Both the position numbers and the translations under genes were made by a program. Shown in pieces: positions 1-64,000 of a stretch of DNA of 64,000 bases. The notes under the pieces are model-generated. The model saw only the letters and a list, made by a program, of their open reading frames with translations. It had not been told where the DNA came from and searched no databases. The first letter of the stretch is position 1. Each line of letters opens with the position of its first letter. This DNA comes from Salibaculum halophilum (GTDB lineage Bacteria > Pseudomonadota > Alphaproteobacteria > Rhodobacterales > Rhodobacteraceae), in assembly GCF_002094885.1 (NCBI RefSeq), contig NZ_MSIT01000011.1, positions 1 through 64,000 on the forward strand, in the 5' to 3' direction.

Positions 1-414
1 CCGCCTTGGCAGGTCAGTTCTTACAATCAGGCGTTCAAGATGCGGCGCGTGACCGAGCCCTTCGACCAGTGGCGCTTGCGCAACGACAATCTGCATGGAC
101 CGGACCAGATCATCGCCAGCCTTCGCGATGTCTTGGGTGACCGCTTGAAGGCTGTACGAATGGAGGATGACCTCCGCGACGGGCGTATTATGGGGCAGGC
201 ACTCCTCGAGCTTGCCGGGGTCCCATCGGATCAAATTTCCGCGCTAGCACCGCCAGCCAGGTCAAACGAGAGCCTGCCAGCGCCCGCGATCGAGCTTTTG
301 CAGCGGGTCCACAAGACCCCCGGCATCCGCCGACGCCAGTACCGAGAGCTGGTCCGGCTTTTCGCCCGGCATCCCGAGTTCTTCGCACGTGACACAAGCC
401 GAGGAAGCAAATGA
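1..414 (+). CDS. C-terminal part of an unrecognised protein, cut by the window edge
   Basis: The reading frame is open from base 1; the first methionine at 40 is probably internal because 13 codons precede it in frame. About 137 residues are visible, soluble and rich in Arg/Asp/Leu, with no membrane segment or motif I can place. The company of sulfotransferases and glycosyltransferases just downstream suggests a role in cell-surface glycan or capsule synthesis, and the Trp/Tyr-rich opening followed by a mixed helical tail is compatible with the end of a P-loop sulfotransferase-like protein, but that is inference from context only. It is transcribed toward the minus-strand glycosyltransferase at 430. 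Confidence 0.55.
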   Translation, partial: PPWQVSSYNQAFKMRRVTEPFDQWRLRNDNLHGPDQIIASLRDVLGDRLKAVRMEDDLRDGRIMGQALLELAGVPSDQISALAPPARSNESLPAPAIELLQRVHKTPGIRRRQYRELVRLFARHPEFFARDTSRGSK

Positions 415-429
415 CAAGGGCGAAATGCC

Positions 430-1233
430 TCACTCGCGCCAGGCGTCGCGCACCCAGGGCGTTGGCCGCAGGTATCCCCGCAGATGGCGCGCAAGGCTGC
501 CCCGCCGGTCGCCGCGCAATCCCGCCCTTACATGCGCCCAGGGCGTGCGGACGGGCACATTCCCGAACCGGCGTCCGACAATGGCATCCGCGGGGTTCAA
601 CCCGCCCGGGAAGATCACGACACGCGCCGAGGGCGGCAACTTGGGGGGCAGGACATAGTTGACCGGAAAGGTCCGCACGCAGTGCCAGCGGAAGGTCGCG
701 ACCCAGCCTCGCGGCCAGAAGGTCACGCCGCCGGGCGCGCGTTGCGTGACGAAGCGCTGCTCGAAACCATAGGTTTCGGCGATCTTCTGCGGGTCTGCCA
801 GGAACTCGTCGCGGAGAGGGGCAAGCGCGCCGATCGGAAAGCGGAACAGCGAGGTCTGCCCCAGCCGCTCGAAAGGGGTATTCGCGTTGCGCGTGAGGAT
901 GACGTCGTCGGGGTGGCCATGGGTAAAGAACGGGTCGAGGGTCCCCGTCACCACGACGTCGAGATCCATGAAGAGCACGGGCCCTGACAACCCGCCCAGA
1001 TCAGGCCGCCACAGCCGGGACTTGCCCCAGATCCCTTGCCGCGTGCGCGGCATCTCGCAGCCCAGATCGGGCAGCGGGATGACCTCGACCTCGGGGCGCA
1101 GGCCTTCTGCCGAATCGGTGGTGCAATAGAACCGGAAGGGCGGCGTGATGTTGCGCGCCACCATGCCGTACAGGCGGTTGACGTAGTCGGGGCCATATTT
1201 TTGGCCCCATCGGATGCAGAGGAGCTGTTTCAC
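430..1233 (-). CDS. Putative glycosyltransferase (267 aa)
   Basis: The protein has a hydrophobic beta strand ending in FMDLDVVV near residue 93, which fits the DxD nucleotide-sugar/metal motif of GT-A glycosyltransferases. The N-terminus (KQLLCIRWGQKYGPDYVNRL) resembles proteins that handle a nucleotide sugar in surface polysaccharide synthesis. There is no signal peptide or membrane segment, so it should be cytoplasmic. The start is GTG with a GGAG about 9 bases upstream; no ATG offers a better start. It belongs to the accessory glycan cluster at the left end of the window. The donor sugar and acceptor cannot be read from the sequence. A family assignment (GT8-like or a Rhodobacterales-specific family) needs a profile search. 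Confidence 0.7.
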   Translation of the reverse strand: MKQLLCIRWGQKYGPDYVNRLYGMVARNITPPFRFYCTTDSAEGLRPEVEVIPLPDLGCEMPRTRQGIWGKSRLWRPDLGGLSGPVLFMDLDVVVTGTLDPFFTHGHPDDVILTRNANTPFERLGQTSLFRFPIGALAPLRDEFLADPQKIAETYGFEQRFVTQRAPGGVTFWPRGWVATFRWHCVRTFPVNYVLPPKLPPSARVVIFPGGLNPADAIVGRRFGNVPVRTPWAHVRAGLRGDRRGSLARHLRGYLRPTPWVRDAWRE

Positions 1234-1352
1234 ACCGAGCCTAGCTCCATTCTAAACTGTCCCATTTTCCGAGCATTTGCGTAAACACATCAATTGAGGC
1301 ATAGATCATCGCGGTGGGATGGACAAGTCAGTGACGATATTTATCCGCCATC

Positions 1353-2255
1353 ATGAACGGTAAACTTGAGGCAGCATCTATGATGGACGAATTGGAGAGA
1401 AGAAAATTCCTAAAACGCATTGACCGCAGATCAAATTTTTGCACCATGTTCTATCGTATAAGTGGGAATGAAAAACGGTCCCTCACACACTACATCCGTT
1501 TGCTGCCAAAGACTATGAAAATGCTGTGTGGTAATATTTTATATTTATACTGCGAAGACATGGAAATAGCAGAAGCTTTTGCGAAAGAGGCAGAAAAATG
1601 GAATGTCGAGATTGTTGTTATTGAAATTCCATTAGAGGATTTGCCGACGAGACAGATCATCGAGCCAATCATAACTACTTGCAAAAATTCTTCTGAAGCT
1701 GATCATGCCGAGGCCCAAAACCATCCACGAGACAAAGGGACCAGGCATTACAGGAGAGATTTTCTGGGTTCGGGAGAGAATGCATTTCGCGACCTTCTGA
1801 CAGTCTGGACGTCGAAGATATCCTTGGCGCGACAAGCCGCAGAGTACGAACCTGAAGCACAAATGGCTTGGGTCGACGCTTCCGTTGCAAAATTTAATTA
1901 CAGTCGTACCAATTGGAATTTTCGAGAATTAGAGCTTCCAAGCTGCAAAATAAGCCACTATGCCAGCCCAATGTTTTTTGGGTCATCTCCACTCCCAATA
2001 AATGCAAGTTTCTTAAGTTCTTCTAGCAAAATGTGGATCAAGCTCGAAGATCTTTTCCTCGAACAGCTCAAAACGAGTTCTGTGGATGGATACATCCACG
2101 ACGAGGAGACAGTTTTGGGGCTGATAGTAGAAAGGTACCCAGAAATGTTCTGGGTCCTCGGAAAGCCAGTTAGAGGGGTGAGGCGTGCACCGCTCTTTAT
2201 AAATGGTGGCATGAAAAATATAATTTCAAGATACAAAATCGTTCCTAATAAATGA
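1353..2255 (+). CDS. HtrL/YibB (WlaTC)-like putative glycosyltransferase, AT-rich
   Basis: The second half contains a TVWTSKISLARQAAE stretch, then AWVDASVAKF, and near residue 250 HDEETVLGLI. This order matches the WlaTC/HtrL/YibB family, proteins tied to lipopolysaccharide or glycan synthesis whose enzymology is poorly defined. The gene is strikingly AT-rich with codons such as AAA, ATT and TTT that its neighbours avoid, a sign of recent transfer. The ATG at 1353 has no visible ribosome site; ATG at 1380 follows a GAGG at suitable distance and may be the true start (291 aa). Its 3' end overlaps the convergent sulfotransferase gene by 11 bp. It looks intact. Confidence 0.65.
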   Translation: MNGKLEAASMMDELERRKFLKRIDRRSNFCTMFYRISGNEKRSLTHYIRLLPKTMKMLCGNILYLYCEDMEIAEAFAKEAEKWNVEIVVIEIPLEDLPTRQIIEPIITTCKNSSEADHAEAQNHPRDKGTRHYRRDFLGSGENAFRDLLTVWTSKISLARQAAEYEPEAQMAWVDASVAKFNYSRTNWNFRELELPSCKISHYASPMFFGSSPLPINASFLSSSSKMWIKLEDLFLEQLKTSSVDGYIHDEETVLGLIVERYPEMFWVLGKPVRGVRRAPLFINGGMKNIISRYKIVPNK

Positions 2256-3003
2256 ACCTATGTGCATCTATCTCTGATCGGTAGAGATTATAAATTAGCT
2301 CCTTTGTCTCATTGGTATAAAAACTTCTGTAACTAGCCTCTTTTTTCTTCCTATGCCCATCTTTGGCACGCGGCAACCAGCCATCCCAAGGCAACCCCAA
2401 GGATCCGAGGGCTGCGGAAAGGTCGCCTTCAAGATGGTCGTATCGAATAACATGATCAGAAATGATTTTACCATCAATCGTATAGAGTGGCCAGTTGTCG
2501 TGAAATTCCAAAGGAATGATTCCATTGAGGCTCTCGCCCGCCGCCAAGGCCCTGACGTAATTTGAAAAATCAGGCGGGCGGCGTATGGCCTTGGTCCGCC
2601 AAAAAAAGTCTGAAACGGTCTTTTCCCAAGGGTTGCGAACGACGCAGAGCTTTCGGCAGTCAGACCACTCTTTTGGAAAGGCGGTGGCGACGGTGGCTGC
2701 TGGGGCATGGGGTGGCTTGCGTCCAAGGAGTGGCCGATATGCGTGGTCAATCGACCGAGCGATGGCCCGACCGGCAAAGCGACCTCCGAGCATCTGGGCG
2801 GACGCTACAAATACAGGAGCCTGCGCGCGGGCCTCCCTCATTACTCGCGTTGTCAGAGAGATCCCGTTTGCCAACGTTTCTGGAATCGCGCTGATCTGCA
2901 AATCTTCGCTGTCCAAAAAACGCGCCAAAGACACGCTTATGGAACTACCTGCTGCCTTTCGATTATGCAGGAAGATAAAGCCCCGGCTACGACAGATAAT
3001 CAT
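2245..3003 (-). CDS. Sulfotransferase family protein (252 aa)
   Basis: The N-terminus reads FIFLHNRKAAGSSI near residues 9-22, the 5'-phosphosulfate-binding loop of PAPS-dependent sulfotransferases, and VVRNPWEKTVSDFF near residue 123 is the 3'-phosphate-binding motif. It therefore probably transfers sulfate from PAPS to a carbohydrate or similar acceptor in the cytoplasm. No transmembrane segment is seen. GC content is intermediate between the AT-rich gene at 1353 and the core genome. It ends inside the convergent gene at 1353-2255 (11-bp overlap) and starts 7 bp after the stop of the upstream sulfotransferase, so the two are probably cotranscribed. Confidence 0.8.
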   Translation of the reverse strand: MIICRSRGFIFLHNRKAAGSSISVSLARFLDSEDLQISAIPETLANGISLTTRVMREARAQAPVFVASAQMLGGRFAGRAIARSIDHAYRPLLGRKPPHAPAATVATAFPKEWSDCRKLCVVRNPWEKTVSDFFWRTKAIRRPPDFSNYVRALAAGESLNGIIPLEFHDNWPLYTIDGKIISDHVIRYDHLEGDLSAALGSLGLPWDGWLPRAKDGHRKKKEASYRSFYTNETKELIYNLYRSEIDAHRFIY

Positions 3004-3009
3004 CCCGCC

Positions 3010-3783
3010 TCACTTGCCAAAAAAACGGGGCCGCCGATGAGCGATTTCGGCCTTGAGGCGCCGCATCAAGGGGCTCAGCCGGCGCGTTCGGCTATTGCCG
3101 ATGTCATGGAAATCCTCGGGGTTCAAGCCATACCGAGGCAGGGCTGCGACAAGGTCGGCGGGACTGTCCTTGTCGATGTCGAACTCCACGAGTTGCCCGG
3201 GTCTGTCCGCCATGTGGGCGCGAACGGCGGACAGCCGCGCGTCCCAGTCCGTACGCCAGGCCTCGGTCAAAGCGGCCTCGTCCGACAGGCCACGCGCGGC
3301 CATTTCGCGGCGGGCGAACTCTCCATGTCCGTGGCGCAACCGGCTCGTGATCCAGGCTTCGCGATCCCGCAGGTTCAGCAAGAGGATCGTGCCGGGATAG
3401 TGTTGGATGATCTCGCGAAACGCATCGGCCCCATCGTAGGTGTGGCGTCCATCGTTGACCATGAGGTCGCAGTAAAAGACGTAGTCTTCGAATGTCTCTA
3501 GTGGACGGCGCCCTGCCTCTAGGTTGGTGCGGATAACCGCGCCGGCCCGACGTGGCACCGGCCAGCGATCACGCACCTTGTGATGGACAACCTGGTGTCC
3601 GGCGCGTGCAAACATCTGCGCGAGCGCGCGCGTGGCGCACTTGTTGAACCCGACGGACACAACACGTGGCAAGGCCCCATGTTGCGTCGCCTCCGGCAGG
3701 TGAGCCGACCCCTGCGCTGTGGATCGAGCAAACCGGGGTTGACCGGAGCCGGGCGCCTCAGACATGGGAATAGCCGTTGTCAT
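3010..3783 (-). CDS. Second sulfotransferase-like protein (257 aa)
   Basis: VVSVGFNKCATRALAQMF near residue 40 is a phosphosulfate-binding loop of the type FNKCGTTS seen in bacterial sulfotransferases, and LLLNLRDREAWITSRL follows near residue 133 as the second PAPS motif. The start at 3783 (MTTAIPM) is preferred; an in-frame ATG at 3831 exists but lies inside the remains of the upstream glycosyltransferase gene. The gene begins within that remnant, overlapping it by 26 bp. With the sulfotransferase at 2245 it forms a two-gene unit. The acceptor is unknown; sulfated exopolysaccharide is the obvious inference from the neighbours. Confidence 0.75.
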   Translation of the reverse strand: MTTAIPMSEAPGSGQPRFARSTAQGSAHLPEATQHGALPRVVSVGFNKCATRALAQMFARAGHQVVHHKVRDRWPVPRRAGAVIRTNLEAGRRPLETFEDYVFYCDLMVNDGRHTYDGADAFREIIQHYPGTILLLNLRDREAWITSRLRHGHGEFARREMAARGLSDEAALTEAWRTDWDARLSAVRAHMADRPGQLVEFDIDKDSPADLVAALPRYGLNPEDFHDIGNSRTRRLSPLMRRLKAEIAHRRPRFFGK

Positions 3784-4108
3784 GATGAGATGACCTCGGA
3801 CATGAAGCCGGGTGCAGCAGGCAGTCATCACCGATAAAAATCAGGTAATCCGCGCTGGACGAGGCGATCGCCTTGTTCAAGGCGGCGCTGCTTTTGCGAA
3901 GGCCGTCGTCTTCATGCCAGCAGTGACGCATATCGACACCGGGGCACCCCGCCCGGACCCGCTCGATCACATCCCGGGTTCGATGATCGGATCCAGCGTC
4001 AGCGATGCAAATGCTGTCGGGCTTGCGGACCTGGCGGATCGCCGTGAACAGGCAGACGTCAAGGTATGTCGGCTTGTCATACGTCGCGATGATCAGTTCA
4101 GAGCGCAT
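3758..4108 (-). pseudogene. Truncated and frameshifted family-2 glycosyltransferase
   Basis: MRSELIIATYDKP begins a normal GT-A fold: the nucleotide-binding N-terminus, then IADAGSDHRTRDVI and WHEDDGLRKSSALNKA-like sequence, then LIFIGDDCLLHP with the acidic motif near residue 107. Just after that the frame breaks. Adding one base in the CCCGGC run at about 3806-3811 restores HPGFMSEVISS, which fits the family, but a stop follows within three codons. So a one-base deletion and loss of the remaining half (the family usually has 250-320 residues) have both happened. The remnant runs directly into the start of the sulfotransferase gene at 3783. I call it a non-functional gene. Confidence 0.75.
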
Positions 4109-4276
4109 GGTTTCCTCGTCATCGCGATGCAGCCGGTCCTTGCTACTCGATCGGGTGATAGCCGCCGTTCGACGGGCCAAGTCCAGTGATAATGCCTGTT
4201 TGGCACAGCGGCCACCCCGATCTGACGTCGGGACGTATGACTGCGTAGGGATTGCCGGGGCGTTGGATGGCCGGTA

Positions 4277-4963
4277 TCAGCTTTGCCACACAAGGTGCCA
4301 CGACACCGTCTGAGCACGGCTGCGGCTCAGGAGACCTCGGGGGGCCGTGGCCACCGCGAACCTGACGATGCATCTCGTCGGCAGGGTCAGGCGTTCGTTG
4401 TTATCGAAGCAACGGAACAGGCGGTTAAACTCATCGACGGTAGGGCGACGATCCCGCTCTGCGCCCTTGCCGATTAGTCCGAGACGCTTGAGCGCGACGC
4501 GCGCCAGATCAACGGGCTCCGGAGAGATATCGAGCCCGTGCACGGCTGCCGCGTGGGTGATGATCATCTTGATCACCCCGATATCGATCCCGAGCGTCAC
4601 CGGGCCCGCGCCTTGCTCCGCCCGCATCTTGCCGTAGTCGATCAGTTTTTGCCGGTCGACGTGGCCGATCTTCTCTCTGCCCAGATCGCGCTTGAGCGTC
4701 GTAAGCGTGGCGGCCTTATTGCCACGCGGCGGTTTCCCTACCTCGCACATATGGGTTATAGACTCGTCGACGAGGTCGCCAAAGGTCTGGAGGCAGGAAG
4801 CGGCCGACTTGTTCGGCGCCAGCCCCTGATCGATCCGGGTCTCCGCTTGGCGGGTCCAACGATGGGCGTCGTCGCGGGGGAGGAACGTCTCGCTCGCGTA
4901 GCGGCCCTTTCGTCTGATCTGGACCCGGTAGGCACCGGAGGGGAGCCTGGTGATGGAGGCCAT
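4277..4963 (-). pseudogene. Tyrosine integrase, truncated before the catalytic domain
   Basis: Residues 1-45 (MASITRLPSGAYRVQI) look like the N-terminal arm-binding region of phage-type integrases; residues 58-150 form the SAM-like core-binding domain with VTLGIDIGVIKMIITHAA. Residues 170-207 enter the catalytic domain (IVRFAVATA), but homology stops at or next to the first catalytic Arg. What follows is frameshifted sequence to a stop at 4277; the H-x-x-R and Tyr motifs are absent. An intact enzyme would be about 330-400 aa. The 168 bp between 4109 and 4276 encode nothing I recognise. The gene starts about 110 bp from dusA and points away from it, the arrangement of dusA-associated integrases. 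Confidence 0.75.
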
Positions 4964-5076
4964 TTTCGTGTGCGCTGTGTGTGCAATGAGACGTCGTAGA
5001 GGGGCAAATTCAGGGATATTGGGGCGTATTCCAGCGTAGCAGCATCCGCCACCAACAGTTTGAAGATACACAAAAA

Positions 5077-6063
5077 ATGCAAATAAATCACCACGCTAGA
5101 TTGTCCGTGGCCCCCATGATGGACTGGACCGACCGGCACTGCCGGGTCTTTCACCGGATCATGTCACGCCAGACGCTGCTCTATACCGAGATGGTCACGG
5201 CCCCCGCACTGGTGCGCGGCGGGGCGCGGCACCTGCTGCGCTTCGATCCGGTGGAACAGCCGGTGGCGCTGCAACTGGGCGGTGCCGACCCGGCGGAGCT
5301 GGCGCAAGCCGCGCGCATGGGCGCGAACGAGGGCTACGGCGAGATCAACCTGAACGTCGGCTGCCCAAGCGATCGGGTCAAGTCCGGCTGCTTCGGCGCG
5401 GTCCTAATGGAGCGGCCGGCGCTGGTGGCCGAGTGCTGTGCCGCCATGATCGCCGCCCAGCCCGCCGAGGTCACGGTGAAATGCCGCATCGGCGTGGACG
5501 ACCAGGACCCCGCGCAGGTGCTGCCAGATTTCCTGGACACGATCCGCGCCGCCGGGGTGCGGCGGGTCACGATCCATGCCCGCAAGGCCTGGCTGGCGGG
5601 GCTTTCGCCCAAGGAAAACCGCGATATTCCGCCGCTCGACCATGACCTTGTGCACCGGATGAAGGCCGCGTTTCCCGATCTGCACATCTCGATCAACGGC
5701 GGCATCGCCTCGCTGGCCGCGGCGCGGGCGCATCTGGAGCGCGGGATCGACGGGGTCATGATCGGGCGCGCGGCCTATCACAGCCCCGCCGATATCCTGC
5801 TGGACGCGGACCGGGCGATCTTCGGCGGTGCCCCCGGCCCGGACCGCCACGCGGTGGTCGAGGGAATGCGCCCCCATATCGCGGCCCACCTGGCCGAGGG
5901 CGGCAAGCTGGCGCAGGTCACGCGGCACATGCTGGGCCTGTTCGCCGGCCTGCCGGGGGCGCGGCACTGGCGGCGGATGCTGTCGGAACAGGGTCACCGC
6001 GACGGCGCCGGGCCCGAGGTTCTGGACCGCGCGCTGGCGGCCATGGAACAGGCGGCGGCCTGA
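5077..6063 (+). CDS. dusA: tRNA-dihydrouridine synthase A
   Basis: DusA reduces specific uridines in the D-loop of tRNA with FMN and NADPH. APMMDWTDRHCR near residue 12 opens the FMN-binding TIM barrel; EINLNVGCPSDRV near residue 90 contains the catalytic Cys; VKCRIGVDD near 131, VTIHARKAWLAGLSPKENR near 165 and ISINGGI/GVMIGRAAYHSP complete the FMN/phosphate site. Length (328 aa) is normal. The start at 5077 has no good ribosome site and codons 2-7 are AT-rich, so the 5' end appears to have been replaced by an integrated element. The rest of the gene has core composition and is intact. Confidence 0.93.
   Translation: MQINHHARLSVAPMMDWTDRHCRVFHRIMSRQTLLYTEMVTAPALVRGGARHLLRFDPVEQPVALQLGGADPAELAQAARMGANEGYGEINLNVGCPSDRVKSGCFGAVLMERPALVAECCAAMIAAQPAEVTVKCRIGVDDQDPAQVLPDFLDTIRAAGVRRVTIHARKAWLAGLSPKENRDIPPLDHDLVHRMKAAFPDLHISINGGIASLAAARAHLERGIDGVMIGRAAYHSPADILLDADRAIFGGAPGPDRHAVVEGMRPHIAAHLAEGGKLAQVTRHMLGLFAGLPGARHWRRMLSEQGHRDGAGPEVLDRALAAMEQAAA
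5101..5140. other. Probable integration (att) site within the 5' end of dusA
   Basis: The segment encoding LSVAPMMDWTDRHC lies right at the change from AT-rich island DNA (up to about 5095) to GC-rich core DNA. Work on dusA-associated integrases describes insertion at a conserved motif in this part of dusA, where the element supplies the new 5' end of the gene. The truncated integrase at 4963 and the unusual first seven codons of dusA here support that reading. The exact core and a matching copy at the other island end are not visible in the window. Confidence 0.5.
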
Positions 6064-6134
6064 CCGCTTGGCCCCGGGCGCTATCCGGGCTATGGCGTGC
6101 CTGCAGACTGGCAAAACTGGCGAAAGGCGTTCCA

Positions 6135-6581
6135 ATGAAATGGATGATCTCAAGTCTGGCCGCTATGGCGCTGGCCGGCACGGCGCTTGCACACAGTGGC
6201 GCCACGGGCGTGGTCAAGGACCGCATGGCGGCGATGAAGGCCATGGCCGACGCGCTGGAGGTGATCGTGCCCATGACGCGCGGCGAGCGCGCCTATGACC
6301 CGGGCGCCTATGCCGCCGCGGCACGCCGCATCGCCGCCGAGGCCGGCCGGCCGCTGGTGGATAAGTTTCCCGAGGGGTCGACCCAGGCCCCCACCGAGGC
6401 CGCGCCGGCGATCTGGACTGATTTCGCCCGCTTTTCGGACCTGTCGATGACCCTTGAACGCCGCGCGGCGGCGCTGGCGCAGGCTGCCGACAACGCGGCA
6501 GAGGTGCCGCGCGGCGCGTTCCGGGACATGGCGCGGACCTGCAGCGCCTGCCACGAGGACTACCGGATCGAGACGGACTGA
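6135..6581 (+). CDS. Class II cytochrome c (cytochrome c'-like), periplasmic
   Basis: The first 19 residues form a Sec signal peptide ending ALA. The mature part is a four-helix bundle type sequence with the heme-binding motif CSACH close to the C-terminus (about residues 136-140), the hallmark of cytochromes c'. The length of 148 aa fits. Such proteins bind heme covalently in the periplasm and are linked to nitric oxide binding or electron transfer. It lies 71 bp after dusA and 56 bp before the TauE-type exporter, all on the same strand. No accessory cytochrome b gene is present, so its electron partner is unknown. Confidence 0.85.
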   Translation: MKWMISSLAAMALAGTALAHSGATGVVKDRMAAMKAMADALEVIVPMTRGERAYDPGAYAAAARRIAAEAGRPLVDKFPEGSTQAPTEAAPAIWTDFARFSDLSMTLERRAAALAQAADNAAEVPRGAFRDMARTCSACHEDYRIETD

Positions 6582-6637
6582 ACCCTGATAGGGCCGCGCG
6601 GCCTTCGAAGACGCGCGAGGCAACGCCCGGAGGACCA

Positions 6638-7450
6638 ATGCCCGACGTGACACTTCTGATCGGCATGGCGGCCATGCTCCTGGCCATCGGGGCCTTTGCC
6701 GGGGTTCTGGCGGGCTTGCTGGGTGTGGGCGGGGGGATCGTGCTGGTGCCCGCCTTCTATTACGCCTTTTCAGGGCTGGGCTATGATAGCCCGCAGCTGA
6801 TGCAGATGTGTCTGGCGACCTCGCTGGCGACGATCATTGTGACCTCGGCGCGCTCGGTGCTCAGCCACCATCGCAAGGGCGCGGTAGATTGGGACATCCT
6901 GCGCGGCTGGGGGCCGGGCATCGCGCTGGGCGCGGCCGTCGGCGTGGCCGTGGCCGCGCAACTGCGCTCGGAGGTGCTGCAGGCCATGTTCGGCGGGCTG
7001 GCCTTTGCGGTGGCGCTCTACATGGTGCTTGGGCGCAGCGACTGGCAACTGGGCACCGCCATGCCGGGCGGGCCGGTCAAGTGGCTGCTCTCGCCGCTCA
7101 TCGGGCTGCTCTCGGTGCTCATGGGGATCGGCGGCGGCAGTTTCGGCGTGCCGGTCATGACGCTCTACGGCCGTCCGGTGCACCGGGCCGTGGCCACCGC
7201 CGCGGGCTTCGGCGCGATCATCGCGGTGCCGGCGGTGCTGGGGTTCCTGCTGGTGGACATGGCCTTGGCGCCGCCGCTCTCGCTGGGGGCGGTGAACTTG
7301 GGGGCCTTCGGGCTGGTCGTGGCCATGACCCTGATCACCGCACCCTGGGGCGCGGCACTGGCGCACCGGCTGGACCCGAAACCGCTCAAGCGGGTCTTCG
7401 GGGCCTTCCTGATGCTGGTGGCGCTGAACATGCTGCGCCAGGGGCTGTGA
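6638..7450 (+). CDS. TauE/SafE-family membrane exporter (270 aa)
   Basis: Two internally related halves carry glycine-rich loops, GLLGVGGGIVLVP near residue 30 and LMGIGGGSFGVP near residue 165, typical of the TauE/SafE (DUF81) family. Seven to eight hydrophobic segments place it in the inner membrane. Members export sulfite, sulfonates or other organic anions. A clear AGGA ribosome site precedes the ATG. Its stop overlaps the ATG of the dioxygenase gene by one base (TGATG), so the two are translationally coupled. With the sulfate-reduction genes nearby, sulfite or a sulfonate is a reasonable guess for the cargo, but unproven. Confidence 0.88.
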   Translation: MPDVTLLIGMAAMLLAIGAFAGVLAGLLGVGGGIVLVPAFYYAFSGLGYDSPQLMQMCLATSLATIIVTSARSVLSHHRKGAVDWDILRGWGPGIALGAAVGVAVAAQLRSEVLQAMFGGLAFAVALYMVLGRSDWQLGTAMPGGPVKWLLSPLIGLLSVLMGIGGGSFGVPVMTLYGRPVHRAVATAAGFGAIIAVPAVLGFLLVDMALAPPLSLGAVNLGAFGLVVAMTLITAPWGAALAHRLDPKPLKRVFGAFLMLVALNMLRQGL

Positions 7451-8169
7451 TGGTGGACGGGCGCGGATACGCGGTCCTGCGCGAGGTAGAGGGCCTGCCC
7501 GCCTGGGCCGAGGCGGCGCGCGGCCTTGCCGAGGTCGCGCTGGACGACCAGGCGCTGCGCGACCGCTGGCTGCGCCACGATGGCACCTGGTTCGTCGGCG
7601 TCGAGGTGCTGGCGAATGACCCTGACGGCAGCCTTGGCGGCGTGCCACTGCCGGCCGCGCTGCGCGGCATCTGGCCGGGTAGCTGGCACCGGGCGCAACT
7701 GTCGGCGATCTATCCGGGCTATCCCGGGCGTGACCCGGGCGAAAGCGACGCTGCCCACCGCTTTCGCCGCATCCGCTGCGGGGCGCATGTGGACGGGCTG
7801 CACCTCGAAGGGGGGCGGCGCGTGCTGCGTGAACCGCATGCGTTCATCCTCGGGATCGGTCTGTCGGATGTCGCGGCCAGCCCGCTGGTGGTCTGGGAGG
7901 GCAGCCACGAGATCATCCGCGCCGCCCTGGACGGGGCCGAGGCGGGCGATGACGTGACCGAGGCCTACAAGGCCGCCCGCGCCGATGTCTTCGCGCGCTG
8001 TGCCAAGGTGCCGGTGCCGGTGCAGAAGGGCGAGGCGGTGCTCGTCCACCGGCTGGCCGTGCATGGCATCGCGCCCTGGGCGGGCGCCGCGGGGCGCGAC
8101 CCGCGCCTTATTGCCTATTTTCGACCCCTTTTCGCGCGGGCGCGGGACTGGACGGCGCGGCACCCCTGA
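7450..8169 (+). CDS. Phytanoyl-CoA dioxygenase (PhyH)-like 2-oxoglutarate/Fe(II) oxygenase
   Basis: A 239-aa cytoplasmic protein. CGAHVDGLHLEG near residue 110 supplies the HxD half of the iron-binding facial triad, and LVHRLAVHGIAPW near residue 202 followed by RLIAYFRP gives the distal His and the Arg that would hold 2-oxoglutarate. The order and spacing fit PhyH-like hydroxylases. The start overlaps the stop of the exporter gene (TGATG). Coupling to a TauE-type exporter suggests that the oxygenase acts on, or liberates, the exported compound. It is not close to TauD in sequence, so taurine is not a safe substrate guess. Confidence 0.75.
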   Translation: MVDGRGYAVLREVEGLPAWAEAARGLAEVALDDQALRDRWLRHDGTWFVGVEVLANDPDGSLGGVPLPAALRGIWPGSWHRAQLSAIYPGYPGRDPGESDAAHRFRRIRCGAHVDGLHLEGGRRVLREPHAFILGIGLSDVAASPLVVWEGSHEIIRAALDGAEAGDDVTEAYKAARADVFARCAKVPVPVQKGEAVLVHRLAVHGIAPWAGAAGRDPRLIAYFRPLFARARDWTARHP

Positions 8170-8179
8170 GCGTGGCCCG

Positions 8180-9031
8180 TCAGTCGAGAAAGGCCTTTTC
8201 CACCACGTAATGGGCCGGTTTGGAATTGGCGCCTTCCTCGAGCCCGTAGTCCTCGAGCATGGCCTTGAGTTCGAGGTTGAAGTCCAGGTTGCCGCAGATC
8301 ATCGCCCGGTCGCTCTCGGGCGACAGGGGCGGCACGCCCAGCTCCTCGAAGGCCTGGCCAGAACGCATCAGGTCGGTGATGCGGCCCATGCGCGGGCTCT
8401 CTTCGCGGGTGGTCGTGGCGTAGTAGTGGACCTTGTCCGCGAACCCCTCGCCGATCAGTTCGGCGAGCAGTTCGTCCTGTCGGATGCTCTCGATCAGTTC
8501 CGCGCCGTAGGTCAACTCGCCCACCTCGCGACAGGTGTGGGTGATGAAGACCTCGTCGTAATCCTCGTAGGTCTGCGGATCGCGCAGAAGCGAGGCGAAG
8601 GGCGCGAAGCCGGTGCCGGTGGCGAAGAACCAGATGCGCTTGCCCGGCAGCAGCGCGTCGTGGACCAGCGTGCCCACCGGCTTGGGGCGCAGGATGATCC
8701 GGTCGCCGGGCTGGATGTGCTGCAACTTGCTGGTCAGCGGGCCGTCGGGCACCTTGATCGAGTAGAACTCCAACTCGTCATCCCAGGAGGGCGAGGCGAT
8801 GGAATAGGCGCGCAGCAGCGGCTTCTGCTTGCCGGTGTCGGGGTCGGGGTCGCCCATCAGCCCGATCATCACGAACTCACCCGAGCGGAAGCGCAAGGAT
8901 TGCGGCCGCGTCACCTTGAACGAGAACAGGCGGTCGGTGTAATGGCGCACCTCGCGGACGGTCTGGGCGTCGGGCAGGTCGCGGGTGGCCTTGAGGGCGG
9001 CAGCTTCGGTCACGGCGGTCATCTCTGTCAT
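8180..9031 (-). CDS. fpr: Ferredoxin--NADP(+) reductase
   Basis: This FAD enzyme moves electrons between NADPH and ferredoxin or flavodoxin. RAYSIASPSWDDELEFYSIKV is the FAD-binding RxYS region; GPLTSKLQ follows; FFATGTGFAPFASLLRD is the NADP-binding GTGxAP motif; and the C-terminus ends near HYVVEKAFLD, typical of bacterial type FPR. I chose 9031 because the protein then starts MTEMTAV like its relatives; 9055 and 9022 are alternatives. It is read toward the convergent dioxygenase gene and sits downstream of the cys operon, where it may supply electrons to sulfite reductase. A gap of 85 bp separates it from the DUF934 gene. Confidence 0.92.
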   Translation of the reverse strand: MTEMTAVTEAAALKATRDLPDAQTVREVRHYTDRLFSFKVTRPQSLRFRSGEFVMIGLMGDPDPDTGKQKPLLRAYSIASPSWDDELEFYSIKVPDGPLTSKLQHIQPGDRIILRPKPVGTLVHDALLPGKRIWFFATGTGFAPFASLLRDPQTYEDYDEVFITHTCREVGELTYGAELIESIRQDELLAELIGEGFADKVHYYATTTREESPRMGRITDLMRSGQAFEELGVPPLSPESDRAMICGNLDFNLELKAMLEDYGLEEGANSKPAHYVVEKAFLD

Positions 9032-9116
9032 ATCTGCGTCGCGGCATGTATCCATGCCACGCCCCTGTCTAGTCGTTGATCCATGTCAGTTAAAGGCCTG
9101 TGGCGGGAAGCCCCCC

Positions 9117-9536
9117 TCACGAGGCCGCGGCGCGCAGCCGCGCCTGGTAATTCCGCGCGCGCCAGTCGGCGCGGGCCAGCCACTGATCCTCGGGCTGGCG
9201 GGCGGCCAGGTCGGCGTCGATCTCGACCTCGTCGAAGCCCGACCGCCGCGCCATCGCATACTGGTCGGCGATGACATGGCCCGCGGCGCGCAGCCGTCCG
9301 GCGTAGCCCAGCCGCCGCAGCCGCGCGGCCAGGGTGAAGCCGCGCCCGTCCGAGAACGCCGGGAAGGCGATCCGGATCGCGGGGGCGGCCAGCAGGTCGG
9401 CCAGCCGGGCCGGGTCCGTGTCGGGGGCCAGGTCCAGCCCGGTGGTGCCGTCATTGGCGGGCCAGTCCTCCAGCGGCACGAAGCCGCCGGTCCGGTCGTC
9501 GCACGAAAAGCCGGTATCGGTCACGATCACGCTCAT
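9117..9536 (-). CDS. DUF934 protein of the sulfate-assimilation operon
   Basis: A 139-aa soluble protein with FPAFSDGRGFTLAARLRRLGYAGRLRAAGHV-type sequence in the middle, the signature region of DUF934. The family is found almost always beside cysH and cysI in proteobacteria and is thought to help sulfite reduction, but its biochemical role is undefined. An AAGGA lies just before the ATG. It follows cysH by 12 bp on the same strand and is the last gene of the cys operon, 85 bp before fpr. No catalytic residues can be proposed with confidence. Confidence 0.85.
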   Translation of the reverse strand: MSVIVTDTGFSCDDRTGGFVPLEDWPANDGTTGLDLAPDTDPARLADLLAAPAIRIAFPAFSDGRGFTLAARLRRLGYAGRLRAAGHVIADQYAMARRSGFDEVEIDADLAARQPEDQWLARADWRARNYQARLRAAAS

Positions 9537-9548
9537 ATCCTTGTCCTT

Positions 9549-10274
9549 TCACTCGGCGGCAGTGCGCACGGGCTTGCCGTCCACGAAATGGATGCCGCAT
9601 TCGGCCTTGTCCTGCCCCTTCCAGCGGCCCGCGCGCGCATCCTCGCCGGGGGCGACGGGATGGGTGCAGGGCGCGCAGCCGATCGAAGGATAGCCCTTGG
9701 TGACCAGCGGGTGACGAGGCAGGCGGTTTTCGGCCATGTAGTCGCGCACATCGGCGCTGTCCCAATGCGCCAGCGGATTGATCTTGAGCCGCGCCGGCGC
9801 GCCCGACGGATGCTCGACCTCGAAGAAATCCAGCGCGGCGCGCTGCCCGCCCTGGTAGCGTTTGCGCCCCGTGATCCAGCCGTCATGGGCTTTCAGCGCG
9901 GCCTGCAAGGGTTCGGTCTTGCGCAGGGCGCAACAGGCGTCGGGGTCGTGCAGGTGCAGCAGGTTCTCGTTGTCGGCCTCGAACAGACGCGCGCGGTCGG
10001 CGCGGATCACCTGCACGTTCTCCAGCCGCAGCCGTTCGGCCACCTCCTGCTGATACACCAGCGTTTCGGCGAACAGCATCTCGGTGTCGATGAACAGCAC
10101 CGGCACGCGCCGGTCGATGACGGCCGCCATGTGCAGCAGCACCACCGATTCCGCGCCGAAGGAACTGACCAGCGCGATGTCGTCCGGCCCGGCCAGGGCA
10201 TGCGCCATCACGGCGGTGGCCGAATGGTTGCGGAACCGCCTGTTAAGGGCCTGTGCGCGGGTTTCAAGCGGCAT
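9549..10274 (-). CDS. cysH: Adenylyl-sulfate (APS) reductase, assimilatory, 4Fe-4S type
   Basis: The enzyme reduces activated sulfate to sulfite with thioredoxin. SSFGAESVVLLHM near residue 38 is the PP-loop nucleotide site. A Cys-Cys pair at 114-115 and Cys200/Cys203 (GCAPCTH) form the four-cysteine set that binds a 4Fe-4S cluster and marks APS-using rather than PAPS-using enzymes. ECGIH at 225-229 holds the catalytic cysteine. The 241-residue length is standard. The ATG at 10274 overlaps the end of cysI by 11 bp, so translation is coupled. APS rather than PAPS preference is inferred from the cysteines. Confidence 0.93.
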   Translation of the reverse strand: MPLETRAQALNRRFRNHSATAVMAHALAGPDDIALVSSFGAESVVLLHMAAVIDRRVPVLFIDTEMLFAETLVYQQEVAERLRLENVQVIRADRARLFEADNENLLHLHDPDACCALRKTEPLQAALKAHDGWITGRKRYQGGQRAALDFFEVEHPSGAPARLKINPLAHWDSADVRDYMAENRLPRHPLVTKGYPSIGCAPCTHPVAPGEDARAGRWKGQDKAECGIHFVDGKPVRTAAE

Positions 10275-11928
10275 CGGACCGGGCCTCCGGGTAGAGCAGG
10301 GCCTTGAAGGGCGCGGGGCCGAGCCGGCGGTAGGCCTGCAGGAAGGTCTCGTCGCGGCCCTCGCGCAGGTCGAGATAGCCCAGCACCAGCCGTTCGATGG
10401 CCGGGATGATCTCGTCGGCGGAAAAGCCCGGCCCGGCGCGTTCGCCGATGGCCGCGGTCTCGGTGTGGTCGCCACCCAGCGTGACCTGGTAATTCTCGAC
10501 GCCCGCCCGGTCCAGCCCGAGGATACCGATATGGCCCACGTGGTGATGGCCGCACGCATTGATGCAGCCCGATATCTTGATCTTGAGCGGGCCGACGTCG
10601 TGCTCGACCTTTAGCTCCTCGAACCGCGTCGCGATCTGCTGTGCGATGGGGATCGAGCGTGCGGTGGCCAGCGAACAGTAGTCCATGCCGGGGCAGGCGA
10701 TGATGTCGGAGACAAGCCCGACATTGGCCGTGGCCAGCCCCGCCTGCGTCAGCGCGGCATGGATCGCGGGCAGGTCGGCCCTGGCCACATGCGGCAGGAT
10801 GACGTTCTGTTCGTGGCTGATGCGCAACTCGTCGTAGGCGTAGCGTTCCGCCAGGTCCGCCAGCAGGCGCATCTGGTCGGCGCTGGCGTCGCCCGGCGTG
10901 GCCCCGTGCGCCTTGAGCGAAACGGTAACGATGGCATGATCCGGCTGCCGGTGCGCGGTCAGGTTGGTATCGGCCCAGGCGCGGTAGACCGGATCGCTGG
11001 CGCGGGCCGCCGCGTGCGGGGCCGGTGACTTTGCGACAAATGCGGGCGGCGCGAAGGCGGCCTCGATCCGCGCCAGCATGGCGCGGTCGGCCCCGGCAAA
11101 GCCCGGCCGGGTCTGCGCGAATTCCGCTTCGACCAGCCGGCTGATGTCCTCGATCCCGTGTTCGTGCACGGTGATCTTGATGCGCGACTTGAACTTGTTG
11201 TCGCGCCGGCCCAGCAGGTTCCAGGTGCTGACCACGGCCTCGACGTAGGCCAGCAGGTCCTCTTGCGGCAGGAACTCGCGAAGCACCTTGCCGATCATCG
11301 GGGTGCGGCCCAGTCCGCCGCCGACGATGACGCGATAGCCGATCGCGCCGTCCCGCTCGACGATTTCCAGCCCGATGTCGTGGGCGCGGGTGACGGCGCG
11401 GTCATTACGGCTGCCCGAGACGGCGATCTTGAACTTGCGCGGCAGGAACTGGAACTGCGGGTGATCGGTGGACCACTGCCGAAGCAATTCCGCCACCGGG
11501 CGGGGGTCGGCGATTTCATCCGCCGCGGCTCCGGCGAAATGGTCGGCGGTGACATTGCGGATGGTGTTGCCGCTGGTCTGGATGGCGTGCATTTCCACGT
11601 CGGCTAGCGCCTCGAGGATGTCGGGCACGTCCCGCAGCCGTGGCCAGTTGAACTGGATGTTCTGGCGCGTGGTGAAATGGCCATAGCCCTTGTCCCAGCG
11701 CTCGGCGATGTAGGCCAACTGCCGCATCTTGCGGCTGTCGAGCGTGCCGTAGGGGATCGCGACGCGCAGCATGTAGGCGTGCAGTTGCAGGTAAAGCCCG
11801 TTCATCAGGCGCAGGGGTTTGAATTCCTCTTCGGTCAGCGCGCCGCTGATGCGGCGCTCCACCTGGGCGCGGAACTGGGAAACCCGTTCGCGCACAAAGG
11901 CGTCGTCGAAGTCGTTGTAGTGATACAT
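10264..11928 (-). CDS. cysI: Assimilatory nitrite/sulfite reductase, siroheme type
   Basis: This 554-aa protein reduces sulfite to sulfide by six electrons. The N-terminal half contains TTRQNIQFNWPRL and SGNTIRNVTADHFAG, the siroheme-contacting region. The C-terminal half has ACPGMDYC (cysteines near 412 and 418) and GCINACG (near 454 and 458), the four ligands of the siroheme-coupled 4Fe-4S cluster. It lacks an obvious flavoprotein subunit, so it should take electrons from ferredoxin or a flavoprotein such as the nearby fpr product. Start: ATG at 11928 overlapping the DUF2849 stop (TGATG), preceded by AGGAGAAGG. Sulfite rather than nitrite is inferred from the cysG-cysH context. Confidence 0.92.
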   Translation of the reverse strand: MYHYNDFDDAFVRERVSQFRAQVERRISGALTEEEFKPLRLMNGLYLQLHAYMLRVAIPYGTLDSRKMRQLAYIAERWDKGYGHFTTRQNIQFNWPRLRDVPDILEALADVEMHAIQTSGNTIRNVTADHFAGAAADEIADPRPVAELLRQWSTDHPQFQFLPRKFKIAVSGSRNDRAVTRAHDIGLEIVERDGAIGYRVIVGGGLGRTPMIGKVLREFLPQEDLLAYVEAVVSTWNLLGRRDNKFKSRIKITVHEHGIEDISRLVEAEFAQTRPGFAGADRAMLARIEAAFAPPAFVAKSPAPHAAARASDPVYRAWADTNLTAHRQPDHAIVTVSLKAHGATPGDASADQMRLLADLAERYAYDELRISHEQNVILPHVARADLPAIHAALTQAGLATANVGLVSDIIACPGMDYCSLATARSIPIAQQIATRFEELKVEHDVGPLKIKISGCINACGHHHVGHIGILGLDRAGVENYQVTLGGDHTETAAIGERAGPGFSADEIIPAIERLVLGYLDLREGRDETFLQAYRRLGPAPFKALLYPEARSDAA

Positions 11929-12239
11929 CACGCCTTCTCCTGCGGTTCGGCCTGCTTGCCATGGGCGTAGTTGGACGGCCCGCGGGTGCGGAACGCCTCG
12001 CGGAAATGGGTCGGCTCGGGGCCGTCCGCCCCGGCGGCGGCATCGGCCAGGTAGGCGCCCACGACCAGATGCGCCTCGGCGGCGGCCTCCAGCAGACGCA
12101 GCTCGGCGGTGGCGGCATCGGCGATCAGTTCGGCCTGGGCCAGGTCGGGCGACCAGTCTCCCGACGCTGTGCGCCAGACGGCATCGCCCTCCAGCAGGCG
12201 GTTGGCGGTGACGACCTTGGGGGTAAAGGGACGGGGCAT
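11928..12239 (-). CDS. DUF2849 protein in the cys operon
   Basis: A 103-aa soluble protein that begins PRPFTPKVVTANRLLEGDAVW and continues with an Ala/Glu-rich helix. This matches DUF2849, a small family found in alphaproteobacteria between cysG and cysI. No function is established. The sequence shows no metal-binding cysteines or membrane segments. It is sandwiched with one base between it and the end of cysG and a one-base overlap with cysI, so its product is probably made in step with sulfite reductase. A role in the maturation or regulation of siroheme sulfite reductase is only inference. Confidence 0.8.
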   Translation of the reverse strand: MPRPFTPKVVTANRLLEGDAVWRTASGDWSPDLAQAELIADAATAELRLLEAAAEAHLVVGAYLADAAAGADGPEPTHFREAFRTRGPSNYAHGKQAEPQEKA

Positions 12240-12240
12240 G

Positions 12241-13641
12241 TCAGAGGGCCTCCTGTGCCTGCGCGGTCTCGGGCAGGGCGGCCAGCGCGCGGCGCCGGGC
12301 CAGCCCGATGAAGGTCAGCGCGGGGCCGGCCAGCCCGGCGCGCTCCATCTCGGGTTCCATCCGGTCCAGCGTGGTCTCCAGCACCCGCTGATCCGGGCAG
12401 GAAGCGTTTTCCACCACCGTCACCGGCGTTTCGGGGGCCGCGTCATGCATCAGCAGCCGCCCCTGGATGAAGCGCGCGGCGCGCTTGCCCATGTAGATTG
12501 CCGCCACTTCGCCCGGGGCGGCCAGCGCGCGCCAGTCGTGATCGGCAAATCCGCGGGTGTCGTGGCCGGTCAGGAACCGGATCTGGCTGTTGCGGCCGCG
12601 TTTCGTCAGGGACTGGCCCAGGCTGGCGCTGGCCGCGGCGGCGGCGGTGATGCCGGGGATGATGGAATAGGGCAGGTCGTGGGTGGCGAGGGCCTCGATT
12701 TCCTCGTCCAGCCGGCCGAAGATCATCGGATCGCCGCCCTTGAGGCGCACCACGTGCGCCCCGGCTTGTGCGTGCTCGACGATCAGGGCGTTGATCTCGT
12801 GCTGGCCCACGGCGGCGCCGAAGCCGTGCTTGCCCGCCTCGATCAGTTGCGCCTCGCGCCGGGCCAGTTCCAGAACGCCGGCGCTGACCAGCCGGTCGTG
12901 GATCACAACGTCGGCGGCATCCAGAGCCTTGCGCGCCTTGAGCGTCAGCAGATCGGGGTCGCCCGGCCCGGCGCCGACAAAATCCACCCGGCCCTGTGCC
13001 GGATCGGCGGCGAGGTGCTGCGCCAGCAACGCGTCGAGGCTGTCCTGCACCGCCGGCTCGCCACCCGCCTCCAGCGCCCGGGGGCCGGCGTCGAAGTAAT
13101 AGTCGGCCCAGAAGGCCCGGCGCGCGCGGCCGAAGGGCAGGGCCTCGGCCATCCGGCGAAAGCCCTTGCCGATGCGCGCCAGCGTCCCGAGGGTCGCGGG
13201 CAGGCGGGCCTCCAGGTCGGCCTTGATGCGGCGGGCCAGCACCGGGGCGGCGCCCTCGGTGCCGATGGCCACGGTGACCGGGTCGCGGTCGACGATGGCG
13301 GGGGTGATGAAGGCGCTGTCGGACAGGTTGTCGACGATATTGACCAGCGCGCCCTCGGTGCGGCCGATATGCGCGGTGCGCGCGTCGAGCGCCGCATCCT
13401 CGTCGGCGGCATAGACCAGCGCGGCGCAGAGCGCGTCGCCCGGCTCCATCGCGCGGCGGTGCAGGGTCAGCCGGCCGCGCCCGGCCCAGTCGGCAATCTC
13501 GGCCGCCGGATCTGGCGCGAAAACCGTGATCCGCGCGGTGGTCTTGAGCAGCAGGCGCAGCTTGGCCAAGGCCGCCTCGCCGCCGCCCGAGAGCACGACG
13601 CGGCGCCCGTCGAGATCGAGGAATATGGGAAAGTGTTGCAT
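12241..13641 (-). CDS. cysG: Siroheme synthase, bifunctional or trifunctional
   Basis: CysG makes siroheme, the cofactor of CysI, from uroporphyrinogen III. Residues 1-200 are the precorrin-2 dehydrogenase/ferrochelatase part (VVLSGGGEAALAKLRLLLK, Rossmann fold, with SAFITPAIVDRDPVTVAIGTEG). From about residue 215, VDFVGAGPGDPDLLTLKA opens the SAM-dependent uroporphyrinogen methyltransferase part, with VVRLKGGDPMIFGR and PGITAAAAASA. Length 466 aa is usual. ATG at 13641 is favoured over a TTG one codon upstream because AAGGGG precedes it well. It is the first gene of the minus-strand cys operon and is read from the region carrying the inverted repeat at 13659. Confidence 0.93.
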   Translation of the reverse strand: MQHFPIFLDLDGRRVVLSGGGEAALAKLRLLLKTTARITVFAPDPAAEIADWAGRGRLTLHRRAMEPGDALCAALVYAADEDAALDARTAHIGRTEGALVNIVDNLSDSAFITPAIVDRDPVTVAIGTEGAAPVLARRIKADLEARLPATLGTLARIGKGFRRMAEALPFGRARRAFWADYYFDAGPRALEAGGEPAVQDSLDALLAQHLAADPAQGRVDFVGAGPGDPDLLTLKARKALDAADVVIHDRLVSAGVLELARREAQLIEAGKHGFGAAVGQHEINALIVEHAQAGAHVVRLKGGDPMIFGRLDEEIEALATHDLPYSIIPGITAAAAASASLGQSLTKRGRNSQIRFLTGHDTRGFADHDWRALAAPGEVAAIYMGKRAARFIQGRLLMHDAAPETPVTVVENASCPDQRVLETTLDRMEPEMERAGLAGPALTFIGLARRRALAALPETAQAQEAL

Positions 13642-13658
13642 CAAAGCCCCTTTGCGTC

Positions 13659-13697
13659 TGTTCCCAATATAGGAAAACGTCCCGGTAATTGGGAACA
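13659..13697. promoter_or_regulatory. Operator-like inverted repeat between cysG and the Lrp-type gene
   Basis: TGTTCCCAAT (13659-13668) and ATTGGGAACA (13688-13697) are exact reverse complements separated by 19 bp. On the minus strand the repeat covers a plausible cysG promoter, TTCCCA and TATATT spaced by 18 bp. A related half site, TGTTCC, occurs again at about 13720. The position between the cys operon and a divergent Lrp/AsnC gene makes it the best candidate for that regulator's binding site. Confidence 0.65.
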
Positions 13698-13775
13698 GGG
13701 CTTGCCAAATAGGGACGCATGTTCCATTCGTGCCGAGAAGACGAATGCCCGTTCACGACAGGGGAAGGTGGCGAA

Positions 13776-14237
13776 ATGTCGGTCCGCATGGACGCGCTCG
13801 ATCGGAAAATCCTCGAGCAGCTGCAGCACGACGCGAGCCAGTCGCTCGACGAGATCGCCCGGCAGGTGGGGTCATCCAAGACGCCGGTCTGGAACCGGAT
13901 TCGCAAGATGCGCGAGGCCGGGGTGATCGGTCGGCAGACCGTGCTGCTCGATGCCGAGGCGCTGGGCTTCGAGGCCTGCTTCTTCGTGCTGATCCGCACC
14001 AGCGAGCACGAGGCCGACTGGCAGGCGCGGTTCCTTCAGGCCCTGCGCGACCGCCCCGAGGTGCAGGAGGCCCACCGCCTGGCCGGCGATATCGACTATA
14101 TCCTGAAGGTGCGGGTGCGGAACGCGCGGGCCTACGATGCCTTCTACCAGGCCCTGATCGCCGAGGTGCGGGTGCACAACGTCACCGCGCTGCTGAGCAT
14201 GGAGGAACTCAAGTCGACGGTGGCGCTGCCGCTGTGA
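13776..14237 (+). CDS. Lrp/AsnC-family transcriptional regulator
   Basis: The N-terminus carries the winged HTH (LDRKILEQLQHDASQSLDEIARQVGSS..., residues 6-60) and the rest is the RAM ligand-binding fold (FEACFFVLIRT near 67; VQEAHRLAGDIDYILKVRV near 100). Length 153 aa is normal. ATG at 13776 is chosen because a GGGGAAGG lies upstream and relatives start this way; an upstream ATG at 13719 would add an atypical Cys-rich leader. Being divergent from cysG and next to the inverted repeat, it probably controls the sulfate assimilation operon, sensing an amino acid such as cysteine. That role is inference. Confidence 0.88.
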   Translation: MSVRMDALDRKILEQLQHDASQSLDEIARQVGSSKTPVWNRIRKMREAGVIGRQTVLLDAEALGFEACFFVLIRTSEHEADWQARFLQALRDRPEVQEAHRLAGDIDYILKVRVRNARAYDAFYQALIAEVRVHNVTALLSMEELKSTVALPL

Positions 14238-14308
14238 GCGGCGTGGGCGGACACGTCACAGCCCCGCCCCGCCAAAGGCAGAATAGGCTTGTGAAGCTGG
14301 GTCGAGGG

Positions 14309-14339
14309 AAAATGCAGGCTTCTGTTGCCAGGTGCCTGC
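14309..14339 (-). terminator. Terminator-like hairpin at the end of ssrA
   Basis: GCAGGC (14339-14334) pairs with GCCTGC (14319-14314) and is followed by ATTTT on the minus strand. It may serve as intrinsic terminator or as the last helix of the coding piece. Confidence 0.5.
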
Positions 14340-14395
14340 GAACCCCGCCAGACCTTGCTAGAGGGCTGGGCTTGAAGTTTCGGTCTCGTTACCGC

Positions 14396-14434
14396 TTAGG
14401 CGGCAACGGCGACCGGAGCACGATTGTCGTTGGC
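14396..14434 (-). other. tmRNA proteolysis-tag reading frame
   Basis: Starting at GCC (14434-14432) the minus strand reads A N D N R A P V A V A A and ends with TAA at 14398-14396. With the alanine carried by the tmRNA itself the added tag would be AANDNRAPVAVAA. The AND-N start and the VAA end are the usual alphaproteobacterial pattern recognised by ClpXP with SspB. Confidence 0.9.
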
Positions 14435-14626
14435 AATTATGCTTTGGCGAACCGATAACGGTGGTATCTCACCGGGACAAAGCTAACCCCTTTAGACGTT
14501 CGTCGATCCTGTTTCGGCCCCATGATCCCCCAACGAAGGTGTCTGGTGGAGCCGCCGGGTACCGCCCCCGGGTCCGATCCGCTTATTACGGGCGCGTTTA
14601 TGTCCATAGTCCCGAAGGACTTCTCT

Positions 14627-14655
14627 AATATGCGGCCTGCGGTCGCTGAGTTCAA
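14627..14655 (-). promoter_or_regulatory. Promoter of ssrA
   Basis: Minus strand TTGAAC at 14655-14650, a 17-bp spacer, then CATATT at 14632-14627. Transcription would begin at about 14620, just before a UUCG-capped hairpin (AGTCC TTCG GGACT) that opens the precursor. The -35 box overlaps the stop codon of the preceding DUF4345 gene. Confidence 0.6.
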
Positions 14656-15008
14656 GAGGGTCCGGGCCAGTGCGCCCAGAGCAGCCAGGCCGCCGGGGGC
14701 CACTCGAAGGCCAGAAAGATCAGCGCCTTTTTCACCGGCGGGCGGTCGCGCAGGATCGACAGCGCACGCCCCGCCCCGGCACCGAGGTAGGCGATGCCGA
14801 GGGCGAAATAGGCCGGCGCCCCGGCGACAAGGCACCACAACCCTAGCGCCACGAAGAGCCCGCCCGAGCCGGCGCGCAGCTCGCTCAGGCCCATGGTGCT
14901 GCCGGTCGGGGCGAGGTCCAGGGTATCGGCCGTGTAGCGCGGGGCGAGAAAGCCGACGCCGCCGAAGCCGATGGTCAGCAGGGCGATGAGGATGTCGATC
15001 AGGGCCAT
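14652..15008 (-). CDS. DUF4345-family small membrane protein (118 aa)
   Basis: Four hydrophobic segments are visible: residues 1-25, 45-65, 66-82 and 95-113. GLSELRAGSGGLFVALGLW in the second matches the conserved AxxGG loop of DUF4345. The protein should lie in the inner membrane; no function is known for the family. AGGAGA precedes the ATG. It lies just upstream of ssrA on the same strand, and the ssrA -35 box overlaps its stop codon. The binding-protein gene upstream is closed by a terminator at 15053, so this gene probably has its own promoter. Confidence 0.8.
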   Translation of the reverse strand: MALIDILIALLTIGFGGVGFLAPRYTADTLDLAPTGSTMGLSELRAGSGGLFVALGLWCLVAGAPAYFALGIAYLGAGAGRALSILRDRPPVKKALIFLAFEWPPAAWLLWAHWPGPS

Positions 15009-15052
15009 CTCGGGTCTCCTGGGCCGGGACCGCGCGCGGTCGGGATCAAACA

Positions 15053-15082
15053 GAAAAGGGGCGGCCGCGGCGGGCCGCCCCC
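15053..15082 (-). terminator. Intrinsic terminator of the binding-protein gene
   Basis: On the minus strand GGGGCGGCC (15081-15073) and GGCCGCCCC (15066-15058) form a nine-pair stem followed by TTTT (15057-15054). It lies 23 bp after the stop of the gene at 15105-16151. Confidence 0.8.
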
Positions 15083-15104
15083 TGTCGCCGGTCGGGTCAG
15101 GCCC

Positions 15105-16151
15105 TCAGAATCCGGCCTTGATGCGCTCGAAGGTCTCGATCATCTGCTCGCGCAGCTCGATGTCCAGCGGCCGCTGGGCCAGAACCGGCGCATCGGGCTG
15201 GCCCATGCCGACGGAGGCCAGCGTCTCTGCGTCGAAGTTGGCCATGGCTTCGGTGTTGGCATGGGCGTAGCCCCAGGCGTTGACCATGTATTCGGCCGAG
15301 GAGGGCTGCAGCCAGGCCTCGACGAAGTCATGCGCCTGCGCCTCGGATCCGGGGCCGTCGACAAGGTTCACGAAGCCGCAGAACCACTGCGAGGAGCCCT
15401 CCTCGGCCTCGCGGTTGAAGGCGACCGGGTGGCCCTCGTCGGCCAGGCCGACAAAGCTTTCGTTCCAGGACCAGGCCACGGTGACCTCGCCCGTGGCCAT
15501 CAGCTGGTTGAGCTCGGCGCCGTCGGTCCAGTAGGTGCGGGCGTTTTCATGCGCGTCGCGCAGCCACTCGGCGGCGCGCTCGAAATCTTCCTGCGTGGCC
15601 TGCGTCCAGTCCGTGGTACCGGTGGCGAGGTAGGCGAGCGCGAAACTGTCGTCGACGTTGTCGGGCAGCGAGGTGCGCCCGGCATAGGCGGGATCGGTGA
15701 AGATCTGCAGGCTCTCGGCGTCCGCGGCGCTGACTTCCTCGGTGTTGTAGAGCAGGGCCGTTGCACCCTTGTCGGCCGGAATGAAGTAGACGTCGTCGCC
15801 GTCGGTGAAGACGGGGTCGTTGCGGAATTCGGCCGCCACGGTGTCATAGGTGGGGATCTGGCTGATGTCCCAGGGCTCGATCAGACCGGCATCGCGCCAT
15901 TTCTGCACCGAGTGCGGGCAGGGCCGCGAGACATCGGCGCGAAAGCCCGAGCGCAGCTTCTGGAAGGCCTCTTCCTCTTCGCCGAAGAACGCGAAATCGG
16001 GGGCGGCGCCGTAGGTGTCGATATATTGCTGGTAGAAGCCCTCTTCCTCGTAGCCCGACCAGTCGAAGACAAGGAGGTCGGGGTCCTGGGCCGAGGCGGC
16101 GGTGGCGATGGCCGCGGCGGAGGCCGCGCAGAGATACGTCTTTATGGTCAT
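15105..16151 (-). CDS. ABC transporter periplasmic binding protein, spermidine/putrescine type, orphan
   Basis: A 21-residue signal peptide ends ASA-QD. The mature part starts LLVFDWSGYEEEGFYQQYIDTYGAAPDF, the PotD/PotF pattern, and contains FIPADKGATALLYNTEEV and VAWSWNESFVGLADEG, both usual in extracytoplasmic polyamine-type binding proteins (family 1 solute-binding). Length 348 aa fits. GGGGAGA precedes the ATG. No permease or ATPase gene is near it, and it is followed directly by a terminator, so it is monocistronic. It must work with membrane components encoded elsewhere. The ligand could be a polyamine or another small cation. Confidence 0.85.
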   Translation of the reverse strand: MTIKTYLCAASAAAIATAASAQDPDLLVFDWSGYEEEGFYQQYIDTYGAAPDFAFFGEEEEAFQKLRSGFRADVSRPCPHSVQKWRDAGLIEPWDISQIPTYDTVAAEFRNDPVFTDGDDVYFIPADKGATALLYNTEEVSAADAESLQIFTDPAYAGRTSLPDNVDDSFALAYLATGTTDWTQATQEDFERAAEWLRDAHENARTYWTDGAELNQLMATGEVTVAWSWNESFVGLADEGHPVAFNREAEEGSSQWFCGFVNLVDGPGSEAQAHDFVEAWLQPSSAEYMVNAWGYAHANTEAMANFDAETLASVGMGQPDAPVLAQRPLDIELREQMIETFERIKAGF

Positions 16152-16322
16152 TCCGGTCTCCCCGTGATTCAGTTTACGCGACGCTACTCAGGCGCGGGGT
16201 GCCCCGCAAGGGCCGAAGGCGGGCGCCGCGGCCAGGGTTTGGGCCAGGGCTTGCCGGGGCCGCATCGCTCTGCCAGATTTCCGCCGCGGGGCCGCGTCTG
16301 CCCCGGCGAGAGGTCCCGTCCG

Positions 16323-16832
16323 ATGATGATCACGCCCGACTATTGCCGCACCATGGCACGCTACAACCGGTGGCAGAACAAGGCCGTCACCGAGGTGGTC
16401 GAGGCGATGCCCCAAGCGGAGCTGACCGAGGACCGCAGGGCCTTCTTCGGCTCGATCCTCGGCACGCTCAATCACCTGCTCTGGGCCGACCTGGTGTGGA
16501 TGGCGCGGCTCGACGGCGGCGACGGCCCCGGAGTCGCGCTGGTCGACAGCCCGGGCCTTACGCCCGATGTGCGGGAGTGGGCGCGGCGGCGGTTCCTGGC
16601 CGACGGGCGCATTCGCGAATGGGCGCTGGCGCTGGACGCCATCGACCTCGTGGGCGATCTGACCTGGTATTCGGGCGCGATGCAGGCCGAGGCGCGCCGG
16701 CCCGTCGCGCTCTGCGTCATGCACATGTTCAACCACCAGACCCATCACCGCGGGCAGGTGCACGCGATGCTGACCGCGGCCGGGCAGGACCCCGGCCCGA
16801 CCGACCTGTTCATGATGCCCGAGACGGCGTGA
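16323..16832 (+). CDS. DinB-family metalloprotein (169 aa)
   Basis: The four-helix DinB/YfiT fold is indicated by LNHLLWAD (His51) and HMFNHQTHHRGQ (His138, His142), the three histidines that bind a divalent metal, usually zinc or nickel. Some members act as thiol-dependent S-transferases; this one cannot be assigned a substrate. The two ATG codons at 16323 and 16326 are both usable; a GAGAGG lies upstream. The 171 bp separating it from the divergent binding-protein gene should contain both promoters. The next gene follows after 13 bp on the same strand. Confidence 0.85.
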   Translation: MMITPDYCRTMARYNRWQNKAVTEVVEAMPQAELTEDRRAFFGSILGTLNHLLWADLVWMARLDGGDGPGVALVDSPGLTPDVREWARRRFLADGRIREWALALDAIDLVGDLTWYSGAMQAEARRPVALCVMHMFNHQTHHRGQVHAMLTAAGQDPGPTDLFMMPETA

Positions 16833-16845
16833 GAGGCGCGGTGGC

Positions 16846-17100
16846 ATGGCGCTGATGCTTGCCATCCTCGTCGCGGTGATCGCCTTTTTGTGGTGGTCGC
16901 ACCGGCGCGCGCAGGCCGAGGCCGGCCCGGAACGGCCGAAATGCGTCTGGCTGGCCACCGGCGCGGCGCGCGGACGGCTGCGCGAATACCGCTGCGACAC
17001 CTGCGGGGCGACCGGATATACCGCCACCAAGGGCCCGCCCGAGACCTGCAAGAGGGATTTCGCCGGGCGCGGGACAGGCAGCCCCGGCAGTCGCTCCTGA
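16846..17100 (+). CDS. Small membrane-anchored protein with CxxC motif (84 aa)
   Basis: Residues 1-18 are a single hydrophobic anchor (MALMLAILVAVIAFLWW), followed by an Arg/Glu-rich linker and a C-terminal zinc-ribbon-like part: Cys at about 33, RCDTCGATG near 49-52 and a further Cys near 68. It has the size and shape of a small membrane-bound zinc ribbon facing the cytoplasm or periplasm. I do not recognise the family. It begins 13 bp after dinB and is probably cotranscribed with it. The similar plan of the 58-aa protein at 36316 is noted. Confidence 0.6.
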   Translation: MALMLAILVAVIAFLWWSHRRAQAEAGPERPKCVWLATGAARGRLREYRCDTCGATGYTATKGPPETCKRDFAGRGTGSPGSRS

Positions 17101-17281
17101 ACGGGCCGACGTCGTTTTCGCGCCTCCGAGTGCCTCAATCGCTTGTCATCCGTTTCAAACGGCTGTTACGGTTTGCCTCAGGGAAGGGTGGCCGCAGGGC
17201 TGTCCGGCCCCCTTGAGAAAAGAGTCGGACCGGCCCCGCGCGGCACTTGCGCGCCCCCGGACCGACCGGACAGGAGGGAAC

Positions 17282-17701
17282 ATGTTCAAACATATCATGA
17301 TGCCTGTCGACCTGGCCCATGCCGACAAGCTGGACCGGGCGATGACAGTGGCCGCCGATCAGGCCAAGCATTACGGGGCCAAGGTGACTTACGTCGGTGT
17401 CACCGCGGCCACGCCGGGGTCCGTCGCCCGCACCCCCGAGGAATACGCCGACAAGCTGGCCAAGCTGGCCGCGGCGCAGTCCGAGCTTCACGGGCATCAG
17501 GCCGAGTCGCACGCGGTCGTCAGCCACGACCCGGCCGCCGATCTCGACGACAAGCTGATCGAGACGCGCAAGGCGCTGGGGGCCGATCTCGTGGTCATGG
17601 CGACGCATCTTCCAAACATGGCCGACATGTTCCTGCCGGGGCACGGCGGCGAACTGGCCCGGCACTCGCAGGTCAGCGTGTTCCTGGTGCGCCCCGCCTG
17701 A
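17282..17701 (+). CDS. Universal stress protein (UspA family), 139 aa
   Basis: MFKHIMMPVDLAH starts the alpha/beta UspA fold; GADLVVMATHLPNMADMFLPGHGGELARHSQVSVFLVRPA near the end carries the G-x9-G-(S/T)-like nucleotide loop and the closing strand. The family binds ATP or AMP and modulates stress responses. AGGAGGG lies 4 bp before the ATG. It ends 58 bp upstream of a BCCT transporter gene on the same strand, a pairing in which the Usp often regulates the transporter. That link is inference from position. Confidence 0.87.
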   Translation: MFKHIMMPVDLAHADKLDRAMTVAADQAKHYGAKVTYVGVTAATPGSVARTPEEYADKLAKLAAAQSELHGHQAESHAVVSHDPAADLDDKLIETRKALGADLVVMATHLPNMADMFLPGHGGELARHSQVSVFLVRPA

Positions 17702-17759
17702 CGGTGCTGTCGATCCGCACGAACAATCAATCTGATAAACAACTGCAGGGAATCCATAG

Positions 17760-19469
17760 ATGTCGGATGAAACGGACATTCAAGGGATACCGACGCCCGA
17801 GGGGCACTCGGATATCATCGAGACCGACTACAAGATCGGTCAGGACAATATCGAAACCAAGATCGGGCCCTTCGGGCTCGATATTCACAACCCCGTCTTC
17901 GTGATCTCGGGGCTGACCGTGATCGCCTTCGTGGCCTATGCGCTGCTGGCGCCGGGCCATGCCAACGCACTTTTCAACGGAGTTGATGCGAGTGCCGTCG
18001 AGGGCTGCGAGCCCGGCGCCTTTTGCGACCTCGGCATGCGCGCCTATCTGACCTCGACCTTCGACTGGTTCTTCCTGTCGGCGGCCAACCTCTTCGTGCT
18101 CTTCAGCCTATTCCTGATCGTGTCGCCCTGGGGCGGCGTGCGTCTGGGTGGCACCGAAGCACGCCCCGATTACAGCTATGCCGGCTGGTTCGCGATGCTT
18201 TTCGCGGCCGGCATGGGCATCGGTCTGATGTTCTTTGGCGTGCTGGAGCCGGCCTACTACTTCGGCACGCCATGGGGTGACGAGCCGCTGGGCGTTGTCA
18301 GGCCCTTCACCGAGGACGGCGCGCTGATCCAGGAAAACGTGGCCGAGGCCCGGCGCATGGCGCTGGCCGCGACCTCGTATCACTGGGCGCTGCACCCCTG
18401 GGCGATCTACGCGATCGTGGCCCTGTCGCTGGCGCTGTTCAGCTACAACAAGGGCCTGCCGCTGACGATCCGCTCGGCCTTCTACCCGATCTTCGGCGAT
18501 CGCGTCTGGGGCTGGACCGGCCACATCATCGACACCCTGGCGGTCTTTGCGACGCTCTTCGGTCTGGCGACCTCGCTGGGCTTCGGCGCGCAGCAGGCCA
18601 ACGCGGGGCTGGAATACGTCTACGGCATTCCCAACACCACGACAGTGCAGGTCATCCTGATCGCCGCGATCACGGCGGTGGCGCTGGTGTCGGTCGTCCG
18701 GGGTCTGGACGGGGGCGTCAAGGTCCTGTCCGAGATCAACATGTCGATCGCCTTCCTGCTGCTTCTGTTCGTGCTCTTCACCGCCGGCGCGGTGTCGATC
18801 CTGGCCGAATTCGTGACCGGCCTTGGCGCCTACTTCCAGGAGATCATCCCGCTGTCGACGCCCTTCGGGCGCGAGGATGACGGATACCGGCAGGGCTGGA
18901 CGGCCTTCTACTGGGCCTGGTGGATCAGCTGGTCGCCCTTCGTGGGGATGTTCATCGCCCGCGTCAGCCGGGGCCGGACCGTGCGCGAATTCATCACCTG
19001 CGTGCTGGTGATCCCGAGCATCGTCTGCGTCTTCTGGATGGCCGTCTTCGGCGGCGCCGCGATCAACGACGTCATCGCCAGCCCCGACGCCAGCGCCGTC
19101 AAGGCCCAGGTGATCGACAGCTACAACCCGCCGCTGTCGCTGTTTGCCATGCTCGAAGGCCTGCCGCTGGCGGCCATCACCTCGACCATCGGCATCGTGC
19201 TGGTCATCGTCTTCTTCGTGACCAGCTCGGACTCCGGCAGCCTCGTGATCGACACGATCACCGCGGGCGGCAAGGTCGACGCGCCGGTGCCCCAGCGCAT
19301 CTTCTGGTGCACCTTCGAGGGGCTGGTCGCGATCGCGCTGCTTGTCGGCGGGGGTCTGGGGGCCTTGCAGGCCATGGTGATTTCCACCGGGTTGCCCTTC
19401 ACGATCATCCTTCTGATCATCTGCTACTCGATCCTGCGCGGGCTGATGAGCGAAAAGCGTAACGCCTGA
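17760..19469 (+). CDS. BCCT-family betaine/carnitine/choline transporter (569 aa)
   Basis: The protein has about twelve membrane segments. FAAGMGIGLMFFGVLEPAYYF near residue 145 is the glycine-rich segment of the substrate and sodium site, and FYWAWWISWSPFVGMFIARVSRGRTVREF near residue 385 is the BCCT signature with the tryptophan box. VTSSDSGSLVIDTITAGG follows near 488. Such carriers import compatible solutes (glycine betaine, choline, DMSP) with sodium and protect from osmotic stress, which suits a marine or halotolerant Rhodobacterales. The UspA gene lies directly upstream and an intrinsic terminator follows. Substrate among the betaines is not decided by sequence. Confidence 0.92.
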   Translation: MSDETDIQGIPTPEGHSDIIETDYKIGQDNIETKIGPFGLDIHNPVFVISGLTVIAFVAYALLAPGHANALFNGVDASAVEGCEPGAFCDLGMRAYLTSTFDWFFLSAANLFVLFSLFLIVSPWGGVRLGGTEARPDYSYAGWFAMLFAAGMGIGLMFFGVLEPAYYFGTPWGDEPLGVVRPFTEDGALIQENVAEARRMALAATSYHWALHPWAIYAIVALSLALFSYNKGLPLTIRSAFYPIFGDRVWGWTGHIIDTLAVFATLFGLATSLGFGAQQANAGLEYVYGIPNTTTVQVILIAAITAVALVSVVRGLDGGVKVLSEINMSIAFLLLLFVLFTAGAVSILAEFVTGLGAYFQEIIPLSTPFGREDDGYRQGWTAFYWAWWISWSPFVGMFIARVSRGRTVREFITCVLVIPSIVCVFWMAVFGGAAINDVIASPDASAVKAQVIDSYNPPLSLFAMLEGLPLAAITSTIGIVLVIVFFVTSSDSGSLVIDTITAGGKVDAPVPQRIFWCTFEGLVAIALLVGGGLGALQAMVISTGLPFTIILLIICYSILRGLMSEKRNA

Positions 19470-19493
19470 CGCCGGTCGCATGACCATCCAAGG

Positions 19494-19524
19494 CGGGCCG
19501 TCCCAACCGGGGCGGCCCGTTTTC
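19494..19524 (+). terminator. Intrinsic terminator after the BCCT gene
   Basis: CGGGCCG (19494-19500) and CGGCCCG (19513-19519) form a stem, followed by TTTTCG. It ends the usp-BCCT unit and lies before the photolyase gene. Confidence 0.8.
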
Positions 19525-19590
19525 GTTAGGCGCCTTGATCCTGCGGGGGCCGGGCTATTTGATTGGCCGGCGAAAGCGAGGGACACGCGA

Positions 19591-21006
19591 ATGACCACCA
19601 GCCCGATCCTGCTCTGGTTCCGGCGCGACCTGCGCCTGTCCGATCATCCGGCGCTGTCCGAGGCTGTCGCCTCGGGCCGTCCGGTGATCCCGGTCTTTCT
19701 GCACGATGAGGCGGTCGCGGCCCTCGGGGCCGCGCCGAAATGGCGGCTGGGGCTGTCTGTGGCTGCCCTTGCCGAGGCGCTGGAGGCGTGCGGCACGCGG
19801 CTGATCCTGCGGCGGGGCCGGGCGCTGGAGGCCCTGCGCGCCCTGATCGCCGAGACCGGGGCCGGCGCCGTTTGGTGGACCCGCGCCTATGACCCCGACA
19901 GCATCGCCCGCGACAGCGCCGTCAAATCTGCCCTCAAGGATGACGGCATCGAGGCGCGCTCCTTTCCCGGCCATATCCTGTTCGAACCCTGGACGACCCA
20001 GACCGGGACGGGCGGGTTCTACAAGGTCTACACCCCGTTCTGGAAGGCGGTGCGCGACCGTGACGTGGCCGCGCCGCAGCCCGCCCCCGGCCGCATCCCC
20101 GCGCCTGACACCTGGCCGGCCTCGGACCGTCTGGACGACTGGCGCCTGGGGGCCGCGATGGACCGCGGCGCGGCCGTGGTCGCCGATCATGTCACCGTGG
20201 GCGAGGCGGCCGCGCGGGACCGTCTGGCGGCCTTCATCGACGGCCCCGTCGCCGACTACGACACGGCGCGCGATTTTCCCGCCGGTGACGGCACCTCGCG
20301 GCTGTCGGAAAACCTGACTTACGGCGAGATTTCCCCGGTCGCGCTCTGGCACGCCGGCCAACGCGCCATGGCCGCGGGCAAACCGGGCGCAGAGACCTTC
20401 CTTCAAGAGGTCGTCTGGCGCGACTTCGCCTATCACCTCGTCTATCACACACCGCGCATCACCCGCGAAAACTGGCGCCCCGAATGGGACGCCTTTCCCT
20501 GGAACACCGACGAGACCGAGGCGGTAACACGCTGGAAACAGGGCCGCACGGGCGAGCCCTTCGTCGATGCCGCCATGCGCGAAATGTATGTCACCGGCAC
20601 CATGCACAACCGCGCGCGGATGATCGTCGCCTCCTACCTGACCAAGCACCTGCTGAGCCACTGGCGCATCGGCCAGCGCTGGTTCGAGGATTGCCTGATC
20701 GACTGGGACCCGGCCAGCAACGCCATGGGCTGGCAATGGGCCGCCGGGTCGGGCCCCGATGCCACGCCCTATTTCCGGGTCTTCAACCCGGCCACCCAGC
20801 TGGAAAAGTTCGACCGGGGCGGTCACTACCGCCACCGCTGGATCGCCGAGGGCGTCGCCAGGCCCAGCGCCACCGCGCTGGCCTATTTCGACGCGGTCCC
20901 CCGGTCCTGGGGGCTGTCGCCGTCGCAGGCCTATCCCGCCCCCATCGTGGACCTGAAAGCGGGGCGCGAGCGCGCGCTAGAGGCCTACCGCAACCGCGAC
21001 TTCTGA
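19591..21006 (+). CDS. phrB: Deoxyribodipyrimidine photolyase (cryptochrome/photolyase family)
   Basis: The enzyme repairs UV-made pyrimidine dimers with blue light. MTTSPILLWFRRDLRLSDHPAL opens the antenna-cofactor Rossmann domain. The helical FAD domain has EVVWRDFAYHLVYHTP near residue 272, GEPFVDAAMREMYVTGTMHNRARMIVASYLTKHLL near 325, and DPASNAMGWQWAAGSGPDATPYFRVFNP near 373, which includes the Asn at the FAD N5 position and the Trp residues of the electron chain. Length 471 aa is that of class I CPD photolyases. Start at 19591 is chosen to match the family; sequence upstream in frame is not conserved in type. A cryptochrome role is less likely. Confidence 0.92.
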   Translation: MTTSPILLWFRRDLRLSDHPALSEAVASGRPVIPVFLHDEAVAALGAAPKWRLGLSVAALAEALEACGTRLILRRGRALEALRALIAETGAGAVWWTRAYDPDSIARDSAVKSALKDDGIEARSFPGHILFEPWTTQTGTGGFYKVYTPFWKAVRDRDVAAPQPAPGRIPAPDTWPASDRLDDWRLGAAMDRGAAVVADHVTVGEAAARDRLAAFIDGPVADYDTARDFPAGDGTSRLSENLTYGEISPVALWHAGQRAMAAGKPGAETFLQEVVWRDFAYHLVYHTPRITRENWRPEWDAFPWNTDETEAVTRWKQGRTGEPFVDAAMREMYVTGTMHNRARMIVASYLTKHLLSHWRIGQRWFEDCLIDWDPASNAMGWQWAAGSGPDATPYFRVFNPATQLEKFDRGGHYRHRWIAEGVARPSATALAYFDAVPRSWGLSPSQAYPAPIVDLKAGRERALEAYRNRDF

Positions 21007-21108
21007 GCGCCCGTGACAGCCCGATTGCGACCCGCTAACAGGACGGCGAAACCAATTGCCGCGCCGGCACGTAATAGCCTGAAACAGGCCAAGAACGGAA
21101 CCGACCAG

Positions 21109-22317
21109 ATGATCCTGACCACCACCGAGGGCCAGCGCGATCTGCCCCGCTATTTCAACCCCGTTTTCGACAAGCTCAAGGCGCTGCCGCGCGGGCGGTT
21201 GGATATCACGCTGCCCGATGGGCGGCAGTTCCGCGTCGAGGGGCGCGACCCGGGCTATGTCGCGCAGCTGGAGGTCCACGACCCCGAGGTCTTCGCCCGG
21301 CTGATCCGCGAGGGAGATCTCGGCTTCAGCGAGGCCTACATGGACGGCGACTGGTCCACGCCGGACCTCATGGCCTTCATGGACCTGGTCCACGACGAGG
21401 CCGATGATGTCTACGACGGCTTCCCGGGCCAGGGGCTTGTGCGCGCCTACGAGAAGCTGCGCTTCTGGCTGCAGTCCAATTCCAAGCGGCAGGCGCGCAG
21501 GAACATCTCTTATCACTATGACCTGGGCAACGATTTCTACGGGCTCTGGCTGGACGACACGATGACCTATTCCTCGGCTCTGTTCGAGACCGGACAGGAA
21601 AGCCTCGACCGCGCGCAGACCCGGAAATATGCCTCGATGGTCGATCAGATGGGCGCGCAGCCCGGCGATCATGTCCTCGAGATCGGCTGCGGCTGGGGCG
21701 GCTTTGCCGAATACGCCGCGCGCCACCGCGGCCTCAAGGTCACCGGGCTGACCATCAGCGAAGAGCAGCTCAATTACGCCCGCGACCGGATTGCCAAGGC
21801 CGGCCTGTCGGACCGGGTCGAGTTCAAGCTGCAGGATTATCGCGACGAGCGCGGCACCTACGACGGTATCGCCAGCATCGAGATGTTCGAGGCCGTCGGC
21901 GAACGCTATTGGCCGGCCTATTTCGAGACGCTGCGCAACTGCCTCAAGCCCGGCGGGCAGGCGACGCTGCAGGTGATCCTGCTTCAGGACAAGCGGTTCG
22001 AGGCCTACCGCCGCGGCGTCGACTTCATCCAGAAATACATCTTTCCCGGCGGCATGCTGCCCGCCCCCAAGGTGCTGCGCGCCGAGATCGAGCGTGCGGG
22101 TCTCAGTGTCGTCCGCTCGGTCGAGTTCGGCCAGAGCTACTCGGACACGCTGCGGCGCTGGTACGAGACGTTCAACGCAAAGTGGGACGAGGTCGCCGCG
22201 CTTGGCTTTGACGATCGCTTCCGGCGGATGTGGAACTTCTATCTTACCTCTTGCGCCGGGACCTTCCGCAGTGGAATCTGTGACGTGACGCAGATCACGG
22301 TGACCCGCGGGGCCTGA
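21109..22317 (+). CDS. cfa: Cyclopropane-fatty-acyl-phospholipid synthase family methyltransferase
   Basis: The enzyme adds a methylene from SAM to unsaturated acyl chains of membrane lipids. SYHYDLGNDFYGLWLDDTMTYSSALF near residue 136 is the family signature; VLEIGCGWGGFAEYAA near 190 is SAM motif I; FIQKYIFPGGMLPAPKVLRAEIERAGL near 308 closes the active site region. Length 402 aa is normal. ATG at 21109 is chosen because the upstream in-frame sequence is not family-like. It follows photolyase by about 100 bp on the same strand. Rhodobacterales often encode more than one such protein, and an unusual lipid substrate is possible. Confidence 0.9.
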   Translation: MILTTTEGQRDLPRYFNPVFDKLKALPRGRLDITLPDGRQFRVEGRDPGYVAQLEVHDPEVFARLIREGDLGFSEAYMDGDWSTPDLMAFMDLVHDEADDVYDGFPGQGLVRAYEKLRFWLQSNSKRQARRNISYHYDLGNDFYGLWLDDTMTYSSALFETGQESLDRAQTRKYASMVDQMGAQPGDHVLEIGCGWGGFAEYAARHRGLKVTGLTISEEQLNYARDRIAKAGLSDRVEFKLQDYRDERGTYDGIASIEMFEAVGERYWPAYFETLRNCLKPGGQATLQVILLQDKRFEAYRRGVDFIQKYIFPGGMLPAPKVLRAEIERAGLSVVRSVEFGQSYSDTLRRWYETFNAKWDEVAALGFDDRFRRMWNFYLTSCAGTFRSGICDVTQITVTRGA

Positions 22318-22354
22318 CATCGGCCCGGGCCGCCCGCACGAGGGGAGCAAGGCC

Positions 22355-22795
22355 ATGCCGACAGCCGCGCGGCTTACCGGGGCGATCCTGTTCGGAGCGC
22401 TCGCGTGGTATGTCTCGGGCCTGATCGTGCCGCGGTTCCCCGAGGGCACCGACCTTGGCTACTTCGTCGTGGTGAACACCGTGATCGGCGTCCTCTGCGG
22501 CTGGCGCCTGGCCGGGCCGCGCGCCGGGGACGGCTATGTCGATGCCTTTGGCACCGGCGTGACGACCACCGTGGCGCTGGTGCTCGTGGCGCTCTTTACC
22601 AACTCGCTGGTGGTGATGATCGAGAACAGCCTGCGCAAGTTCTACGATACCCCGGTCGAGGCCGTCGTGGCCATCTTCGAGCTGATGCTGGAGCATGGCC
22701 AGCTCATGGCGACACCGCTGATCCTGGGCACGCTGGCGATCGGGGGCGTGGTGGCCGGACTGGGGACCGAGTTCATCGGGCGGCGGTACAGTTGA
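22355..22795 (+). CDS. trgA: TrgA-family membrane protein (tellurite resistance locus)
   Basis: A 146-aa inner-membrane protein with four hydrophobic segments (about residues 8-26, 34-52, 65-88 and 112-140). Its sequence (MPTAARLTGAILFGALAW, then LGYFVVVNTVIGVLCGWRL) and its position just before a GGCT/NUDIX gene and cysK match the trgAB-cysK locus described for Rhodobacter sphaeroides, where loss lowers resistance to tellurite. The molecular function is unknown. GAGGGGAGCAAGG precedes the ATG. Its stop overlaps the start of trgB by one base (TGATG). Confidence 0.85.
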   Translation: MPTAARLTGAILFGALAWYVSGLIVPRFPEGTDLGYFVVVNTVIGVLCGWRLAGPRAGDGYVDAFGTGVTTTVALVLVALFTNSLVVMIENSLRKFYDTPVEAVVAIFELMLEHGQLMATPLILGTLAIGGVVAGLGTEFIGRRYS

Positions 22796-23931
22796 TGGCC
22801 GAGACACCCGCCGATGGGACCCGGCCCGTTTTCCTGTTCGGCACGCTCCTGCACCACCCGCTATTCGAGGCGGTCGCGGGCGAGGCAGCCACGTTCCAGC
22901 CCGCCCGGCTGCCCCGGCACCGGGTGGCGCGGGTGGCGGGGCAGGATTTCCCGGTAATGGTGGCCGGGGGTGCGGCGGCCTACGGCGCGCTGGTCGCCGA
23001 TCTGTCGCCACGCGCCCGCGCGCGGTTGGATTATTACGAGGCCGCTTTCGGCTATCATCCTGCCAAGATCGAGGTGATCAACGCCACCGAGCGCCCGGTC
23101 GCGGCGCTGGCCTATCTGCCCGCCCCCGGCCTGTGGCAGGCCGCGCCCGAGGACTGGTCGCTGGGCACCTGGATCGCCGACCACGGCGCGCGCACCTGCG
23201 AGGCCGCCGCCGAGGCCATGGCGCTGCACGGCCGGGTTCCCGCGCCGGTCATGGGCAAGCGCCACGCGCAGATGCTGGCCCGGGCCGACAGCCGCCTGCG
23301 CGGCGCCGCGACCCCGCCCGCGGGCGGACCGCCGCGCGAGGCGGTCACGCTGCTGGACCTGCGCCGCCCCTACATCAATTTCTTCGCCGCCGAGGAACTG
23401 GACCTGCAGTTCCGCCGCTTCGACGGGCAGATGAGCACGCCGGTGGAACGCGCGGTCTGGTGTGCCGGGGATGCCGCCCTCGTGCTGCCTTACGACCCGC
23501 GGCGCGACCGGGTGCTTCTGGTCGATCAGTTCCGCGTCGGCCCCTACCGGCGCGGCGACCCCTCGCCCTGGATCAGCGAGCCCGTGGCGGGCCGTATCGA
23601 CCCCGGCGAAACCGCAGAGGAGGCCGCCCGGCGAGAGGCCGCCGAGGAGGCCGGTGTGGCCTTTCGCGCGCTGGAGTGTATCACCGCGAGCTATGCCAGC
23701 CCCGGCACCACCACCGAGCATTTCCACATCTTCGTCGGCATTGCCGACTTGCCCGACGATCTGCCCGGGCCGGGCGGCAAGGCCGACGAGGACGAGGACA
23801 TCCGCTCGCATCTCATGGACTGGGCCGATTTCGACGCACGGCTTGTCGCGGGCGGTTTCCGCCTGGTGCCGCTGGAACTGGCCGGGCACTGGCTGGCGCG
23901 AAACCGGGACAGGTTGCGCGCATCGGCTTGA
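22795..23931 (+). CDS. trgB: TrgB: gamma-glutamylcyclotransferase-like plus NUDIX fusion
   Basis: Two domains are fused in 378 residues. Residues 10-130 have FLFGTLLHHPLFEAV, the nucleating motif of the gamma-glutamylcyclotransferase-like fold. From about residue 185 a NUDIX hydrolase follows, with an intact Nudix box GRIDPGETAEEAARREAAEEAG near 262. NUDIX enzymes of this ADP-ribose pyrophosphatase type cut nucleotide-sugar diphosphates. In Rhodobacter sphaeroides TrgB contributes to tellurite resistance. It overlaps trgA by one base and lies 53 bp before cysK. How the two domains work together is unknown; a link to glutathione turnover is a guess. Confidence 0.85.
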   Translation: MAETPADGTRPVFLFGTLLHHPLFEAVAGEAATFQPARLPRHRVARVAGQDFPVMVAGGAAAYGALVADLSPRARARLDYYEAAFGYHPAKIEVINATERPVAALAYLPAPGLWQAAPEDWSLGTWIADHGARTCEAAAEAMALHGRVPAPVMGKRHAQMLARADSRLRGAATPPAGGPPREAVTLLDLRRPYINFFAAEELDLQFRRFDGQMSTPVERAVWCAGDAALVLPYDPRRDRVLLVDQFRVGPYRRGDPSPWISEPVAGRIDPGETAEEAARREAAEEAGVAFRALECITASYASPGTTTEHFHIFVGIADLPDDLPGPGGKADEDEDIRSHLMDWADFDARLVAGGFRLVPLELAGHWLARNRDRLRASA

Positions 23932-23984
23932 TGTTGGCCGGTGCGGGACATACACCTGAAGACCCAGCCAGAGAAGGGTCCGCC

Positions 23985-25019
23985 ATGACCATCCGCCAAG
24001 ACCTTGCCGACGCCATCGGGAACACGCCCCTCATCAAGCTGCGCCGCGCCTCCGAGGAAACAGGCTGTACCATCCTGGGCAAGGCGGAGTTCATGAACCC
24101 GGGCCAGTCGGTCAAGGACCGTGCGGCCCTTTTCATCATCCGCGACGCGATGGAAAAGGGCCTGTTGAAACCGGGCGGCACCATCGTCGAGGGCACGGCC
24201 GGCAACACCGGCATCGGGCTGGCGCTGGTCGGCGCCTCGATGGGATTCAAGACTGTGATCGTCATCCCCGAGACGCAGAGCCAGGAAAAGAAGGAGATGC
24301 TGCGCCTGGCCGGGGCCGAACTGGTGCAGGTGCCGGCCGCCCCCTACCGCAACCCCAACAACTACGTCCGCTATTCCGGCCGCCTCGCCGAGGAGCTGGC
24401 CCGGACGACGCCCGAGGGCGCGATCTGGGCCAACCAGTTCGACAACGTCGCCAACCGCCGCGCCCATGTCGAGACCACCGGCCCCGAGGTCTGGGACCAG
24501 ACAGACGGCAAGGTCGACGGTTTCATCTGCGCCGTCGGTTCGGGCGGGACCATCGCCGGGGTGGCGCAGGCCCTGCAGCCCCGCGGCGTCAAGATCGGCC
24601 TGGCCGACCCGGACGGGGCGACGCTTTACAACTATTACACCACCGGCGAACACAGGGCCGAGGGCGGCTCGATCTCCGAGGGGATCGGGCAGGGGCGCGT
24701 CACCGCCAACCTCGAGGGCTTCAGCCCCGACATGGCCTACAACATCCCCGATGCCGAAGCGCTGCCCATCGTCTTCGACCTGCTGGAACACGAGGGGCTA
24801 TGCCTGGGCGGGTCCTCGGGGATCAATGTCGCCGGGGCCATGCGCATGGCGCGCGAGATGGGGCCGGGCCATACCATCGTGACGATCCTGTGCGATTACG
24901 GCACGCGCTATCAGTCGAAACTGTTCAATCCCGATTTCCTGCGTGAAAAGGGCCTGCCGCTGCCCGCGTTTCTGAGCGCCGCGCCGCGCTCGATCCCCGG
25001 CGTCTTCGAGGATCAATGA
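23985..25019 (+). CDS. cysK: Cysteine synthase (O-acetylserine sulfhydrylase)
   Basis: CysK makes cysteine from O-acetylserine and sulfide, the end of the sulfate assimilation path whose first steps are encoded at 9117-13641. It is a PLP enzyme: NPGQSVKDRAA carries the Schiff-base Lys44; EGTAGNTGIGLAL near 71 is the substrate loop; AVGSGGTIAGV near 185 is the phosphate-binding loop. Length 344 aa is somewhat longer than CysK-A, closer to the second subtype found in alphaproteobacteria. In the trg locus it contributes to tellurite resistance. AGAAGGG precedes the ATG. Its stop overlaps the next start by 4 bp (ATGA). Confidence 0.92.
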   Translation: MTIRQDLADAIGNTPLIKLRRASEETGCTILGKAEFMNPGQSVKDRAALFIIRDAMEKGLLKPGGTIVEGTAGNTGIGLALVGASMGFKTVIVIPETQSQEKKEMLRLAGAELVQVPAAPYRNPNNYVRYSGRLAEELARTTPEGAIWANQFDNVANRRAHVETTGPEVWDQTDGKVDGFICAVGSGGTIAGVAQALQPRGVKIGLADPDGATLYNYYTTGEHRAEGGSISEGIGQGRVTANLEGFSPDMAYNIPDAEALPIVFDLLEHEGLCLGGSSGINVAGAMRMAREMGPGHTIVTILCDYGTRYQSKLFNPDFLREKGLPLPAFLSAAPRSIPGVFEDQ

Positions 25020-27565
25020 CCGCTCTTTTGCGCCTGTTGAGCGTCGTCGCGCTGCTGGCGGGGGCTGGTGCGGCCACCGCGCAGGTCGGCTCGCTGGTGC
25101 CCGATCCGTCGGACAGCGACCAGGCGCAGGCCGACGCGCCACCGGCCGACCCGGCGGCCGGCCTGTCGGAGGCCGAGCTGGACCAGCGCGCCGAAGCCCT
25201 GCCGCCGGTCTTCGAGGACCTCGGAGACTGGGACGATCTTGCCACCCGCGTCGAGGAGGCCCTGGCGGCCGGGCGGGTCTCGACCCAGGTGCTCGACGAC
25301 CTGCGCGGTCAGCTTGCGACATGGCGCGACCGGTTCCTGGCGCGCCAGAGCCGCAACAGCGACCGCATCGCGACCCTGCGCGAGCAGATCGCCGCCCTCG
25401 GCGAGCCCGTCGAGGACGAGGACCCGCGCGTGACCGACCGCCGCGCCACGCTGTCCGACCGGCTGCAACGGCTGCGCGCGCCGGGCCTTCTGGCGCAGGA
25501 GGCGCATGAACGCGCCGACGGTCTGATCGCCGAGATCGACGCCATTATCCGCGACCGCCAGGCCGACACCCTGCGCGAACGGGTGCAGTCCCCGGTCAAC
25601 CCGCTGGGCTGGCCCCGGACGGTGACGGCGATGGTGGACGGCTTTCGCCTGATCCGCGCCGAAACCCTGACCGAGTGGGGCAACGAGATACGGCGCCGCG
25701 CGGCGCTGGAGGCGCTGCCGTTTTCCGGGCTCTACCTGCTGGCCGGGATCGTTCTGCTGACCCGGGGGCCGCATTGGGCGGGGCGCCTGCAGGGGCGGGT
25801 CACCACCCGGTCGAAGCGCGGCCGGGGTGTCTGGCGCTTCCTGCTCTCGCTGGGGGCGGTGGTGCTGCCGTTCCTTGGTATCCTCGCGCTGGTGCGCGCG
25901 ATCGAGATGCTGGACCTCGTGGGCCGTCGTGGCGCGCTGGTGCTCGACAGCCTGCCGCTGGCCGCACTGATGCCGATCCTGGGGCACTGGATGTCGCGGA
26001 TGCTGCTCTTCCCGACAGTCGCGGGGACAGCCCCGGCGCTAGAGGTGGACGAGGACCTGCGCAGCCCCGGCGCCCGGCTTATCGTGGCCATGGGCTACGT
26101 CCTGGCGCTGACCCTTGTGCTGAGCGCCTTCATGGACGCGACCGGCTTCGATGCCGTGCCGCGCGGCGTGGTCACCTTTGCCTGCGGACTGGCGTTGGCG
26201 GCGGTGCTCTGGCGGCTTGCGCGCATCCTGCGCACCACCAATGTCGCGCCCGCGGCCGAGGCGGAGACCGACCCCGACGACGCCGACGCCACAGAGGACA
26301 CGACCCCGCACAGCTTCCGCCTGGTGGCGCGGCGCTTGCTGGCGCGGGCGCTCACGGCGCTGGCCGGGCTGGGGGTGCTGGCCGGGCTGCTGGGGTACGT
26401 CGCGGCGCTGGAACTGCTGGTGGTTCCGGCGGCGATCTCGCTCTTCGTGCTGGGGCTGCTGGTGATCCTGCAACGGCTGTCGGTGGACCTCTACACCCTG
26501 TTGTCGGGCATCGAGGACGGCGCGCAAGATGCGCTGATCCCGGTTCTGATCGGCTTCGCGCTGACGCTGTTGTCCTTGCCGGTTCTGGCGCTGGTCTGGG
26601 GCGCGCGGCGCACCGACCTGACCGAACTTCTGGCCCGCGCGCAGGAGGGCTTCGCGCTGGGCGAGACCCGCATCTCGCCCACCGATTTTTTGACCTTCGC
26701 GCTGGTCTTCGCCGCGGCCTATACCCTGACCCGGCTGCTGCAGGGGGCGCTGCGCTCCTCGATCCTGCCGCGGACCAAGCTCGACATCGGCGGGCGCAAT
26801 GCCATCGTCGCCGGCACCGGCTACGTCGGGATCGTGCTGGCCGCCATCGTGGCCATCACCACCGCCGGGATCGACCTGTCGGGTCTGGCCATCGTCGCCG
26901 GGGCGCTCTCGGTCGGGATCGGGTTCGGGTTGCAGAACATCGTCTCGAACTTCGTCTCGGGGATCATCCTGCTGATCGAACGGCCCATAAGCGAGGGCGA
27001 CTGGATCCAGGTCGGCACCGAAATGGGCTACGTGCGCGATATCTCGGTCCGCTCCACCCGGATCGAGACCTTCGACCGCACCGATGTCATCATCCCCAAC
27101 GCCGATCTTGTCAGCGGGCAGGTCACCAACTGGACCCGTGGCAACAGTGTGGGCCGCGTCATCGTGACCGTGGGCGTGGCCTATGGCACCGATCCCCGAC
27201 GCGTGGAGGAGATCCTGCTGGAGGTTGCCCGCGCGCACCCGTTGGTCACGGCCAATCCGGCCCCGGCGGTGCTGTTCCAGGGCTTCGGCGACAACAGCCT
27301 GCAATTCGAGATCCGCGCCATCCTGCGCGACGTGAACTGGGTGCTTTTCGTGAAGTCCGACATGAACCACCAGATCGCCCGGCGCTTCGCCGAAGAGGGG
27401 ATCGAGATCCCCTTCCCGCAGCGCGACCTCTGGCTGCGCAACCCCGACACGCTGCATGGCGCGGCCGTGTCGCAGGCCTCCGATGGACCGCCCGCCGGGG
27501 TGGCGCGCGCCGCCGAGCCGCCCCTTGCCCCGGACGTCGACCCCGATGCCGGAGAGGCCGGATGA
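25016..27565 (+). CDS. Large mechanosensitive channel (DUF3772 plus MscS)
   Basis: An 849-aa inner-membrane protein. Signal peptide (residues 1-22), then a periplasmic region with long helices (residues 50-200; the DUF3772 region, RRAALEALPFSGLYLLAG at its end), about eleven membrane segments, and from about residue 590 the MscS pore and beta domain: GLAIVAGALSVGIGFGLQNIVSNFVSGIILLIERPISEGDWIQVG, then IIPNADLVSGQVTNWTR. It should open under membrane tension and release solutes in hypo-osmotic shock, the counterpart of the BCCT importer upstream. It overlaps cysK and the following gene by 4 bp each, so it is part of the trg-cysK unit. Confidence 0.9.
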   Translation: MTALLRLLSVVALLAGAGAATAQVGSLVPDPSDSDQAQADAPPADPAAGLSEAELDQRAEALPPVFEDLGDWDDLATRVEEALAAGRVSTQVLDDLRGQLATWRDRFLARQSRNSDRIATLREQIAALGEPVEDEDPRVTDRRATLSDRLQRLRAPGLLAQEAHERADGLIAEIDAIIRDRQADTLRERVQSPVNPLGWPRTVTAMVDGFRLIRAETLTEWGNEIRRRAALEALPFSGLYLLAGIVLLTRGPHWAGRLQGRVTTRSKRGRGVWRFLLSLGAVVLPFLGILALVRAIEMLDLVGRRGALVLDSLPLAALMPILGHWMSRMLLFPTVAGTAPALEVDEDLRSPGARLIVAMGYVLALTLVLSAFMDATGFDAVPRGVVTFACGLALAAVLWRLARILRTTNVAPAAEAETDPDDADATEDTTPHSFRLVARRLLARALTALAGLGVLAGLLGYVAALELLVVPAAISLFVLGLLVILQRLSVDLYTLLSGIEDGAQDALIPVLIGFALTLLSLPVLALVWGARRTDLTELLARAQEGFALGETRISPTDFLTFALVFAAAYTLTRLLQGALRSSILPRTKLDIGGRNAIVAGTGYVGIVLAAIVAITTAGIDLSGLAIVAGALSVGIGFGLQNIVSNFVSGIILLIERPISEGDWIQVGTEMGYVRDISVRSTRIETFDRTDVIIPNADLVSGQVTNWTRGNSVGRVIVTVGVAYGTDPRRVEEILLEVARAHPLVTANPAPAVLFQGFGDNSLQFEIRAILRDVNWVLFVKSDMNHQIARRFAEEGIEIPFPQRDLWLRNPDTLHGAAVSQASDGPPAGVARAAEPPLAPDVDPDAGEAG

Positions 27566-28281
27566 CCAATGCCCTCTTTCGCGCCGATCCGTATCTGCGC
27601 ACCGCCGAGGCCCGGGTGACCGCCCTGACCGAAGAGGGGGGCATCGTGCTCGACCGCACGGTCTTCTACCCGGCCGGTGGCGGCCAGCCCGGCGACAGCG
27701 GGGTTCTGCGCTGGCAGGGTGGCGAGATCGAGATCGCCACGACCGTCAAGGGAAACGGAGACGACATCATCCTGGTCCCGGCCGAACCGGCCGCCCTGCC
27801 GCCCCCGGGGGCGGTGCTGAACCAGACGCTCGACTGGGACCGCCGCCACCGTCACATGCGCGTGCACACGGCGCTGCACCTGTTGTCGGTGGTCATCCCG
27901 CTGCCCGTGACCGGCGGGGCGATCACCGCCGACAAGGGGCGGCTGGATTTCGACATGCCCGATGCGCCCGGCGACCGGGAGGCGCTGCAAACAACGCTCA
28001 ACGACCTGATCGCCCGCGACTTTCCCGTTACCGAGGAATGGATCACCGAGGCCCAGCTCGACGCGCAACCTGACCTCGTCAAGACCCTGTCGGTGGCGCC
28101 GCCCCGCGGGGCCGGGACAATCCGGCTGGTGCGTATCGGGGCAGGGGAGATCACCGCCGACCTGCAACCCTGCGGCGGCACCCATGTGGCGCATACCGGC
28201 CGGATCGGCCCGGTGCGCCTCGGCAAGATCGAGAAGAAGGGCCGGCAGAACCGTCGCGTCCACCTGCACCTGTGCAACTGA
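27562..28281 (+). CDS. Alanyl-tRNA editing protein (AlaX type)
   Basis: A 239-aa freestanding editing domain related to that of alanyl-tRNA synthetase. FYPAGGGQPGDSG near residue 36, HTALHLL with His102 and His106, and CGGTH with Cys204 and His208 form the zinc-binding editing site that clears Ser or Gly from mischarged tRNA-Ala. The C-terminal end IEKKGRQNRRVHLHL is typical. It starts in the stop of the channel gene (ATGA overlap), so it is coupled to the trgAB-cysK-mscS unit. A gene for tRNA-Ser follows 74 bp later. Confidence 0.9.
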   Translation: MTNALFRADPYLRTAEARVTALTEEGGIVLDRTVFYPAGGGQPGDSGVLRWQGGEIEIATTVKGNGDDIILVPAEPAALPPPGAVLNQTLDWDRRHRHMRVHTALHLLSVVIPLPVTGGAITADKGRLDFDMPDAPGDREALQTTLNDLIARDFPVTEEWITEAQLDAQPDLVKTLSVAPPRGAGTIRLVRIGAGEITADLQPCGGTHVAHTGRIGPVRLGKIEKKGRQNRRVHLHLCN

Positions 28282-28355
28282 CAGCCCCCCGGCGCCGCGA
28301 TTAGTTTTCCCCGGGCTCTTGCATCGCCCCCGCGTTTTTGAGTATCCCCGCCAGC

Positions 28356-28445
28356 GGAGCGGTGGCCGAGTGGTCGAAGGCGCACGCCTGGAAAGTGTGT
28401 AGGCGGGAAACCGTCTCGAGGGTTCGAATCCCTTCCGCTCCGCCA
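28356..28445 (+). tRNA. tRNA-Ser, anticodon GGA
   Basis: Acceptor stem GGAGCGG (28356-28362) pairs with CCGCTCC (28435-28441), then discriminator G and an encoded CCA (28443-28445). The anticodon stem CACGC/GTGTG closes the loop CTGGAAA, which puts GGA at 28390-28392. A long variable arm and a GGTTCGAATCC T-loop fit a class II serine tRNA. It decodes UCC and UCU. Confidence 0.97.
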
Positions 28446-28540
28446 TCTCGACCGGCAGTCAACCGCGCCCGTTTTCGTTGCGAGCGATCGACTTCTATGA
28501 GATTGTCATGGTCGGCGGGTAGCGGTCGCTTTGGTGTCTC

Positions 28541-30046
28541 ATGCGTCGCGCACAAACCGATATCGTCATTGTGGGCGGTGGAATAGCCGGTCTTTCTGCG
28601 GCGGCCTACGCACGGATGAACGGATTTGACGCGACCGTATTCGAAATGGCGGATCGTCCGGGCGGTGTTTGTGCGTCATGGCAAAGGCACGGATACCTTG
28701 TAAACGGGTCCATCCACTGGCTCGCCGGGTCCGCCCCCGGGAGCGATCTGCATGATATGTGGATGGAGCTTGGCGTGCTTGACGACCATCCGCACCTGAC
28801 CCATGCAAGATTTGGCGTCTATCATGACCTCTGCGGCGTGACGCTGCACCTTTGGCGCGATCCCGACCGGCTCGAGGCGCATCTTTCAGAAATCTCGCCG
28901 CCAGATGCCGCCCTGATCGCCGAACTTTGCGCCGCGATTCGCGTCTTTCGGGACATGGACATGCCGATGGATCGTGCCTTCGAGCTTTTGTCCCTAGCCG
29001 ACTGGATCGGGATATTCGCGCGCAACATGCCGATGATCATGGCGCATCGCAGGTTCAGCACGGTGTCGCTGAGGGACTTTGCGCAGCGCCTCCAGCACCC
29101 GGCCTTGCGCGGCATGCTGGAGCATTTCTGGCATGCGGACATGTCGATGCAGTTTTTCCTGATGCAGATGGGCTTTGCGGCCAAGGGAACAGCTGCTTAC
29201 CCGTTGGGCGGCTCCGGCCCCTTCATCGATCGCCTTGTCGCGCGTGCGGAGCAATCGGGCACGACCCTTGTCACCGGAGCGCGCGTGGCATCCGTGATCA
29301 CCGACGCTGGACGCGCCTGCGGTGTCATGCTCGAGGATGGCCAAAGGATCGAGGCGCGGCACGTGATCGCGGCCTGCGACGCCGAGACCGTCTTCTCCAG
29401 GCTCCTTGCCGATCAGCCATCGCTTCGCCCGAGCGAGCTCGATGCGCTGGACCGGTTCCCGCCCCTTTGCTATTTCTCGGGCGGGGTCACCCATGAGTTC
29501 GGGGACATCCCGTCGAGCATGATGGGGCATAACATTGCCCTTCATCCGCCATTGGACATGGGACCGACGCGCCACACACGCGCCACCGTGCAGATCTACA
29601 CTTTCGACAAGACCGTCTCGCCAGAGAGCGGCACGTTGCTCACGGCGATGCTCGAAAGTGACTATGACTGGTGGAAAGAGCTGCGACGCGGCGGCGCCGA
29701 ACGCTATGATGCCGAACGCGGCCGGGTTGCCGAGCAGATCATCGCGGCGCTCGACCATCTCTATCCCGGCCTTGCGGGCTCGGTTGTCTTCAGCGACCTC
29801 GCGACCCCGCTGACGTTCGAGCGCTACACGGGCAATCACCGGGGCGCTTACGAGGGCTGGCTGCCGACACCTGCGGCCGCACAGGTGAAACTTCCGACGC
29901 ATTTCAAGGAGATCGAGAACTTCTGGATGGCCGGGCACTGGGTCGCTCCCGGTGGCGGCATGCCACCGGCCGCATATACCGGCCGCAATGCGATCCAGCT
30001 CATCTGCGCCCAAGAGGGGCGACGCTTCCGGGTGAGCCGTCCGTGA
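28541..30046 (+). CDS. CrtI/retinol-saturase-like FAD-dependent oxidoreductase (501 aa)
   Basis: [35 protein letters not shown] at the N-terminus is the dinucleotide-binding fold of the phytoene desaturase family. [25 protein letters not shown] near residue 217 and the C-terminal [26 protein letters not shown] complete the FAD site. Such enzymes desaturate, isomerise or reduce carotenoid or retinoid chains and similar lipids. No carotenoid genes are near, so the substrate is open. Codon use is less GC-biased than that of the flanking genes, and it sits just after a tRNA gene, which hints at acquisition. It overlaps the next small gene by 4 bp. Confidence 0.8.
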
Positions 30047-30228
30047 TGCATGGGCGGAGGTGGATCACATGGGCCATCAAGCGCCTGGTGGTTCCAATCA
30101 CATGGTTCGCGAGCATGGTCTTCGTTGTCGGGCCCTCTACAGGGTCTCTTGTCGCCGAATTCCTGATCGGGGCGTCAATACTGGCCGGTTGGGCCATCGT
30201 TGCCGATTTTCCGAAGCCGCCAAAGTAG
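30043..30228 (+). CDS. Small membrane protein coupled to the oxidoreductase (61 aa)
   Basis: The ATG at 30043 lies in the last codons of the oxidoreductase gene (4-bp overlap). The peptide has two hydrophobic stretches, about residues 17-29 and 36-55, and a basic N-terminus, so it should lie in the membrane. I do not recognise it. Overlap with the upstream gene and the same direction argue that it is translated; the low-GC surroundings argue for caution. It might anchor or assist the oxidoreductase. Confidence 0.5.
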   Translation: MMHGRRWITWAIKRLVVPITWFASMVFVVGPSTGSLVAEFLIGASILAGWAIVADFPKPPK

Positions 30229-30724
30229 CGGGCCCATCCAAGCGGTGGTGCCACATATGAAGTCGCCCCAACTCCAGCCGCGAAGGGCGTAGCATACAAG
30301 GCACCGGATCAACCGTCGGAGAACGTCCGATTCCGGCCCCGTATCCATAACCAGCTTGGGTAATGGATAATAGGGCACCAAATCTATGCCGCCCCATCAA
30401 CGAGTCATGCGATTTACAGGGCTTTGAGGCGTCGATTTCCGGTTTTGAAGCCGTCACTTTGGAATGAGGACAGCCGGGCGGTTTCGGGGCTTCGGACAAA
30501 TCCATTGTCAGAGCCAGAGAATGACAGCCCTGACGGGCGTGAGGGCAAAGACGACTGCCGCCGGGCAGAGGTGGTGGCGGCTGACGAGGGGCCGCCTGTC
30601 TCCTCGCAGGTTGACCACCGGGACCGGGCGTGACCCCGCCCCACTGCCGGGAGGAGACGCCGGCAATGTCGATCGCGGTCAGACCCGCCAGGCGCGGTTC
30701 GCGCGCGGCAAGCCTGGCACGCCG
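30229..30724. other. About 0.5 kb without a recognisable gene
   Basis: The stretch is less GC-rich than the core (roughly mid-fifties per cent at its left end). Open frames on both strands are short and have no family-like motif. I see no repeat of the tRNA-Ser end, no transposase remnant and no structured RNA I can name. It may be the decayed right end of a small insertion next to tRNA-Ser. Confidence 0.4.
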
Positions 30725-30752
30725 AAAGGCGCAAGGTTTCCCTTGCGCCTTT
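30725..30752 (-). terminator. Strong intrinsic terminator of the iron binding-protein gene
   Basis: AAAGGCGCAAGG (30725-30736) and CCTTGCGCCTTT (30741-30752) are perfect complements around a four-base loop, GAAA on the minus strand. It lies 48 bp after the stop of the gene at 30800 and may work in both directions. Confidence 0.85.
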
Positions 30753-30799
30753 GCCTGTCGGCCGGGTGGTCGCGTGGCCATGCCCGCGCCGTGACGGGA

Positions 30800-31819
30800 T
30801 CACTCCCAGCCGGCCTCGTTGAGCAGCATCTGCGCCGCGGGGATGTTGTCGGCGATGACCGCGGCATCCAGGTCGTCGGGCTTGAAGAAGCCCAGTTCGG
30901 CCACCGACGGGCTGAGCGCGACGCCGGGCACGGCCGGGTATTCGTCGTTGCCCGCCGAGAAGTATTCCTGCGCCTGGTCGGAGGCGAGGTATTCAAGGAA
31001 GCGCACGGCGTTGTCGGGGTTCGGCGCATTGGCCGCGACGCCGCCGCCCGACAGGTTCATATGCGCGCCGGTGCTGTCCTGATTGGGAAAGACCCAGCCG
31101 ATCATGTCGCGGCTGTCGGACAGGCCGTCCACATCCTTGCGGATCGCGCGGGCGAAGTAATAAGTGTTCGCCACGGCGATGTCGCACTCGCCCGAAACGA
31201 TGCCGCGCAACTGGTCGGTATCGCCGCCCTGCGGGTCGCGGGCAAAGTTGGAGACGACGGCCTCGGCCCAGTCCAGCGTGGCCTCTTCGCCGAGATGCGC
31301 GATCAGCGCCCCGGTGAGCGTCTGGTTGTAGACGTTCGAGGAGGAGCGGATGCAGACCTGATTCTCGTAGGCCGGATCGGCGAGGTCCTGGTAGGTCGCC
31401 GGCGGGGTGTCCACGTCGTTCTCGTCATAAAAGATGATGCGCGAGCGCTGCGAGAAGCCGAACCACTGGTTCTCGTCATCCTGCGCGTAGGCGGGCACGC
31501 GCGCTTCGAGGACCTCGGACTCGACGGTCTGGAACAGGCCCGCGTCTTTGGCGCGTTCGAGCCGCGAGGTATCGACGGTCAGGAAGACGTCGGCGGGGCT
31601 GTTGTCGCCCTCGGCCTCCATGCGGGCGATCAACTCGTCGGCATTGCCCTCGATGCGGTTGATGGTGATGCCCGTCATCTCGGTGAAGTCGGAGTAGAGC
31701 CGTTCGTCGGTGTCGTAGTGGCGCGACGAGTAGAGGTTGAGCTCGCCCTGGGCAAAGGCCGGCACCGCCATCGTAGCGGCCAGGGCGGTCGTCAGCAGGC
31801 GGCTGCGAATCGAAGTCAT
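30800..31819 (-). CDS. Ferric-iron ABC transporter periplasmic binding protein
   Basis: After a signal peptide (residues 1-24, ending AFA) the mature protein begins QGELNLYSSRHYDTDERLYSDFTEMTGITINRIEG, the FbpA/FutA pattern. NTYYFARAIRKD near residue 210 carries the Tyr pair that binds Fe(III), and RHY near the start gives another ligand. Length 339 aa is normal. The ATG at 31819 follows GAGGAGA; the in-frame upstream start at 31864 would precede the signal peptide. It is transcribed after the permease gene but has its own promoter and a strong terminator. No ATPase gene is adjacent. Confidence 0.9.
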   Translation of the reverse strand: MTSIRSRLLTTALAATMAVPAFAQGELNLYSSRHYDTDERLYSDFTEMTGITINRIEGNADELIARMEAEGDNSPADVFLTVDTSRLERAKDAGLFQTVESEVLEARVPAYAQDDENQWFGFSQRSRIIFYDENDVDTPPATYQDLADPAYENQVCIRSSSNVYNQTLTGALIAHLGEEATLDWAEAVVSNFARDPQGGDTDQLRGIVSGECDIAVANTYYFARAIRKDVDGLSDSRDMIGWVFPNQDSTGAHMNLSGGGVAANAPNPDNAVRFLEYLASDQAQEYFSAGNDEYPAVPGVALSPSVAELGFFKPDDLDAAVIADNIPAAQMLLNEAGWE

Positions 31820-31852
31820 CAGAGTCTCCTCGGTTTGGTTGACTGTTTTTAT

Positions 31853-31880
31853 CGGATACCGCATGTGACGCGGCTGTCAA
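31853..31880 (-). promoter_or_regulatory. Promoter of the iron binding-protein gene
   Basis: Minus strand TTGACA at 31880-31875, a 16-bp spacer, then TATCCG at 31858-31853, about 34 bp before the ATG. AT-rich sequence directly upstream (TTTTAGTCGGAAAT) is where an iron regulator such as Irr or RirA could bind, but I see no clear consensus. Confidence 0.6.
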
Positions 31881-31960
31881 GGATTTCCGACTAAAATGAT
31901 CGGCAATAGCCACCACGCAGGCGGCGACGCGCGGTGGCAGTCCGTCGATCGGAGGGTTTG

Positions 31961-33598
31961 TCAGGTGGCAGCGACGCTGGTGCGGCGCCATTCGGCGACC
32001 TGCGCGCAGAGCAGGATCACCGGGATCAGGCCCAGCCCGGCGATGATCAGGCTGGGCACCGCGGCGCCGGTCAGCCGTTCGTCCGAGGCCAGCCGGAAAG
32101 CCTGCACCGCCAGCGTGTCGTGGTCGAAGGGCCGCAGGATCAGCGTGGCGGGCAGTTCCTTCACCGTGTCCACGAAGACGATCAGCAGCGCGGTCAGCAG
32201 GCTGGGTCGCAAGATCGGCAGATGGACCGACCGCACCGTGCCGGTGGCGCTGCGCCCCAGCACCCGGGCGGCGGCGTCGACATTGGGCGTGACCGTGGCC
32301 AGCCCGCTGTCGTAGGCACCGATGGCCGCGGCGAGGAACCGGATCATGTAGGCCGCGACCATCAGCCAGATCGACCCGGTGATCAGCAGCCCGGTGGAGA
32401 CGTCGAACCAGGCCTCCATCCGGGCGTCCAGCCAGTTGTCGAACCCCGCGAAGGGCACCAGAAGGCCGACCGCGATCACCCCGCCGGGCACCGCGTATCC
32501 CAGCCGTCCGACGTAGAGCGCGGCCGTCGAGACGCGGTTGGGGTGAACCCGCCGGAAGGTGCCGATGACGACCGCGGCCGAGACCGTGACGATGGCCGCG
32601 ACACTCGCCAGTTTGAGGGTGTTGTGCAGGAACTCCAGGTAGCGCGGGCTGAAGATGTCCTGCTCCGAGCGCAGCCCCATGGCAAACAGGGCGATGGTGG
32701 GCACAACGACCCCCAGCAGCACCGGAAAGCCGCAAACCGCCTGCGCCGCCAACGCCCGGCCCCCTGACAGCGGCGTGCGCGAAAACGGGGCCTGCCGCCC
32801 CTTGAGGGCGTAGGAGGCCGCGCCGCGGTTCTTCTGCTCCAGCACGGCCAGCAGCAAGGCGAAGGCCAACAGCCCGATGGCCAACTGCGCCGCCGCCGCC
32901 CGGTCGGCGAGGGAAAACCAGCTGGTGTAGATGCCGGTGGCAAAGGTCTGCACCCCGAAATGCGCCACGGTGCCGAAATCGGCGATGGTTTCCATGACGA
33001 CCAGCAGCGCGCCGGCGGCGATGGCCGGGCGGGCCATGGGCAGGGCCACGCGGAAGAAGGCCCCGGTGCCGGAGGCCCCCAGCGAGCGCGCGGCGTAATA
33101 GGGCGCCCGGGCCTGCAGCCGGAACGCCGCGCGGGCCAGCAGGTAGACGTAAGGATAGAGCACCAGCGTCAGCATCATGGCCGCCCCGCCGACCGAGCGC
33201 ACCTCGGGGAACCAGTAGGCGCGCGGGCCCCAGCCCGTCACGTCACGCAACAGGGTCTGCACGATGCCGGGATGGTCCAGGATATGCGTGTAGGCATAGG
33301 CCAGCACATAGGCCGGAAAGGCCAGCGGCACCACAAGTGCCACTTCCAGCCAGCGGCGGCCGCGGAACTCGGTCGTGACCACCAGCCAGGCCGTTACCGC
33401 GCCCAGCACGATGCTGCCCGACCCCACCAGCGCGACCAGCACCAGTGTTGTCCAAGTATAGCGCCACAGCACGGTCTCGGCGAGGTGGCGCAGGGTGTCG
33501 AGGTTGCCCAGCAGCGCGGCGGCGACCACGCCGCCGATTGGCAGCAGGCAGATCGCCGCCACCAGGAGCGCCACGCCGGAAATGAAATGCCTGTCCAT
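31961..33598 (-). CDS. Ferric-iron ABC transporter permease, fused two-domain type (545 aa)
   Basis: Twelve or so membrane segments form two permease halves. The EAA-type loops are at ARSLGASGTGAFFRVALPMARPAIAAG (about residue 170) and AARVLGRSATGTVRSVHLPILRPSLL (about 435), where the ATPase docks. This double arrangement is the FbpB/SfuB type for Fe(III). It is transcribed toward the binding-protein gene with 141 bp between. The missing ATPase must be encoded elsewhere or shared. A divergent ABC-2 exporter starts 173 bp away, so promoters for both lie in 33599-33770. Confidence 0.9.
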   Translation of the reverse strand: MDRHFISGVALLVAAICLLPIGGVVAAALLGNLDTLRHLAETVLWRYTWTTLVLVALVGSGSIVLGAVTAWLVVTTEFRGRRWLEVALVVPLAFPAYVLAYAYTHILDHPGIVQTLLRDVTGWGPRAYWFPEVRSVGGAAMMLTLVLYPYVYLLARAAFRLQARAPYYAARSLGASGTGAFFRVALPMARPAIAAGALLVVMETIADFGTVAHFGVQTFATGIYTSWFSLADRAAAAQLAIGLLAFALLLAVLEQKNRGAASYALKGRQAPFSRTPLSGGRALAAQAVCGFPVLLGVVVPTIALFAMGLRSEQDIFSPRYLEFLHNTLKLASVAAIVTVSAAVVIGTFRRVHPNRVSTAALYVGRLGYAVPGGVIAVGLLVPFAGFDNWLDARMEAWFDVSTGLLITGSIWLMVAAYMIRFLAAAIGAYDSGLATVTPNVDAAARVLGRSATGTVRSVHLPILRPSLLTALLIVFVDTVKELPATLILRPFDHDTLAVQAFRLASDERLTGAAVPSLIIAGLGLIPVILLCAQVAEWRRTSVAAT

Positions 33599-33770
33599 CG
33601 GTGCGGGTATCCCAAGGCTCGCTCGCGCCGGTATCTAGCGCGGATGGCGGGCGGGTGACAGGCCCGAATCTGCCGGACAGCGGCAAGGGCGTCCGTGCAT
33701 CTGCGCAGGCCCCCGTCTCGCTTTTCCTTACGCGCAGGGCGGGCTACTGTTCACGACAAAGGGAGCAGTG

Positions 33771-34691
33771 ATGACCGATATCGTTCAAGTTCAGGACCTC
33801 AGGAAAAGCTACGACAACGGGTTCGAGGCCCTTGCAGGTGTCGACCTGACCATTCGCGAGGGCGAGATCATCGCCCTGCTCGGCCCCAACGGGGCGGGAA
33901 AAACGACGCTGATCTCGACGATCTGCGGGATCACGCAGCCGACCTCGGGCACCGTCACCGTGGGTGGCCACGACATCCTGCGCGATTATCGCAACGCCCG
34001 CGCCATGGTCGGGCTGGTGCCGCAGGAAACCCATGTCGAATCCTTCGAAAAGGTCGTGAAGACGGTGCAGTTCTCGCGCGGGCTCTTCGGCAAGCCGCGC
34101 GATGATGCCAGGGTAGAGGAAGTGCTGCGCAGCCTCTCGCTCTGGGAAAAGCGGGACAACAAGCTCATGCAGCTGTCGGGCGGCATGAAGCGGCGGGTCC
34201 TGATCGCCAAGGCGCTGGCCCACGAGCCGCGCGTGCTGTTCCTTGACGAGCCCACGGCCGGGGTCGACGTGGAATTGCGCCGCGACATGTGGGAGCTTGT
34301 CCGCGGCCTCAAGCAGCAGGGTGTGACCATCATCCTGACGACCCATTACATCGAGGAAGCCGAGGCCATGGCCGACCGCATCGGCGTCATCAACAAGGGT
34401 CAGATCCTGCTGGTCGAGGAAAAGGACGCGCTGATGCGCCGCATGGGGCGCAAGACGATCCAGATCGAGCTGGCCGACCCCGTCACCGAAGTGCCCGCGG
34501 CGCTGGCGCATCTGCCGCTGAGCGTCGACAACGGGCGCCTCGTCTATTCCTACGACAGCCACTCCGACAAGACCGGCATCACCGGCCTGCTCAACGAAAT
34601 CCGCGATGCGGGGCTGCACATGACCGACCTGCAGACCCGGCAAAGCTCGCTCGAGGAAATCTTCGTCAGCCTCGTGAAGGAGGACGCATGA
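33771..34691 (+). CDS. ABC-2 type exporter, ATPase subunit
   Basis: [15 protein letters not shown] near residue 36 is Walker [19 protein letters not shown] near 135 is the ABC signature; [13 protein letters not shown] near 157 is Walker B with the D-loop; [14 protein letters not shown] gives the switch His. The C-terminal extension is like that of DrrA/NodI-type export ATPases. ATG at 33771 is preferred over a GTG one codon earlier because GGGAG precedes it. It overlaps the permease gene by 4 bp. Exported compound unknown: a lipid, drug or polysaccharide is possible. Confidence 0.9.
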
Positions 34692-35449
34692 ACCTGCACG
34701 CCATCAAGGCCATCTACATCTTCGAGATGAGCCGGTTCTTCCGCACGCTGTGGCAGTCCATCGTCTCGCCGGTGGTCTCGACCTCGCTTTACTTCGTGGT
34801 CTTCGGCGCGGCCATCGGCAGCCGCATCGACCAGGTCGAGGGCGTCAGCTACGGTGCCTTCATCGTGCCGGGGCTGGTGATGCTGTCGGTCATGACGCAG
34901 GCCACGACCAACGCCAGTTTCGGCATCTATTTCCCCAAATTCATCGGCACGATCTTCGAGCATCTCTCGGCGCCGGTGAACTTCTTCGAGATCACGCTGG
35001 GCTATGTCGGCGCGGCGGCGACCAAGGCGCTGTTCATCGGCAGCGTCATCCTGATGACGGCCTTCCTCTTCGTCGATATCCAGATCCTGCATCCGATGGC
35101 CATGGTGGCCTTCCTCGTGCTGACCTGCACCAGCTTCGCGCTGCTGGGGTTCATCCTCGGGATCTGGGCGGGCAACTTCGAGCAATTGCAACTGGTGCCG
35201 CTTCTCGTCATCACGCCGCTGGTCTTCCTCGGAGGGTCCTTCTACTCGATCTCGATGCTCCCCCCCGTCTGGCAGACGATCACGCTGTTCAACCCGGTGG
35301 TCTACCTGATCTCGGGCTTCCGCTGGGCCTTTTTCGGGACGGCGGATGTGCCGGTGGGCCTCAGCCTGCTGGCCATCGCCGGGTTCACCCTGCTGTGCCT
35401 GGGCGTCATCGCCCTGATTTTCCGGACGGGCTGGCGATTGCGCGATTGA
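34688..35449 (+). CDS. ABC-2 type exporter, permease subunit (253 aa)
   Basis: Six hydrophobic segments and the ABC-2 signature region near residue 110-150 are seen; [31 protein letters not shown] and [42 protein letters not shown] are typical of DrrB/YadH-like permeases. The ATG overlaps the ATPase stop (ATGA), so the two subunits are made together. With the ATPase it forms a complete half-transporter pair. The S49 peptidase gene follows 67 bp later on the same strand. Confidence 0.9.
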
Positions 35450-35516
35450 GCCCTGCCTGAGAATTGGCGCCGACGCCGCCTTGTTCCCGACCGGCGCACA
35501 GCCTACATCCGCAATC

Positions 35517-36314
35517 ATGAAACAGTGGGTCCCTTTCCTTAAATCCGATCCCGTCGTCTCGGTCGTGCGCCTGCAGGGCCAGATCGCGGCGGGCGGGGCG
35601 CGCGGCCTGTCCGACCGCGGCACGGCCGAGGCCATCGAGAAGGCTTTCAGCCGCGGCAAGCCCGCGGCCGTCGCGCTGGAAATCAACTCGCCCGGTGGCT
35701 CGCCGGTGCAATCGGCGCTGATCGCGGCGCGGATCATGCGCCTGTCGCGCGAGAAGGGGGTTCCGGTCTACAGCTTCGTCGAGGATGTGGCGGCCTCGGG
35801 CGGCTACTGGCTGGCCACCGCGGGGCAGGAAATTCACGTCGACCGCGGCTCGATCGTCGGCTCGATCGGTGTGATCGCGGCCAGCTTCGGCCTGCCGCAG
35901 GCGCTAGACAAGGTCGGCGTCGAGCGCCGCGTCCACACCGCCGGCGAGTCCAAGAGTTTCATGGACCCTTTCCAGCCCGAGAAACCCGAGGACATCAAGC
36001 GCCTGCGCGGGATGCTCGACGAGATGCACGATTACTTCAAGGATCACGTCGCCGAGCGCCGCGCCGGCAAGTTGCCCGAGGGACAGGACCTCTTCACCGG
36101 CGATGTCTGGGTCGGGCGCCAATCCGTCGAGGTGGGCCTGGCTGACGGGCTGGGTCAGCTCATCCCGGCCATGAAAGACAGGTTCGGCGACAAGGTGCGG
36201 TTCCGCCGCTACGGGCAGAAACGCGGCCTGTTCCAGCGGTTCGGCGCGGGGCTGGCCGATGACGCTATCGCCGGGCTGGAGGAGCGGGCCGCCTACGCCC
36301 GTTTCGGCCTCTGA
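35517..36314 (+). CDS. S49-family serine peptidase (SohB/SppA-like), 265 aa
   Basis: LEINSPGGSPVQSALIAARI near residue 55 binds substrate; VAASGGYWLA holds the nucleophile Ser94; GSIVGSIGVI follows; and GESKSFMDPF carries Lys146, the expected general base. The protein is one S49 domain, as in SohB, and has no clear signal peptide or membrane anchor with the start at 35517 (a start at 35481 is less likely). It may degrade signal peptides or membrane protein fragments. It leads a run of four tightly packed genes to 38224, including a tiny zinc-ribbon protein one base after its stop. Confidence 0.88.
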   Translation: MKQWVPFLKSDPVVSVVRLQGQIAAGGARGLSDRGTAEAIEKAFSRGKPAAVALEINSPGGSPVQSALIAARIMRLSREKGVPVYSFVEDVAASGGYWLATAGQEIHVDRGSIVGSIGVIAASFGLPQALDKVGVERRVHTAGESKSFMDPFQPEKPEDIKRLRGMLDEMHDYFKDHVAERRAGKLPEGQDLFTGDVWVGRQSVEVGLADGLGQLIPAMKDRFGDKVRFRRYGQKRGLFQRFGAGLADDAIAGLEERAAYARFGL

Positions 36315-36315
36315 C

Positions 36316-36492
36316 GTGATTGCCAAGATCGTCCTTCTCTTTCTCGTCTTCATCGGCGTGCTGGGCATGATCGGCAAGCTGCGCGCGCCGCGCGTCGTGC
36401 GCCGCGCGCAGGACAGGCTGTCGGCCGCGAAATGCGCCAAGTGCGGCCGCTACACCTTCGGCAAGCCCTGCGACTGCACGGGGCGCGGCTGA
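36316..36492 (+). CDS. Tiny membrane-anchored zinc-ribbon protein (58 aa)
   Basis: It uses a GTG start at 36316, one base after the peptidase stop. Residues 1-18 are a hydrophobic anchor (VIAKIVLLFLVFIGVLGMIG), then a basic stretch, and KCAKCGRYTFGKPCDC at the end gives two paired cysteine motifs, a minimal zinc ribbon. Its stop overlaps the start of the antiporter gene (TGATG). Its place between the peptidase and antiporter genes suggests real translation. The function is unknown. I do not recognise a characterised relative. Confidence 0.65.
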   Translation: MIAKIVLLFLVFIGVLGMIGKLRAPRVVRRAQDRLSAAKCAKCGRYTFGKPCDCTGRG

Positions 36493-37448
36493 TGCTGATG
36501 GACTGGGTCTATACCGGGCTGGGGCTGCTGATACTGCTGCTGGCCGGGGACAGCCTGGTCAAGGGCGCGGTGAACCTGTCGCTGCGCATCGGCATCCCGG
36601 CCCTGATCGTGTCGCTGACCATCGTCGCCTTTGGCACCTCGGCGCCCGAGCTGCTGATCTCGGTGCAGGCCATCCGCGAGGGCGTGCCGGGGCTGGCGCT
36701 GGGCAACGTGGTGGGCTCGAACACGGCCAACGTGCTGATGGTGCTGGGCGTGCCGGCGCTGCTGGCGGTGATGCACACCGGCGCGTGCGAGTCGCGCAAC
36801 AGCTACATGCAGATGATCGCGGCGACCGTGCTGTTCATCGCGCTGGCCTTTCGCGGGCAGTTCGACTGGATCGCGGGGCTGGTCCTGCTGGCAGCGCTGG
36901 CGGCGATGCTGGCCCACGCGGCGCGGACGGCGAACAATCACCGCAAGGCCGACGCCGCCGCCCCGGCAAACGACCCCGACGACCTCGAGGGCGCCGACCC
37001 GGACCTACCCTGGCCCAGGATCGTGCTGTTCCTGGCGCTGGGGCTGATCGGGCTGCCGCTGGGCGCGGACCTTCTGGTCGACGGGGCCAGCAACATCGCC
37101 CGGGAATTCGGCGTTTCCGAAACCGCCATCGGGCTGACGCTGGTGGCCGTCGGCACCTCGTTGCCGGAACTGGCGACCACGGTCATGGCGGCGCTGCGCC
37201 GCCAGGCCGACGTGGCGCTGGGCAATGTCATCGGGTCGAACATGTTCAACCTGCTGGGGATCATCGGCGTCGCCGCGCTGGTGGGCGACATCCCGGTCGA
37301 TGCGGAAATCCTGCGCTTCGATCTCTGGGTCATGCTCGGGGCGTCACTGATCCTCGTGCCCTTCGTGTTTCTTGGCCTGAACATCAACCGGATATGGGGC
37401 ATCGCCTTCAGCGTGCTCTACATCGCTTACGTATGGGTGGTTCTATGA
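36492..37448 (+). CDS. Calcium/sodium antiporter (YrbG-like), 318 aa
   Basis: Ten membrane segments in two inverted repeats. IVAFGTSAPELLISVQA with GNVVGSNTANVLMVLG, and VAVGTSLPELATTVMA with GNVIGSNMFNLLGI, are the alpha-1 and alpha-2 repeats that bind the cations in the Ca/cation exchanger family. The central cytoplasmic loop (about residues 140-180) is acidic (DDLEGADPDLPW). The start overlaps the upstream small gene and the stop overlaps the following SDR gene (4 bp), so it is embedded in a coupled operon. Whether calcium is the real substrate in this organism is not known. Confidence 0.92.
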   Translation: MLMDWVYTGLGLLILLLAGDSLVKGAVNLSLRIGIPALIVSLTIVAFGTSAPELLISVQAIREGVPGLALGNVVGSNTANVLMVLGVPALLAVMHTGACESRNSYMQMIAATVLFIALAFRGQFDWIAGLVLLAALAAMLAHAARTANNHRKADAAAPANDPDDLEGADPDLPWPRIVLFLALGLIGLPLGADLLVDGASNIAREFGVSETAIGLTLVAVGTSLPELATTVMAALRRQADVALGNVIGSNMFNLLGIIGVAALVGDIPVDAEILRFDLWVMLGASLILVPFVFLGLNINRIWGIAFSVLYIAYVWVVL

Positions 37449-38224
37449 CAGGTGTGGCCCTGGTGACCGGGGGCGGCAAGCGCCTCGGACGTGCGATGGC
37501 GCTCTATCTGGCCGGGCGCGGGCTGGACGTGGCAGTGCACTACAACGGCAGCGCGCAGGCCGCCGACGAGGTCGCCGCCCAGATCGAGGGGATGGGCCGT
37601 CGCGCCGTGGCCCTGCAGGCCGACCTGCTGTCCGAGGACGACATGCAGGCCCTGCTGCCGCGCGCGGCGCGGGCGCTCGGGCCGGTGACCTGCCTTGTCA
37701 ACAATGCCTCGGTCTTCGAGTACGACCAGATCGACACGATCACCCGCGAAAGCTGGGACAGGCACCTCGAGTCCAACCTGCGCGCGCCGGTCGTCCTGAC
37801 CCAGGCGCTGGCCGACCAGGCCCCCGCGGCGGCGACGGATGACGCGGGCGAGCCGCTGGCGCAGGCGCTGGTGGTCAACATGATCGACCAGCGGGTGCGC
37901 AAGCTTACCCCCGCCTTCATGAGTTACACCATCGCCAAGATGGGGCTTTGGGCCTTTACCCAGACGGCGGCGCAGGCGCTGGCCCCGCGGGTGCGCGTCA
38001 ACGCGATCGGGCCGGGGCCGACCCTGCAGGGCGCGCGCCAGAGCGCCGGGCACTTCGCTCGCCAGCGCGCGGCGACCGTGCTGGGGCGCGGCGCGGACCC
38101 CGCCGACATCACCGCCGCGCTGGGCTATTTCCTGGATGCCCCGGCGGTAACGGGACAATTGCTGTGCATCGACGGCGGTCAGCACCTGGCCTGGCAGACG
38201 CCCGACGTGCTCGGGACGGAGTGA
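37445..38224 (+). CDS. SDR-family reductase, pteridine/dihydromonapterin reductase-like
   Basis: LVTGGGKRLGRAMALYLAGRG is the NADP-binding Rossmann start with the KRLG that is typical of pteridine reductases and FolM; VNNASVF near residue 85 and YTIAK near 160 are the structural and catalytic motifs; the C-terminus ends in LCIDGGQHLAW. Length 259 aa fits. It could reduce dihydropterins (a back-up for dihydrofolate reductase). Other SDR roles are possible. Its start overlaps the antiporter stop by 4 bp. It is the last gene of the 35517-38224 run and lies upstream of the motif-rich region before uvrC. Confidence 0.8.
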   Translation: MTGVALVTGGGKRLGRAMALYLAGRGLDVAVHYNGSAQAADEVAAQIEGMGRRAVALQADLLSEDDMQALLPRAARALGPVTCLVNNASVFEYDQIDTITRESWDRHLESNLRAPVVLTQALADQAPAAATDDAGEPLAQALVVNMIDQRVRKLTPAFMSYTIAKMGLWAFTQTAAQALAPRVRVNAIGPGPTLQGARQSAGHFARQRAATVLGRGADPADITAALGYFLDAPAVTGQLLCIDGGQHLAWQTPDVLGTE

Positions 38225-38263
38225 GCCCGCAGCAAGTTGTGCACGGGCGCTGGAGCGGGCGGA

Positions 38264-38440
38264 TGCACTTTAACAATTTCGTAACAAAGTCAGTGACTTG
38301 TGCTGTGGGCGAAAAAATCCTGAGTGTTTTCAGAACCTTGAGATGTTGCCCAAAAATTGGGCGCGGTCACGAAACCGTCATGACACAAGGAAAATTCCCG
38401 ATGCCCAAAAGCTTGCCCACGGGGTTGTCCACAGGATTGG
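38264..38440. promoter_or_regulatory. Motif-rich, AT-richer region upstream of uvrC
   Basis: The 285 bp between 38225 and 38509 hold no gene. I see TTAAC-6 bp-GTAAC at 38270-38285 (one mismatch from the CtrA site pattern), the palindrome AAGTCA-G-TGACTT at 38287-38299, the hairpin GCCCAA-AAA-TTGGGC at 38348-38362, and two near-direct repeats TTGCCCACGGG (38413) and TTGTCCACAGG (38425), the second one base from a DnaA box. The function of each is inference. Confidence 0.45.
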
Positions 38441-38509
38441 TGGGTATGTTCCCGCTTGATCCCGGCCATGGGCCATTGCAGGGCGGGCCGGGAATCATAG
38501 GCTAGGGGT

Positions 38510-40375
38510 ATGAGCGACGCAGACATCCCCACCCGCACCGGCGCGCCGGTCATCCAGGCCTACCTGAAGACGCTGGATGCCAGCCCGGGCGTCTACCGGA
38601 TGCTCGATGCCCAGAGCCAAGTCCTCTACGTGGGCAAGGCGCGCAACCTCAAGGCGCGGGTCGGCAACTATGCCCGGCCCACCGGGCATTCGCCACGCAT
38701 CGCGCGCATGATCGCCGAGACCGCCTCAATGATGTTCCTGACCACGGCGACCGAGACCGAGGCGCTGCTGCTGGAGCAGAACCTGATCAAGCAGCTCAAG
38801 CCGAAGTACAACGTGCTGCTGCGCGACGACAAGTCCTTCCCCAACATCCTGGTGGCCAAGGACCACGACTTTCCGCGCATCGGCAAGCACCGCGGCGCCA
38901 AGAAGCAGAAGGGCGCCTATTACGGCCCCTTCGCCAGCGCCGGGGCGGTCAACCGCACGCTGAACACGCTCCAAAAGGCGTTCCTGCTGCGCAGCTGCAC
39001 CGACAGCGACTACGAAAGCCGCACGCGGCCCTGCCTGCTGTATCAGATCAAGCGCTGCAGCGCGCCCTGCGTCGGCAAGATCAGCAAAGAGGACTACGCG
39101 GAGCTGGTGCAGGATGCCGAGCGGTTCCTACGGGGCAAGTCGACCGAGATGCAGGCCGCGCTCGCCGCGCAGATGGAAGAGGCCGCCGCCGATATGGCGT
39201 TCGAGCGCGCCGCCGCCCTGCGCGACCGCATCCGCGCGCTGAGTTCGGTGCAGACCGCGCAGGGCATCAACCCGCAGGGCGTGGCCGAGGCCGACATCAT
39301 CGCGCTGCACATGCAGGGCGGGCAGGCCTGCGTGCAGGTGTTCTTCATCCGGGCGAACCAGAACTGGGGCAACCGCGACTACTACCCCCGCGTGACCGGC
39401 GACGAGGACCCCGCCGAGGTCATGCAGGCCTTCATCGCGCAGTTCTACGACCAGCGCGAGCCGCCGCGGCAGCTGTTGCTGTCGCACGGGGTGGACGATG
39501 CCGACCTGCTGGGCCGGGCTCTGGCCGAGAAGGCCGGGCGCAAGGTCGAGATCACGGTCCCGCAGCGCGGCGAGAAGGCCGAGCTTGTGGGCGGGGCAGC
39601 GCGCAACGCGCGCGAGAGCCTGGGCCGCAAGATGTCCGAGACGGCGACACAGGGCAAACTGCTCAAGGGTCTGGCCAAGGCCTTCGAGTTGCCGCAGGTG
39701 CCCCGGCGCGTCGAAGTCTTTGACAACAGCCACATACAGGGCGCGAACGCCGTTGGTGCGATGATCGTGGCCGGACCCGAGGGCTTCGAGAAGGGCCAGT
39801 ATCGAAAGTTCAACATCAAGGGGGATGATCTGACCCCCGGCGACGATTTCGGCATGATGAAAGAGGTGCTGACCCGGCGTTTCAAGCGGTTGCTCAAGGA
39901 GGACCCCGAACGGCAGTCGGACCAGTGGCCGGGACTGCTGCTGATCGACGGCGGCGCGGGCCAGGTCAGCGCGGTGCGCGAGATTCTTGACGAGCTGGGC
40001 GTCGGCGACGTGCCCATGGTTGGCGTTGCCAAGGGGCCGGACCGCGACCATGGCAAGGAGGAGTTCCACCGCACCGGCAAGCCGGTCATGGCGCTGCGCC
40101 ACAACGACCCCGTGCTCTATTTCATCCAGCGCCTGCGCGACGAGGCGCACCGCTTCGCCATCGGCACGCATCGCGCCAAGCGGGCCAAATCCGTGGGCGC
40201 CACGCCGCTCGACGACATCCCCGGCGTGGGCGCGGCGCGCAAGCGGGCGCTGCTGGCGCATTTCGGCTCGGCCAAGGCGGTGAGCCGCGCGGCGCTGGCC
40301 GATCTGAAGGCCGTGGACGGAATCTCGGAGGCCATGGCCGAGACGATACACGGCCATTTCCACGAGACGGGCTGA
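38510..40375 (+). CDS. uvrC: Excinuclease ABC subunit C
   Basis: UvrC makes both cuts around damaged DNA in nucleotide excision repair. [20 protein letters not shown] near residue 24 is the GIY-YIG nuclease domain; residues 205-240 ([20 protein letters not shown]) form the UVR helix pair that meets Uvr[20 protein letters not shown] near 400 begins the RNase H-like second nuclease; and [20 protein letters not shown] at the end is the helix-hairpin-helix DNA-binding part. Length 621 aa is standard. AGGGG lies before the ATG. It is followed by a repeat element and pgsA. Confidence 0.96.
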
Positions 40376-40432
40376 TCTTGCGGTGTGCCTGCGGCACGCA
40401 GGATATCTCGTCGGCGTGCCGCCGCCTCGGGG

Positions 40433-40479
40433 TTGGGGGCCAGCCCCCAAACCCCCGGGATATTTTTGGCCAGAAGATG
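40433..40479 (+). repeat. REP-like intergenic element between uvrC and pgsA
   Basis: TTGGGGG-CCAG-CCCCCAA forms a hairpin (40433-40450), then ACCCCCGGGATATTTTTGGCCAGAAGATG follows in sections. I recall this combination as a frequent intergenic element in Rhodobacterales genomes, but that is memory and not a search. A second hairpin, GTGCC-TGC-GGCAC, lies at about 40386-40398. The T-run may also end uvrC transcription. Confidence 0.55.
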
Positions 40480-40524
40480 CGGGCGGGTGTGGCACGGCGG
40501 CGGGATTGGCGCTAGGACGCAGAC

Positions 40525-41184
40525 ATGACGTGGAGCCTGCCCAATATCCTGACGGTGCTGCGGCTGCTGGCAGCGCCCGGCGTGGCGGTGCTCTTCTTGT
40601 ATTTCACGCGGCCCTGGGCGGACTGGATCGCGCTGGTGCTGTTTTCCGGGGCCGCCCTCACCGACTGGATCGACGGCTATCTGGCCCGCGCCTGGAGCCA
40701 GGAGTCGAAGTTCGGCGCCATGCTCGACCCCATCGCGGACAAGGCCATGGTGGTGATCGCGCTGCTGGTCATCTGCGGGTTTTCCGGCATGGACCCCTGG
40801 ATCCTGCTGCCGGCGACGCTGATCCTGTTCCGCGAGACCTTCGTGAGCGGCCTGCGCGAGTTTCTGGGCGATACCGCCGGCACGCTCAGGGTGACGCGGC
40901 TGGCCAAGTGGAAGACGGCGGCGCAGATGACGGCCATCGCGGTGCTGTTCTCGACCGGGGCATTCGAGCATTACTTCATCATGCAGACCTGGGGCATGAG
41001 CGACGCGGTGGTGCGCGACATCCTTGCCGGCGAGGTGCCCGATGAACTGGGGATCGTCTGGAAATACCGCGGGATGCAGATTAGCTGGTGGGTCGGGATC
41101 GTGCTGCTCTGGGCGGCGATGGTCCTCACGCTTGTCACCGGCGGGGATTACTTTCGCAAGTCCCTGCCGCATCTGAAAGGGTAG
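40525..41184 (+). CDS. pgsA: CDP-diacylglycerol--glycerol-3-phosphate 3-phosphatidyltransferase
   Basis: The enzyme makes phosphatidylglycerol phosphate, the first step to phosphatidylglycerol and cardiolipin. LTDWIDGYLARAWSQESKFGAMLDPIADK near residue 44 is the CDP-alcohol phosphatase-transferase motif with the DG, AR, G and DxxxD residues. Several membrane segments surround it. Length 219 aa is slightly long because of the hydrophobic C-terminus. The order uvrC-pgsA-moaD-moaE is common in alphaproteobacteria; moaD begins 2 bp after the stop. Confidence 0.94.
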   Translation: MTWSLPNILTVLRLLAAPGVAVLFLYFTRPWADWIALVLFSGAALTDWIDGYLARAWSQESKFGAMLDPIADKAMVVIALLVICGFSGMDPWILLPATLILFRETFVSGLREFLGDTAGTLRVTRLAKWKTAAQMTAIAVLFSTGAFEHYFIMQTWGMSDAVVRDILAGEVPDELGIVWKYRGMQISWWVGIVLLWAAMVLTLVTGGDYFRKSLPHLKG

Positions 41185-41186
41185 CC

Positions 41187-41432
41187 ATGCAGGTGCTCTA
41201 TTTCGCCTGGGTGCGCGAACGCATCGGCCTGCCGCGCGAGCAGGTGCAGACCGAGGCCGCGACCGTGGCCGAGCTTGTCGAGGAATTGCGCGGGCGTGAA
41301 GAGCGTTATGCGGCGGCCTTTGCCGACCTTTCGGCGCTGCGGGTCGCGCTGGACCAGGAGTTGGCCGAGTTCACGGACCCGCTGGACGGGGTGCGCGAGG
41401 TGGCGTTCTTCCCGCCAATGACCGGGGGGTGA
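41187..41432 (+). CDS. moaD: Molybdopterin synthase small subunit
   Basis: An 81-aa ubiquitin-fold sulfur carrier. It starts MQVLYFAWVRERIGLPRE and ends FFPPMTGG; the C-terminal Gly-Gly carries the thiocarboxylate used to build molybdopterin. It starts 2 bp after the pgsA stop and ends 4 bp before moaE, so the two subunits are made together. The start at 41187 is fixed by the family length; the frame upstream belongs to pgsA in another phase. Confidence 0.93.
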   Translation: MQVLYFAWVRERIGLPREQVQTEAATVAELVEELRGREERYAAAFADLSALRVALDQELAEFTDPLDGVREVAFFPPMTGG

Positions 41433-41436
41433 GGGG

Positions 41437-41877
41437 ATGACCGTCCGGGTTCATTCCGACGCCTTTGATCCCGGGGCCGAGGTGAACGCCTTTACGGCGG
41501 CGGCGGATGGTGCCGGGGCCGTCGTGAGTTTCTCGGGGCTTGTGCGGGATGTTGCTGGCGGGCTGCAGGCCATGGAGATCGAGCATTATCCCGGCATGAC
41601 GGAAAAGGCGCTGGCCGAGATCCGCGACGCGGCCGTGCGCCGCTGGCGGCTGACGGGTGCGCTGATCGTTCATCGGCATGGGGTGCTGGCGCCGGGCGAG
41701 GTGATCATGATGGTCGCCACAGCGGCGCGTCACCGCAGGGATGCTTTCGAGGCGGCCGAGTTCCTGATGGACTACCTCAAGTCCCGGGCGCCTTTTTGGA
41801 AGAAAGAGCGAACGGATGCAGGCGCGGCCTGGGTCGCCGCGCGCGACGACGACGAGGATGCGCTGAGCCGCTGGTGA
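41437..41877 (+). CDS. moaE: Molybdopterin synthase large subunit
   Basis: MoaE joins MoaD to convert precursor Z (cPMP) to molybdopterin. VVSFSGLVRDVAGG near residue 29, MEIEHYPGMTEKAL near 48 and FLMDYLKSRAPFWKKE near 109 are the family motifs, the last with the active-site lysines. Length 146 aa is normal. GAGGGG precedes the ATG. Its stop abuts the stop of the convergent ABC1 kinase gene (TGATCA). A further Mo-cofactor gene, mobA, lies at 56484 in the window. Confidence 0.94.
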   Translation: MTVRVHSDAFDPGAEVNAFTAAADGAGAVVSFSGLVRDVAGGLQAMEIEHYPGMTEKALAEIRDAAVRRWRLTGALIVHRHGVLAPGEVIMMVATAARHRRDAFEAAEFLMDYLKSRAPFWKKERTDAGAAWVAARDDDEDALSRW

Positions 41878-43206
41878 TCAAGGCAGGTGCCGCTCCAGCA
41901 GGTCGTGCAGGGCCACGCGTGCGCCCAGCCGCGCGGCCAGCAGGTAGAGCCCGCCGATCTTGCGCTGCAGGAACAGCACGTCGGCCGGTGGCGGGGCCGG
42001 GGCCAAGCCCTCTTGCGCCAGCGCCATCCCCTCGGCCTGAAGGGTCTGCACAAGGCGCTGATCGGAAAAATCATAGATCGGGTGCTGGCGCAGGTCGTAG
42101 AAGGCCGTCTCCATCATGGCGATCACGCGGTCGCGGTGGTCGGCGCGCAGCGTGGCGTCGAGCAGGCCCAGTGTCGTGGCCGCGCTGACCATGTCGGCGC
42201 GCCGGCCGGCCAGGCCCGCGCGGATCAGCGCCCCGTAGGCGGAAGGCACCCAGGGGGCCAGCGCGCGGGTCGCGCCGAAATCCAGCAGCGCGATGCGGCC
42301 CGTGTCCGCGTCATGGCGGTAATTGGCGAAATTGGGGTCGGTCTGGACCAGACCGAAGGTGAATATCTCGCGCAGCAGCAGATCGAAAAGCGCCGTGACC
42401 ACGCGGTCGCGCGTGGTCTGGTCGGCGTCCTGCAGCGCCTCGATGGGCGCGCCGGCGACGAAGTCCATTGTGAGCACGGCCCCGGTCGAGAGCTCGGGCA
42501 CCGGGCGGGGCAGCGCAAAGCGCGGATCGTCGTCCAGCAGGTCGGCGAACCGGGTCATATGGGCGGCCTCGGCGGCGTAATCGGTTTCCGCGTGCAGCTG
42601 CGCGCGCGCCTCGTCGAGCAAGGGGGCGAGGTCCAGCCCGCGTGGGACCAGCCCCGACATGCGGATCAGGCTGCCGACATTGGCGATATCGCTGTCGATG
42701 CTGCGGGCGACGCCGGGGTATTGCACCTTGACGGCGACGCTGCGCCCGTCCTTGAGCCGGGCGGTATGCACCTGCCCGATCGAGGCGGCGGCGACGGGGC
42801 GGACGTCAAACTGCGCAAAGCGGCGCAGCCAGTCCGGCCCCCAGGCCGCGGTCAGCACGGACTTGAGCTGTTTCGGCGGCATGAACTCGGCCTCGTCGCG
42901 CAGGCGGGCCATGATCTGGGCCAACTCGGGGGGCAGGACGGCGCCGCCGTCCATCGAGACCAGTTGCCCCACCTTCATGGCCGCGCCACGCATCCGGGCC
43001 AGTTCATCAGTGACGCGGTGCAGGTTTGCGGGGGTCAGCAACAGGTCGCGGCGGTCGGGCCGCTCGCCACGGCCGAGGCCGATTAGCCCGTCGCGCGCCG
43101 CGCGCCCCGCAAGGCCAAGCGCCAGCCCGCCCATGCGCGCGCTGCGCCCCAGACGACGGCTGGGCACCGGCAGACCGCCGGCGCGGCGCGGGGGTGGCTG
43201 TGTCAT
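41878..43206 (-). CDS. ABC1/AarF (UbiB)-family atypical kinase (442 aa)
   Basis: MRGAAMKVGQLVSMDGGAVLPPE near residue 73 has the KxGQ motif that replaces a normal P-loop; AAASIGQVHTARLKDGRSVAVKVQYPG near 137 holds the QVH and the catalytic Lys; FTFGLVQTDPNFANYRHD and IALLDFGATR give the catalytic loop and DFG. These are the marks of the UbiB/ADCK family, which helps ubiquinone synthesis through lipid or ATPase activity. The start at 43206 is chosen because it gives the Pro/Arg-rich N-terminus just before the helix. It is not next to ubiE, so it may be a second, non-UbiB member. Confidence 0.88.
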   Translation of the reverse strand: MTQPPPRRAGGLPVPSRRLGRSARMGGLALGLAGRAARDGLIGLGRGERPDRRDLLLTPANLHRVTDELARMRGAAMKVGQLVSMDGGAVLPPELAQIMARLRDEAEFMPPKQLKSVLTAAWGPDWLRRFAQFDVRPVAAASIGQVHTARLKDGRSVAVKVQYPGVARSIDSDIANVGSLIRMSGLVPRGLDLAPLLDEARAQLHAETDYAAEAAHMTRFADLLDDDPRFALPRPVPELSTGAVLTMDFVAGAPIEALQDADQTTRDRVVTALFDLLLREIFTFGLVQTDPNFANYRHDADTGRIALLDFGATRALAPWVPSAYGALIRAGLAGRRADMVSAATTLGLLDATLRADHRDRVIAMMETAFYDLRQHPIYDFSDQRLVQTLQAEGMALAQEGLAPAPPPADVLFLQRKIGGLYLLAARLGARVALHDLLERHLP

Positions 43207-43271
43207 GGTCCGGCTCCATTTCCGTCGACCACGACATGTAGCGGGCGGCAATGGCCGGGCAAGCCGCCCGG

Positions 43272-43829
43272 TCAGGCCATCGCCGCGCAGGCCGCGTGGC
43301 GCGGGCAGGTGACAAGGTGGTCGTTGACCAGCCCGCAGGCCTGCATCCAGGCATAGACGATCGTCGGGCCGCAGAACCGGAACCCGGCCGCTTTGAGGTC
43401 CTTCGACAGTTGCGTCGACAGTGGCGTGGCGGTGGGGACCTCGGCGAGGGTGGTCCAACGGTTCCGGATCGGGGCGTCGCCGACGTAGGACCAGCAGAAG
43501 CCCGAGAAATCCTCGATTTCCAGGTAGGCGCGGGCGTTGGAAATCGTCGCTTCGATCTTGCCGCGGTGGCGGATGATGCCGGGGTTCTCCAGCAGGCGCG
43601 CGACCTCGGCCTCGCCCCAGCTGGCAATGACCTCTGGGGCGAACCCTTCGAAGGCGGCGCGGAAATTCTCGCGTTTCTTGAGGATGGTGATCCAGCTCAG
43701 GCCGGCCTGGAACCCGTCGAGGACCAGCTTTTCCCAAAGCGCCCTGCTATCCCGCTCGGGCACGCCCCATTCGGTATCGTGGTAGTCGAGGTATATCTGG
43801 TCGGGCCCGGCCCATCCGCAACGGTCCAT
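43272..43829 (-). CDS. tag: DNA-3-methyladenine glycosylase I
   Basis: Tag removes 3-methyladenine from alkylated DNA. CGWAGPDQIYLDYHDTEWG at the start and HLVTCPRH near the C-terminus give the Cys/His zinc site; FQAGLSWITILKKRENFRAAF near residue 46 and IIRHRGKIEATISNARA near 88 are the base-binding and helix-hairpin-helix regions. Of the two adjacent ATG codons I take 43829, since AAGGAGG sits at the right distance from it. Length 185 aa is normal. It is 65 bp upstream of the ABC1 kinase gene on the same strand. Confidence 0.92.
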   Translation of the reverse strand: MDRCGWAGPDQIYLDYHDTEWGVPERDSRALWEKLVLDGFQAGLSWITILKKRENFRAAFEGFAPEVIASWGEAEVARLLENPGIIRHRGKIEATISNARAYLEIEDFSGFCWSYVGDAPIRNRWTTLAEVPTATPLSTQLSKDLKAAGFRFCGPTIVYAWMQACGLVNDHLVTCPRHAACAAMA

Positions 43830-43928
43830 CATGCCTCCTTGTTCAGACAATTCAACGTAAACGGCCGCGTTTTACCAGCGCTTAACGGCGTGGCTGGCAA
43901 ACCGGACGGGACTTGAACGGAGTGGCCG

Positions 43929-44735
43929 ATGCCCGCCTTCGATCTTTCCCGGTCCGCGCTTGACGACCAGGTGCCCAAGGACCCGCTGGAGTATGCCGTC
44001 AGCGTCCGCGACAGGGATGTCATGGGCATGGTGCGCAATGCCCTGGCGCAGGATCACTGTGCGCTCGCCTTCCAGCCCGTCGTTCTGGCGGGGCCGGCTG
44101 GCAAGGTGGCCTTTCACGAGGGGCTGATCCGGGTTCTGGACGAGACCGGCCGCGTCATCCCGGCGGGCCAATTCATGGACCGGATCGAAGAGGATCGCAT
44201 CGGCCGGGACATCGACTGTGCCGCCCTGGCCCTCGGCCTTGCGCGGTTGCGCGAGATGCCGGGCGTGCGGCTGGCGGTGAACGTGTCGGCCCGGTCGCTG
44301 GGCGACGGAGCCTGGCGGCGTGTCCTCGAAAAGGCGCTGCACGCGGACCCCGACCTCGGCCATCGCCTGATCCTCGAGATCACCGAAGCCAGCGCCATGC
44401 AATTGCCCGAGGTCGTCATCCGCTTCATGGAAGAGATGCAGCCGCTGGGCATGGCCTTCGCGCTCGACGATTTCGGTGCCGGGCTGACCGCATTCCGCCA
44501 CCTCAAGGATTTCTTCTTCGATCTCGTCAAGGTCGACAGCTGTTTCGTCCGCGCCATCGACCAGGACCCGGACAACCAGGTGATCGCCGAGGCGCTGATC
44601 ACCATCGCCCACCAGTTCGAGATGTTCGCGGTTGCCGAGGGGGTCGAGACCGCCCGCGAAGCCGAGGTCGTGACAGGCTTCGGTGTCGATTGCCTGCAGG
44701 GCTATTACTACGGCGTTCCGCGCTTTCGTATTTGA
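43929..44735 (+). CDS. EAL-domain protein, probable c-di-GMP phosphodiesterase (268 aa)
   Basis: It is a bare EAL domain with a short N-terminal tail and no GGDEF, PAS or membrane part. The signature is EGL (HEGLIR near residue 63) rather than EAL. The metal and catalytic residues appear kept: Asn in AVNVSARS, Glu in LILEITEAS, Asp-Asp in ALDDFGAG, Lys in DLVKVD, Glu in AEGVET and Gln in LQGYYYG. So it probably hydrolyses c-di-GMP. It has its own terminator and stands alone between tag and phaA. What controls it is not visible. Confidence 0.85.
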   Translation: MPAFDLSRSALDDQVPKDPLEYAVSVRDRDVMGMVRNALAQDHCALAFQPVVLAGPAGKVAFHEGLIRVLDETGRVIPAGQFMDRIEEDRIGRDIDCAALALGLARLREMPGVRLAVNVSARSLGDGAWRRVLEKALHADPDLGHRLILEITEASAMQLPEVVIRFMEEMQPLGMAFALDDFGAGLTAFRHLKDFFFDLVKVDSCFVRAIDQDPDNQVIAEALITIAHQFEMFAVAEGVETAREAEVVTGFGVDCLQGYYYGVPRFRI

Positions 44736-44755
44736 ACGCTCAGGTGGGCGTTTTT
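44735..44755 (+). terminator. Intrinsic terminator overlapping the end of the EAL gene
   Basis: AACGCTC (44735-44741) pairs with GGGCGTT (44746-44752, one G-U) around AGGT, followed by TTT. The stem begins at the last base of the stop codon. Confidence 0.65.
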
Positions 44756-44902
44756 GAAATAATATTACCCAATCGGGGCGCAATCCGTGTTGCGGATGCA
44801 GCATGGACCGCCTATGACGGGGGAAACGGCGGGTTCGGGCCCGCGTGATTCCGCGTCCGGCTCCGGTCCGCCAAAGTTGACGGATCAAGAGAGGACTCAT
44901 CC

Positions 44903-46075
44903 ATGACCAATGTCGTTATCGCGTCGGCCGCCCGCACCGCAGTGGGCAGCTTCGGCGGTTCCTTTGCCAACACCCCCGCCCACGACCTTGGCACCGCCGT
45001 GCTGGAGGCTGTCGTTGCAAGGGCCGGCATCGACAAGGGCGAGGTCTCGGAAACCATCCTCGGCCAGGTTTTGACGGCCGCGCAGGGCCAGAACCCGGCC
45101 CGGCAGGCGCATGTCAACGCCGGCCTGCCGCAGGAAAGCGCCGCTTGGGGCATCAATCAGGTGTGCGGCTCGGGCCTTCGGGCCGTGGCCCTGGGCGCGC
45201 AGCACATCATGCTGGGTGATGCGCAGATCGTTGCCGCCGGCGGGCAGGAGAACATGTCGATGGCGCCGCACGCGGCGAACCTGCGCCAGGGCCACAAGAT
45301 GGGTGACATGAAATACATCGACACGATGATCCGCGATGGCCTCTGGGATGCCTTCAACGGCTATCACATGGGCCAGACCGCCGAGAACGTTGCCGAGAAG
45401 TGGCAGATCAGCCGCGACCAACAGGACGAACTCGCCCTGGCCAGCCAAAACAAGGCCGAGGCCGCCCAGAATGCGGGCAAGTTCGACGACGAGGTTGTCG
45501 CCTTCACCGTCAAGACCCGCAAGGGCGATACCGTCGTGGACAAGGACGAATACATCCGCCACGGCGCGACGATGGAGGGCATGGAAAAGATGCGCCCGGC
45601 CTTCACCAAGGACGGCTCGGTCACCGCGGCGAACGCCTCGGGGCTCAATGACGGGGCCGCCGGAACCCTGTTGATGAGCGCCGACGAGGCCGAGAAGCGC
45701 GGCATCGAGCCGCTGGCCCGCATCGCCAGCTACGCCACCGCTGGCCTGGACCCTTCGATCATGGGCGTCGGCCCAATCCATGCCAGCCGCAAGGCGCTCG
45801 ACAAGGCGGGCTGGTCGGTCAGCGACCTGGACCTTGTCGAGGCGAACGAGGCCTTCGCCGCCCAGGCCTGTGCCGTGAACAAGGACATGGGCTGGGACCC
45901 CGATATCGTGAACGTCAACGGCGGGGCCATCGCCATCGGCCACCCGATCGGCGCCTCGGGCGCGCGCGTGCTCAACACCCTGCTGTTCGAGATGAAGCGC
46001 CGCGACGCCAAGAAGGGCCTCGCCACCCTCTGCATCGGTGGCGGCATGGGCGTCGCGCTCTGCGTCGAGCGCTGA
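44903..46075 (+). CDS. phaA: Acetyl-CoA C-acetyltransferase (beta-ketothiolase)
   Basis: The enzyme joins two acetyl-CoA to acetoacetyl-CoA, the first step to polyhydroxybutyrate. [14 protein letters not shown] holds the acyl-carrying Cys88; [16 protein letters not shown] has His347; and [14 protein letters not shown] at the C-terminus has Cys377. Length 390 aa is standard. GAGAGGA precedes the ATG. With phaB 70 bp downstream it forms a phaAB operon closed by a terminator; no polymerase gene (phaC) is in the window. Use in acetoacetate or ethylmalonyl-CoA metabolism is also possible. Confidence 0.95.
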
Positions 46076-46145
46076 CCGCCGAACCGCCGAAAAACGCGGG
46101 CACCGGGAGGGTGCCCGGACAATCCCCTGAAGGAGGAGAAAGACC

Positions 46146-46868
46146 ATGGGACGTGTTGCACTGGTGACGGGGGGCAGCCGCGGGATCGGCGCCGCCATTT
46201 CCAAGAGGCTCAAGCAGGACGGCTACGAGGTCGCCGCGACCTATGCCGGCAATGACGAGGCTGCCGCCAAGTTCACCGAGGAAACCGGCATCAAGACCTA
46301 CAAGTGGAACGTCGCCGACTACGACGAGTCCAAGGCCGGCATCGAAAAGGTCGAGGCCGATCTCGGCCCGGTCGAGGTGGTCGTCGCCAACGCGGGCGTC
46401 ACCAAGGACGCCCCCTTCCACAAGATGACCCCCGAGCAGTGGTCACAGGTGATCGACACCAACCTGACCGGCGTCTTCAACACCGTGCATCCGGTCTGGC
46501 CGGGCATGCGCGAGCGCGGTTTCGGACGGGTCATCGTGATTTCCTCGATCAACGGCCAGAAGGGGCAGTTCGCGCAGGTCAACTACGCCGCCACAAAGGC
46601 GGGCGATCTGGGCATCATCAAGTCGCTGGCCCAGGAGGGGGCGGCCAAGGGCATCACCGCCAATGCCGTCTGCCCCGGCTACATCGCGACCGAGATGGTC
46701 ATGGCCGTGCCCGACAAGGTGCGCGAGGCCATCATCAGCCAGATCCCGGCCGGCCGCCTGGGCGAGCCCGAGGAAATCGCCCGCTGCGTGGCCTTCCTGG
46801 CCTCCGACGAGTCGAGCTTCGTCAACGGCTCGACAATCTCGGCCAACGGCGGACAGTTCTTCGTCTGA
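46146..46868 (+). CDS. phaB: Acetoacetyl-CoA reductase, NADPH-dependent
   Basis: An SDR enzyme that reduces acetoacetyl-CoA to (R)-3-hydroxybutyryl-CoA. VALVTGGSRGIGAAISKRL is the NADP site; Ser134, Tyr147 and Lys151 (NYAATKAG) form the catalytic set; VCPGYIATEMV follows. Length 240 aa is exact for PhaB. A very strong GAAGGAGGAG lies before the ATG. It ends 32 bp before an intrinsic terminator, so phaA-phaB is a two-gene operon. Confidence 0.95.
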   Translation: MGRVALVTGGSRGIGAAISKRLKQDGYEVAATYAGNDEAAAKFTEETGIKTYKWNVADYDESKAGIEKVEADLGPVEVVVANAGVTKDAPFHKMTPEQWSQVIDTNLTGVFNTVHPVWPGMRERGFGRVIVISSINGQKGQFAQVNYAATKAGDLGIIKSLAQEGAAKGITANAVCPGYIATEMVMAVPDKVREAIISQIPAGRLGEPEEIARCVAFLASDESSFVNGSTISANGGQFFV

Positions 46869-46900
46869 GACCGCGTCTCGCATGAGGGGTGCAGAACGGC

Positions 46901-46926
46901 AAAGGCCGCCCGCCGGGGCGGCCTTT
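46901..46926 (+). terminator. Intrinsic terminator after phaB
   Basis: AAAGGCCGCCC and GGGCGGCCTTTT flank a short GCCG-type loop. It closes the phaAB operon and also lies after the convergent DUF465 gene, so it can serve both. Confidence 0.9.
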
Positions 46927-46950
46927 TCCGGTGCCACACGGCGGGGGGTG

Positions 46951-47121
46951 TCAGGCCCGGTCTTCCAGCCGGGCGATTTCTTCCTTGAGTTGCAGTTTCT
47001 GCTTTTTCAGGCGCGCGATCTCCAGGTCGTCGCTCCCCGGGGCGCGCTGGGCGGTCTCAACGGCTTGGGACAGTTGGTCGTGCTTTCTCTTGAGCTCTTG
47101 CAGATGCGACGTCATGCTCAT
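46951..47121 (-). CDS. DUF465 (YdcH-like) small coiled-coil protein (56 aa)
   Basis: The peptide is almost wholly one charged helical hairpin (LQELKRKHDQLSQAVETA ... EIARLKKQKLQLKEEIARLE), the DUF465/YdcH pattern. No activity is known. The ATG at 47121 follows GGAGGA by 4 bp and is preferred to one at 47133. It stands alone between phaB (convergent) and the methyltransferase gene upstream on the same strand. The helix pairs suggest a small oligomer or a protein partner. Confidence 0.85.
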   Translation of the reverse strand: MSMTSHLQELKRKHDQLSQAVETAQRAPGSDDLEIARLKKQKLQLKEEIARLEDRA

Positions 47122-47251
47122 TGGGTCCTCCATGCGGTTGAGTTGTCATAAAAGTGCATCATACCTTTCGGCGCCTGTCACGCCGCTCGGCAGCAAAACG
47201 GGGCGATATTCCTTCCATGTCGCAGGAGACCCGCAAACCCTTGCTGAAAGG

Positions 47252-48043
47252 TTAACCGATCATCGGCAGGGCCGCGCCGTCGCGCAGCACTGCGCGAACC
47301 TCGGCGGTGTAGTCCTCGGCGTCGGCGCCGTGCGCGCACCCGTCATGGAGAATCAGCGGGGATAGCAGCCGAAGGCGCGCCCGCCCCTCCTTGCGGGCCG
47401 AGATCAGCACCCGATCCGCATCGCGCCCCGCGCGCCCGGCGATGGGCCGGATCACGAGGCTGCCCAGCCTGTCGTCCATCACCGCCAGGATGTCGGGCAG
47501 GCGGTCGGCCTTCTGGATCAGCGTCAGGTAGCCTTTGGGGGACAGCCGACGCGTGGCCACGTCCAGCCAGTCGCCCAGCGGCGTGTCGCCGCCCAGGGCC
47601 GTCTCGCGCCCGGTGCGGTCCGAGGCCGTGCCGCGGCGACGGTCGAAATAGGGCGGGTTGGCGATGACGTGGTCAAAGCCGCGGGCGCGCAGGTCACCGG
47701 GCAGGGTGCGCAGATCGCCATCCACGATCCGGGCCGGTATGCCGTTGGCAGTGGCGTTTCGGCGGGCCAGATCGGCATAATCGAGCTGCAGCTCGACCCC
47801 GGTCAGCGCCAGCTGCGGCACCCGCGCCGCCAGGCAGAACAGCGCCGCGCCAACGCCGCAGCCAAGCTCCAGCACCGAGTGCCCGGGCCTCGCGGGGGTG
47901 GCGGCGGCCAGCAGCACCGGGTCGACCCCGGCGCGGTAGCCGCGCGCCGGCTGCAACAGCGTCACGCGACCGCCCAGGAAAGCGTCTTGCGTCACCCCGG
48001 CCGTGCCACCGGGGCCGGGATCACTGGCCGAGGTCGATGTCAT
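47252..48043 (-). CDS. tRNA1(Val) adenine N6-methyltransferase-like protein (263 aa)
   Basis: VLELGCGVGAALFCLAARVP near residue 56 is SAM motif I; HVIANPPYFDRRRG near 124 contains NPPY, the motif of N6-adenine methyltransferases. The preceding VTLLQPARGYRAGVDPVLLAAA is typical of the TrmN6/YfiC group. It most likely methylates a tRNA or rRNA adenine. It starts inside the end of the DUF2007 gene (23-bp overlap), so the two genes are read together. The substrate tRNA is not proven. Confidence 0.85.
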   Translation of the reverse strand: MTSTSASDPGPGGTAGVTQDAFLGGRVTLLQPARGYRAGVDPVLLAAATPARPGHSVLELGCGVGAALFCLAARVPQLALTGVELQLDYADLARRNATANGIPARIVDGDLRTLPGDLRARGFDHVIANPPYFDRRRGTASDRTGRETALGGDTPLGDWLDVATRRLSPKGYLTLIQKADRLPDILAVMDDRLGSLVIRPIAGRAGRDADRVLISARKEGRARLRLLSPLILHDGCAHGADAEDYTAEVRAVLRDGAALPMIG

Positions 48044-48236
48044 TGTCCCGCAGGATGGAGGCGGCCATGAAATGATCCGCGTCCCGCACCATGATGCGGC
48101 GCGGCAAAATGCCGATGCTGCCTTCGAGGACGCTCATGTTTACGTCCAGCTCGAACACCTCTATACCCTCGCCGTCCAGCAGGGCCTTGGCAAAGGCGAT
48201 CACGGTGGGGTCGTTGCTGCGCAGAAGTTCCTTCAT
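48021..48236 (-). CDS. DUF2007 small protein (71 aa)
   Basis: MKELLRSNDPTVIAFAKALLDGEGIEVFELD matches the DUF2007 (putative signal-transducing) fold: a compact alpha/beta domain. The same region ends RRIMVRDADHFMAASILRDNDID. No function is known. It overlaps the start of the methyltransferase gene by 23 bp and starts 54 bp from the divergent polyprenyl synthase gene. The arrangement DUF2007-TrmN6 opposite to the prenyl synthase recurs in alphaproteobacteria as far as I recall. Confidence 0.85.
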   Translation of the reverse strand: MKELLRSNDPTVIAFAKALLDGEGIEVFELDVNMSVLEGSIGILPRRIMVRDADHFMAASILRDNDIDLGQ

Positions 48237-48290
48237 CCAACTGACTTAAGGCGAAATCCCCGCCTTTGTCGAGCATCCGACGGAGAGTTC

Positions 48291-49286
48291 ATGAGCCTCG
48301 ATGCCGCCACGAAACCTCAGGAACGCCTCGCAGAGGCGCTGGCCGAGGACATGGACCGCGTCAACGGCATGATCCGCGCGCGCATGGCCTCCGAGCACGC
48401 GCCCCGCATCCCCGAGGTCACCGCGCATCTGGTCGAGGCCGGCGGCAAGCGCCTGCGCCCGCTTCTGACGCTGGGGGCCGCGCGAATGTGCGGCTATGAC
48501 GGGCCGCATCACGTGCATCTGGCCGCCACGGTCGAGTTCATCCACACGGCAACCCTTCTGCACGACGACGTGGTCGACGACAGCGCGCAGCGGCGCGGGC
48601 GGCCCACCGCGAACCTGCTTTGGGACAATACCTCTAGCGTGCTGGTGGGCGATTACCTCTTCGCGCGGGCCTTCCAGCTGATGACCGAGACCGGGTCGCT
48701 GCGGGTGCTGCGCATCCTGTCCGATGCCGCCGCAACCATCGCCGAGGGCGAGGTGCTGCAACTCACGGCGGCGCGCGATCTGGCCACCACCGAGGACATC
48801 TACCTGCAGATCGTGCGCGGCAAGACGGCGGCGCTGTTCTCGGCGGCGATGGAGGTTGGCGGCGTGATCGCCGGCCAGGACGCGGCGCGCGTGCAGGCCA
48901 TGTTCGACTATGGCGACGCGCTGGGCATCGCCTTCCAGATGGTCGATGACGTTCTGGATTACGCAGGGGGAGACGCCACCGGCAAGAACATCGGCGACGA
49001 CTTTCGCGAGCGCAAACTGACGCTGCCGCTCATCAAGGCCTTGGCCGCGGCGGGTGCCGAGGAACGCAGCTTTTGGAGCCGCACGATCGAGCAGGGCCGG
49101 CAGGAGGCGGGCGACCTGGACACCGCGCTGGCCCTGCTGGACCAGCACGGCGCCATCGCGGCGACCCGGGCCGAGGCCCTGGCCTGGGCCGATCGGGCCA
49201 AGGCGGCGCTGGCGGACATGCCGGATCATGAGGTGCGCGATATCCTGCTGGACCTGGCCGACTACGTCGTCGCGCGGGTGCGCTGA
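48291..49286 (+). CDS. ispB: Long-chain polyprenyl diphosphate synthase (quinone side chain)
   Basis: A trans-prenyl synthase that adds isopentenyl units to make the C40-C50 tail of ubiquinone. HTATLLHDDVVDDSAQRRG near residue 85 is the first Asp-rich motif (DDxxD), AFQMVDDVLDYAGG near 215 the second, and AGGKRLRPLL near 50 holds the Lys/Arg that bind diphosphate. Length 331 aa is standard. Chain length (octa- or decaprenyl) is not decided; Rhodobacterales usually make Q10. A GGAG precedes the ATG. A set of palindromes follows its stop. Confidence 0.92.
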   Translation: MSLDAATKPQERLAEALAEDMDRVNGMIRARMASEHAPRIPEVTAHLVEAGGKRLRPLLTLGAARMCGYDGPHHVHLAATVEFIHTATLLHDDVVDDSAQRRGRPTANLLWDNTSSVLVGDYLFARAFQLMTETGSLRVLRILSDAAATIAEGEVLQLTAARDLATTEDIYLQIVRGKTAALFSAAMEVGGVIAGQDAARVQAMFDYGDALGIAFQMVDDVLDYAGGDATGKNIGDDFRERKLTLPLIKALAAAGAEERSFWSRTIEQGRQEAGDLDTALALLDQHGAIAATRAEALAWADRAKAALADMPDHEVRDILLDLADYVVARVR

Positions 49287-49290
49287 AGCG

Positions 49291-49383
49291 GACGCCGTGT
49301 CGACGCGGCGTCGGTGACGCGATGGTGATATCGCGTAGAACGGGCTTTGCAAAGCCCGTGTCCGCGGCGCGTCGACGCGCCGC
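49291..49383. repeat. Four consecutive palindromes between convergent ispB and ispE
   Basis: A: 49291-49312, GACGCCGTGTC/GACGCGGCGTC, nearly perfect, centre GTCGAC. B: 49317-49336, ACGCGAT-6-ATCGCGT. C: 49340-49359, ACGGGCTTTGCAAAGCCCGT, perfect 20 bp. D: 49364-49383, GCGGCGCGTCGACGCGCCGC, perfect 20 bp, centre GTCGAC. They fill the whole 99-bp gap. A and D are related to each other. They may act as terminators for both genes or as protein-binding or cruciform sites. Confidence 0.8.
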
Positions 49384-49385
49384 CC

Positions 49386-50246
49386 TCATCCGGACCAAAG
49401 GTGTGTCGGCATGATCCACCAGTCGGGGTGAGCGGCGCGCAGGCTGTCCGCCGCCGCATCCCGGTGCGCTGCCTGCGCGAAGACTGCGAAACATGTGGCG
49501 CCCGATCCCGACATGCGGGCCAGCCGGGCCCCCGGGCGGGTGGCCAGGGCCTCCAGCACCCTGCCGATCACCGGCTGCGCGGCAATGGCGGGGGCGGCCA
49601 GGTCATTGCGCTGCCGCGTCAGCCAGGCCAGCCAGGCGTCGGTATCCGCGGGCGCCGGTATCGGGTCGTCCATCGGCGGGTTGGTCTTTTGCGCCAGGCC
49701 GCCAAAGACTTGCGGTGTCGACAGTGCAACGCCGGGGTTGACCAGCAGCAGGGGCAGGGGGGGCCGGGCGCCGAGGCGTGTCAGGTCCTGGCCGATACCG
49801 CCCATCCGCAGCAGCCCGGGGTGAAGGCAGGCAGGCACATCGGCCCCGAGGGCGAGAAGGCGCGTCGCATCCGGCAGGGGCCGGTCCCAGAGCCGTGACA
49901 GGGCCCTCAGGGTCGCCGCCGCATCCGAGGAGCCGCCGCCGATCCCGGCGGCCACGGGCAGGGCCTTGTGCAGGTGAACATGCGCGCCGCGATCCGGGTC
50001 CAGCACCCGCGCCGCCCGCAGAACGAGGTTTTCGGCCGTCGACGACAGGGCGTCGGCGAAGGGTCCGTCGAGGCTCAGGGTCAGGCGCGGGGCCGGGGTC
50101 ACGGTGACGCTGTCGCCTACCTCAGTGAAGGCGACGAGCGAGTCGAGCAGGTGATAGCCGTCGGCGCGCTGCGCGGTGACATGCAGGCAAAGGTTCAGCT
50201 TGGCCGGTGCCGGCTCCGTCAGCGGCGCGGTCTCAGTCGGCGTCAT
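49386..50246 (-). CDS. ispE: 4-diphosphocytidyl-2-C-methyl-D-erythritol kinase
   Basis: IspE phosphorylates CDP-methylerythritol in the MEP path to isoprenoid units, which feed the prenyl synthase on the opposite strand. APAKLNLCLHVTAQRADGYH at the start is the substrate region; LPVAAGIGGGSSDAAATLRAL near residue 94 is the GHMP kinase phosphate loop; RMSGSGATCFAVF near 240 is the third motif. Length 286 aa is normal. The start overlaps the end of the TPR gene by 14 bp, so it is coupled to it. Confidence 0.95.
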   Translation of the reverse strand: MTPTETAPLTEPAPAKLNLCLHVTAQRADGYHLLDSLVAFTEVGDSVTVTPAPRLTLSLDGPFADALSSTAENLVLRAARVLDPDRGAHVHLHKALPVAAGIGGGSSDAAATLRALSRLWDRPLPDATRLLALGADVPACLHPGLLRMGGIGQDLTRLGARPPLPLLLVNPGVALSTPQVFGGLAQKTNPPMDDPIPAPADTDAWLAWLTRQRNDLAAPAIAAQPVIGRVLEALATRPGARLARMSGSGATCFAVFAQAAHRDAAADSLRAAHPDWWIMPTHLWSG

Positions 50247-51930
50247 AGGCCATGTCCGCCGGGGTCCGGCCCTCCTCGCGCATGACCTCGTCCAGGCCGA
50301 CCTCCAGCTTGCGGCGAATGCGCTCGGCCAAGTCCGGGGCGGGGTCGAAGGACAGGGCCCGTCGCCACTGGAAGCGTGCCTCGACCGTGCGGCCGACCAT
50401 CCAGTAGGTATCGCCGAGGTGATCGGTGACGATGGGGTCCACCGGCACCAGCTCCACTGCCCGTTCCATGTGTGTCACGGCCTCGTCGTAGCGGCCCAGC
50501 TTGAACAGCACCCAGCCCAGGCTGTCGATGATCGCGCCGCTCTCGGGGCGGGCTGCCGCGGCCTGTTCGATCATGGCCAGGGCCTCGTCCAGGTTCTCGC
50601 CCATCTCGACCATGGAATACCCGAGGTAGTTGAGCACCGAGGGCTGGCCGGGTTCGAGGCGCAGCGCTGCGCGGAAATCCGCCTCGGCGCTGTCCCATTG
50701 GTCCAGCCGTTCGTGGGTGATGCCGCGGGCATAGGTGACCCACCAGCGCGAGGGATGATCCGGCGCGTAAAGCGAAAGCGCGGTGTCATAGGCGCTGTTG
50801 GCCGCGGCATAGTCCCCGGCTTCGCGGTGGATGTCGCCCAGTGAGGCATGCACCAGGGCGACGTCGCCGTGACGGCGGGCCAGCTGCGACAGTGCCTCGA
50901 TCGCGGCCTCGGTGCGGCCTTGCGCGCGCAGCGCCTCGGCCCGGCCCAGTTCCGCGGTCAGAAAGGCCGGGTCGGCCGGGTCGACCCGGGCGAAGGCGGC
51001 GGCGGCAAGGTCGTGCTGGCCGATCTCGTCCAGCAGCCGGGCGGCCGTGACATGCGCGCGCGCCAGCTTCGGGTCGATATGGGCGGCGGCCTGCGCATAC
51101 ATCAGCAGGTAGGAGGGGTCGGCCTCGCCACCCTGCAGGGCCTCGGCCAGGCTCAGGTAGAGATGCGCGACCGCGCCGCGCGGGGTATCGGCCAGCCCGG
51201 CCCGTGTTGGCACCATCCCGGCGGCGACCTTTTCGCGTATGGCGCGCAGGTCGGGCGCCGCGGTCCGGCCGAAGCCGTCGTCGAGCACCTCTTGCGCGCG
51301 CTCGAACCGGCCGAGGCGACAAAGCACCCGCACGTGGGTCAGCACCGAGGCCCGCGTAGGTGCCACGCCCTGCGCGGGCGGGCGCGACAGGATCGCGTCA
51401 GCCCCTTCGAGGTCCCCGGCCTGGGCAAGGGCCACGGCCTTGTGCAGATACCCGAAGGAGCGCAGCCCGGGCGCATCGACCGTCTCGTCGAAGGCGGCCA
51501 GCGCGGCATCCATGCGGCCCGTGCCCACCAAGGCCCAGGCCCGCGTCAATCCGTCGATCATTGGGCCGACGTCATGCCCGGCGTCCAGAATATCGAAGAT
51601 GCGGGTCCAGTCTTCGGCCCGGGCGGCCTCGGCCAGCAAGACCATGTTAGCCATCTGCCCGTTCTGTCCGTCCGCCAGCATCGCCCGCGCCACGGGCAGC
51701 GCGTCCTCGACATGGCCCACCGCGATCTGGGCGGTCAGGGTATTCTCGCGCAGGGCCGTGTTGCCGGGGTCGCGCGTCAGCGCCTTGCCGAAATAGGTGG
51801 CTGCCGCGTCGTAGTCCTGCGTCAGCCCGGCCTGGCGCGCGGCCAGGTAGGCGCCCAGGTCCGGGCTGGCGGCGACTTGCCCCGACAGGGCGATGGCGGC
51901 GATCAGGGCAAGGCTGAGGGGTTTTGGCAC
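50233..51930 (-). CDS. Periplasmic or secreted TPR-repeat protein (565 aa)
   Basis: It starts at GTG (51930) with GGAGAG before it and has a signal peptide (residues 2-21, ending VAA). The mature part is built of tetratricopeptide repeats; the clearest are near residues 30-60, 400-460 (ARGITHERLDQWDSAEADFRAALRLEPGQPSVLNYLGYSMVEMG in sections) and 480-540 (LGWVLFKLGRYDEAVTHMERAVELVPVDPIVTDHLGD). It should be a scaffold for protein contacts in the periplasm or at the outer membrane. The pairing TPR-ispE is common in Rhodobacterales. The partner is unknown. Confidence 0.85.
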   Translation of the reverse strand: MPKPLSLALIAAIALSGQVAASPDLGAYLAARQAGLTQDYDAAATYFGKALTRDPGNTALRENTLTAQIAVGHVEDALPVARAMLADGQNGQMANMVLLAEAARAEDWTRIFDILDAGHDVGPMIDGLTRAWALVGTGRMDAALAAFDETVDAPGLRSFGYLHKAVALAQAGDLEGADAILSRPPAQGVAPTRASVLTHVRVLCRLGRFERAQEVLDDGFGRTAAPDLRAIREKVAAGMVPTRAGLADTPRGAVAHLYLSLAEALQGGEADPSYLLMYAQAAAHIDPKLARAHVTAARLLDEIGQHDLAAAAFARVDPADPAFLTAELGRAEALRAQGRTEAAIEALSQLARRHGDVALVHASLGDIHREAGDYAAANSAYDTALSLYAPDHPSRWWVTYARGITHERLDQWDSAEADFRAALRLEPGQPSVLNYLGYSMVEMGENLDEALAMIEQAAAARPESGAIIDSLGWVLFKLGRYDEAVTHMERAVELVPVDPIVTDHLGDTYWMVGRTVEARFQWRRALSFDPAPDLAERIRRKLEVGLDEVMREEGRTPADMAYDAD

Positions 51931-52040
51931 GGCACTCTCCGAACGGGTTGGCAAGCTTTGAGTATAGCGCCGCCCCGACAGGGGCAAATCACAACCGGGC
52001 CGTGCGGCGGGGCAGCGCGCAGCCCACCGCGCCGCCGCGT

Positions 52041-53690
52041 CTACATGTTGGGGTAGTTCGGCCCGTCGCCCCCCTGCGGCACCGTCCAGTGGATGTTCTG
52101 GCTGGGGTCCTTGATGTCGCAGGTCTTGCAATGCACGCAGTTCTGGAAATTGATGACGAACTGTTGCTCGCCGTCCTTCTCGACGAACTCGTAGACCCCG
52201 GCGGGGCAATAGCGGGCCGAGGGGCCGGCGTATTTCGGCAGATTCACCGCGACCGGGATGCTGGCATCCTTGAGTGTCAGATGGACGGGCTGGTTTTCCT
52301 CGTGGTTGGTCATGGAATAGCTGACATTCGTCAACCGGTCGAAGGACAGCTTGCCATCGGGCTTGGGGTAGTCGATGGGCTGATGCCTGTCCGCCGGTTC
52401 GGTCGCCGCGGCGTCCGACTTGCCGTGCGCCATGGTGCCGAACAGGCTGCGCCCGAAGAGGGTATTCGTCCACATGTCGACCCCGCCCAGGGCGAGCGAG
52501 GCCCCGAGGCCCCACTTGGACCACATCGGCTTCACGTTGCGCACCTTTTTCAGGTCGCGGCCAATGGCGCCGGTGCGCACCTCGTCCTCGTAGGCGGTCA
52601 GCTCGTCGCCGGCGCGCGCGGCGCCGATCGCGTGGTGGGCGGCCTCGGCGGCGGCCTTGCCTGACAGCATTGCGTTGTGGTTGCCCTTGATGCGCGGCAC
52701 GTTGACCATGCCCACCGAACAGCCCAGCAGCGCCACTCCGGGCGCGACCATTTTCGGCATGGACTGGTAGCCGCCCTCGGAAATGGCCCGTGCGCCATAG
52801 GCCACGCGCTTGCCGCCTTCCAGAAGGTCGGCCACCATCGGGTGGTGCTTGAAGCGCTGGAATTCCATGTAGGGGTAAAGGTGCGGGTTGCGGTAGTTCA
52901 GGTGCACCACGAACCCGACGTAGACTTGGTTGTTGTCCAGGTGATAGATGAAGGACCCGCCGCCCGCGTTGCCGCCCAGCGGCCAGCCCATGGTGTGGGT
53001 GACAGACCCCTCGCGGTGCTTGGCGGGGTCGACCTCCCAGATTTCCTTCATGCCGAGGCCGTATTTCTGCGGCTCCTTGCCGGCGTCGAGGTCGTATTTG
53101 CCGATGACCTCCTTGGCCAGCGAGCCGCGCACGCCCTCGGACAGGAAGACGTATTTGCCGTGCAGTTCCATGCCCGGCTCGGTGTTGGGCCCGACAGAGC
53201 CGTCGGGCTCCAGCCCGAAGACCCCGGCGACGACGCCCTTGACCTCGCCGGTGTCGCCGTAGACCAGTTCCGAGCAGGACATGCCGGGGAAGATCTCGAC
53301 GCCCAGTTCCTCGGCCTGTTCGGCCATCCAGCGGCAGACATTGCCCATGCTGACGATGTAGGTGCCGTGGTTGTTCATCAGCGGCGGCATCGGCCAGTTG
53401 GGCACGCGGATCTTGCCGGACTCGCCCAGCATATAGAAGTTGTCGTCGCGCACCGGCACGTTGAGCGGCGCGCCCTTGTCCTTCCAGTCGGGGATCAGCG
53501 CGTCGAGGCCGCAGGGGTCGAGCACCGCGCCCGACAGGATGTGCGCGCCGACCTCGGAGCCTTTCTCAAGCACGACGACCTCGAGATCGGCATCCAGTTG
53601 CTTGAGGCGGATCGCCGCCGAAAGGCCGGCGGGCCCCGCCCCGACAATGACGACGTCGTAGTCCATGGATTCGCGTTCCATCTCGGCCAT
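52041..53690 (-). CDS. Electron transfer flavoprotein-ubiquinone oxidoreductase
   Basis: The inner-membrane enzyme passes electrons from ETF, and so from acyl-CoA dehydrogenases such as that at 60086, to ubiquinone. DVVIVGAGPAGLSAAIRLKQ is the FAD site; GCSVGMVNVPRIKGNHNAMLSGKAAAEA near residue 320 is a second FAD contact; YCPAGVYEF and CVHCKTCDIKDPSQNIHW near the C-terminus bind the 4Fe-4S cluster. Length 549 aa is exact. ATG at 53690 follows GGGAG. The divergent greA gene and an inverted repeat at 53761 lie upstream. Confidence 0.95.
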   Translation of the reverse strand: MAEMERESMDYDVVIVGAGPAGLSAAIRLKQLDADLEVVVLEKGSEVGAHILSGAVLDPCGLDALIPDWKDKGAPLNVPVRDDNFYMLGESGKIRVPNWPMPPLMNNHGTYIVSMGNVCRWMAEQAEELGVEIFPGMSCSELVYGDTGEVKGVVAGVFGLEPDGSVGPNTEPGMELHGKYVFLSEGVRGSLAKEVIGKYDLDAGKEPQKYGLGMKEIWEVDPAKHREGSVTHTMGWPLGGNAGGGSFIYHLDNNQVYVGFVVHLNYRNPHLYPYMEFQRFKHHPMVADLLEGGKRVAYGARAISEGGYQSMPKMVAPGVALLGCSVGMVNVPRIKGNHNAMLSGKAAAEAAHHAIGAARAGDELTAYEDEVRTGAIGRDLKKVRNVKPMWSKWGLGASLALGGVDMWTNTLFGRSLFGTMAHGKSDAAATEPADRHQPIDYPKPDGKLSFDRLTNVSYSMTNHEENQPVHLTLKDASIPVAVNLPKYAGPSARYCPAGVYEFVEKDGEQQFVINFQNCVHCKTCDIKDPSQNIHWTVPQGGDGPNYPNM

Positions 53691-53760
53691 GTCCGTGGCT
53701 CCCTTAGTGCTGCGCGCGACCTTGGCATATTGGGTATCGGACAAGCCATGCCGGGGCAAT

Positions 53761-53785
53761 CGCGACACGACGTTAAATTGTCGCG
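53761..53785. promoter_or_regulatory. Inverted repeat between ETF-QO and greA
   Basis: CGCGACA (53761-53767) and TGTCGCG (53779-53785) are exact complements with 11 bp between (CGACGTTAAAT). It lies 71 bp upstream of the ETF-QO start codon. The GCGAC...GTCGC form resembles sites described for RegA/PrrA redox regulators of Rhodobacter, which is only a suggestion here. Confidence 0.5.
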
Positions 53786-53863
53786 CTGCGACCCGGGCGG
53801 GGCCTTGCGGCTGCGGCGCCACCTCATATTCTCGGGTCCTGGATACGCTTCCGGAGACTTCCC

Positions 53864-53892
53864 TTGAGGCCCGGTGGCCCGTAGGGTTATGA
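53864..53892 (+). promoter_or_regulatory. Promoter candidate of greA
   Basis: TTGAGG at 53864-53869, a 17-bp spacer, and TTATGA at 53887-53892, about 38 bp before the greA ATG. Both boxes differ from consensus by two bases. Confidence 0.5.
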
Positions 53893-53930
53893 ACGCGCAC
53901 TTCAAGATTGACGCTTTTCAGGACGGACCG

Positions 53931-54401
53931 ATGGAAAAGATACCGCTGACCCGTGCCGGCTATGACAAGCTGCAGGCCGAGCTCAAGCAGCTCAAGAGCG
54001 AGGACCGCCCCGCGATCATCAAGGCGATCGCCGAGGCACGCGAACATGGCGACCTGTCCGAGAACGCCGAGTATCATTCGGCCAAGGAAAAGCAGTCCTT
54101 CATCGAGGGCCGCATCAAGGAGCTTGAAGGTGTCATGTCGCTGGCCGACGTGATCGACCCGGCCCGGATGTCGGGCGCGATCAAGTTCGGCGCCACGGTC
54201 GGGATCGTCGACGAGGACACCGACGAGGAAAAGACCTACCAGATCGTCGGCGAATACGAGGCCGACCTCGAGGCCGGTAGGCTCAACATCAAGTCGCCCC
54301 TGGCCCGGGCCCTGATCGGCAAGGAGGAGGGCGACAGCGTCGAGGTGCGCACGCCCGGCGGGGACCGCAGCTACGAGATCCTCAGCATTTCCTGGGCCTA
54401 G
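53931..54401 (+). CDS. greA: Transcription elongation factor GreA
   Basis: GreA frees backtracked RNA polymerase by promoting transcript cleavage. Residues 1-75 are the coiled-coil finger ([18 protein letters not shown], then [20 protein letters not shown] with the acidic tip DLSENAEY); the rest is the FKBP-like domain ending [15 protein letters not shown]. Length 156 aa is right. The start at 53931 matches the family; upstream codons in frame are not conserved. A membrane protein gene follows after 16 bp. Confidence 0.95.
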
Positions 54402-54417
54402 GGCCGGAGCGCGCAGC

Positions 54418-55431
54418 ATGTCGAACCGCCAGACCCAGGCCGACGTGGCCCTGCAAGCGGGTGACAAGCCCGAGGGGCTGCGTGTCTCGGCGGTCGAGAT
54501 CGTCGCCGGGCTGCTCAGCCTGGCCTGGCTGGCCGGCTCCGCCCTTTTCTTTCTGGTGCTGCCCAGCGAGGGCGGCGGATCGGGCTTCGATACCGTGGCC
54601 TTCGTCATGACGCTGCTGGCGGTCTTTCTGCCGGTGGCGGTGATATGGGTCGCGGCCATCGCCATGCGCTCGGCCCGGATCGTGCGCGAGGAGTCGCGGC
54701 GCCTGCAGGCGGCCGTGGATGCCATGCGCCAGACCTATGTCGCCGATCGCCAGGCGCGGGGTGCCTCCGGCGTGGACCCGACGGTGGAGCGGAAACTCAA
54801 CGAGATCGCCCAGGCCGCGCAGAAGACAGAAACCACGCTGGCGACCTTTACCTCGGCCCGGCCGGGTCAGTCGGCCGCCCCGCTGGCCCCGGGGCCGCGG
54901 CCGGGCGGCGACGACCAGCCGACGCTCGCGCTGGGCACCAGCGCCGAGGACATGACCCCGCCGGTGGCGCGCTCGGACCTGATCCTGGCGCTGAATTTTC
55001 CCGATACCCAGGATGACGAGGTCGGCTTTGCCGCGCTGCGCCGGGCGCTCAAGGACCACGGCGCACGCCAGTTGATCCAGGCCAGCCAGGACGTTCTGAC
55101 CCTGCTCAGCCAGGACGGCATCTACATGGATGACCTGCACCCCGACCGCGCGCGCCCCGAGTTCTGGCGCCGCTTCGCGCGGGGCGAGCGCGGCAAGCCC
55201 GTGGCGGCCCTCGGCGGGGTGCGTGACCGCTCGTCACTGGCGCTGACGGCCGGGCGGATGCGCGAGGACACGATCTTTCGCGACGCCGCACACCATTTCC
55301 TGCGCAAGTTCGACCAGACGCTGGAAGGCTTCGAGAAAGAGGCCACCGACGAAGAGATCGTCGCCCTGTCCGAAACCCGCACCGCCCGCGCCTTCATGCT
55401 GCTGGGCCGGGTAACGGGGGCGTTCGACTAG
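54418..55431 (+). CDS. Conserved-looking membrane protein of unknown function (337 aa)
   Basis: Two membrane segments (residues 29-49 and 57-82) are followed by a basic helical region with coiled-coil character (SARIVREESRRLQAAVDAMRQTY ... NEIAQAAQKTETTLATF), a Pro/Gly-rich linker (about 145-180) and a folded C-terminal domain of about 150 residues (DLILALNFPDTQDDEVGFAALRRALKDHGARQLIQASQDVL ... AFMLLGRVTGAFD). I do not recognise it. The cytoplasmic tail could touch nucleic acid or a partner. It follows greA by 16 bp and is likely cotranscribed. Confidence 0.75.
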   Translation: MSNRQTQADVALQAGDKPEGLRVSAVEIVAGLLSLAWLAGSALFFLVLPSEGGGSGFDTVAFVMTLLAVFLPVAVIWVAAIAMRSARIVREESRRLQAAVDAMRQTYVADRQARGASGVDPTVERKLNEIAQAAQKTETTLATFTSARPGQSAAPLAPGPRPGGDDQPTLALGTSAEDMTPPVARSDLILALNFPDTQDDEVGFAALRRALKDHGARQLIQASQDVLTLLSQDGIYMDDLHPDRARPEFWRRFARGERGKPVAALGGVRDRSSLALTAGRMREDTIFRDAAHHFLRKFDQTLEGFEKEATDEEIVALSETRTARAFMLLGRVTGAFD

Positions 55432-55905
55432 GCGGCCCCCCGAACAGGAGCGGCCGGGGGAAAGTGGCGGGCCGACCACCCGTTCCGTTTCCTTGACAAG
55501 CGCGTGGGATGACGGTCGTCGGCCCCGAAGCGGACGTGGTAACGCCAAGCTCCCGCGCGGAATCGAGGGCGAAGCCCGCCGCGCATCGCCGACGCGCCCC
55601 CACGCGGCGGCGATTTGGCTGCCGCATCCGCAGAGCTTTCATATTTCATGAATTTTGCTGGCATAAAGCGTCCAGCCCATACGTCAGATCGCCACCGCGC
55701 GCGTCGGCAATGCGCGGCTCATATTACGGGGGCTATGTGGTTACGACGAGCTCGGGCATGACTTTAAAAACTCCGCACCCTGCGCAAACCTGTCTTTCGG
55801 GCGTATTGTTTGGTGTCGACCGGTCTGGCCATGACGAGGGCGTTCGCGCCCTAATCGGCACGGCGGCGCGTCCGGCTGTTCGGGGGCAGGGGCAGCGTCT
55901 GCGGC
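55432..55905. other. 474-bp region without a convincing gene
   Basis: The left 200 bp are GC-rich with several short open frames on the minus strand (one of 78 codons ending at 55428, low complexity). From about 55635 the DNA is AT-richer, with TTCATATTTCATGAATTTTG and later GACTTTAAAAACTCC. Being between the stops of two convergent genes, it needs no promoter for them. A small RNA or a lost gene is possible; I cannot name one. Confidence 0.4.
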
Positions 55906-56487
55906 TCAGCCCACGCGGCGGATCATCGTCGTGGCGCAGCGAAAGCCGAAGACGTGCCGCAGCAGGCCCAGCCGGTGCTCTCCGCCGACAACGAAGCCCC
56001 GGCGTTCGTAAAGCGCGCGCGCCCGCGGGTTGCTGTCGATCACGTCCAGCCGCAGCTCCGAGAAGCCCCGGTCGGCGGCCTCCTGCGCGATGGCCTCCAG
56101 AAGCGCGGTGCCGATGCCCTGGCCCCGCGCCTCGGGGGCGACGATGATCCCGTCCATGACGAAGCGGTGGTTTTCGACCTCGCGTTCCAGCAGGCTCAGC
56201 AGGCCGGCGCGCAGCGGTCCGCCCAGCCGGCCGTAGTGCCGGACCATGTCGCTCATGTGCCCGCCCACGAAGGCGCCGCGATACGTCTTGAACCCCACCA
56301 GGCCCTGGATGCGGCCCGCCGCATCGCGCATGGTCAGCGCGTGGGTCGGGTCCATCACGTCCTGCAGGAAGGCGAGCGCCCGGCGCCGCGGGCCCATCAA
56401 CCGGCCCAGCTTGCCGCCGAAGGCCCCCCAGTAAAGCGCGGCGACGCGCGGGCGCTCGTCCTCGGCAAACCCGCGCTCAGGCGTCAT
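55906..56487 (-). CDS. GNAT-family N-acetyltransferase (193 aa)
   Basis: GIIVAPEARGQGIGTALLEAIAQEAADRG near residue 117 is GNAT motif A, where acetyl-CoA binds (R-x-x-G-x-G/A); LRLDVIDSNPRARALYERRGF near 148 is motif B. The N-terminal part has AALYWGAFGGKLGRLMGP. Its ATG overlaps the stop of mobA by 4 bp, so it is coupled to mobA. The acceptor is not known; a toxin, antibiotic or protein N-terminus is equally possible. Confidence 0.85.
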   Translation of the reverse strand: MTPERGFAEDERPRVAALYWGAFGGKLGRLMGPRRRALAFLQDVMDPTHALTMRDAAGRIQGLVGFKTYRGAFVGGHMSDMVRHYGRLGGPLRAGLLSLLEREVENHRFVMDGIIVAPEARGQGIGTALLEAIAQEAADRGFSELRLDVIDSNPRARALYERRGFVVGGEHRLGLLRHVFGFRCATTMIRRVG

Positions 56488-57077
56488 CGCGCGACCGTCA
56501 GCGCCGCCTCGGCCCGCGCCAGGTCCTCGGGGCGGTTTACGTTGAGAAAGGACGACGGCTCGGTCGCGGGAAACTGTGCCTGCGCGGCGCCGTACTGATC
56601 CGTCCAATCCGTGACCTTGCGCAGGCCGGCCTCCAGCGCCGCGGCCAGGTCGGGGCGCAGGTCCACCGGCCAGAGGCCGAAGGTCGGGTGCAGCCCGTCC
56701 TCGGCCGCGGCGATGGCGAGGCCCATCGGGTGGCTCTCGCCCGCCAGAAGCAGCCGCGGAACGAGATCGCAGGGAAAGAAGGGCACGTCCACGGGCACGG
56801 TTACGACGTGCCGCGCCCCCATGGCCGCGGCCCAATCCAGCGCGGCCAGGATACCCGCAAGCGGCCCGGCGTGCCCAGAAACGCTGTCGGGCAGCTGCGT
56901 CAGGTCCGTCGCGAGCCCGGAATTGGTGTTGACCGCCAGCGCGGCGACCTGCGGGGCGAGCCTGCCCACCGCGCGCTGAAACAGCGTCTCGCCCCCCAGG
57001 GTCACCATGGCCTTGTCGCGGCCGCCCATCCGGGTGCCGCGCCCGCCCGCGAGTATCACGCCCAGCGGCTGTGTCAT
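56484..57077 (-). CDS. mobA: Molybdenum cofactor guanylyltransferase
   Basis: MobA adds GMP to the molybdenum cofactor to give the bis-MGD form used by DMSO-reductase type enzymes. VILAGGRGTRMGGRDKAMVTLGG is the nucleotide-binding start; VTVPVDVPFFPCDLVPRLL near residue 92 has the metal-binding Asp; SSFLNVNRPEDLARAE ends the fold. Length 197 aa is normal. It completes, with moaDE at 41187-41877, a visible part of Mo-cofactor synthesis. It is divergent from azlC, 63 bp away. Confidence 0.93.
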   Translation of the reverse strand: MTQPLGVILAGGRGTRMGGRDKAMVTLGGETLFQRAVGRLAPQVAALAVNTNSGLATDLTQLPDSVSGHAGPLAGILAALDWAAAMGARHVVTVPVDVPFFPCDLVPRLLLAGESHPMGLAIAAAEDGLHPTFGLWPVDLRPDLAAALEAGLRKVTDWTDQYGAAQAQFPATEPSSFLNVNRPEDLARAEAALTVAR

Positions 57078-57140
57078 CGGTTGCCATGCTCCCTGCGGCG
57101 CGATACGCGACCATGTCTGCCGAAATCATAGGTCAGTCTG

Positions 57141-57854
57141 ATGGCCCGATCCAAGCCGAAAAACACCTACCGCATGGGCATCCGCGATGCGCTGCCCTTC
57201 CTGCTGGTGGTGGGGCCCTTCGGGCTGCTTTTCGGGGTGGTGGCCGCCGAGTCGGGCTTGAGCGTGGCGCAGTCCATGGCCTTTTCCACGGTGGTCCTGG
57301 CGGGGGCGTCGCAACTCGCGGCCCTGCAACTGATGGTCGAGAACGCCCCGGTTCTGATCGTGGTGGCCACGGCGCTAGCGGTCAACCTGCGCATGGCGAT
57401 GTATTCGGCCTGGCTCGCGCCGTGGCTTGGCGCCGCCCCGCTGTGGCAGCGGGCGCTGGCCGCCTACGTGAACGTGGACCAGAGCTTTGCCTGCTCGGCC
57501 GTGCGCTTCGAGCAATACCCCGACTGGACGGTTGCGCAGCGCATGGCGTTCTTCTTCGGGGTGGTCACGCCGATCGCGCCGGGCTGGCTGGCGATGACCG
57601 CGCTGGGCCTGTGGTTGGGCGAGGGGATCCCGGCCTGGATGGCACTGGATTTCGCGATGCCGATCTGTTTCCTGGCGCTGATCGGGCCGATGCTGCGGAC
57701 GGCGGCGCATCTGGCCGCGGCGGGCACCTCGGTCTTGCTGGCCTTGCTGCTGGCGGGCATTCCTTACAATCTGGGGCTTCTGATCGCGGCGCTTGTAGCC
57801 ATGTCCGTGGGGGCGCGGGTCGAGCTGTGGCAGGCCCGGGGCACAGCGGCATGA
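57141..57854 (+). CDS. azlC: AzlC-family branched-chain amino acid exporter, large subunit
   Basis: Five to six membrane segments; GIRDALPFLLVVGPFGLLFGVVA near residue 12, then AGASQLAALQLM near 55 and VNLRMAMYSAWLAPWLG near 80 are the AzlC marks (NLR...YSA). Length 237 aa fits. With AzlD it forms a two-component exporter of branched-chain amino acids and analogues. Its stop overlaps azlD by 4 bp (ATGA), so the subunits are coupled. No Lrp-type azlB gene is adjacent. Confidence 0.9.
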   Translation: MARSKPKNTYRMGIRDALPFLLVVGPFGLLFGVVAAESGLSVAQSMAFSTVVLAGASQLAALQLMVENAPVLIVVATALAVNLRMAMYSAWLAPWLGAAPLWQRALAAYVNVDQSFACSAVRFEQYPDWTVAQRMAFFFGVVTPIAPGWLAMTALGLWLGEGIPAWMALDFAMPICFLALIGPMLRTAAHLAAAGTSVLLALLLAGIPYNLGLLIAALVAMSVGARVELWQARGTAA

Positions 57855-58183
57855 GCGACGGCACGATCTGGATGATCATCCTGGCAACGGGCGTCGGCAC
57901 CTTCCTGCTGCGGTTCTCGTTTCTTGGTGCGCTGGGCGGGGCCAACCTGCCAGAGTGGGTGCTGCGGCACCTGCGCTACACGGCGGTGGCCGTTCTGCCG
58001 GGGCTGGTGGCGCCGCTAGTCCTCTGGCCCGAGGCGACCGGCGGTGACCCTGATGGCCCGCGGTTTGCCGCCGCCGTTGCCACGGTCGTGGTGGGATATT
58101 TCACGCGCAACGTGCTGGCGGCCATCGGCACCGGGGCGGTCACGCTCTATGGCCTGCTCTGGCTTACGGGTCTGCCCGGATAG
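57851..58183 (+). CDS. azlD: AzlD-family small subunit (110 aa)
   Basis: Four short hydrophobic segments; ILATGVGTFLLRFSFL near residue 10, LRHLRYTAVAVLPGLVAPLV near 38 and VVVGYFTRNVLAAIGTGAV near 80 match AzlD. The start overlaps the azlC stop. It ends within the 3' end of the convergent lipoprotein gene (20-bp overlap). Confidence 0.9.
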   Translation: MSDGTIWMIILATGVGTFLLRFSFLGALGGANLPEWVLRHLRYTAVAVLPGLVAPLVLWPEATGGDPDGPRFAAAVATVVVGYFTRNVLAAIGTGAVTLYGLLWLTGLPG

Positions 58184-58778
58184 CCGTGTCGATCTGCGCG
58201 GCGGCGACGGATTTGTCGTCGCTGTCGGTCTCGCGATATTCGCTGGTCTGCACGCCGGGCACGCGCGCGAACTGATCGGCCAGGTTGTCGGGAAAGAGGG
58301 TCGTGCGAATGAACTCGAACCCCGGCAACTGCGCGAGCATCCGCGAGGTGTGAACGGTGCAGAGCGACTTGGGCGTCGGGCCGTTCTCCTGCACCAGGCG
58401 CAGGGCCAGTTCGGCGGTTTCGGGCGGGACTTCGACGTACTGGATCTGCGTGTAGTAGGTGATCCGCGAATGGTACGAGATGTAGAACTGCGCGATCCGC
58501 GGGGTGATCCCGTAGTGAACGTCGTTGCGTTCGGGGATGGAGTCGTGGCCGAAGGTGCCGGCCGGGTCCCACAGCACGCGCTGGCTGGCGTTGATCAGCA
58601 TCCCGGTGTGGGCGCCGTTGTCGCTGCCGGTGTTGCGCATGGTGTAAAGCGTCAACGCCTTCGGGCCCGGATGCGCATAGGCCTTGGCGGCGACGAATTC
58701 ATCCGGCGCCCAGACGCGGGGCGCGCCACAGGCCGCAAGCGCCAGCGGCGCGGTCAACAGGAATTTGCGCCGGTGCAT
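58164..58778 (-). CDS. Putative lipoprotein, possibly papain/NlpC-like fold (204 aa)
   Basis: MHRRKFLLTAPLALAACGAP is a lipoprotein signal with the lipobox LAAC, so Cys17 should be acylated. The mature part has NTGSDNGAHTGMLINASQRVLWDPAGTFGHDSIPERNDVHYG and later LCTVHTSRML. A His followed by a Cys/His segment could be a rearranged papain-like (NlpC/P60) site, but the order is not standard. I do not recognise the family. It may be cotranscribed with the COX subunit IV gene 16 bp upstream. A membrane or periplasmic role is sure only from the signal. Confidence 0.7.
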   Translation of the reverse strand: MHRRKFLLTAPLALAACGAPRVWAPDEFVAAKAYAHPGPKALTLYTMRNTGSDNGAHTGMLINASQRVLWDPAGTFGHDSIPERNDVHYGITPRIAQFYISYHSRITYYTQIQYVEVPPETAELALRLVQENGPTPKSLCTVHTSRMLAQLPGFEFIRTTLFPDNLADQFARVPGVQTSEYRETDSDDKSVAAAQIDTAIRADP

Positions 58779-58794
58779 CCGCGGTGCGGACCCG

Positions 58795-58929
58795 TCAGGC
58801 GCCGACCAGCGCGAGGAAGATCAGCACCACGATGATCGCGATGGTGGTCCGCACCGTGAAGGTCACGAAGCCTTCGAAGGTCTTTTCCTGTTCGGTGGTG
58901 TCCATTTCACCATGCTTGTGCTCTGACAT
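58795..58929 (-). CDS. aa3-type cytochrome c oxidase subunit IV (44 aa)
   Basis: The 44-codon frame runs from ATG at 58929 to TGA at 58797-58795. The peptide starts MSEHKHGEMDTTEQEKTFEGF and then has one membrane segment (TTIAIIVVLIFLALVGA). This is the pattern of the small subunit IV of alphaproteobacterial aa3 oxidase (COX4_pro_2), which spans the membrane once beside subunits I-III. It is so short that simple gene callers miss it. The main oxidase genes are not in the window. A lipoprotein gene follows. Confidence 0.85.
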   Translation of the reverse strand: MSEHKHGEMDTTEQEKTFEGFVTFTVRTTIAIIVVLIFLALVGA

Positions 58930-59043
58930 GTCGTGTCCTCGGATATTCAGCTGATGTCGGTGGAGACGTAGCCCATTCGCGCGAGCCTGTCAGCCCCGTT
59001 CGGCCATATGCGCAGGGCAACGCCGTGCGTTGCCGCGGCGGCC

Positions 59044-60069
59044 TCAGCAGGCGCGGAACCACCAGGCTCCGTCCGTGCCCAACGCGCGGCTGGCGCGGCC
59101 GGTCTGGTAGAGGTGATTGAGATGTGCCAGCGCCTCGACCAGCGCCAGGCCGTACTGGCCGCCCGATATCTCGCGCTTGAAGATCGGCAGGAAACAGTCG
59201 CCGGCGCGGCGCGGTTCGGACAGGTGTTCCAACAGCCGGGCCAGCGCGCCGTGGTGGTTGTCGATCAGTTGCGTCAGGCGCAGGGGCAGCCCGGTGAAAG
59301 GCAACTTGTGCCCGCCCAGAACGAGGTGCCGGTCCTCGGCCAGGGGCTGGAAACGCGCGCAACTTTCCAGCCACTCGGCGAGCGGATCGGCCTCGGGTTC
59401 GGTGGGGTAGACGCCGATGTTGGGGCTGATCGAGGGTAGCAACTGGTCGCCGGCCAGCACGAGGTCATCATCGCGCGACCAGAAGGTCGCGTGTTCCGGC
59501 GCGTGGCCGTTGCCCATGCGGATGTCCCAGTCGCGCCCGCCGATGCGGATGACCTGCGCCTCTTGCAGGCGGGTAAAGCCCAGCGGCAGCGGATGCGTGC
59601 AGTCGGCGAAGTTGAAGGGGCGTTCGGCGCGGCGCGCTTCCAGCACCGCCGGGTCCATCCCGGCGCGCTGGTAAAAGGCGATCGACCGGGCCGGGTAGGC
59701 CGGTTGTTCGTCCAGTTGCAGCATCCGCGCCATCAGCCAGCCGGTGCGCGGCATGGCCAGCTCGGCGCCGGCCGCCTGGAACCAGCCGGCCAGGCCCATG
59801 TGGTCGGGGTGGTGATGGGTGCAGATCACGCGGGTGACGGGCTTGCCCGCCAGCGGGCCAGCCAGGATCGTGTCCCAGATGCCGCGCGACTTGCGGCTGT
59901 CGAACCCGGTGTCGATCACCGTCCAGCCGTCGCCCTCGTCCAGCGCGTAGACGTTCACGTGGTCCAGCGCCATGGGCAGCGGCAGGCGCAGCCACAGAAC
60001 GCCGTCGGCAATCTCTGTCGCCGCGCCGATGTCGGGCGGCGTGTCCCAGGGATAGCGGATGCCCGTCAT
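59044..60069 (-). CDS. Metallo-beta-lactamase-fold hydrolase (341 aa)
   Basis: VICTHHHPDHMGLAGWF near residue 86 is the HxHxDH zinc motif; GNGHAPEHATFW near 190 has the next His and LVLAGDQLLPSISPN near 207 the bridging Asp; GGHKLPFTG near 252 gives the last His. The C-terminal 70 residues are helical, as in the LACTB2-like group. Such enzymes hydrolyse thioesters, phosphodiesters or lactones. ATG at 60069 is preferred; a TTG further up overlaps the acyl-CoA dehydrogenase gene. It follows that gene by 16 bp and is likely cotranscribed, which makes an acyl-thioesterase role conceivable. Confidence 0.85.
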   Translation of the reverse strand: MTGIRYPWDTPPDIGAATEIADGVLWLRLPLPMALDHVNVYALDEGDGWTVIDTGFDSRKSRGIWDTILAGPLAGKPVTRVICTHHHPDHMGLAGWFQAAGAELAMPRTGWLMARMLQLDEQPAYPARSIAFYQRAGMDPAVLEARRAERPFNFADCTHPLPLGFTRLQEAQVIRIGGRDWDIRMGNGHAPEHATFWSRDDDLVLAGDQLLPSISPNIGVYPTEPEADPLAEWLESCARFQPLAEDRHLVLGGHKLPFTGLPLRLTQLIDNHHGALARLLEHLSEPRRAGDCFLPIFKREISGGQYGLALVEALAHLNHLYQTGRASRALGTDGAWWFRAC

Positions 60070-60085
60070 GCCCCGCCTCGGACCA

Positions 60086-61783
60086 TCAGGCCCCCAGATC
60101 GTCAAGCGTCAGGTCCATCAGGTCCGCCCCGGCGCGCGCCGCGGCCAGGTGGGCGGCGTGCTCGGGCAGCAGGCGGGTGATGTAGAACCGGGCCAGCCGC
60201 GCGTGGCCGGCGTCGCCCTGCCGGGCCGCCCGCAGGTGGTAATGCCCGCCCAGCACCCGGGCAAAGCCCATCAGGAAGGGCACGGCCCCGGCCAGTCGGT
60301 CCTCCATGTCGCGGGCGACCAGCCATTCCACGGCCTCGCGCAGGGTCTCGGCGGCCTCGTAGACGTCGCGGGCGAGGTCGGGCAGGGTGCCTTTGGCGGC
60401 GTCGGCACCCTCGCACATCTCGTCGATCAGGGCGATGGCCGCCTCGCCGCCGTCGGACATCTTGCGCCCGACAAGGTCGATGGCCTGGATGCCGTTGGTG
60501 CCCTCGTAAATCGCCGAGACGCGCACGTCGCGGTAATACTGCGCGGCGCCGGTTTCCTCGACGTAGCCCATGCCGCCGTGCACCTGCACGCCCATCTCGG
60601 CCACGCGAATGCCGGTCTCGGTGCCGAAGGTCTTGGTGATCGGCGTCAATAGCGCGGCGCGGGCCTGCCAGGCCGGGTCGCCGGTGGCCTGCCCCATGTC
60701 GATGGCCACGGCATTGGCAAAGGCGATGGCGCGGGCGGCGAAGGTGTCGGCCTTCATGGAGGCCAGCATCCGGCGCACGTCGGGGTGGTCCACGATGGCC
60801 CCGGTGCCGCCCGCCTTGCCCTGCCTGCGGTCCAGCGCATGGGCCAGGGCCTGCTGATAGCTGGCCTCGGCCACGCCGATCCCGTGGCTGCCCACGCCGA
60901 GGCGCGCGTTGTTCATCATGGTGAACATGGCCGCCATGCCGCCCTGCGGGTCGCCGACCAGCCAGCCGGTGGCGCCGTCGTAGTCCATCACCGCGGTGGG
61001 CGAGCCGTGCAGCCCCATCTTGTGTTCCAGGCTGACCACGCGCAGCGCGTTGCGTACGCCCGGCGCGCCCGCGTTGTCGGGAATCCACTTGGGCACGAGA
61101 AACAGGCTGATCCCCTTGGTGCCGGGCGGCGCGTCGGGCAGGCGCGCCAGCACCAGGTGGCAGACGTTCTCGGTAAAGTCGTTGTCGGCCCAGGTGATGT
61201 AGATCTTCTGACCCGTGATCGCGTAGGTGCCGTCGTCCTTCGGCTCGGCCCGCGTGCGCAGGGCGCCGACGTCTGAGCCGGCCTGCGGCTCGGTCAGGTT
61301 CATGGTGCCGCACCAGTCGCCCGAGATCAGTTTCGGCAGGTAGAGCGCCTTGATCTCGTCGCTGGCGTGATGTTCCAGCGCCTCGATCTGGCCCTGCGTC
61401 ATCAGGGGGTTCATCTGCAGGGCAAGGCAGGCCCCGCACATCATGTCGTTGACCGCGTTGGTCAGCGTCATCGGCAGGCCCAGCCCGCCATTGTCGGGAT
61501 GCGCCGACATGCCGATCCAGCCGCCCTCGGCGATGGCGCGATAGCCTTCGGCAAAGCCGGGCGGGGTGCGGACAACGCCGTTTTCGAGCGCCGCCGGGTG
61601 CTGGTCGCCCGCCCGCTGCAGCGGGGCGAGCACCTCGTCGCACATCCGGCCGGCCTCGGACAGGATCGCCTCGACCATGTCCGGCGTCGCCTCGGCGAAC
61701 CGGTCCGTCGCGCGGACCGCCTCGAAGCCTGCCACCTGGTCGAGCAGAAAGCGCATGTCCTGGACGGGGCTGTGATAGGGCAT
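60086..61783 (-). CDS. Acyl-CoA dehydrogenase, long type with C-terminal extension (DmdC-like)
   Basis: A 565-aa FAD enzyme. NLTEPQAGSDVGALRTRAEP near residue 155 and the IYITWADNDFTENVCHLVLARL stretch near 183 are FAD and substrate loops; VQVHGGMGYVEETGAAQYYRDVRVSAIYEGTNGIQAIDLVGRK near 400 contains the catalytic Glu. The added C-terminal domain (about 120 residues) and the start MPYHSPVQDMRFLLDQV are those of the group that includes DmdC, the methylmercaptopropionyl-CoA dehydrogenase of marine roseobacters. Medium or long acyl-CoAs are equally possible. Electrons go to ETF and the ETF-QO at 52041. GGGAGG precedes the ATG. Confidence 0.9.
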   Translation of the reverse strand: MPYHSPVQDMRFLLDQVAGFEAVRATDRFAEATPDMVEAILSEAGRMCDEVLAPLQRAGDQHPAALENGVVRTPPGFAEGYRAIAEGGWIGMSAHPDNGGLGLPMTLTNAVNDMMCGACLALQMNPLMTQGQIEALEHHASDEIKALYLPKLISGDWCGTMNLTEPQAGSDVGALRTRAEPKDDGTYAITGQKIYITWADNDFTENVCHLVLARLPDAPPGTKGISLFLVPKWIPDNAGAPGVRNALRVVSLEHKMGLHGSPTAVMDYDGATGWLVGDPQGGMAAMFTMMNNARLGVGSHGIGVAEASYQQALAHALDRRQGKAGGTGAIVDHPDVRRMLASMKADTFAARAIAFANAVAIDMGQATGDPAWQARAALLTPITKTFGTETGIRVAEMGVQVHGGMGYVEETGAAQYYRDVRVSAIYEGTNGIQAIDLVGRKMSDGGEAAIALIDEMCEGADAAKGTLPDLARDVYEAAETLREAVEWLVARDMEDRLAGAVPFLMGFARVLGGHYHLRAARQGDAGHARLARFYITRLLPEHAAHLAAARAGADLMDLTLDDLGA

Positions 61784-61894
61784 CGGGACCTCCCTGCGAT
61801 GACGCTTGGATTCGCGGCGGGGGCCGGGTAAGCCGACCGCGCCCAGCCGACACGCTAACGCGCAGGCACCTTCTCGCAACAGGAACGCCACGTC

Positions 61895-62851
61895 ATGACC
61901 GCCCAGACCCCGCCGACAGAAACCGAGAGGCTGCCCGCCGACGCCGCGGGGCTGGACAGGGCCGCGGCGCTGTTGGGCGCGGGCGGGCTGGTCGCGATCC
62001 CCACGGAAACGGTCTACGGGCTGGCGGTCGATGCCGGGGACGATGCCGCGGTGGCCCGGCTCTATCAGGCCAAGGGGCGGCCCGCGTTCAACCCGCTGAT
62101 CGTCCATGTCGCCGATGCCGAACAGGCCCGCGCGCTGGTCGAGATGCCGCCCGATGCCGCGCGGCTGGCGCAGGCCGTCTGGCCCGGCGCGCTGACACTG
62201 GTTCTGCCAATCCGGCCCGATGCCGGTGTCTCGCCGCTGGTCACGGCGGGATTGGAAACGCTGGGCGTCCGCGTGCCCGCGCACCCCGTGGCGCGCGACC
62301 TGCTGCGCCGCACAGGGCCGTTGGCCGCGCCCTCGGCCAACCCCTCGGGGCAGGTCAGCCCGACGACGCCCGCGCATGTGCTGGCGGGCCTGTCGGGCCG
62401 GATCGCCGCCGTGCTCGACGGTGGCCCCTGCACGGTCGGCGTCGAAAGCACCATCGTCGGTTTTCTGCCCGATCCGGTGCTGCTGCGCGCCGGTGGCATC
62501 CCCGCCGAGACGCTGGAGGCCGCTCTGGGGGCGCCGCTGTCGGAGGCGGGCGCGGAAGGCCAGCCCGCTGCGCCGGGGCAGCTGGCCTCTCACTACGCGC
62601 CGCGCGGCAGCCTGCGGCTGAACGCGACCGGGGCCGAGCCGGGCGAGGTCCTGCTGGGCTTTGGCCCGGTGGCGGGGGACCTGACGCTGTCGGCCCGGGG
62701 CGACCTGGTCGAGGCGGCGGCAACGCTGTTCGCCCGCCTGCACGACCTCAACGCGATGGCGGCCGACCGGATCGCCGTTGCCCCTGTTCCCGAAACCGGG
62801 CTGGGCCGGGCGATCAACGACCGGCTGCGCCGCGCCGCCGCGCCGCGTTAA
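61895..62851 (+). CDS. tsaC: L-threonylcarbamoyladenylate synthase (Sua5/TsaC type), 318 aa
   Basis: The enzyme makes threonylcarbamoyl-AMP for the t6A base in ANN-decoding tRNAs. VAIPTETVYGLAVDAGDDAAVARLYQAKGRPAFNPLIVHV near residue 35 is the core; APSANPSGQVSPTTPAHV near 148 is the ATP/threonine site; VGVESTIVGF near 185 follows. The extra C-terminal part (from about 215) is the Sua5 domain, so the protein is the long Sua5 type. Start at 61895 is supported by AGGA upstream. A palindromic repeat follows its stop. Confidence 0.92.
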   Translation: MTAQTPPTETERLPADAAGLDRAAALLGAGGLVAIPTETVYGLAVDAGDDAAVARLYQAKGRPAFNPLIVHVADAEQARALVEMPPDAARLAQAVWPGALTLVLPIRPDAGVSPLVTAGLETLGVRVPAHPVARDLLRRTGPLAAPSANPSGQVSPTTPAHVLAGLSGRIAAVLDGGPCTVGVESTIVGFLPDPVLLRAGGIPAETLEAALGAPLSEAGAEGQPAAPGQLASHYAPRGSLRLNATGAEPGEVLLGFGPVAGDLTLSARGDLVEAAATLFARLHDLNAMAADRIAVAPVPETGLGRAINDRLRRAAAPR

Positions 62852-62852
62852 A

Positions 62853-62899
62853 GCATGTCGCGCAAAAGCGGGAACCGGTTTTGCGCGTCCCGGACATGC
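62853..62899. repeat. Palindromic intergenic repeat after tsaC
   Basis: GCATGTC (62853-62859) pairs with GACATGC (62893-62899); inside, CGCAAAA and TTTTGCG form an inner stem around GCGGGAACCGG. I recall this kind of element as a very widespread repeat in alphaproteobacteria. It can act as terminator for tsaC and the convergent yqgE. Confidence 0.7.
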
Positions 62900-62941
62900 G
62901 TCATCAGCAAGTTGGAGTGTGGCGGGTGAACGCGACACACG

Positions 62942-63520
62942 CTAGGCGCGCCCGGCGGTGTCCGACAGGGTCAGCGGGTTGATCCCCAGCCGTTTCAGCG
63001 CGGCGGTCCACTTGTGTTCGTTGGCTCGCCCGAACAGGATGTCGTCCGAGGCCGAGACCGTCAGCCAGCCGTTCTGCGCGATCTCCTGATCGAGCTGTCC
63101 CGGCCCCCAGCCGGAATAGCCCAGCGCCAACAGGCTGCGGCGCGGGCCCTCGCCCCGGGCCAGGGCCTCGATCACGTCCAGCGTCGCGGTCATGGCAACG
63201 CCGTCCTCCACCGTGATCGTCCCCTCGGAGGAGATGAAATCGCTCGAATGCAGAACGAAGCCGCGCGCCGTTTCCACCGGCCCGCCGAAGTGCACCCGGA
63301 CGTCCGGCGCGTTCGGAGCGGGCGCCGGCGGACCGATCTCCATCTGTTCAAGCAACTCGGAAAACCGCAGGTCCGGGGCGGGCTTGTTCACGATCAGCCC
63401 CATCGCCCCGTCGCGCGAATAGGCGCAGACGTAGATCACGGAATTGGCGAAACGCGGATCGCCCATGCCCGGCATGGCGATCAGCAACTGGCCGGTCAGG
63501 TCGTGGGGTGCTGGGTCCAT
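62942..63520 (-). CDS. yqgE: YqgE/AlgH-family protein (192 aa)
   Basis: HDLTGQLLIAMPGMGDPRFANSVIYVCAYSRDGAMGLIVNKP is the N-terminal signature of the UPF0301/YqgE family, followed by FGGPVETARGFVLHS and LLALGYSGWGPGQLDQEIAQNGWL. The fold is known from structures but the function is not; a link with transcription or redox has been suggested for some. ATG at 63520 matches the family length; an upstream frame to 63769 is not conserved in type. It is divergent from the DsbD-like gene, with 103 bp between them. Confidence 0.9.
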   Translation of the reverse strand: MDPAPHDLTGQLLIAMPGMGDPRFANSVIYVCAYSRDGAMGLIVNKPAPDLRFSELLEQMEIGPPAPAPNAPDVRVHFGGPVETARGFVLHSSDFISSEGTITVEDGVAMTATLDVIEALARGEGPRRSLLALGYSGWGPGQLDQEIAQNGWLTVSASDDILFGRANEHKWTAALKRLGINPLTLSDTAGRA

Positions 63521-63623
63521 GCGACAATGATGTGGTGCCCGTGCGCCACGCGCAAGGCCCGGCTGACGTCGGGCTGACCCAAACGTGACTTTCCATTCGC
63601 TGGGCACTGCGTATGTACGGGGC

Positions 63624-64000
63624 ATGATCCGATTTGCCGCCCTGATGTTGCCGCTCCTCGTGGCGGCTACTCCGCTGTGGCCCGACCCGGCCCGCGACAT
63701 GGTGTCGGTCCGGGTCCTTCCGGGCTGGCGGATGGAGGGCGGCCGCCACATGGCCGGTCTGGAAATCACCCTCGCCCCGGGCTGGAAGACCTATTGGCGC
63801 GCGCCGGGCGATGCGGGCATCCCGCCGCAGTTCGATTGGTCGGGGTCCGAGAACGTAGCGGGCGTCGCCTTTCACTGGCCGGTGCCGCGGGTGTCCTGGT
63901 CGAACGGGATGCGGTCGATCGTCTACAGCGACCGCGTGGTGATCCCCATGGAATTCGACCTGCCCGAGGCGAGTGAGCCGGCCCGTATTGCGGCGCAGGT
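63624..64000 (+). CDS. DsbD N-terminal-domain-like protein, cut by the window end
   Basis: The frame opens at ATG 63624 and runs off the window. It has a short hydrophobic signal peptide (IRFAALMLPLLVAATP), then VSVRVLPGWRMEGGRHMAGLEITLAPGWKTYWRAPGDAGIPPQFDWSGSENVAG, the pattern of the periplasmic DsbD alpha/DsbC-like domain (the GW..YW..PGDAG block). Such proteins carry reducing equivalents in the periplasm, or are stand-alone copies without the membrane part. About 125 residues are visible. It faces away from yqgE, a frequent pairing in Rhodobacterales as I recall. Confidence 0.8.
   Translation, partial: MIRFAALMLPLLVAATPLWPDPARDMVSVRVLPGWRMEGGRHMAGLEITLAPGWKTYWRAPGDAGIPPQFDWSGSENVAGVAFHWPVPRVSWSNGMRSIVYSDRVVIPMEFDLPEASEPARIAAQ

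Follow-up and report, generated by a model that had tools for sequence, protein, structure and literature searches.

The 99 bp between two convergent isoprenoid genes of Salibaculum halophilum hold a tandem array of four palindromic units, and this array is a member of a REP-like palindrome family that is repeated across the genome. The anatomy, position and distribution of the arrays are directly observed, and we put at about an even chance a role in RNA, in which these REP-like units, a family without a RAYT, would serve as hairpins at message ends that stop 3'-to-5' RNA decay in both directions. More tentatively, the arrays could be a previously undescribed bacterial class, whose loop is fixed and self-complementary, whose stems vary freely but always pair, whose rows of up to four or five units do not repeat a word, and which spread between genera of one family without a RAYT. 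Such a class would imply that some enzyme or selective rule recognises hairpin structure together with TCGA and also enforces the differing words within each array.

Four palindromes between convergent genes

Reading of the sequence and a script both bore out the initial annotation, which had described four palindromes occupying 49287-49385: two perfect ones of 20 bp (P3 and P4), a near-perfect one of 22 bp (P1) and a hairpin with 7-bp arms (P2), the outer two, P1 and P4, having the GTCGAC core in common (Table 1). The gap extends exactly from the stop codon of the polyprenyl synthetase gene to that of the GHMP-kinase gene, for which the name ispE is putative. From a second-order Markov model of the window (the whole 64,000-nucleotide stretch analysed), hairpins with 10-bp arms and loops of 0-8 are expected 1.4 times per 64 kb; the actual window has two, both loop-less and both inside the gap.

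Table 1. Features of the gap and its flanking genes (positions are those of the window)
Feature	Position	Strand	Description
Whole gap	49287..49385	.	tandem array of four palindromic units, centre spacing 25, 23, 24 bp
P1	49291..49312	.	22 bp, TCGA at the centre (GTCGAC), a single T-G mismatch
P2	49317..49336	.	7-bp arms, 6-nt loop GGTGAT (degenerate centre GTGA)
P3	49340..49359	.	perfect 20-bp palindrome, centre TGCA
P4	49364..49383	.	20 bp, perfect, centre TCGA; its 16-mer core has 10 exact copies genome-wide
Polyprenyl synthetase (ispB-like), convergent	48282..49286	+	PF00348, E 2e-72; stop codon 4 bp before P1
GHMP kinase (ispE-like), convergent	49386..50246	-	PF00288 + PF08544; stop codon 2 bp after P4

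When 49270-49400 was folded as RNA, the centroid on the + strand consisted of exactly the four hairpins (z -2.40); on the - strand z was -3.43, and in the minimum-energy structure P1 pairs with P4, enclosing P2 and P3. An Rfam search of 45000-54000 returned no match for the gap at E 5. The gap contains no T-run, and a terminator scan of 48800-49900 predicted a single site, outside the gap, in agreement with the earlier view that ordinary terminators are insufficient to explain the array. Elsewhere in the window, at 30725-30752 and 46901-46926, hairpins with AAAGG...CCTTT arms look ordinary; theirs is the common terminator style, which congeners have too.

Chance origin of the array was rejected on the Markov expectation, the genome-wide copies and the arm complementarity of motif sites. 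The initial annotation had held that a lack both of conservation in relatives and of similar arrays elsewhere would point to random occurrence; congeners are indeed without the array, but similar arrays are found genome-wide and in distant genera of the family.

Fixed centres, free arms and unlike neighbours

The search for similar palindromes that had been proposed uncovered many arrays across the S. halophilum genome. Among its 2.92 Mb, the letters of the 16-mer core of P4 read backwards have no exact copy and two copies with one mismatch. In 60 other genomes the forward core was absent from all three congeners and from 56 of the 57 others, the remaining one, G028, having a single copy (we designate genomes by our own handles). 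A second core, CGCTGCGTCGACGCAGCG, has nine copies in S. halophilum and none in three congeners. Near core copies lie further palindromes with different arms, and 40 distinct TCGA units were collected from 864 kb of S. halophilum and the loci examined, the commonest exact core being the one with 10 copies genome-wide. REPs often exceed 100 copies of one sequence per genome.

The unit consists of an 8-nt arm, TCGA (less often TGCA) and the complementary 8-nt arm, 20 bp in all. Among loop-less palindromes in gaps with arms of at least 9, the centre is TCGA in 16 of 22 from S. halophilum (864 kb, window included), 20 of 20 from G207 (387 kb) and 24 of 26 from G234 (400 kb); 331 kb of three congeners contain none with any centre. 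Counted without filtering on that base, G stands at the third position in 12/14 distinct units of S. halophilum, 15/15 of G207 and 12/14 of G234, and nearly all units have G or T immediately before TCGA.

Pairing was assessed without selection on pairing, at gap sites picked by the motif MGSNNNKTCGAMNNNSCK alone. The three free positions were all complementary at 15/17 such sites in S. halophilum, 18/18 in G207 and 17/19 in G234 (50/54 in total), and at 6/15, 0/5 and 1/2 coding sites, respectively. Similarly, all eight flanking pairs were present around 16 of 458 gap TCGA tetramers in S. halophilum, 19 of 172 in G207, 21 of 217 in G234 and none of 146 in congeners, with seven pairs in 2, 3, 12 and 1 cases and six pairs in 4, 0, 1 and 2. 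By both sets of counts, the sequence of the arms may vary but their pairing is kept. Some units with an altered centre (TCAA, TCGC, CCCT or TGGA) keep perfect stems, and covariation looks strong on an alignment of 24 units, these having been preselected for pairing. Genes were called by a crude codon-usage script that at times accepts antisense ORFs, which probably accounts for part of the 8 S. halophilum TCGA palindromes that fell in coding sequence, among 23 coding palindromes.

The loci examined contain 99 distinct arrays (32 from S. halophilum, 15 from G207, 17 from G234 and 35 from other genomes) of 1-5 units, with centres 20-27 apart (mode 24) and varied spacers of 4-5 nt. In the 14 four-unit arrays the outer centres are TCGA without exception (28/28) and the inner ones TCGA (18), TGCA (8) or other (2). 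The window array is not counted among these because P1 and P2 are imperfect; its centres match the same plan. Within an array all stem words differ: 11.6 repeats would be expected among 187 pairs, and there are none. Every hairpin folds independently in 66 of the 71 arrays with at least two units on the + strand and in 65 of 71 on the - strand, compared with 252/355 when stem words were redrawn (+ strand) and 0/355 when one word was repeated. Redrawing distinct words gave a mean of 59.9/71 (maximum of 20 rounds, 66/71), so distinctness accounts for most of the independent folding and any hairpin orthogonality beyond it is marginal.

Other repeats were seen along the way. At G095:C185 (L176, ~2000-2400) a 184-bp unit with two adjacent TCGA palindromes stands in three tandem copies. 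In G000, C2 75341-75391 and C23 243805-243832 (L038 and L033) are AT-rich perfect hairpins just after genes that share GAATTTCTGGAAATTC and form a second hairpin family, not centred on GTCGAC. Arrays are uneven in the same genome, with about seven on C2 1-120000 (120 kb) and four on C23 1-280000 (280 kb), and C12 1-280000 (280 kb) has no GTCGAC palindrome outside called genes.

Distribution among genomes and gain of the array

Across 248 genomes of the family Rhodobacteraceae, a first model, R1, gave 39 matches in S. halophilum, 46 in G207, 38 in G234, 18 in G165, 12 in G095 and 8 in G028; G002, the sole congener in the set as judged from the genus count, had two weak rows at one site (E 0.19). 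A wider model, R2, trained on these six array-bearing genomes, matched 54 of 394 family genomes at E 0.03 or better, 27 with at least six rows and 27 with 1-5, leaving 340 with none; rows count both strands, so that six correspond to about three sites, and with 21 candidates scored per genome the counts are lower bounds. R2 had no match in G002. In a class sample of 385 genomes, 26 matched at E 0.1, namely S. halophilum, another member of the family (one row) and 24 genomes from outside it with 1-4 rows each, at most two sites. Two exact cores were looked for in the whole genomes of the congeners G001 and G003, which were otherwise checked by samples. Inside the genus, our searches found the palindrome family only in S. 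halophilum.

In a tree built from 37 IspE proteins, the nine array-rich genomes require seven changes, at least four of them forced by well-supported branches; shuffled labels require 8.2 on average, and 74 of 500 shuffles were as low as seven. To judge from this tree, the array-rich genomes are scattered and hardly clustered. Among named genomes, seven IspE relatives were recovered, the best of them from a Maritimibacter MAG at 58%. Different genera have stem words in common, eight between S. halophilum and G207 vs 2.8 expected (0.1% of simulations as high), five between S. halophilum and G234 vs 1.4 (0.4%) and five between G207 and G234 vs 1.9 (2.6%), the expectations coming from a position-wise model and the counts being ones that selection for GC-rich stems could raise. 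Whole-array DNA searches gave only partial matches among plasmids (best E 0.07-0.09) and no match among phages, and no named carrier of either kind was found in them.

The ispB and ispE genes overlap by 4 bp in G001 and G003 and lie 7 bp apart in G002, and the 99 bp in S. halophilum are the longest of 26 measurable gaps. A second S. halophilum array (L121) falls in ~74 bp missing from G001, and comparison with G001 places a third (L020) in a gap of 20 residues. These three are the S. halophilum array sites with both flanks in the congener stretches analysed, and all three are empty in congeners, which suggests that array gain was recent. In the array-rich G165 the ispB/ispE gap measures 60 bp and contains a TCGA palindrome of its own, and in G234, G095 and G142 the two genes overlap by 8 bp. 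At the same position in G023 (L053), a 25-bp gap is filled by a perfect 26-bp palindrome of another type, TAGGATGGGTGATATCACCCATCCTA.

The initial annotation also proposed a search for a RAYT gene. None was detected in the S. halophilum genome (Y1_Tnp, PF01797; a control matched in 5/14), and of 12 further genomes only G212 had a RAYT/Y1_Tnp match. A Y1 transposase was not found in six of the seven other array-rich genomes searched (G207, G234, G165, G095, G028 and G142, of which G095 is 76% and G207 86% complete), the seventh being G212. Mobilisation by RAYT is not supported by these searches, although in G212 arrays and a Y1 gene occur together. The absence of RAYT raises the question of what spreads the arrays.

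Possible roles and relation to known elements

TCGA units are concentrated behind genes. In S. halophilum, G207 and G234 together, they occur in 18 of 140 convergent gaps of at least 30 bp, 17 of 548 same-strand gaps and 1 of 230 divergent gaps, and in none of 164 congener gaps of that size. Of 35 arrays, 25 have a stop codon facing them within 20 bp and 32 within 35 bp. No U-tract accompanies them: none of 348 flanks of 174 TCGA units has at least four T in six. The position after stop codons, the near absence from divergent gaps, the lack of U-tracts and the independent hairpins together point to mRNA 3' ends.

We propose that, because each unit is palindromic, the two convergent transcripts would both have the same series of short, stable hairpins immediately behind the stop codon, with no U-tract. 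The row would act as a two-way barrier to 3'-to-5' exonucleases: messages terminated further downstream, probably by Rho, would be trimmed back to the hairpins and so acquire defined, stable 3' ends. Hairpins halt 3'-to-5' exonuclease trimming, and units within an array would have to differ because identical palindromes would cross-pair and would also be prone to deletion. The family would have spread in the S. halophilum lineage, apparently without a RAYT. Two published reports describe the removal of RNA 3' ends by exonucleases following Rho-dependent termination (PMC11925234, PMC9927376).

Some observations count against the barrier. RNA-level selection predicts a preference for G-U on the message strand, but single mismatches show no such preference: in same-strand gaps (any 4-nt centre) they comprised 4 G-U, 7 A-C and 17 others, a small sample for this orientation test; single mismatches in partners of TCGA units comprised 9 G-T, 7 A-C and 7 others. 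A palindromic loop is unnecessary in RNA, congeners manage without arrays, only 4 of 64 convergent gaps of at least 30 bp in S. halophilum carry a unit, and the - strand of the window array prefers P1-P4 pairing.

The main rival, possible but rather unlikely in our view, is a mobile element without host function, whose units are copied as single-stranded DNA hairpins by an enzyme, not a RAYT, that recognises the TCGA-loop hairpin; gene 3' ends would then simply be places where insertion is tolerated. The patchy distribution, which requires several gains or losses, the empty congener sites, the independent insertion in G165 at the same ispB/ispE gap, the stem words common to different genera and the fixed loop centre are all as expected of such an element. 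However, one would not expect variable stems if the units were copies of a single element, the spacers differ (4-5 nt), no target-site duplication was demonstrated, and the Y1 transposase was not found in S. halophilum or in six of the seven other array-rich genomes searched.

A DNA dyad contacted by a homodimeric protein at TCGA and flanking G/C (a nucleoid protein, gyrase or supercoil site), placed where supercoils arise from convergent transcription, seems quite unlikely. Symmetry through the centre, the nearly fixed TCGA and third-base G, the enrichment in convergent gaps, the regular 24-bp spacing and the equal G-T and A-C defects would suit it, whereas complementarity at the free positions in all but four of the 54 gap sites of three genomes is not needed by a dyad, and stems stay perfect even where the centre has changed. 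Tandem two-way intrinsic terminators likewise have a low probability. The hairpins do directly follow stop codons, an ordinary terminator is rarely in the same gap (3 of 36 unit-bearing gaps in three genomes), and arms in other genera often have the form AA...TT, with AA first in 20/37 units of G207 (AT in 1) and 39/71 units of other genomes; against this stand the flanks without T-runs, the terminator-free window gap and the arms of S. halophilum itself, of which only 2/40 start with AA. Very improbable is a by-product of template-switch (quasipalindrome) correction without a selected function, which fits the balance of G-T and A-C defects and the mostly full pairing of partners beside TCGA units (126 with 8/8 pairs and 23 with 7/8, vs 1 and 3 in a control 200 nt away) but leaves the TCGA centre, 20-bp size, 24-bp spacing, 3'-end position and patchy distribution unexplained.

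Within one bacterial family, a hairpin row is present or lacking at the ends of the same genes; these many natural experiments make the effect of REP-like hairpins on message ends directly testable. A search of PMC, a collection with most subscription journals outside its scope, returned no account of the fixed-centre, variable-stem pattern.

Several known systems resemble the arrays in part. Intrinsic terminators share a GC-rich hairpin following the stop codon, whereas the array units have no U-tract, a symmetric loop and a tandem arrangement. Mitochondrial repetitive hairpin elements, in the portions of PMC2800124 that describe them, are likewise tandem intergenic hairpins with repeated independent invasions and no known enzyme; in the sponge elements, however, it is the stems that are conserved and the loops that differ, opposite to the pattern here.

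The initial annotation had suggested a paired REP (BIME-like) unit, and this holds insofar as the array is one of many from an extragenic palindrome family repeated at the 3' ends of genes; it fails in that no RAYT was found in S. halophilum, GTAG and CGTC tags are absent or rare, and the arms are variable. GTAG was found beside the stem at 3/80 flanks in S. halophilum and 3/348 overall, and CGTC (or TGTC, CCTC) at 2/80 and 6/348; neither tag is significant in S. halophilum. In their size (20-40 bp), their mainly extragenic place and the lack of a T-rich tail, the units resemble REPs in the wide sense. Without a RAYT, significant GTAG/CGTC tagging or U-tracts, they are neither classical REPs/BIMEs nor intrinsic terminators. 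Like GTAG REPs and BIMEs with RAYT, as portrayed in PMC3733652 (see also PMC2817692), they are clustered repeated palindromes after convergent or same-strand genes, but they have neither the GTAG tag nor conserved stems, and the head-head/tail-tail order is lacking because every unit is symmetric.

The nearest published kind is the CGTC-tagged REPs, described in sections of Di Nocera et al. (2013; PMC3733652) as short extragenic palindromes, mostly of Alphaproteobacteria, that lie downstream of genes, have 8-9 bp stems and 4-5 nt loops, often prefer unlike dimers and have no known dedicated transposase. Our family shares the extragenic position after genes, the unlike neighbours and the lack of a dedicated transposase, and its 8-bp stem and 4-nt centre fall within those dimensions. 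It differs in having no CGTC tag or CCA tail rule, in its perfect symmetry through the TCGA/TGCA centre, and in its highly variable arms and its tandem arrays, in which as many as five units are separated by 4-5 nt; the A-T pairs that begin CGTC REP stems are rare in S. halophilum, where the first two stem bases are AA in 2 and AT in 1 of 40 units. The same sections call the preference for unlike dimers unexplained and suggest protection from SbcCD-type removal, and the rule that no word occurs twice in an array puts a number on that question of why unlike dimers predominate (PMC3733652).
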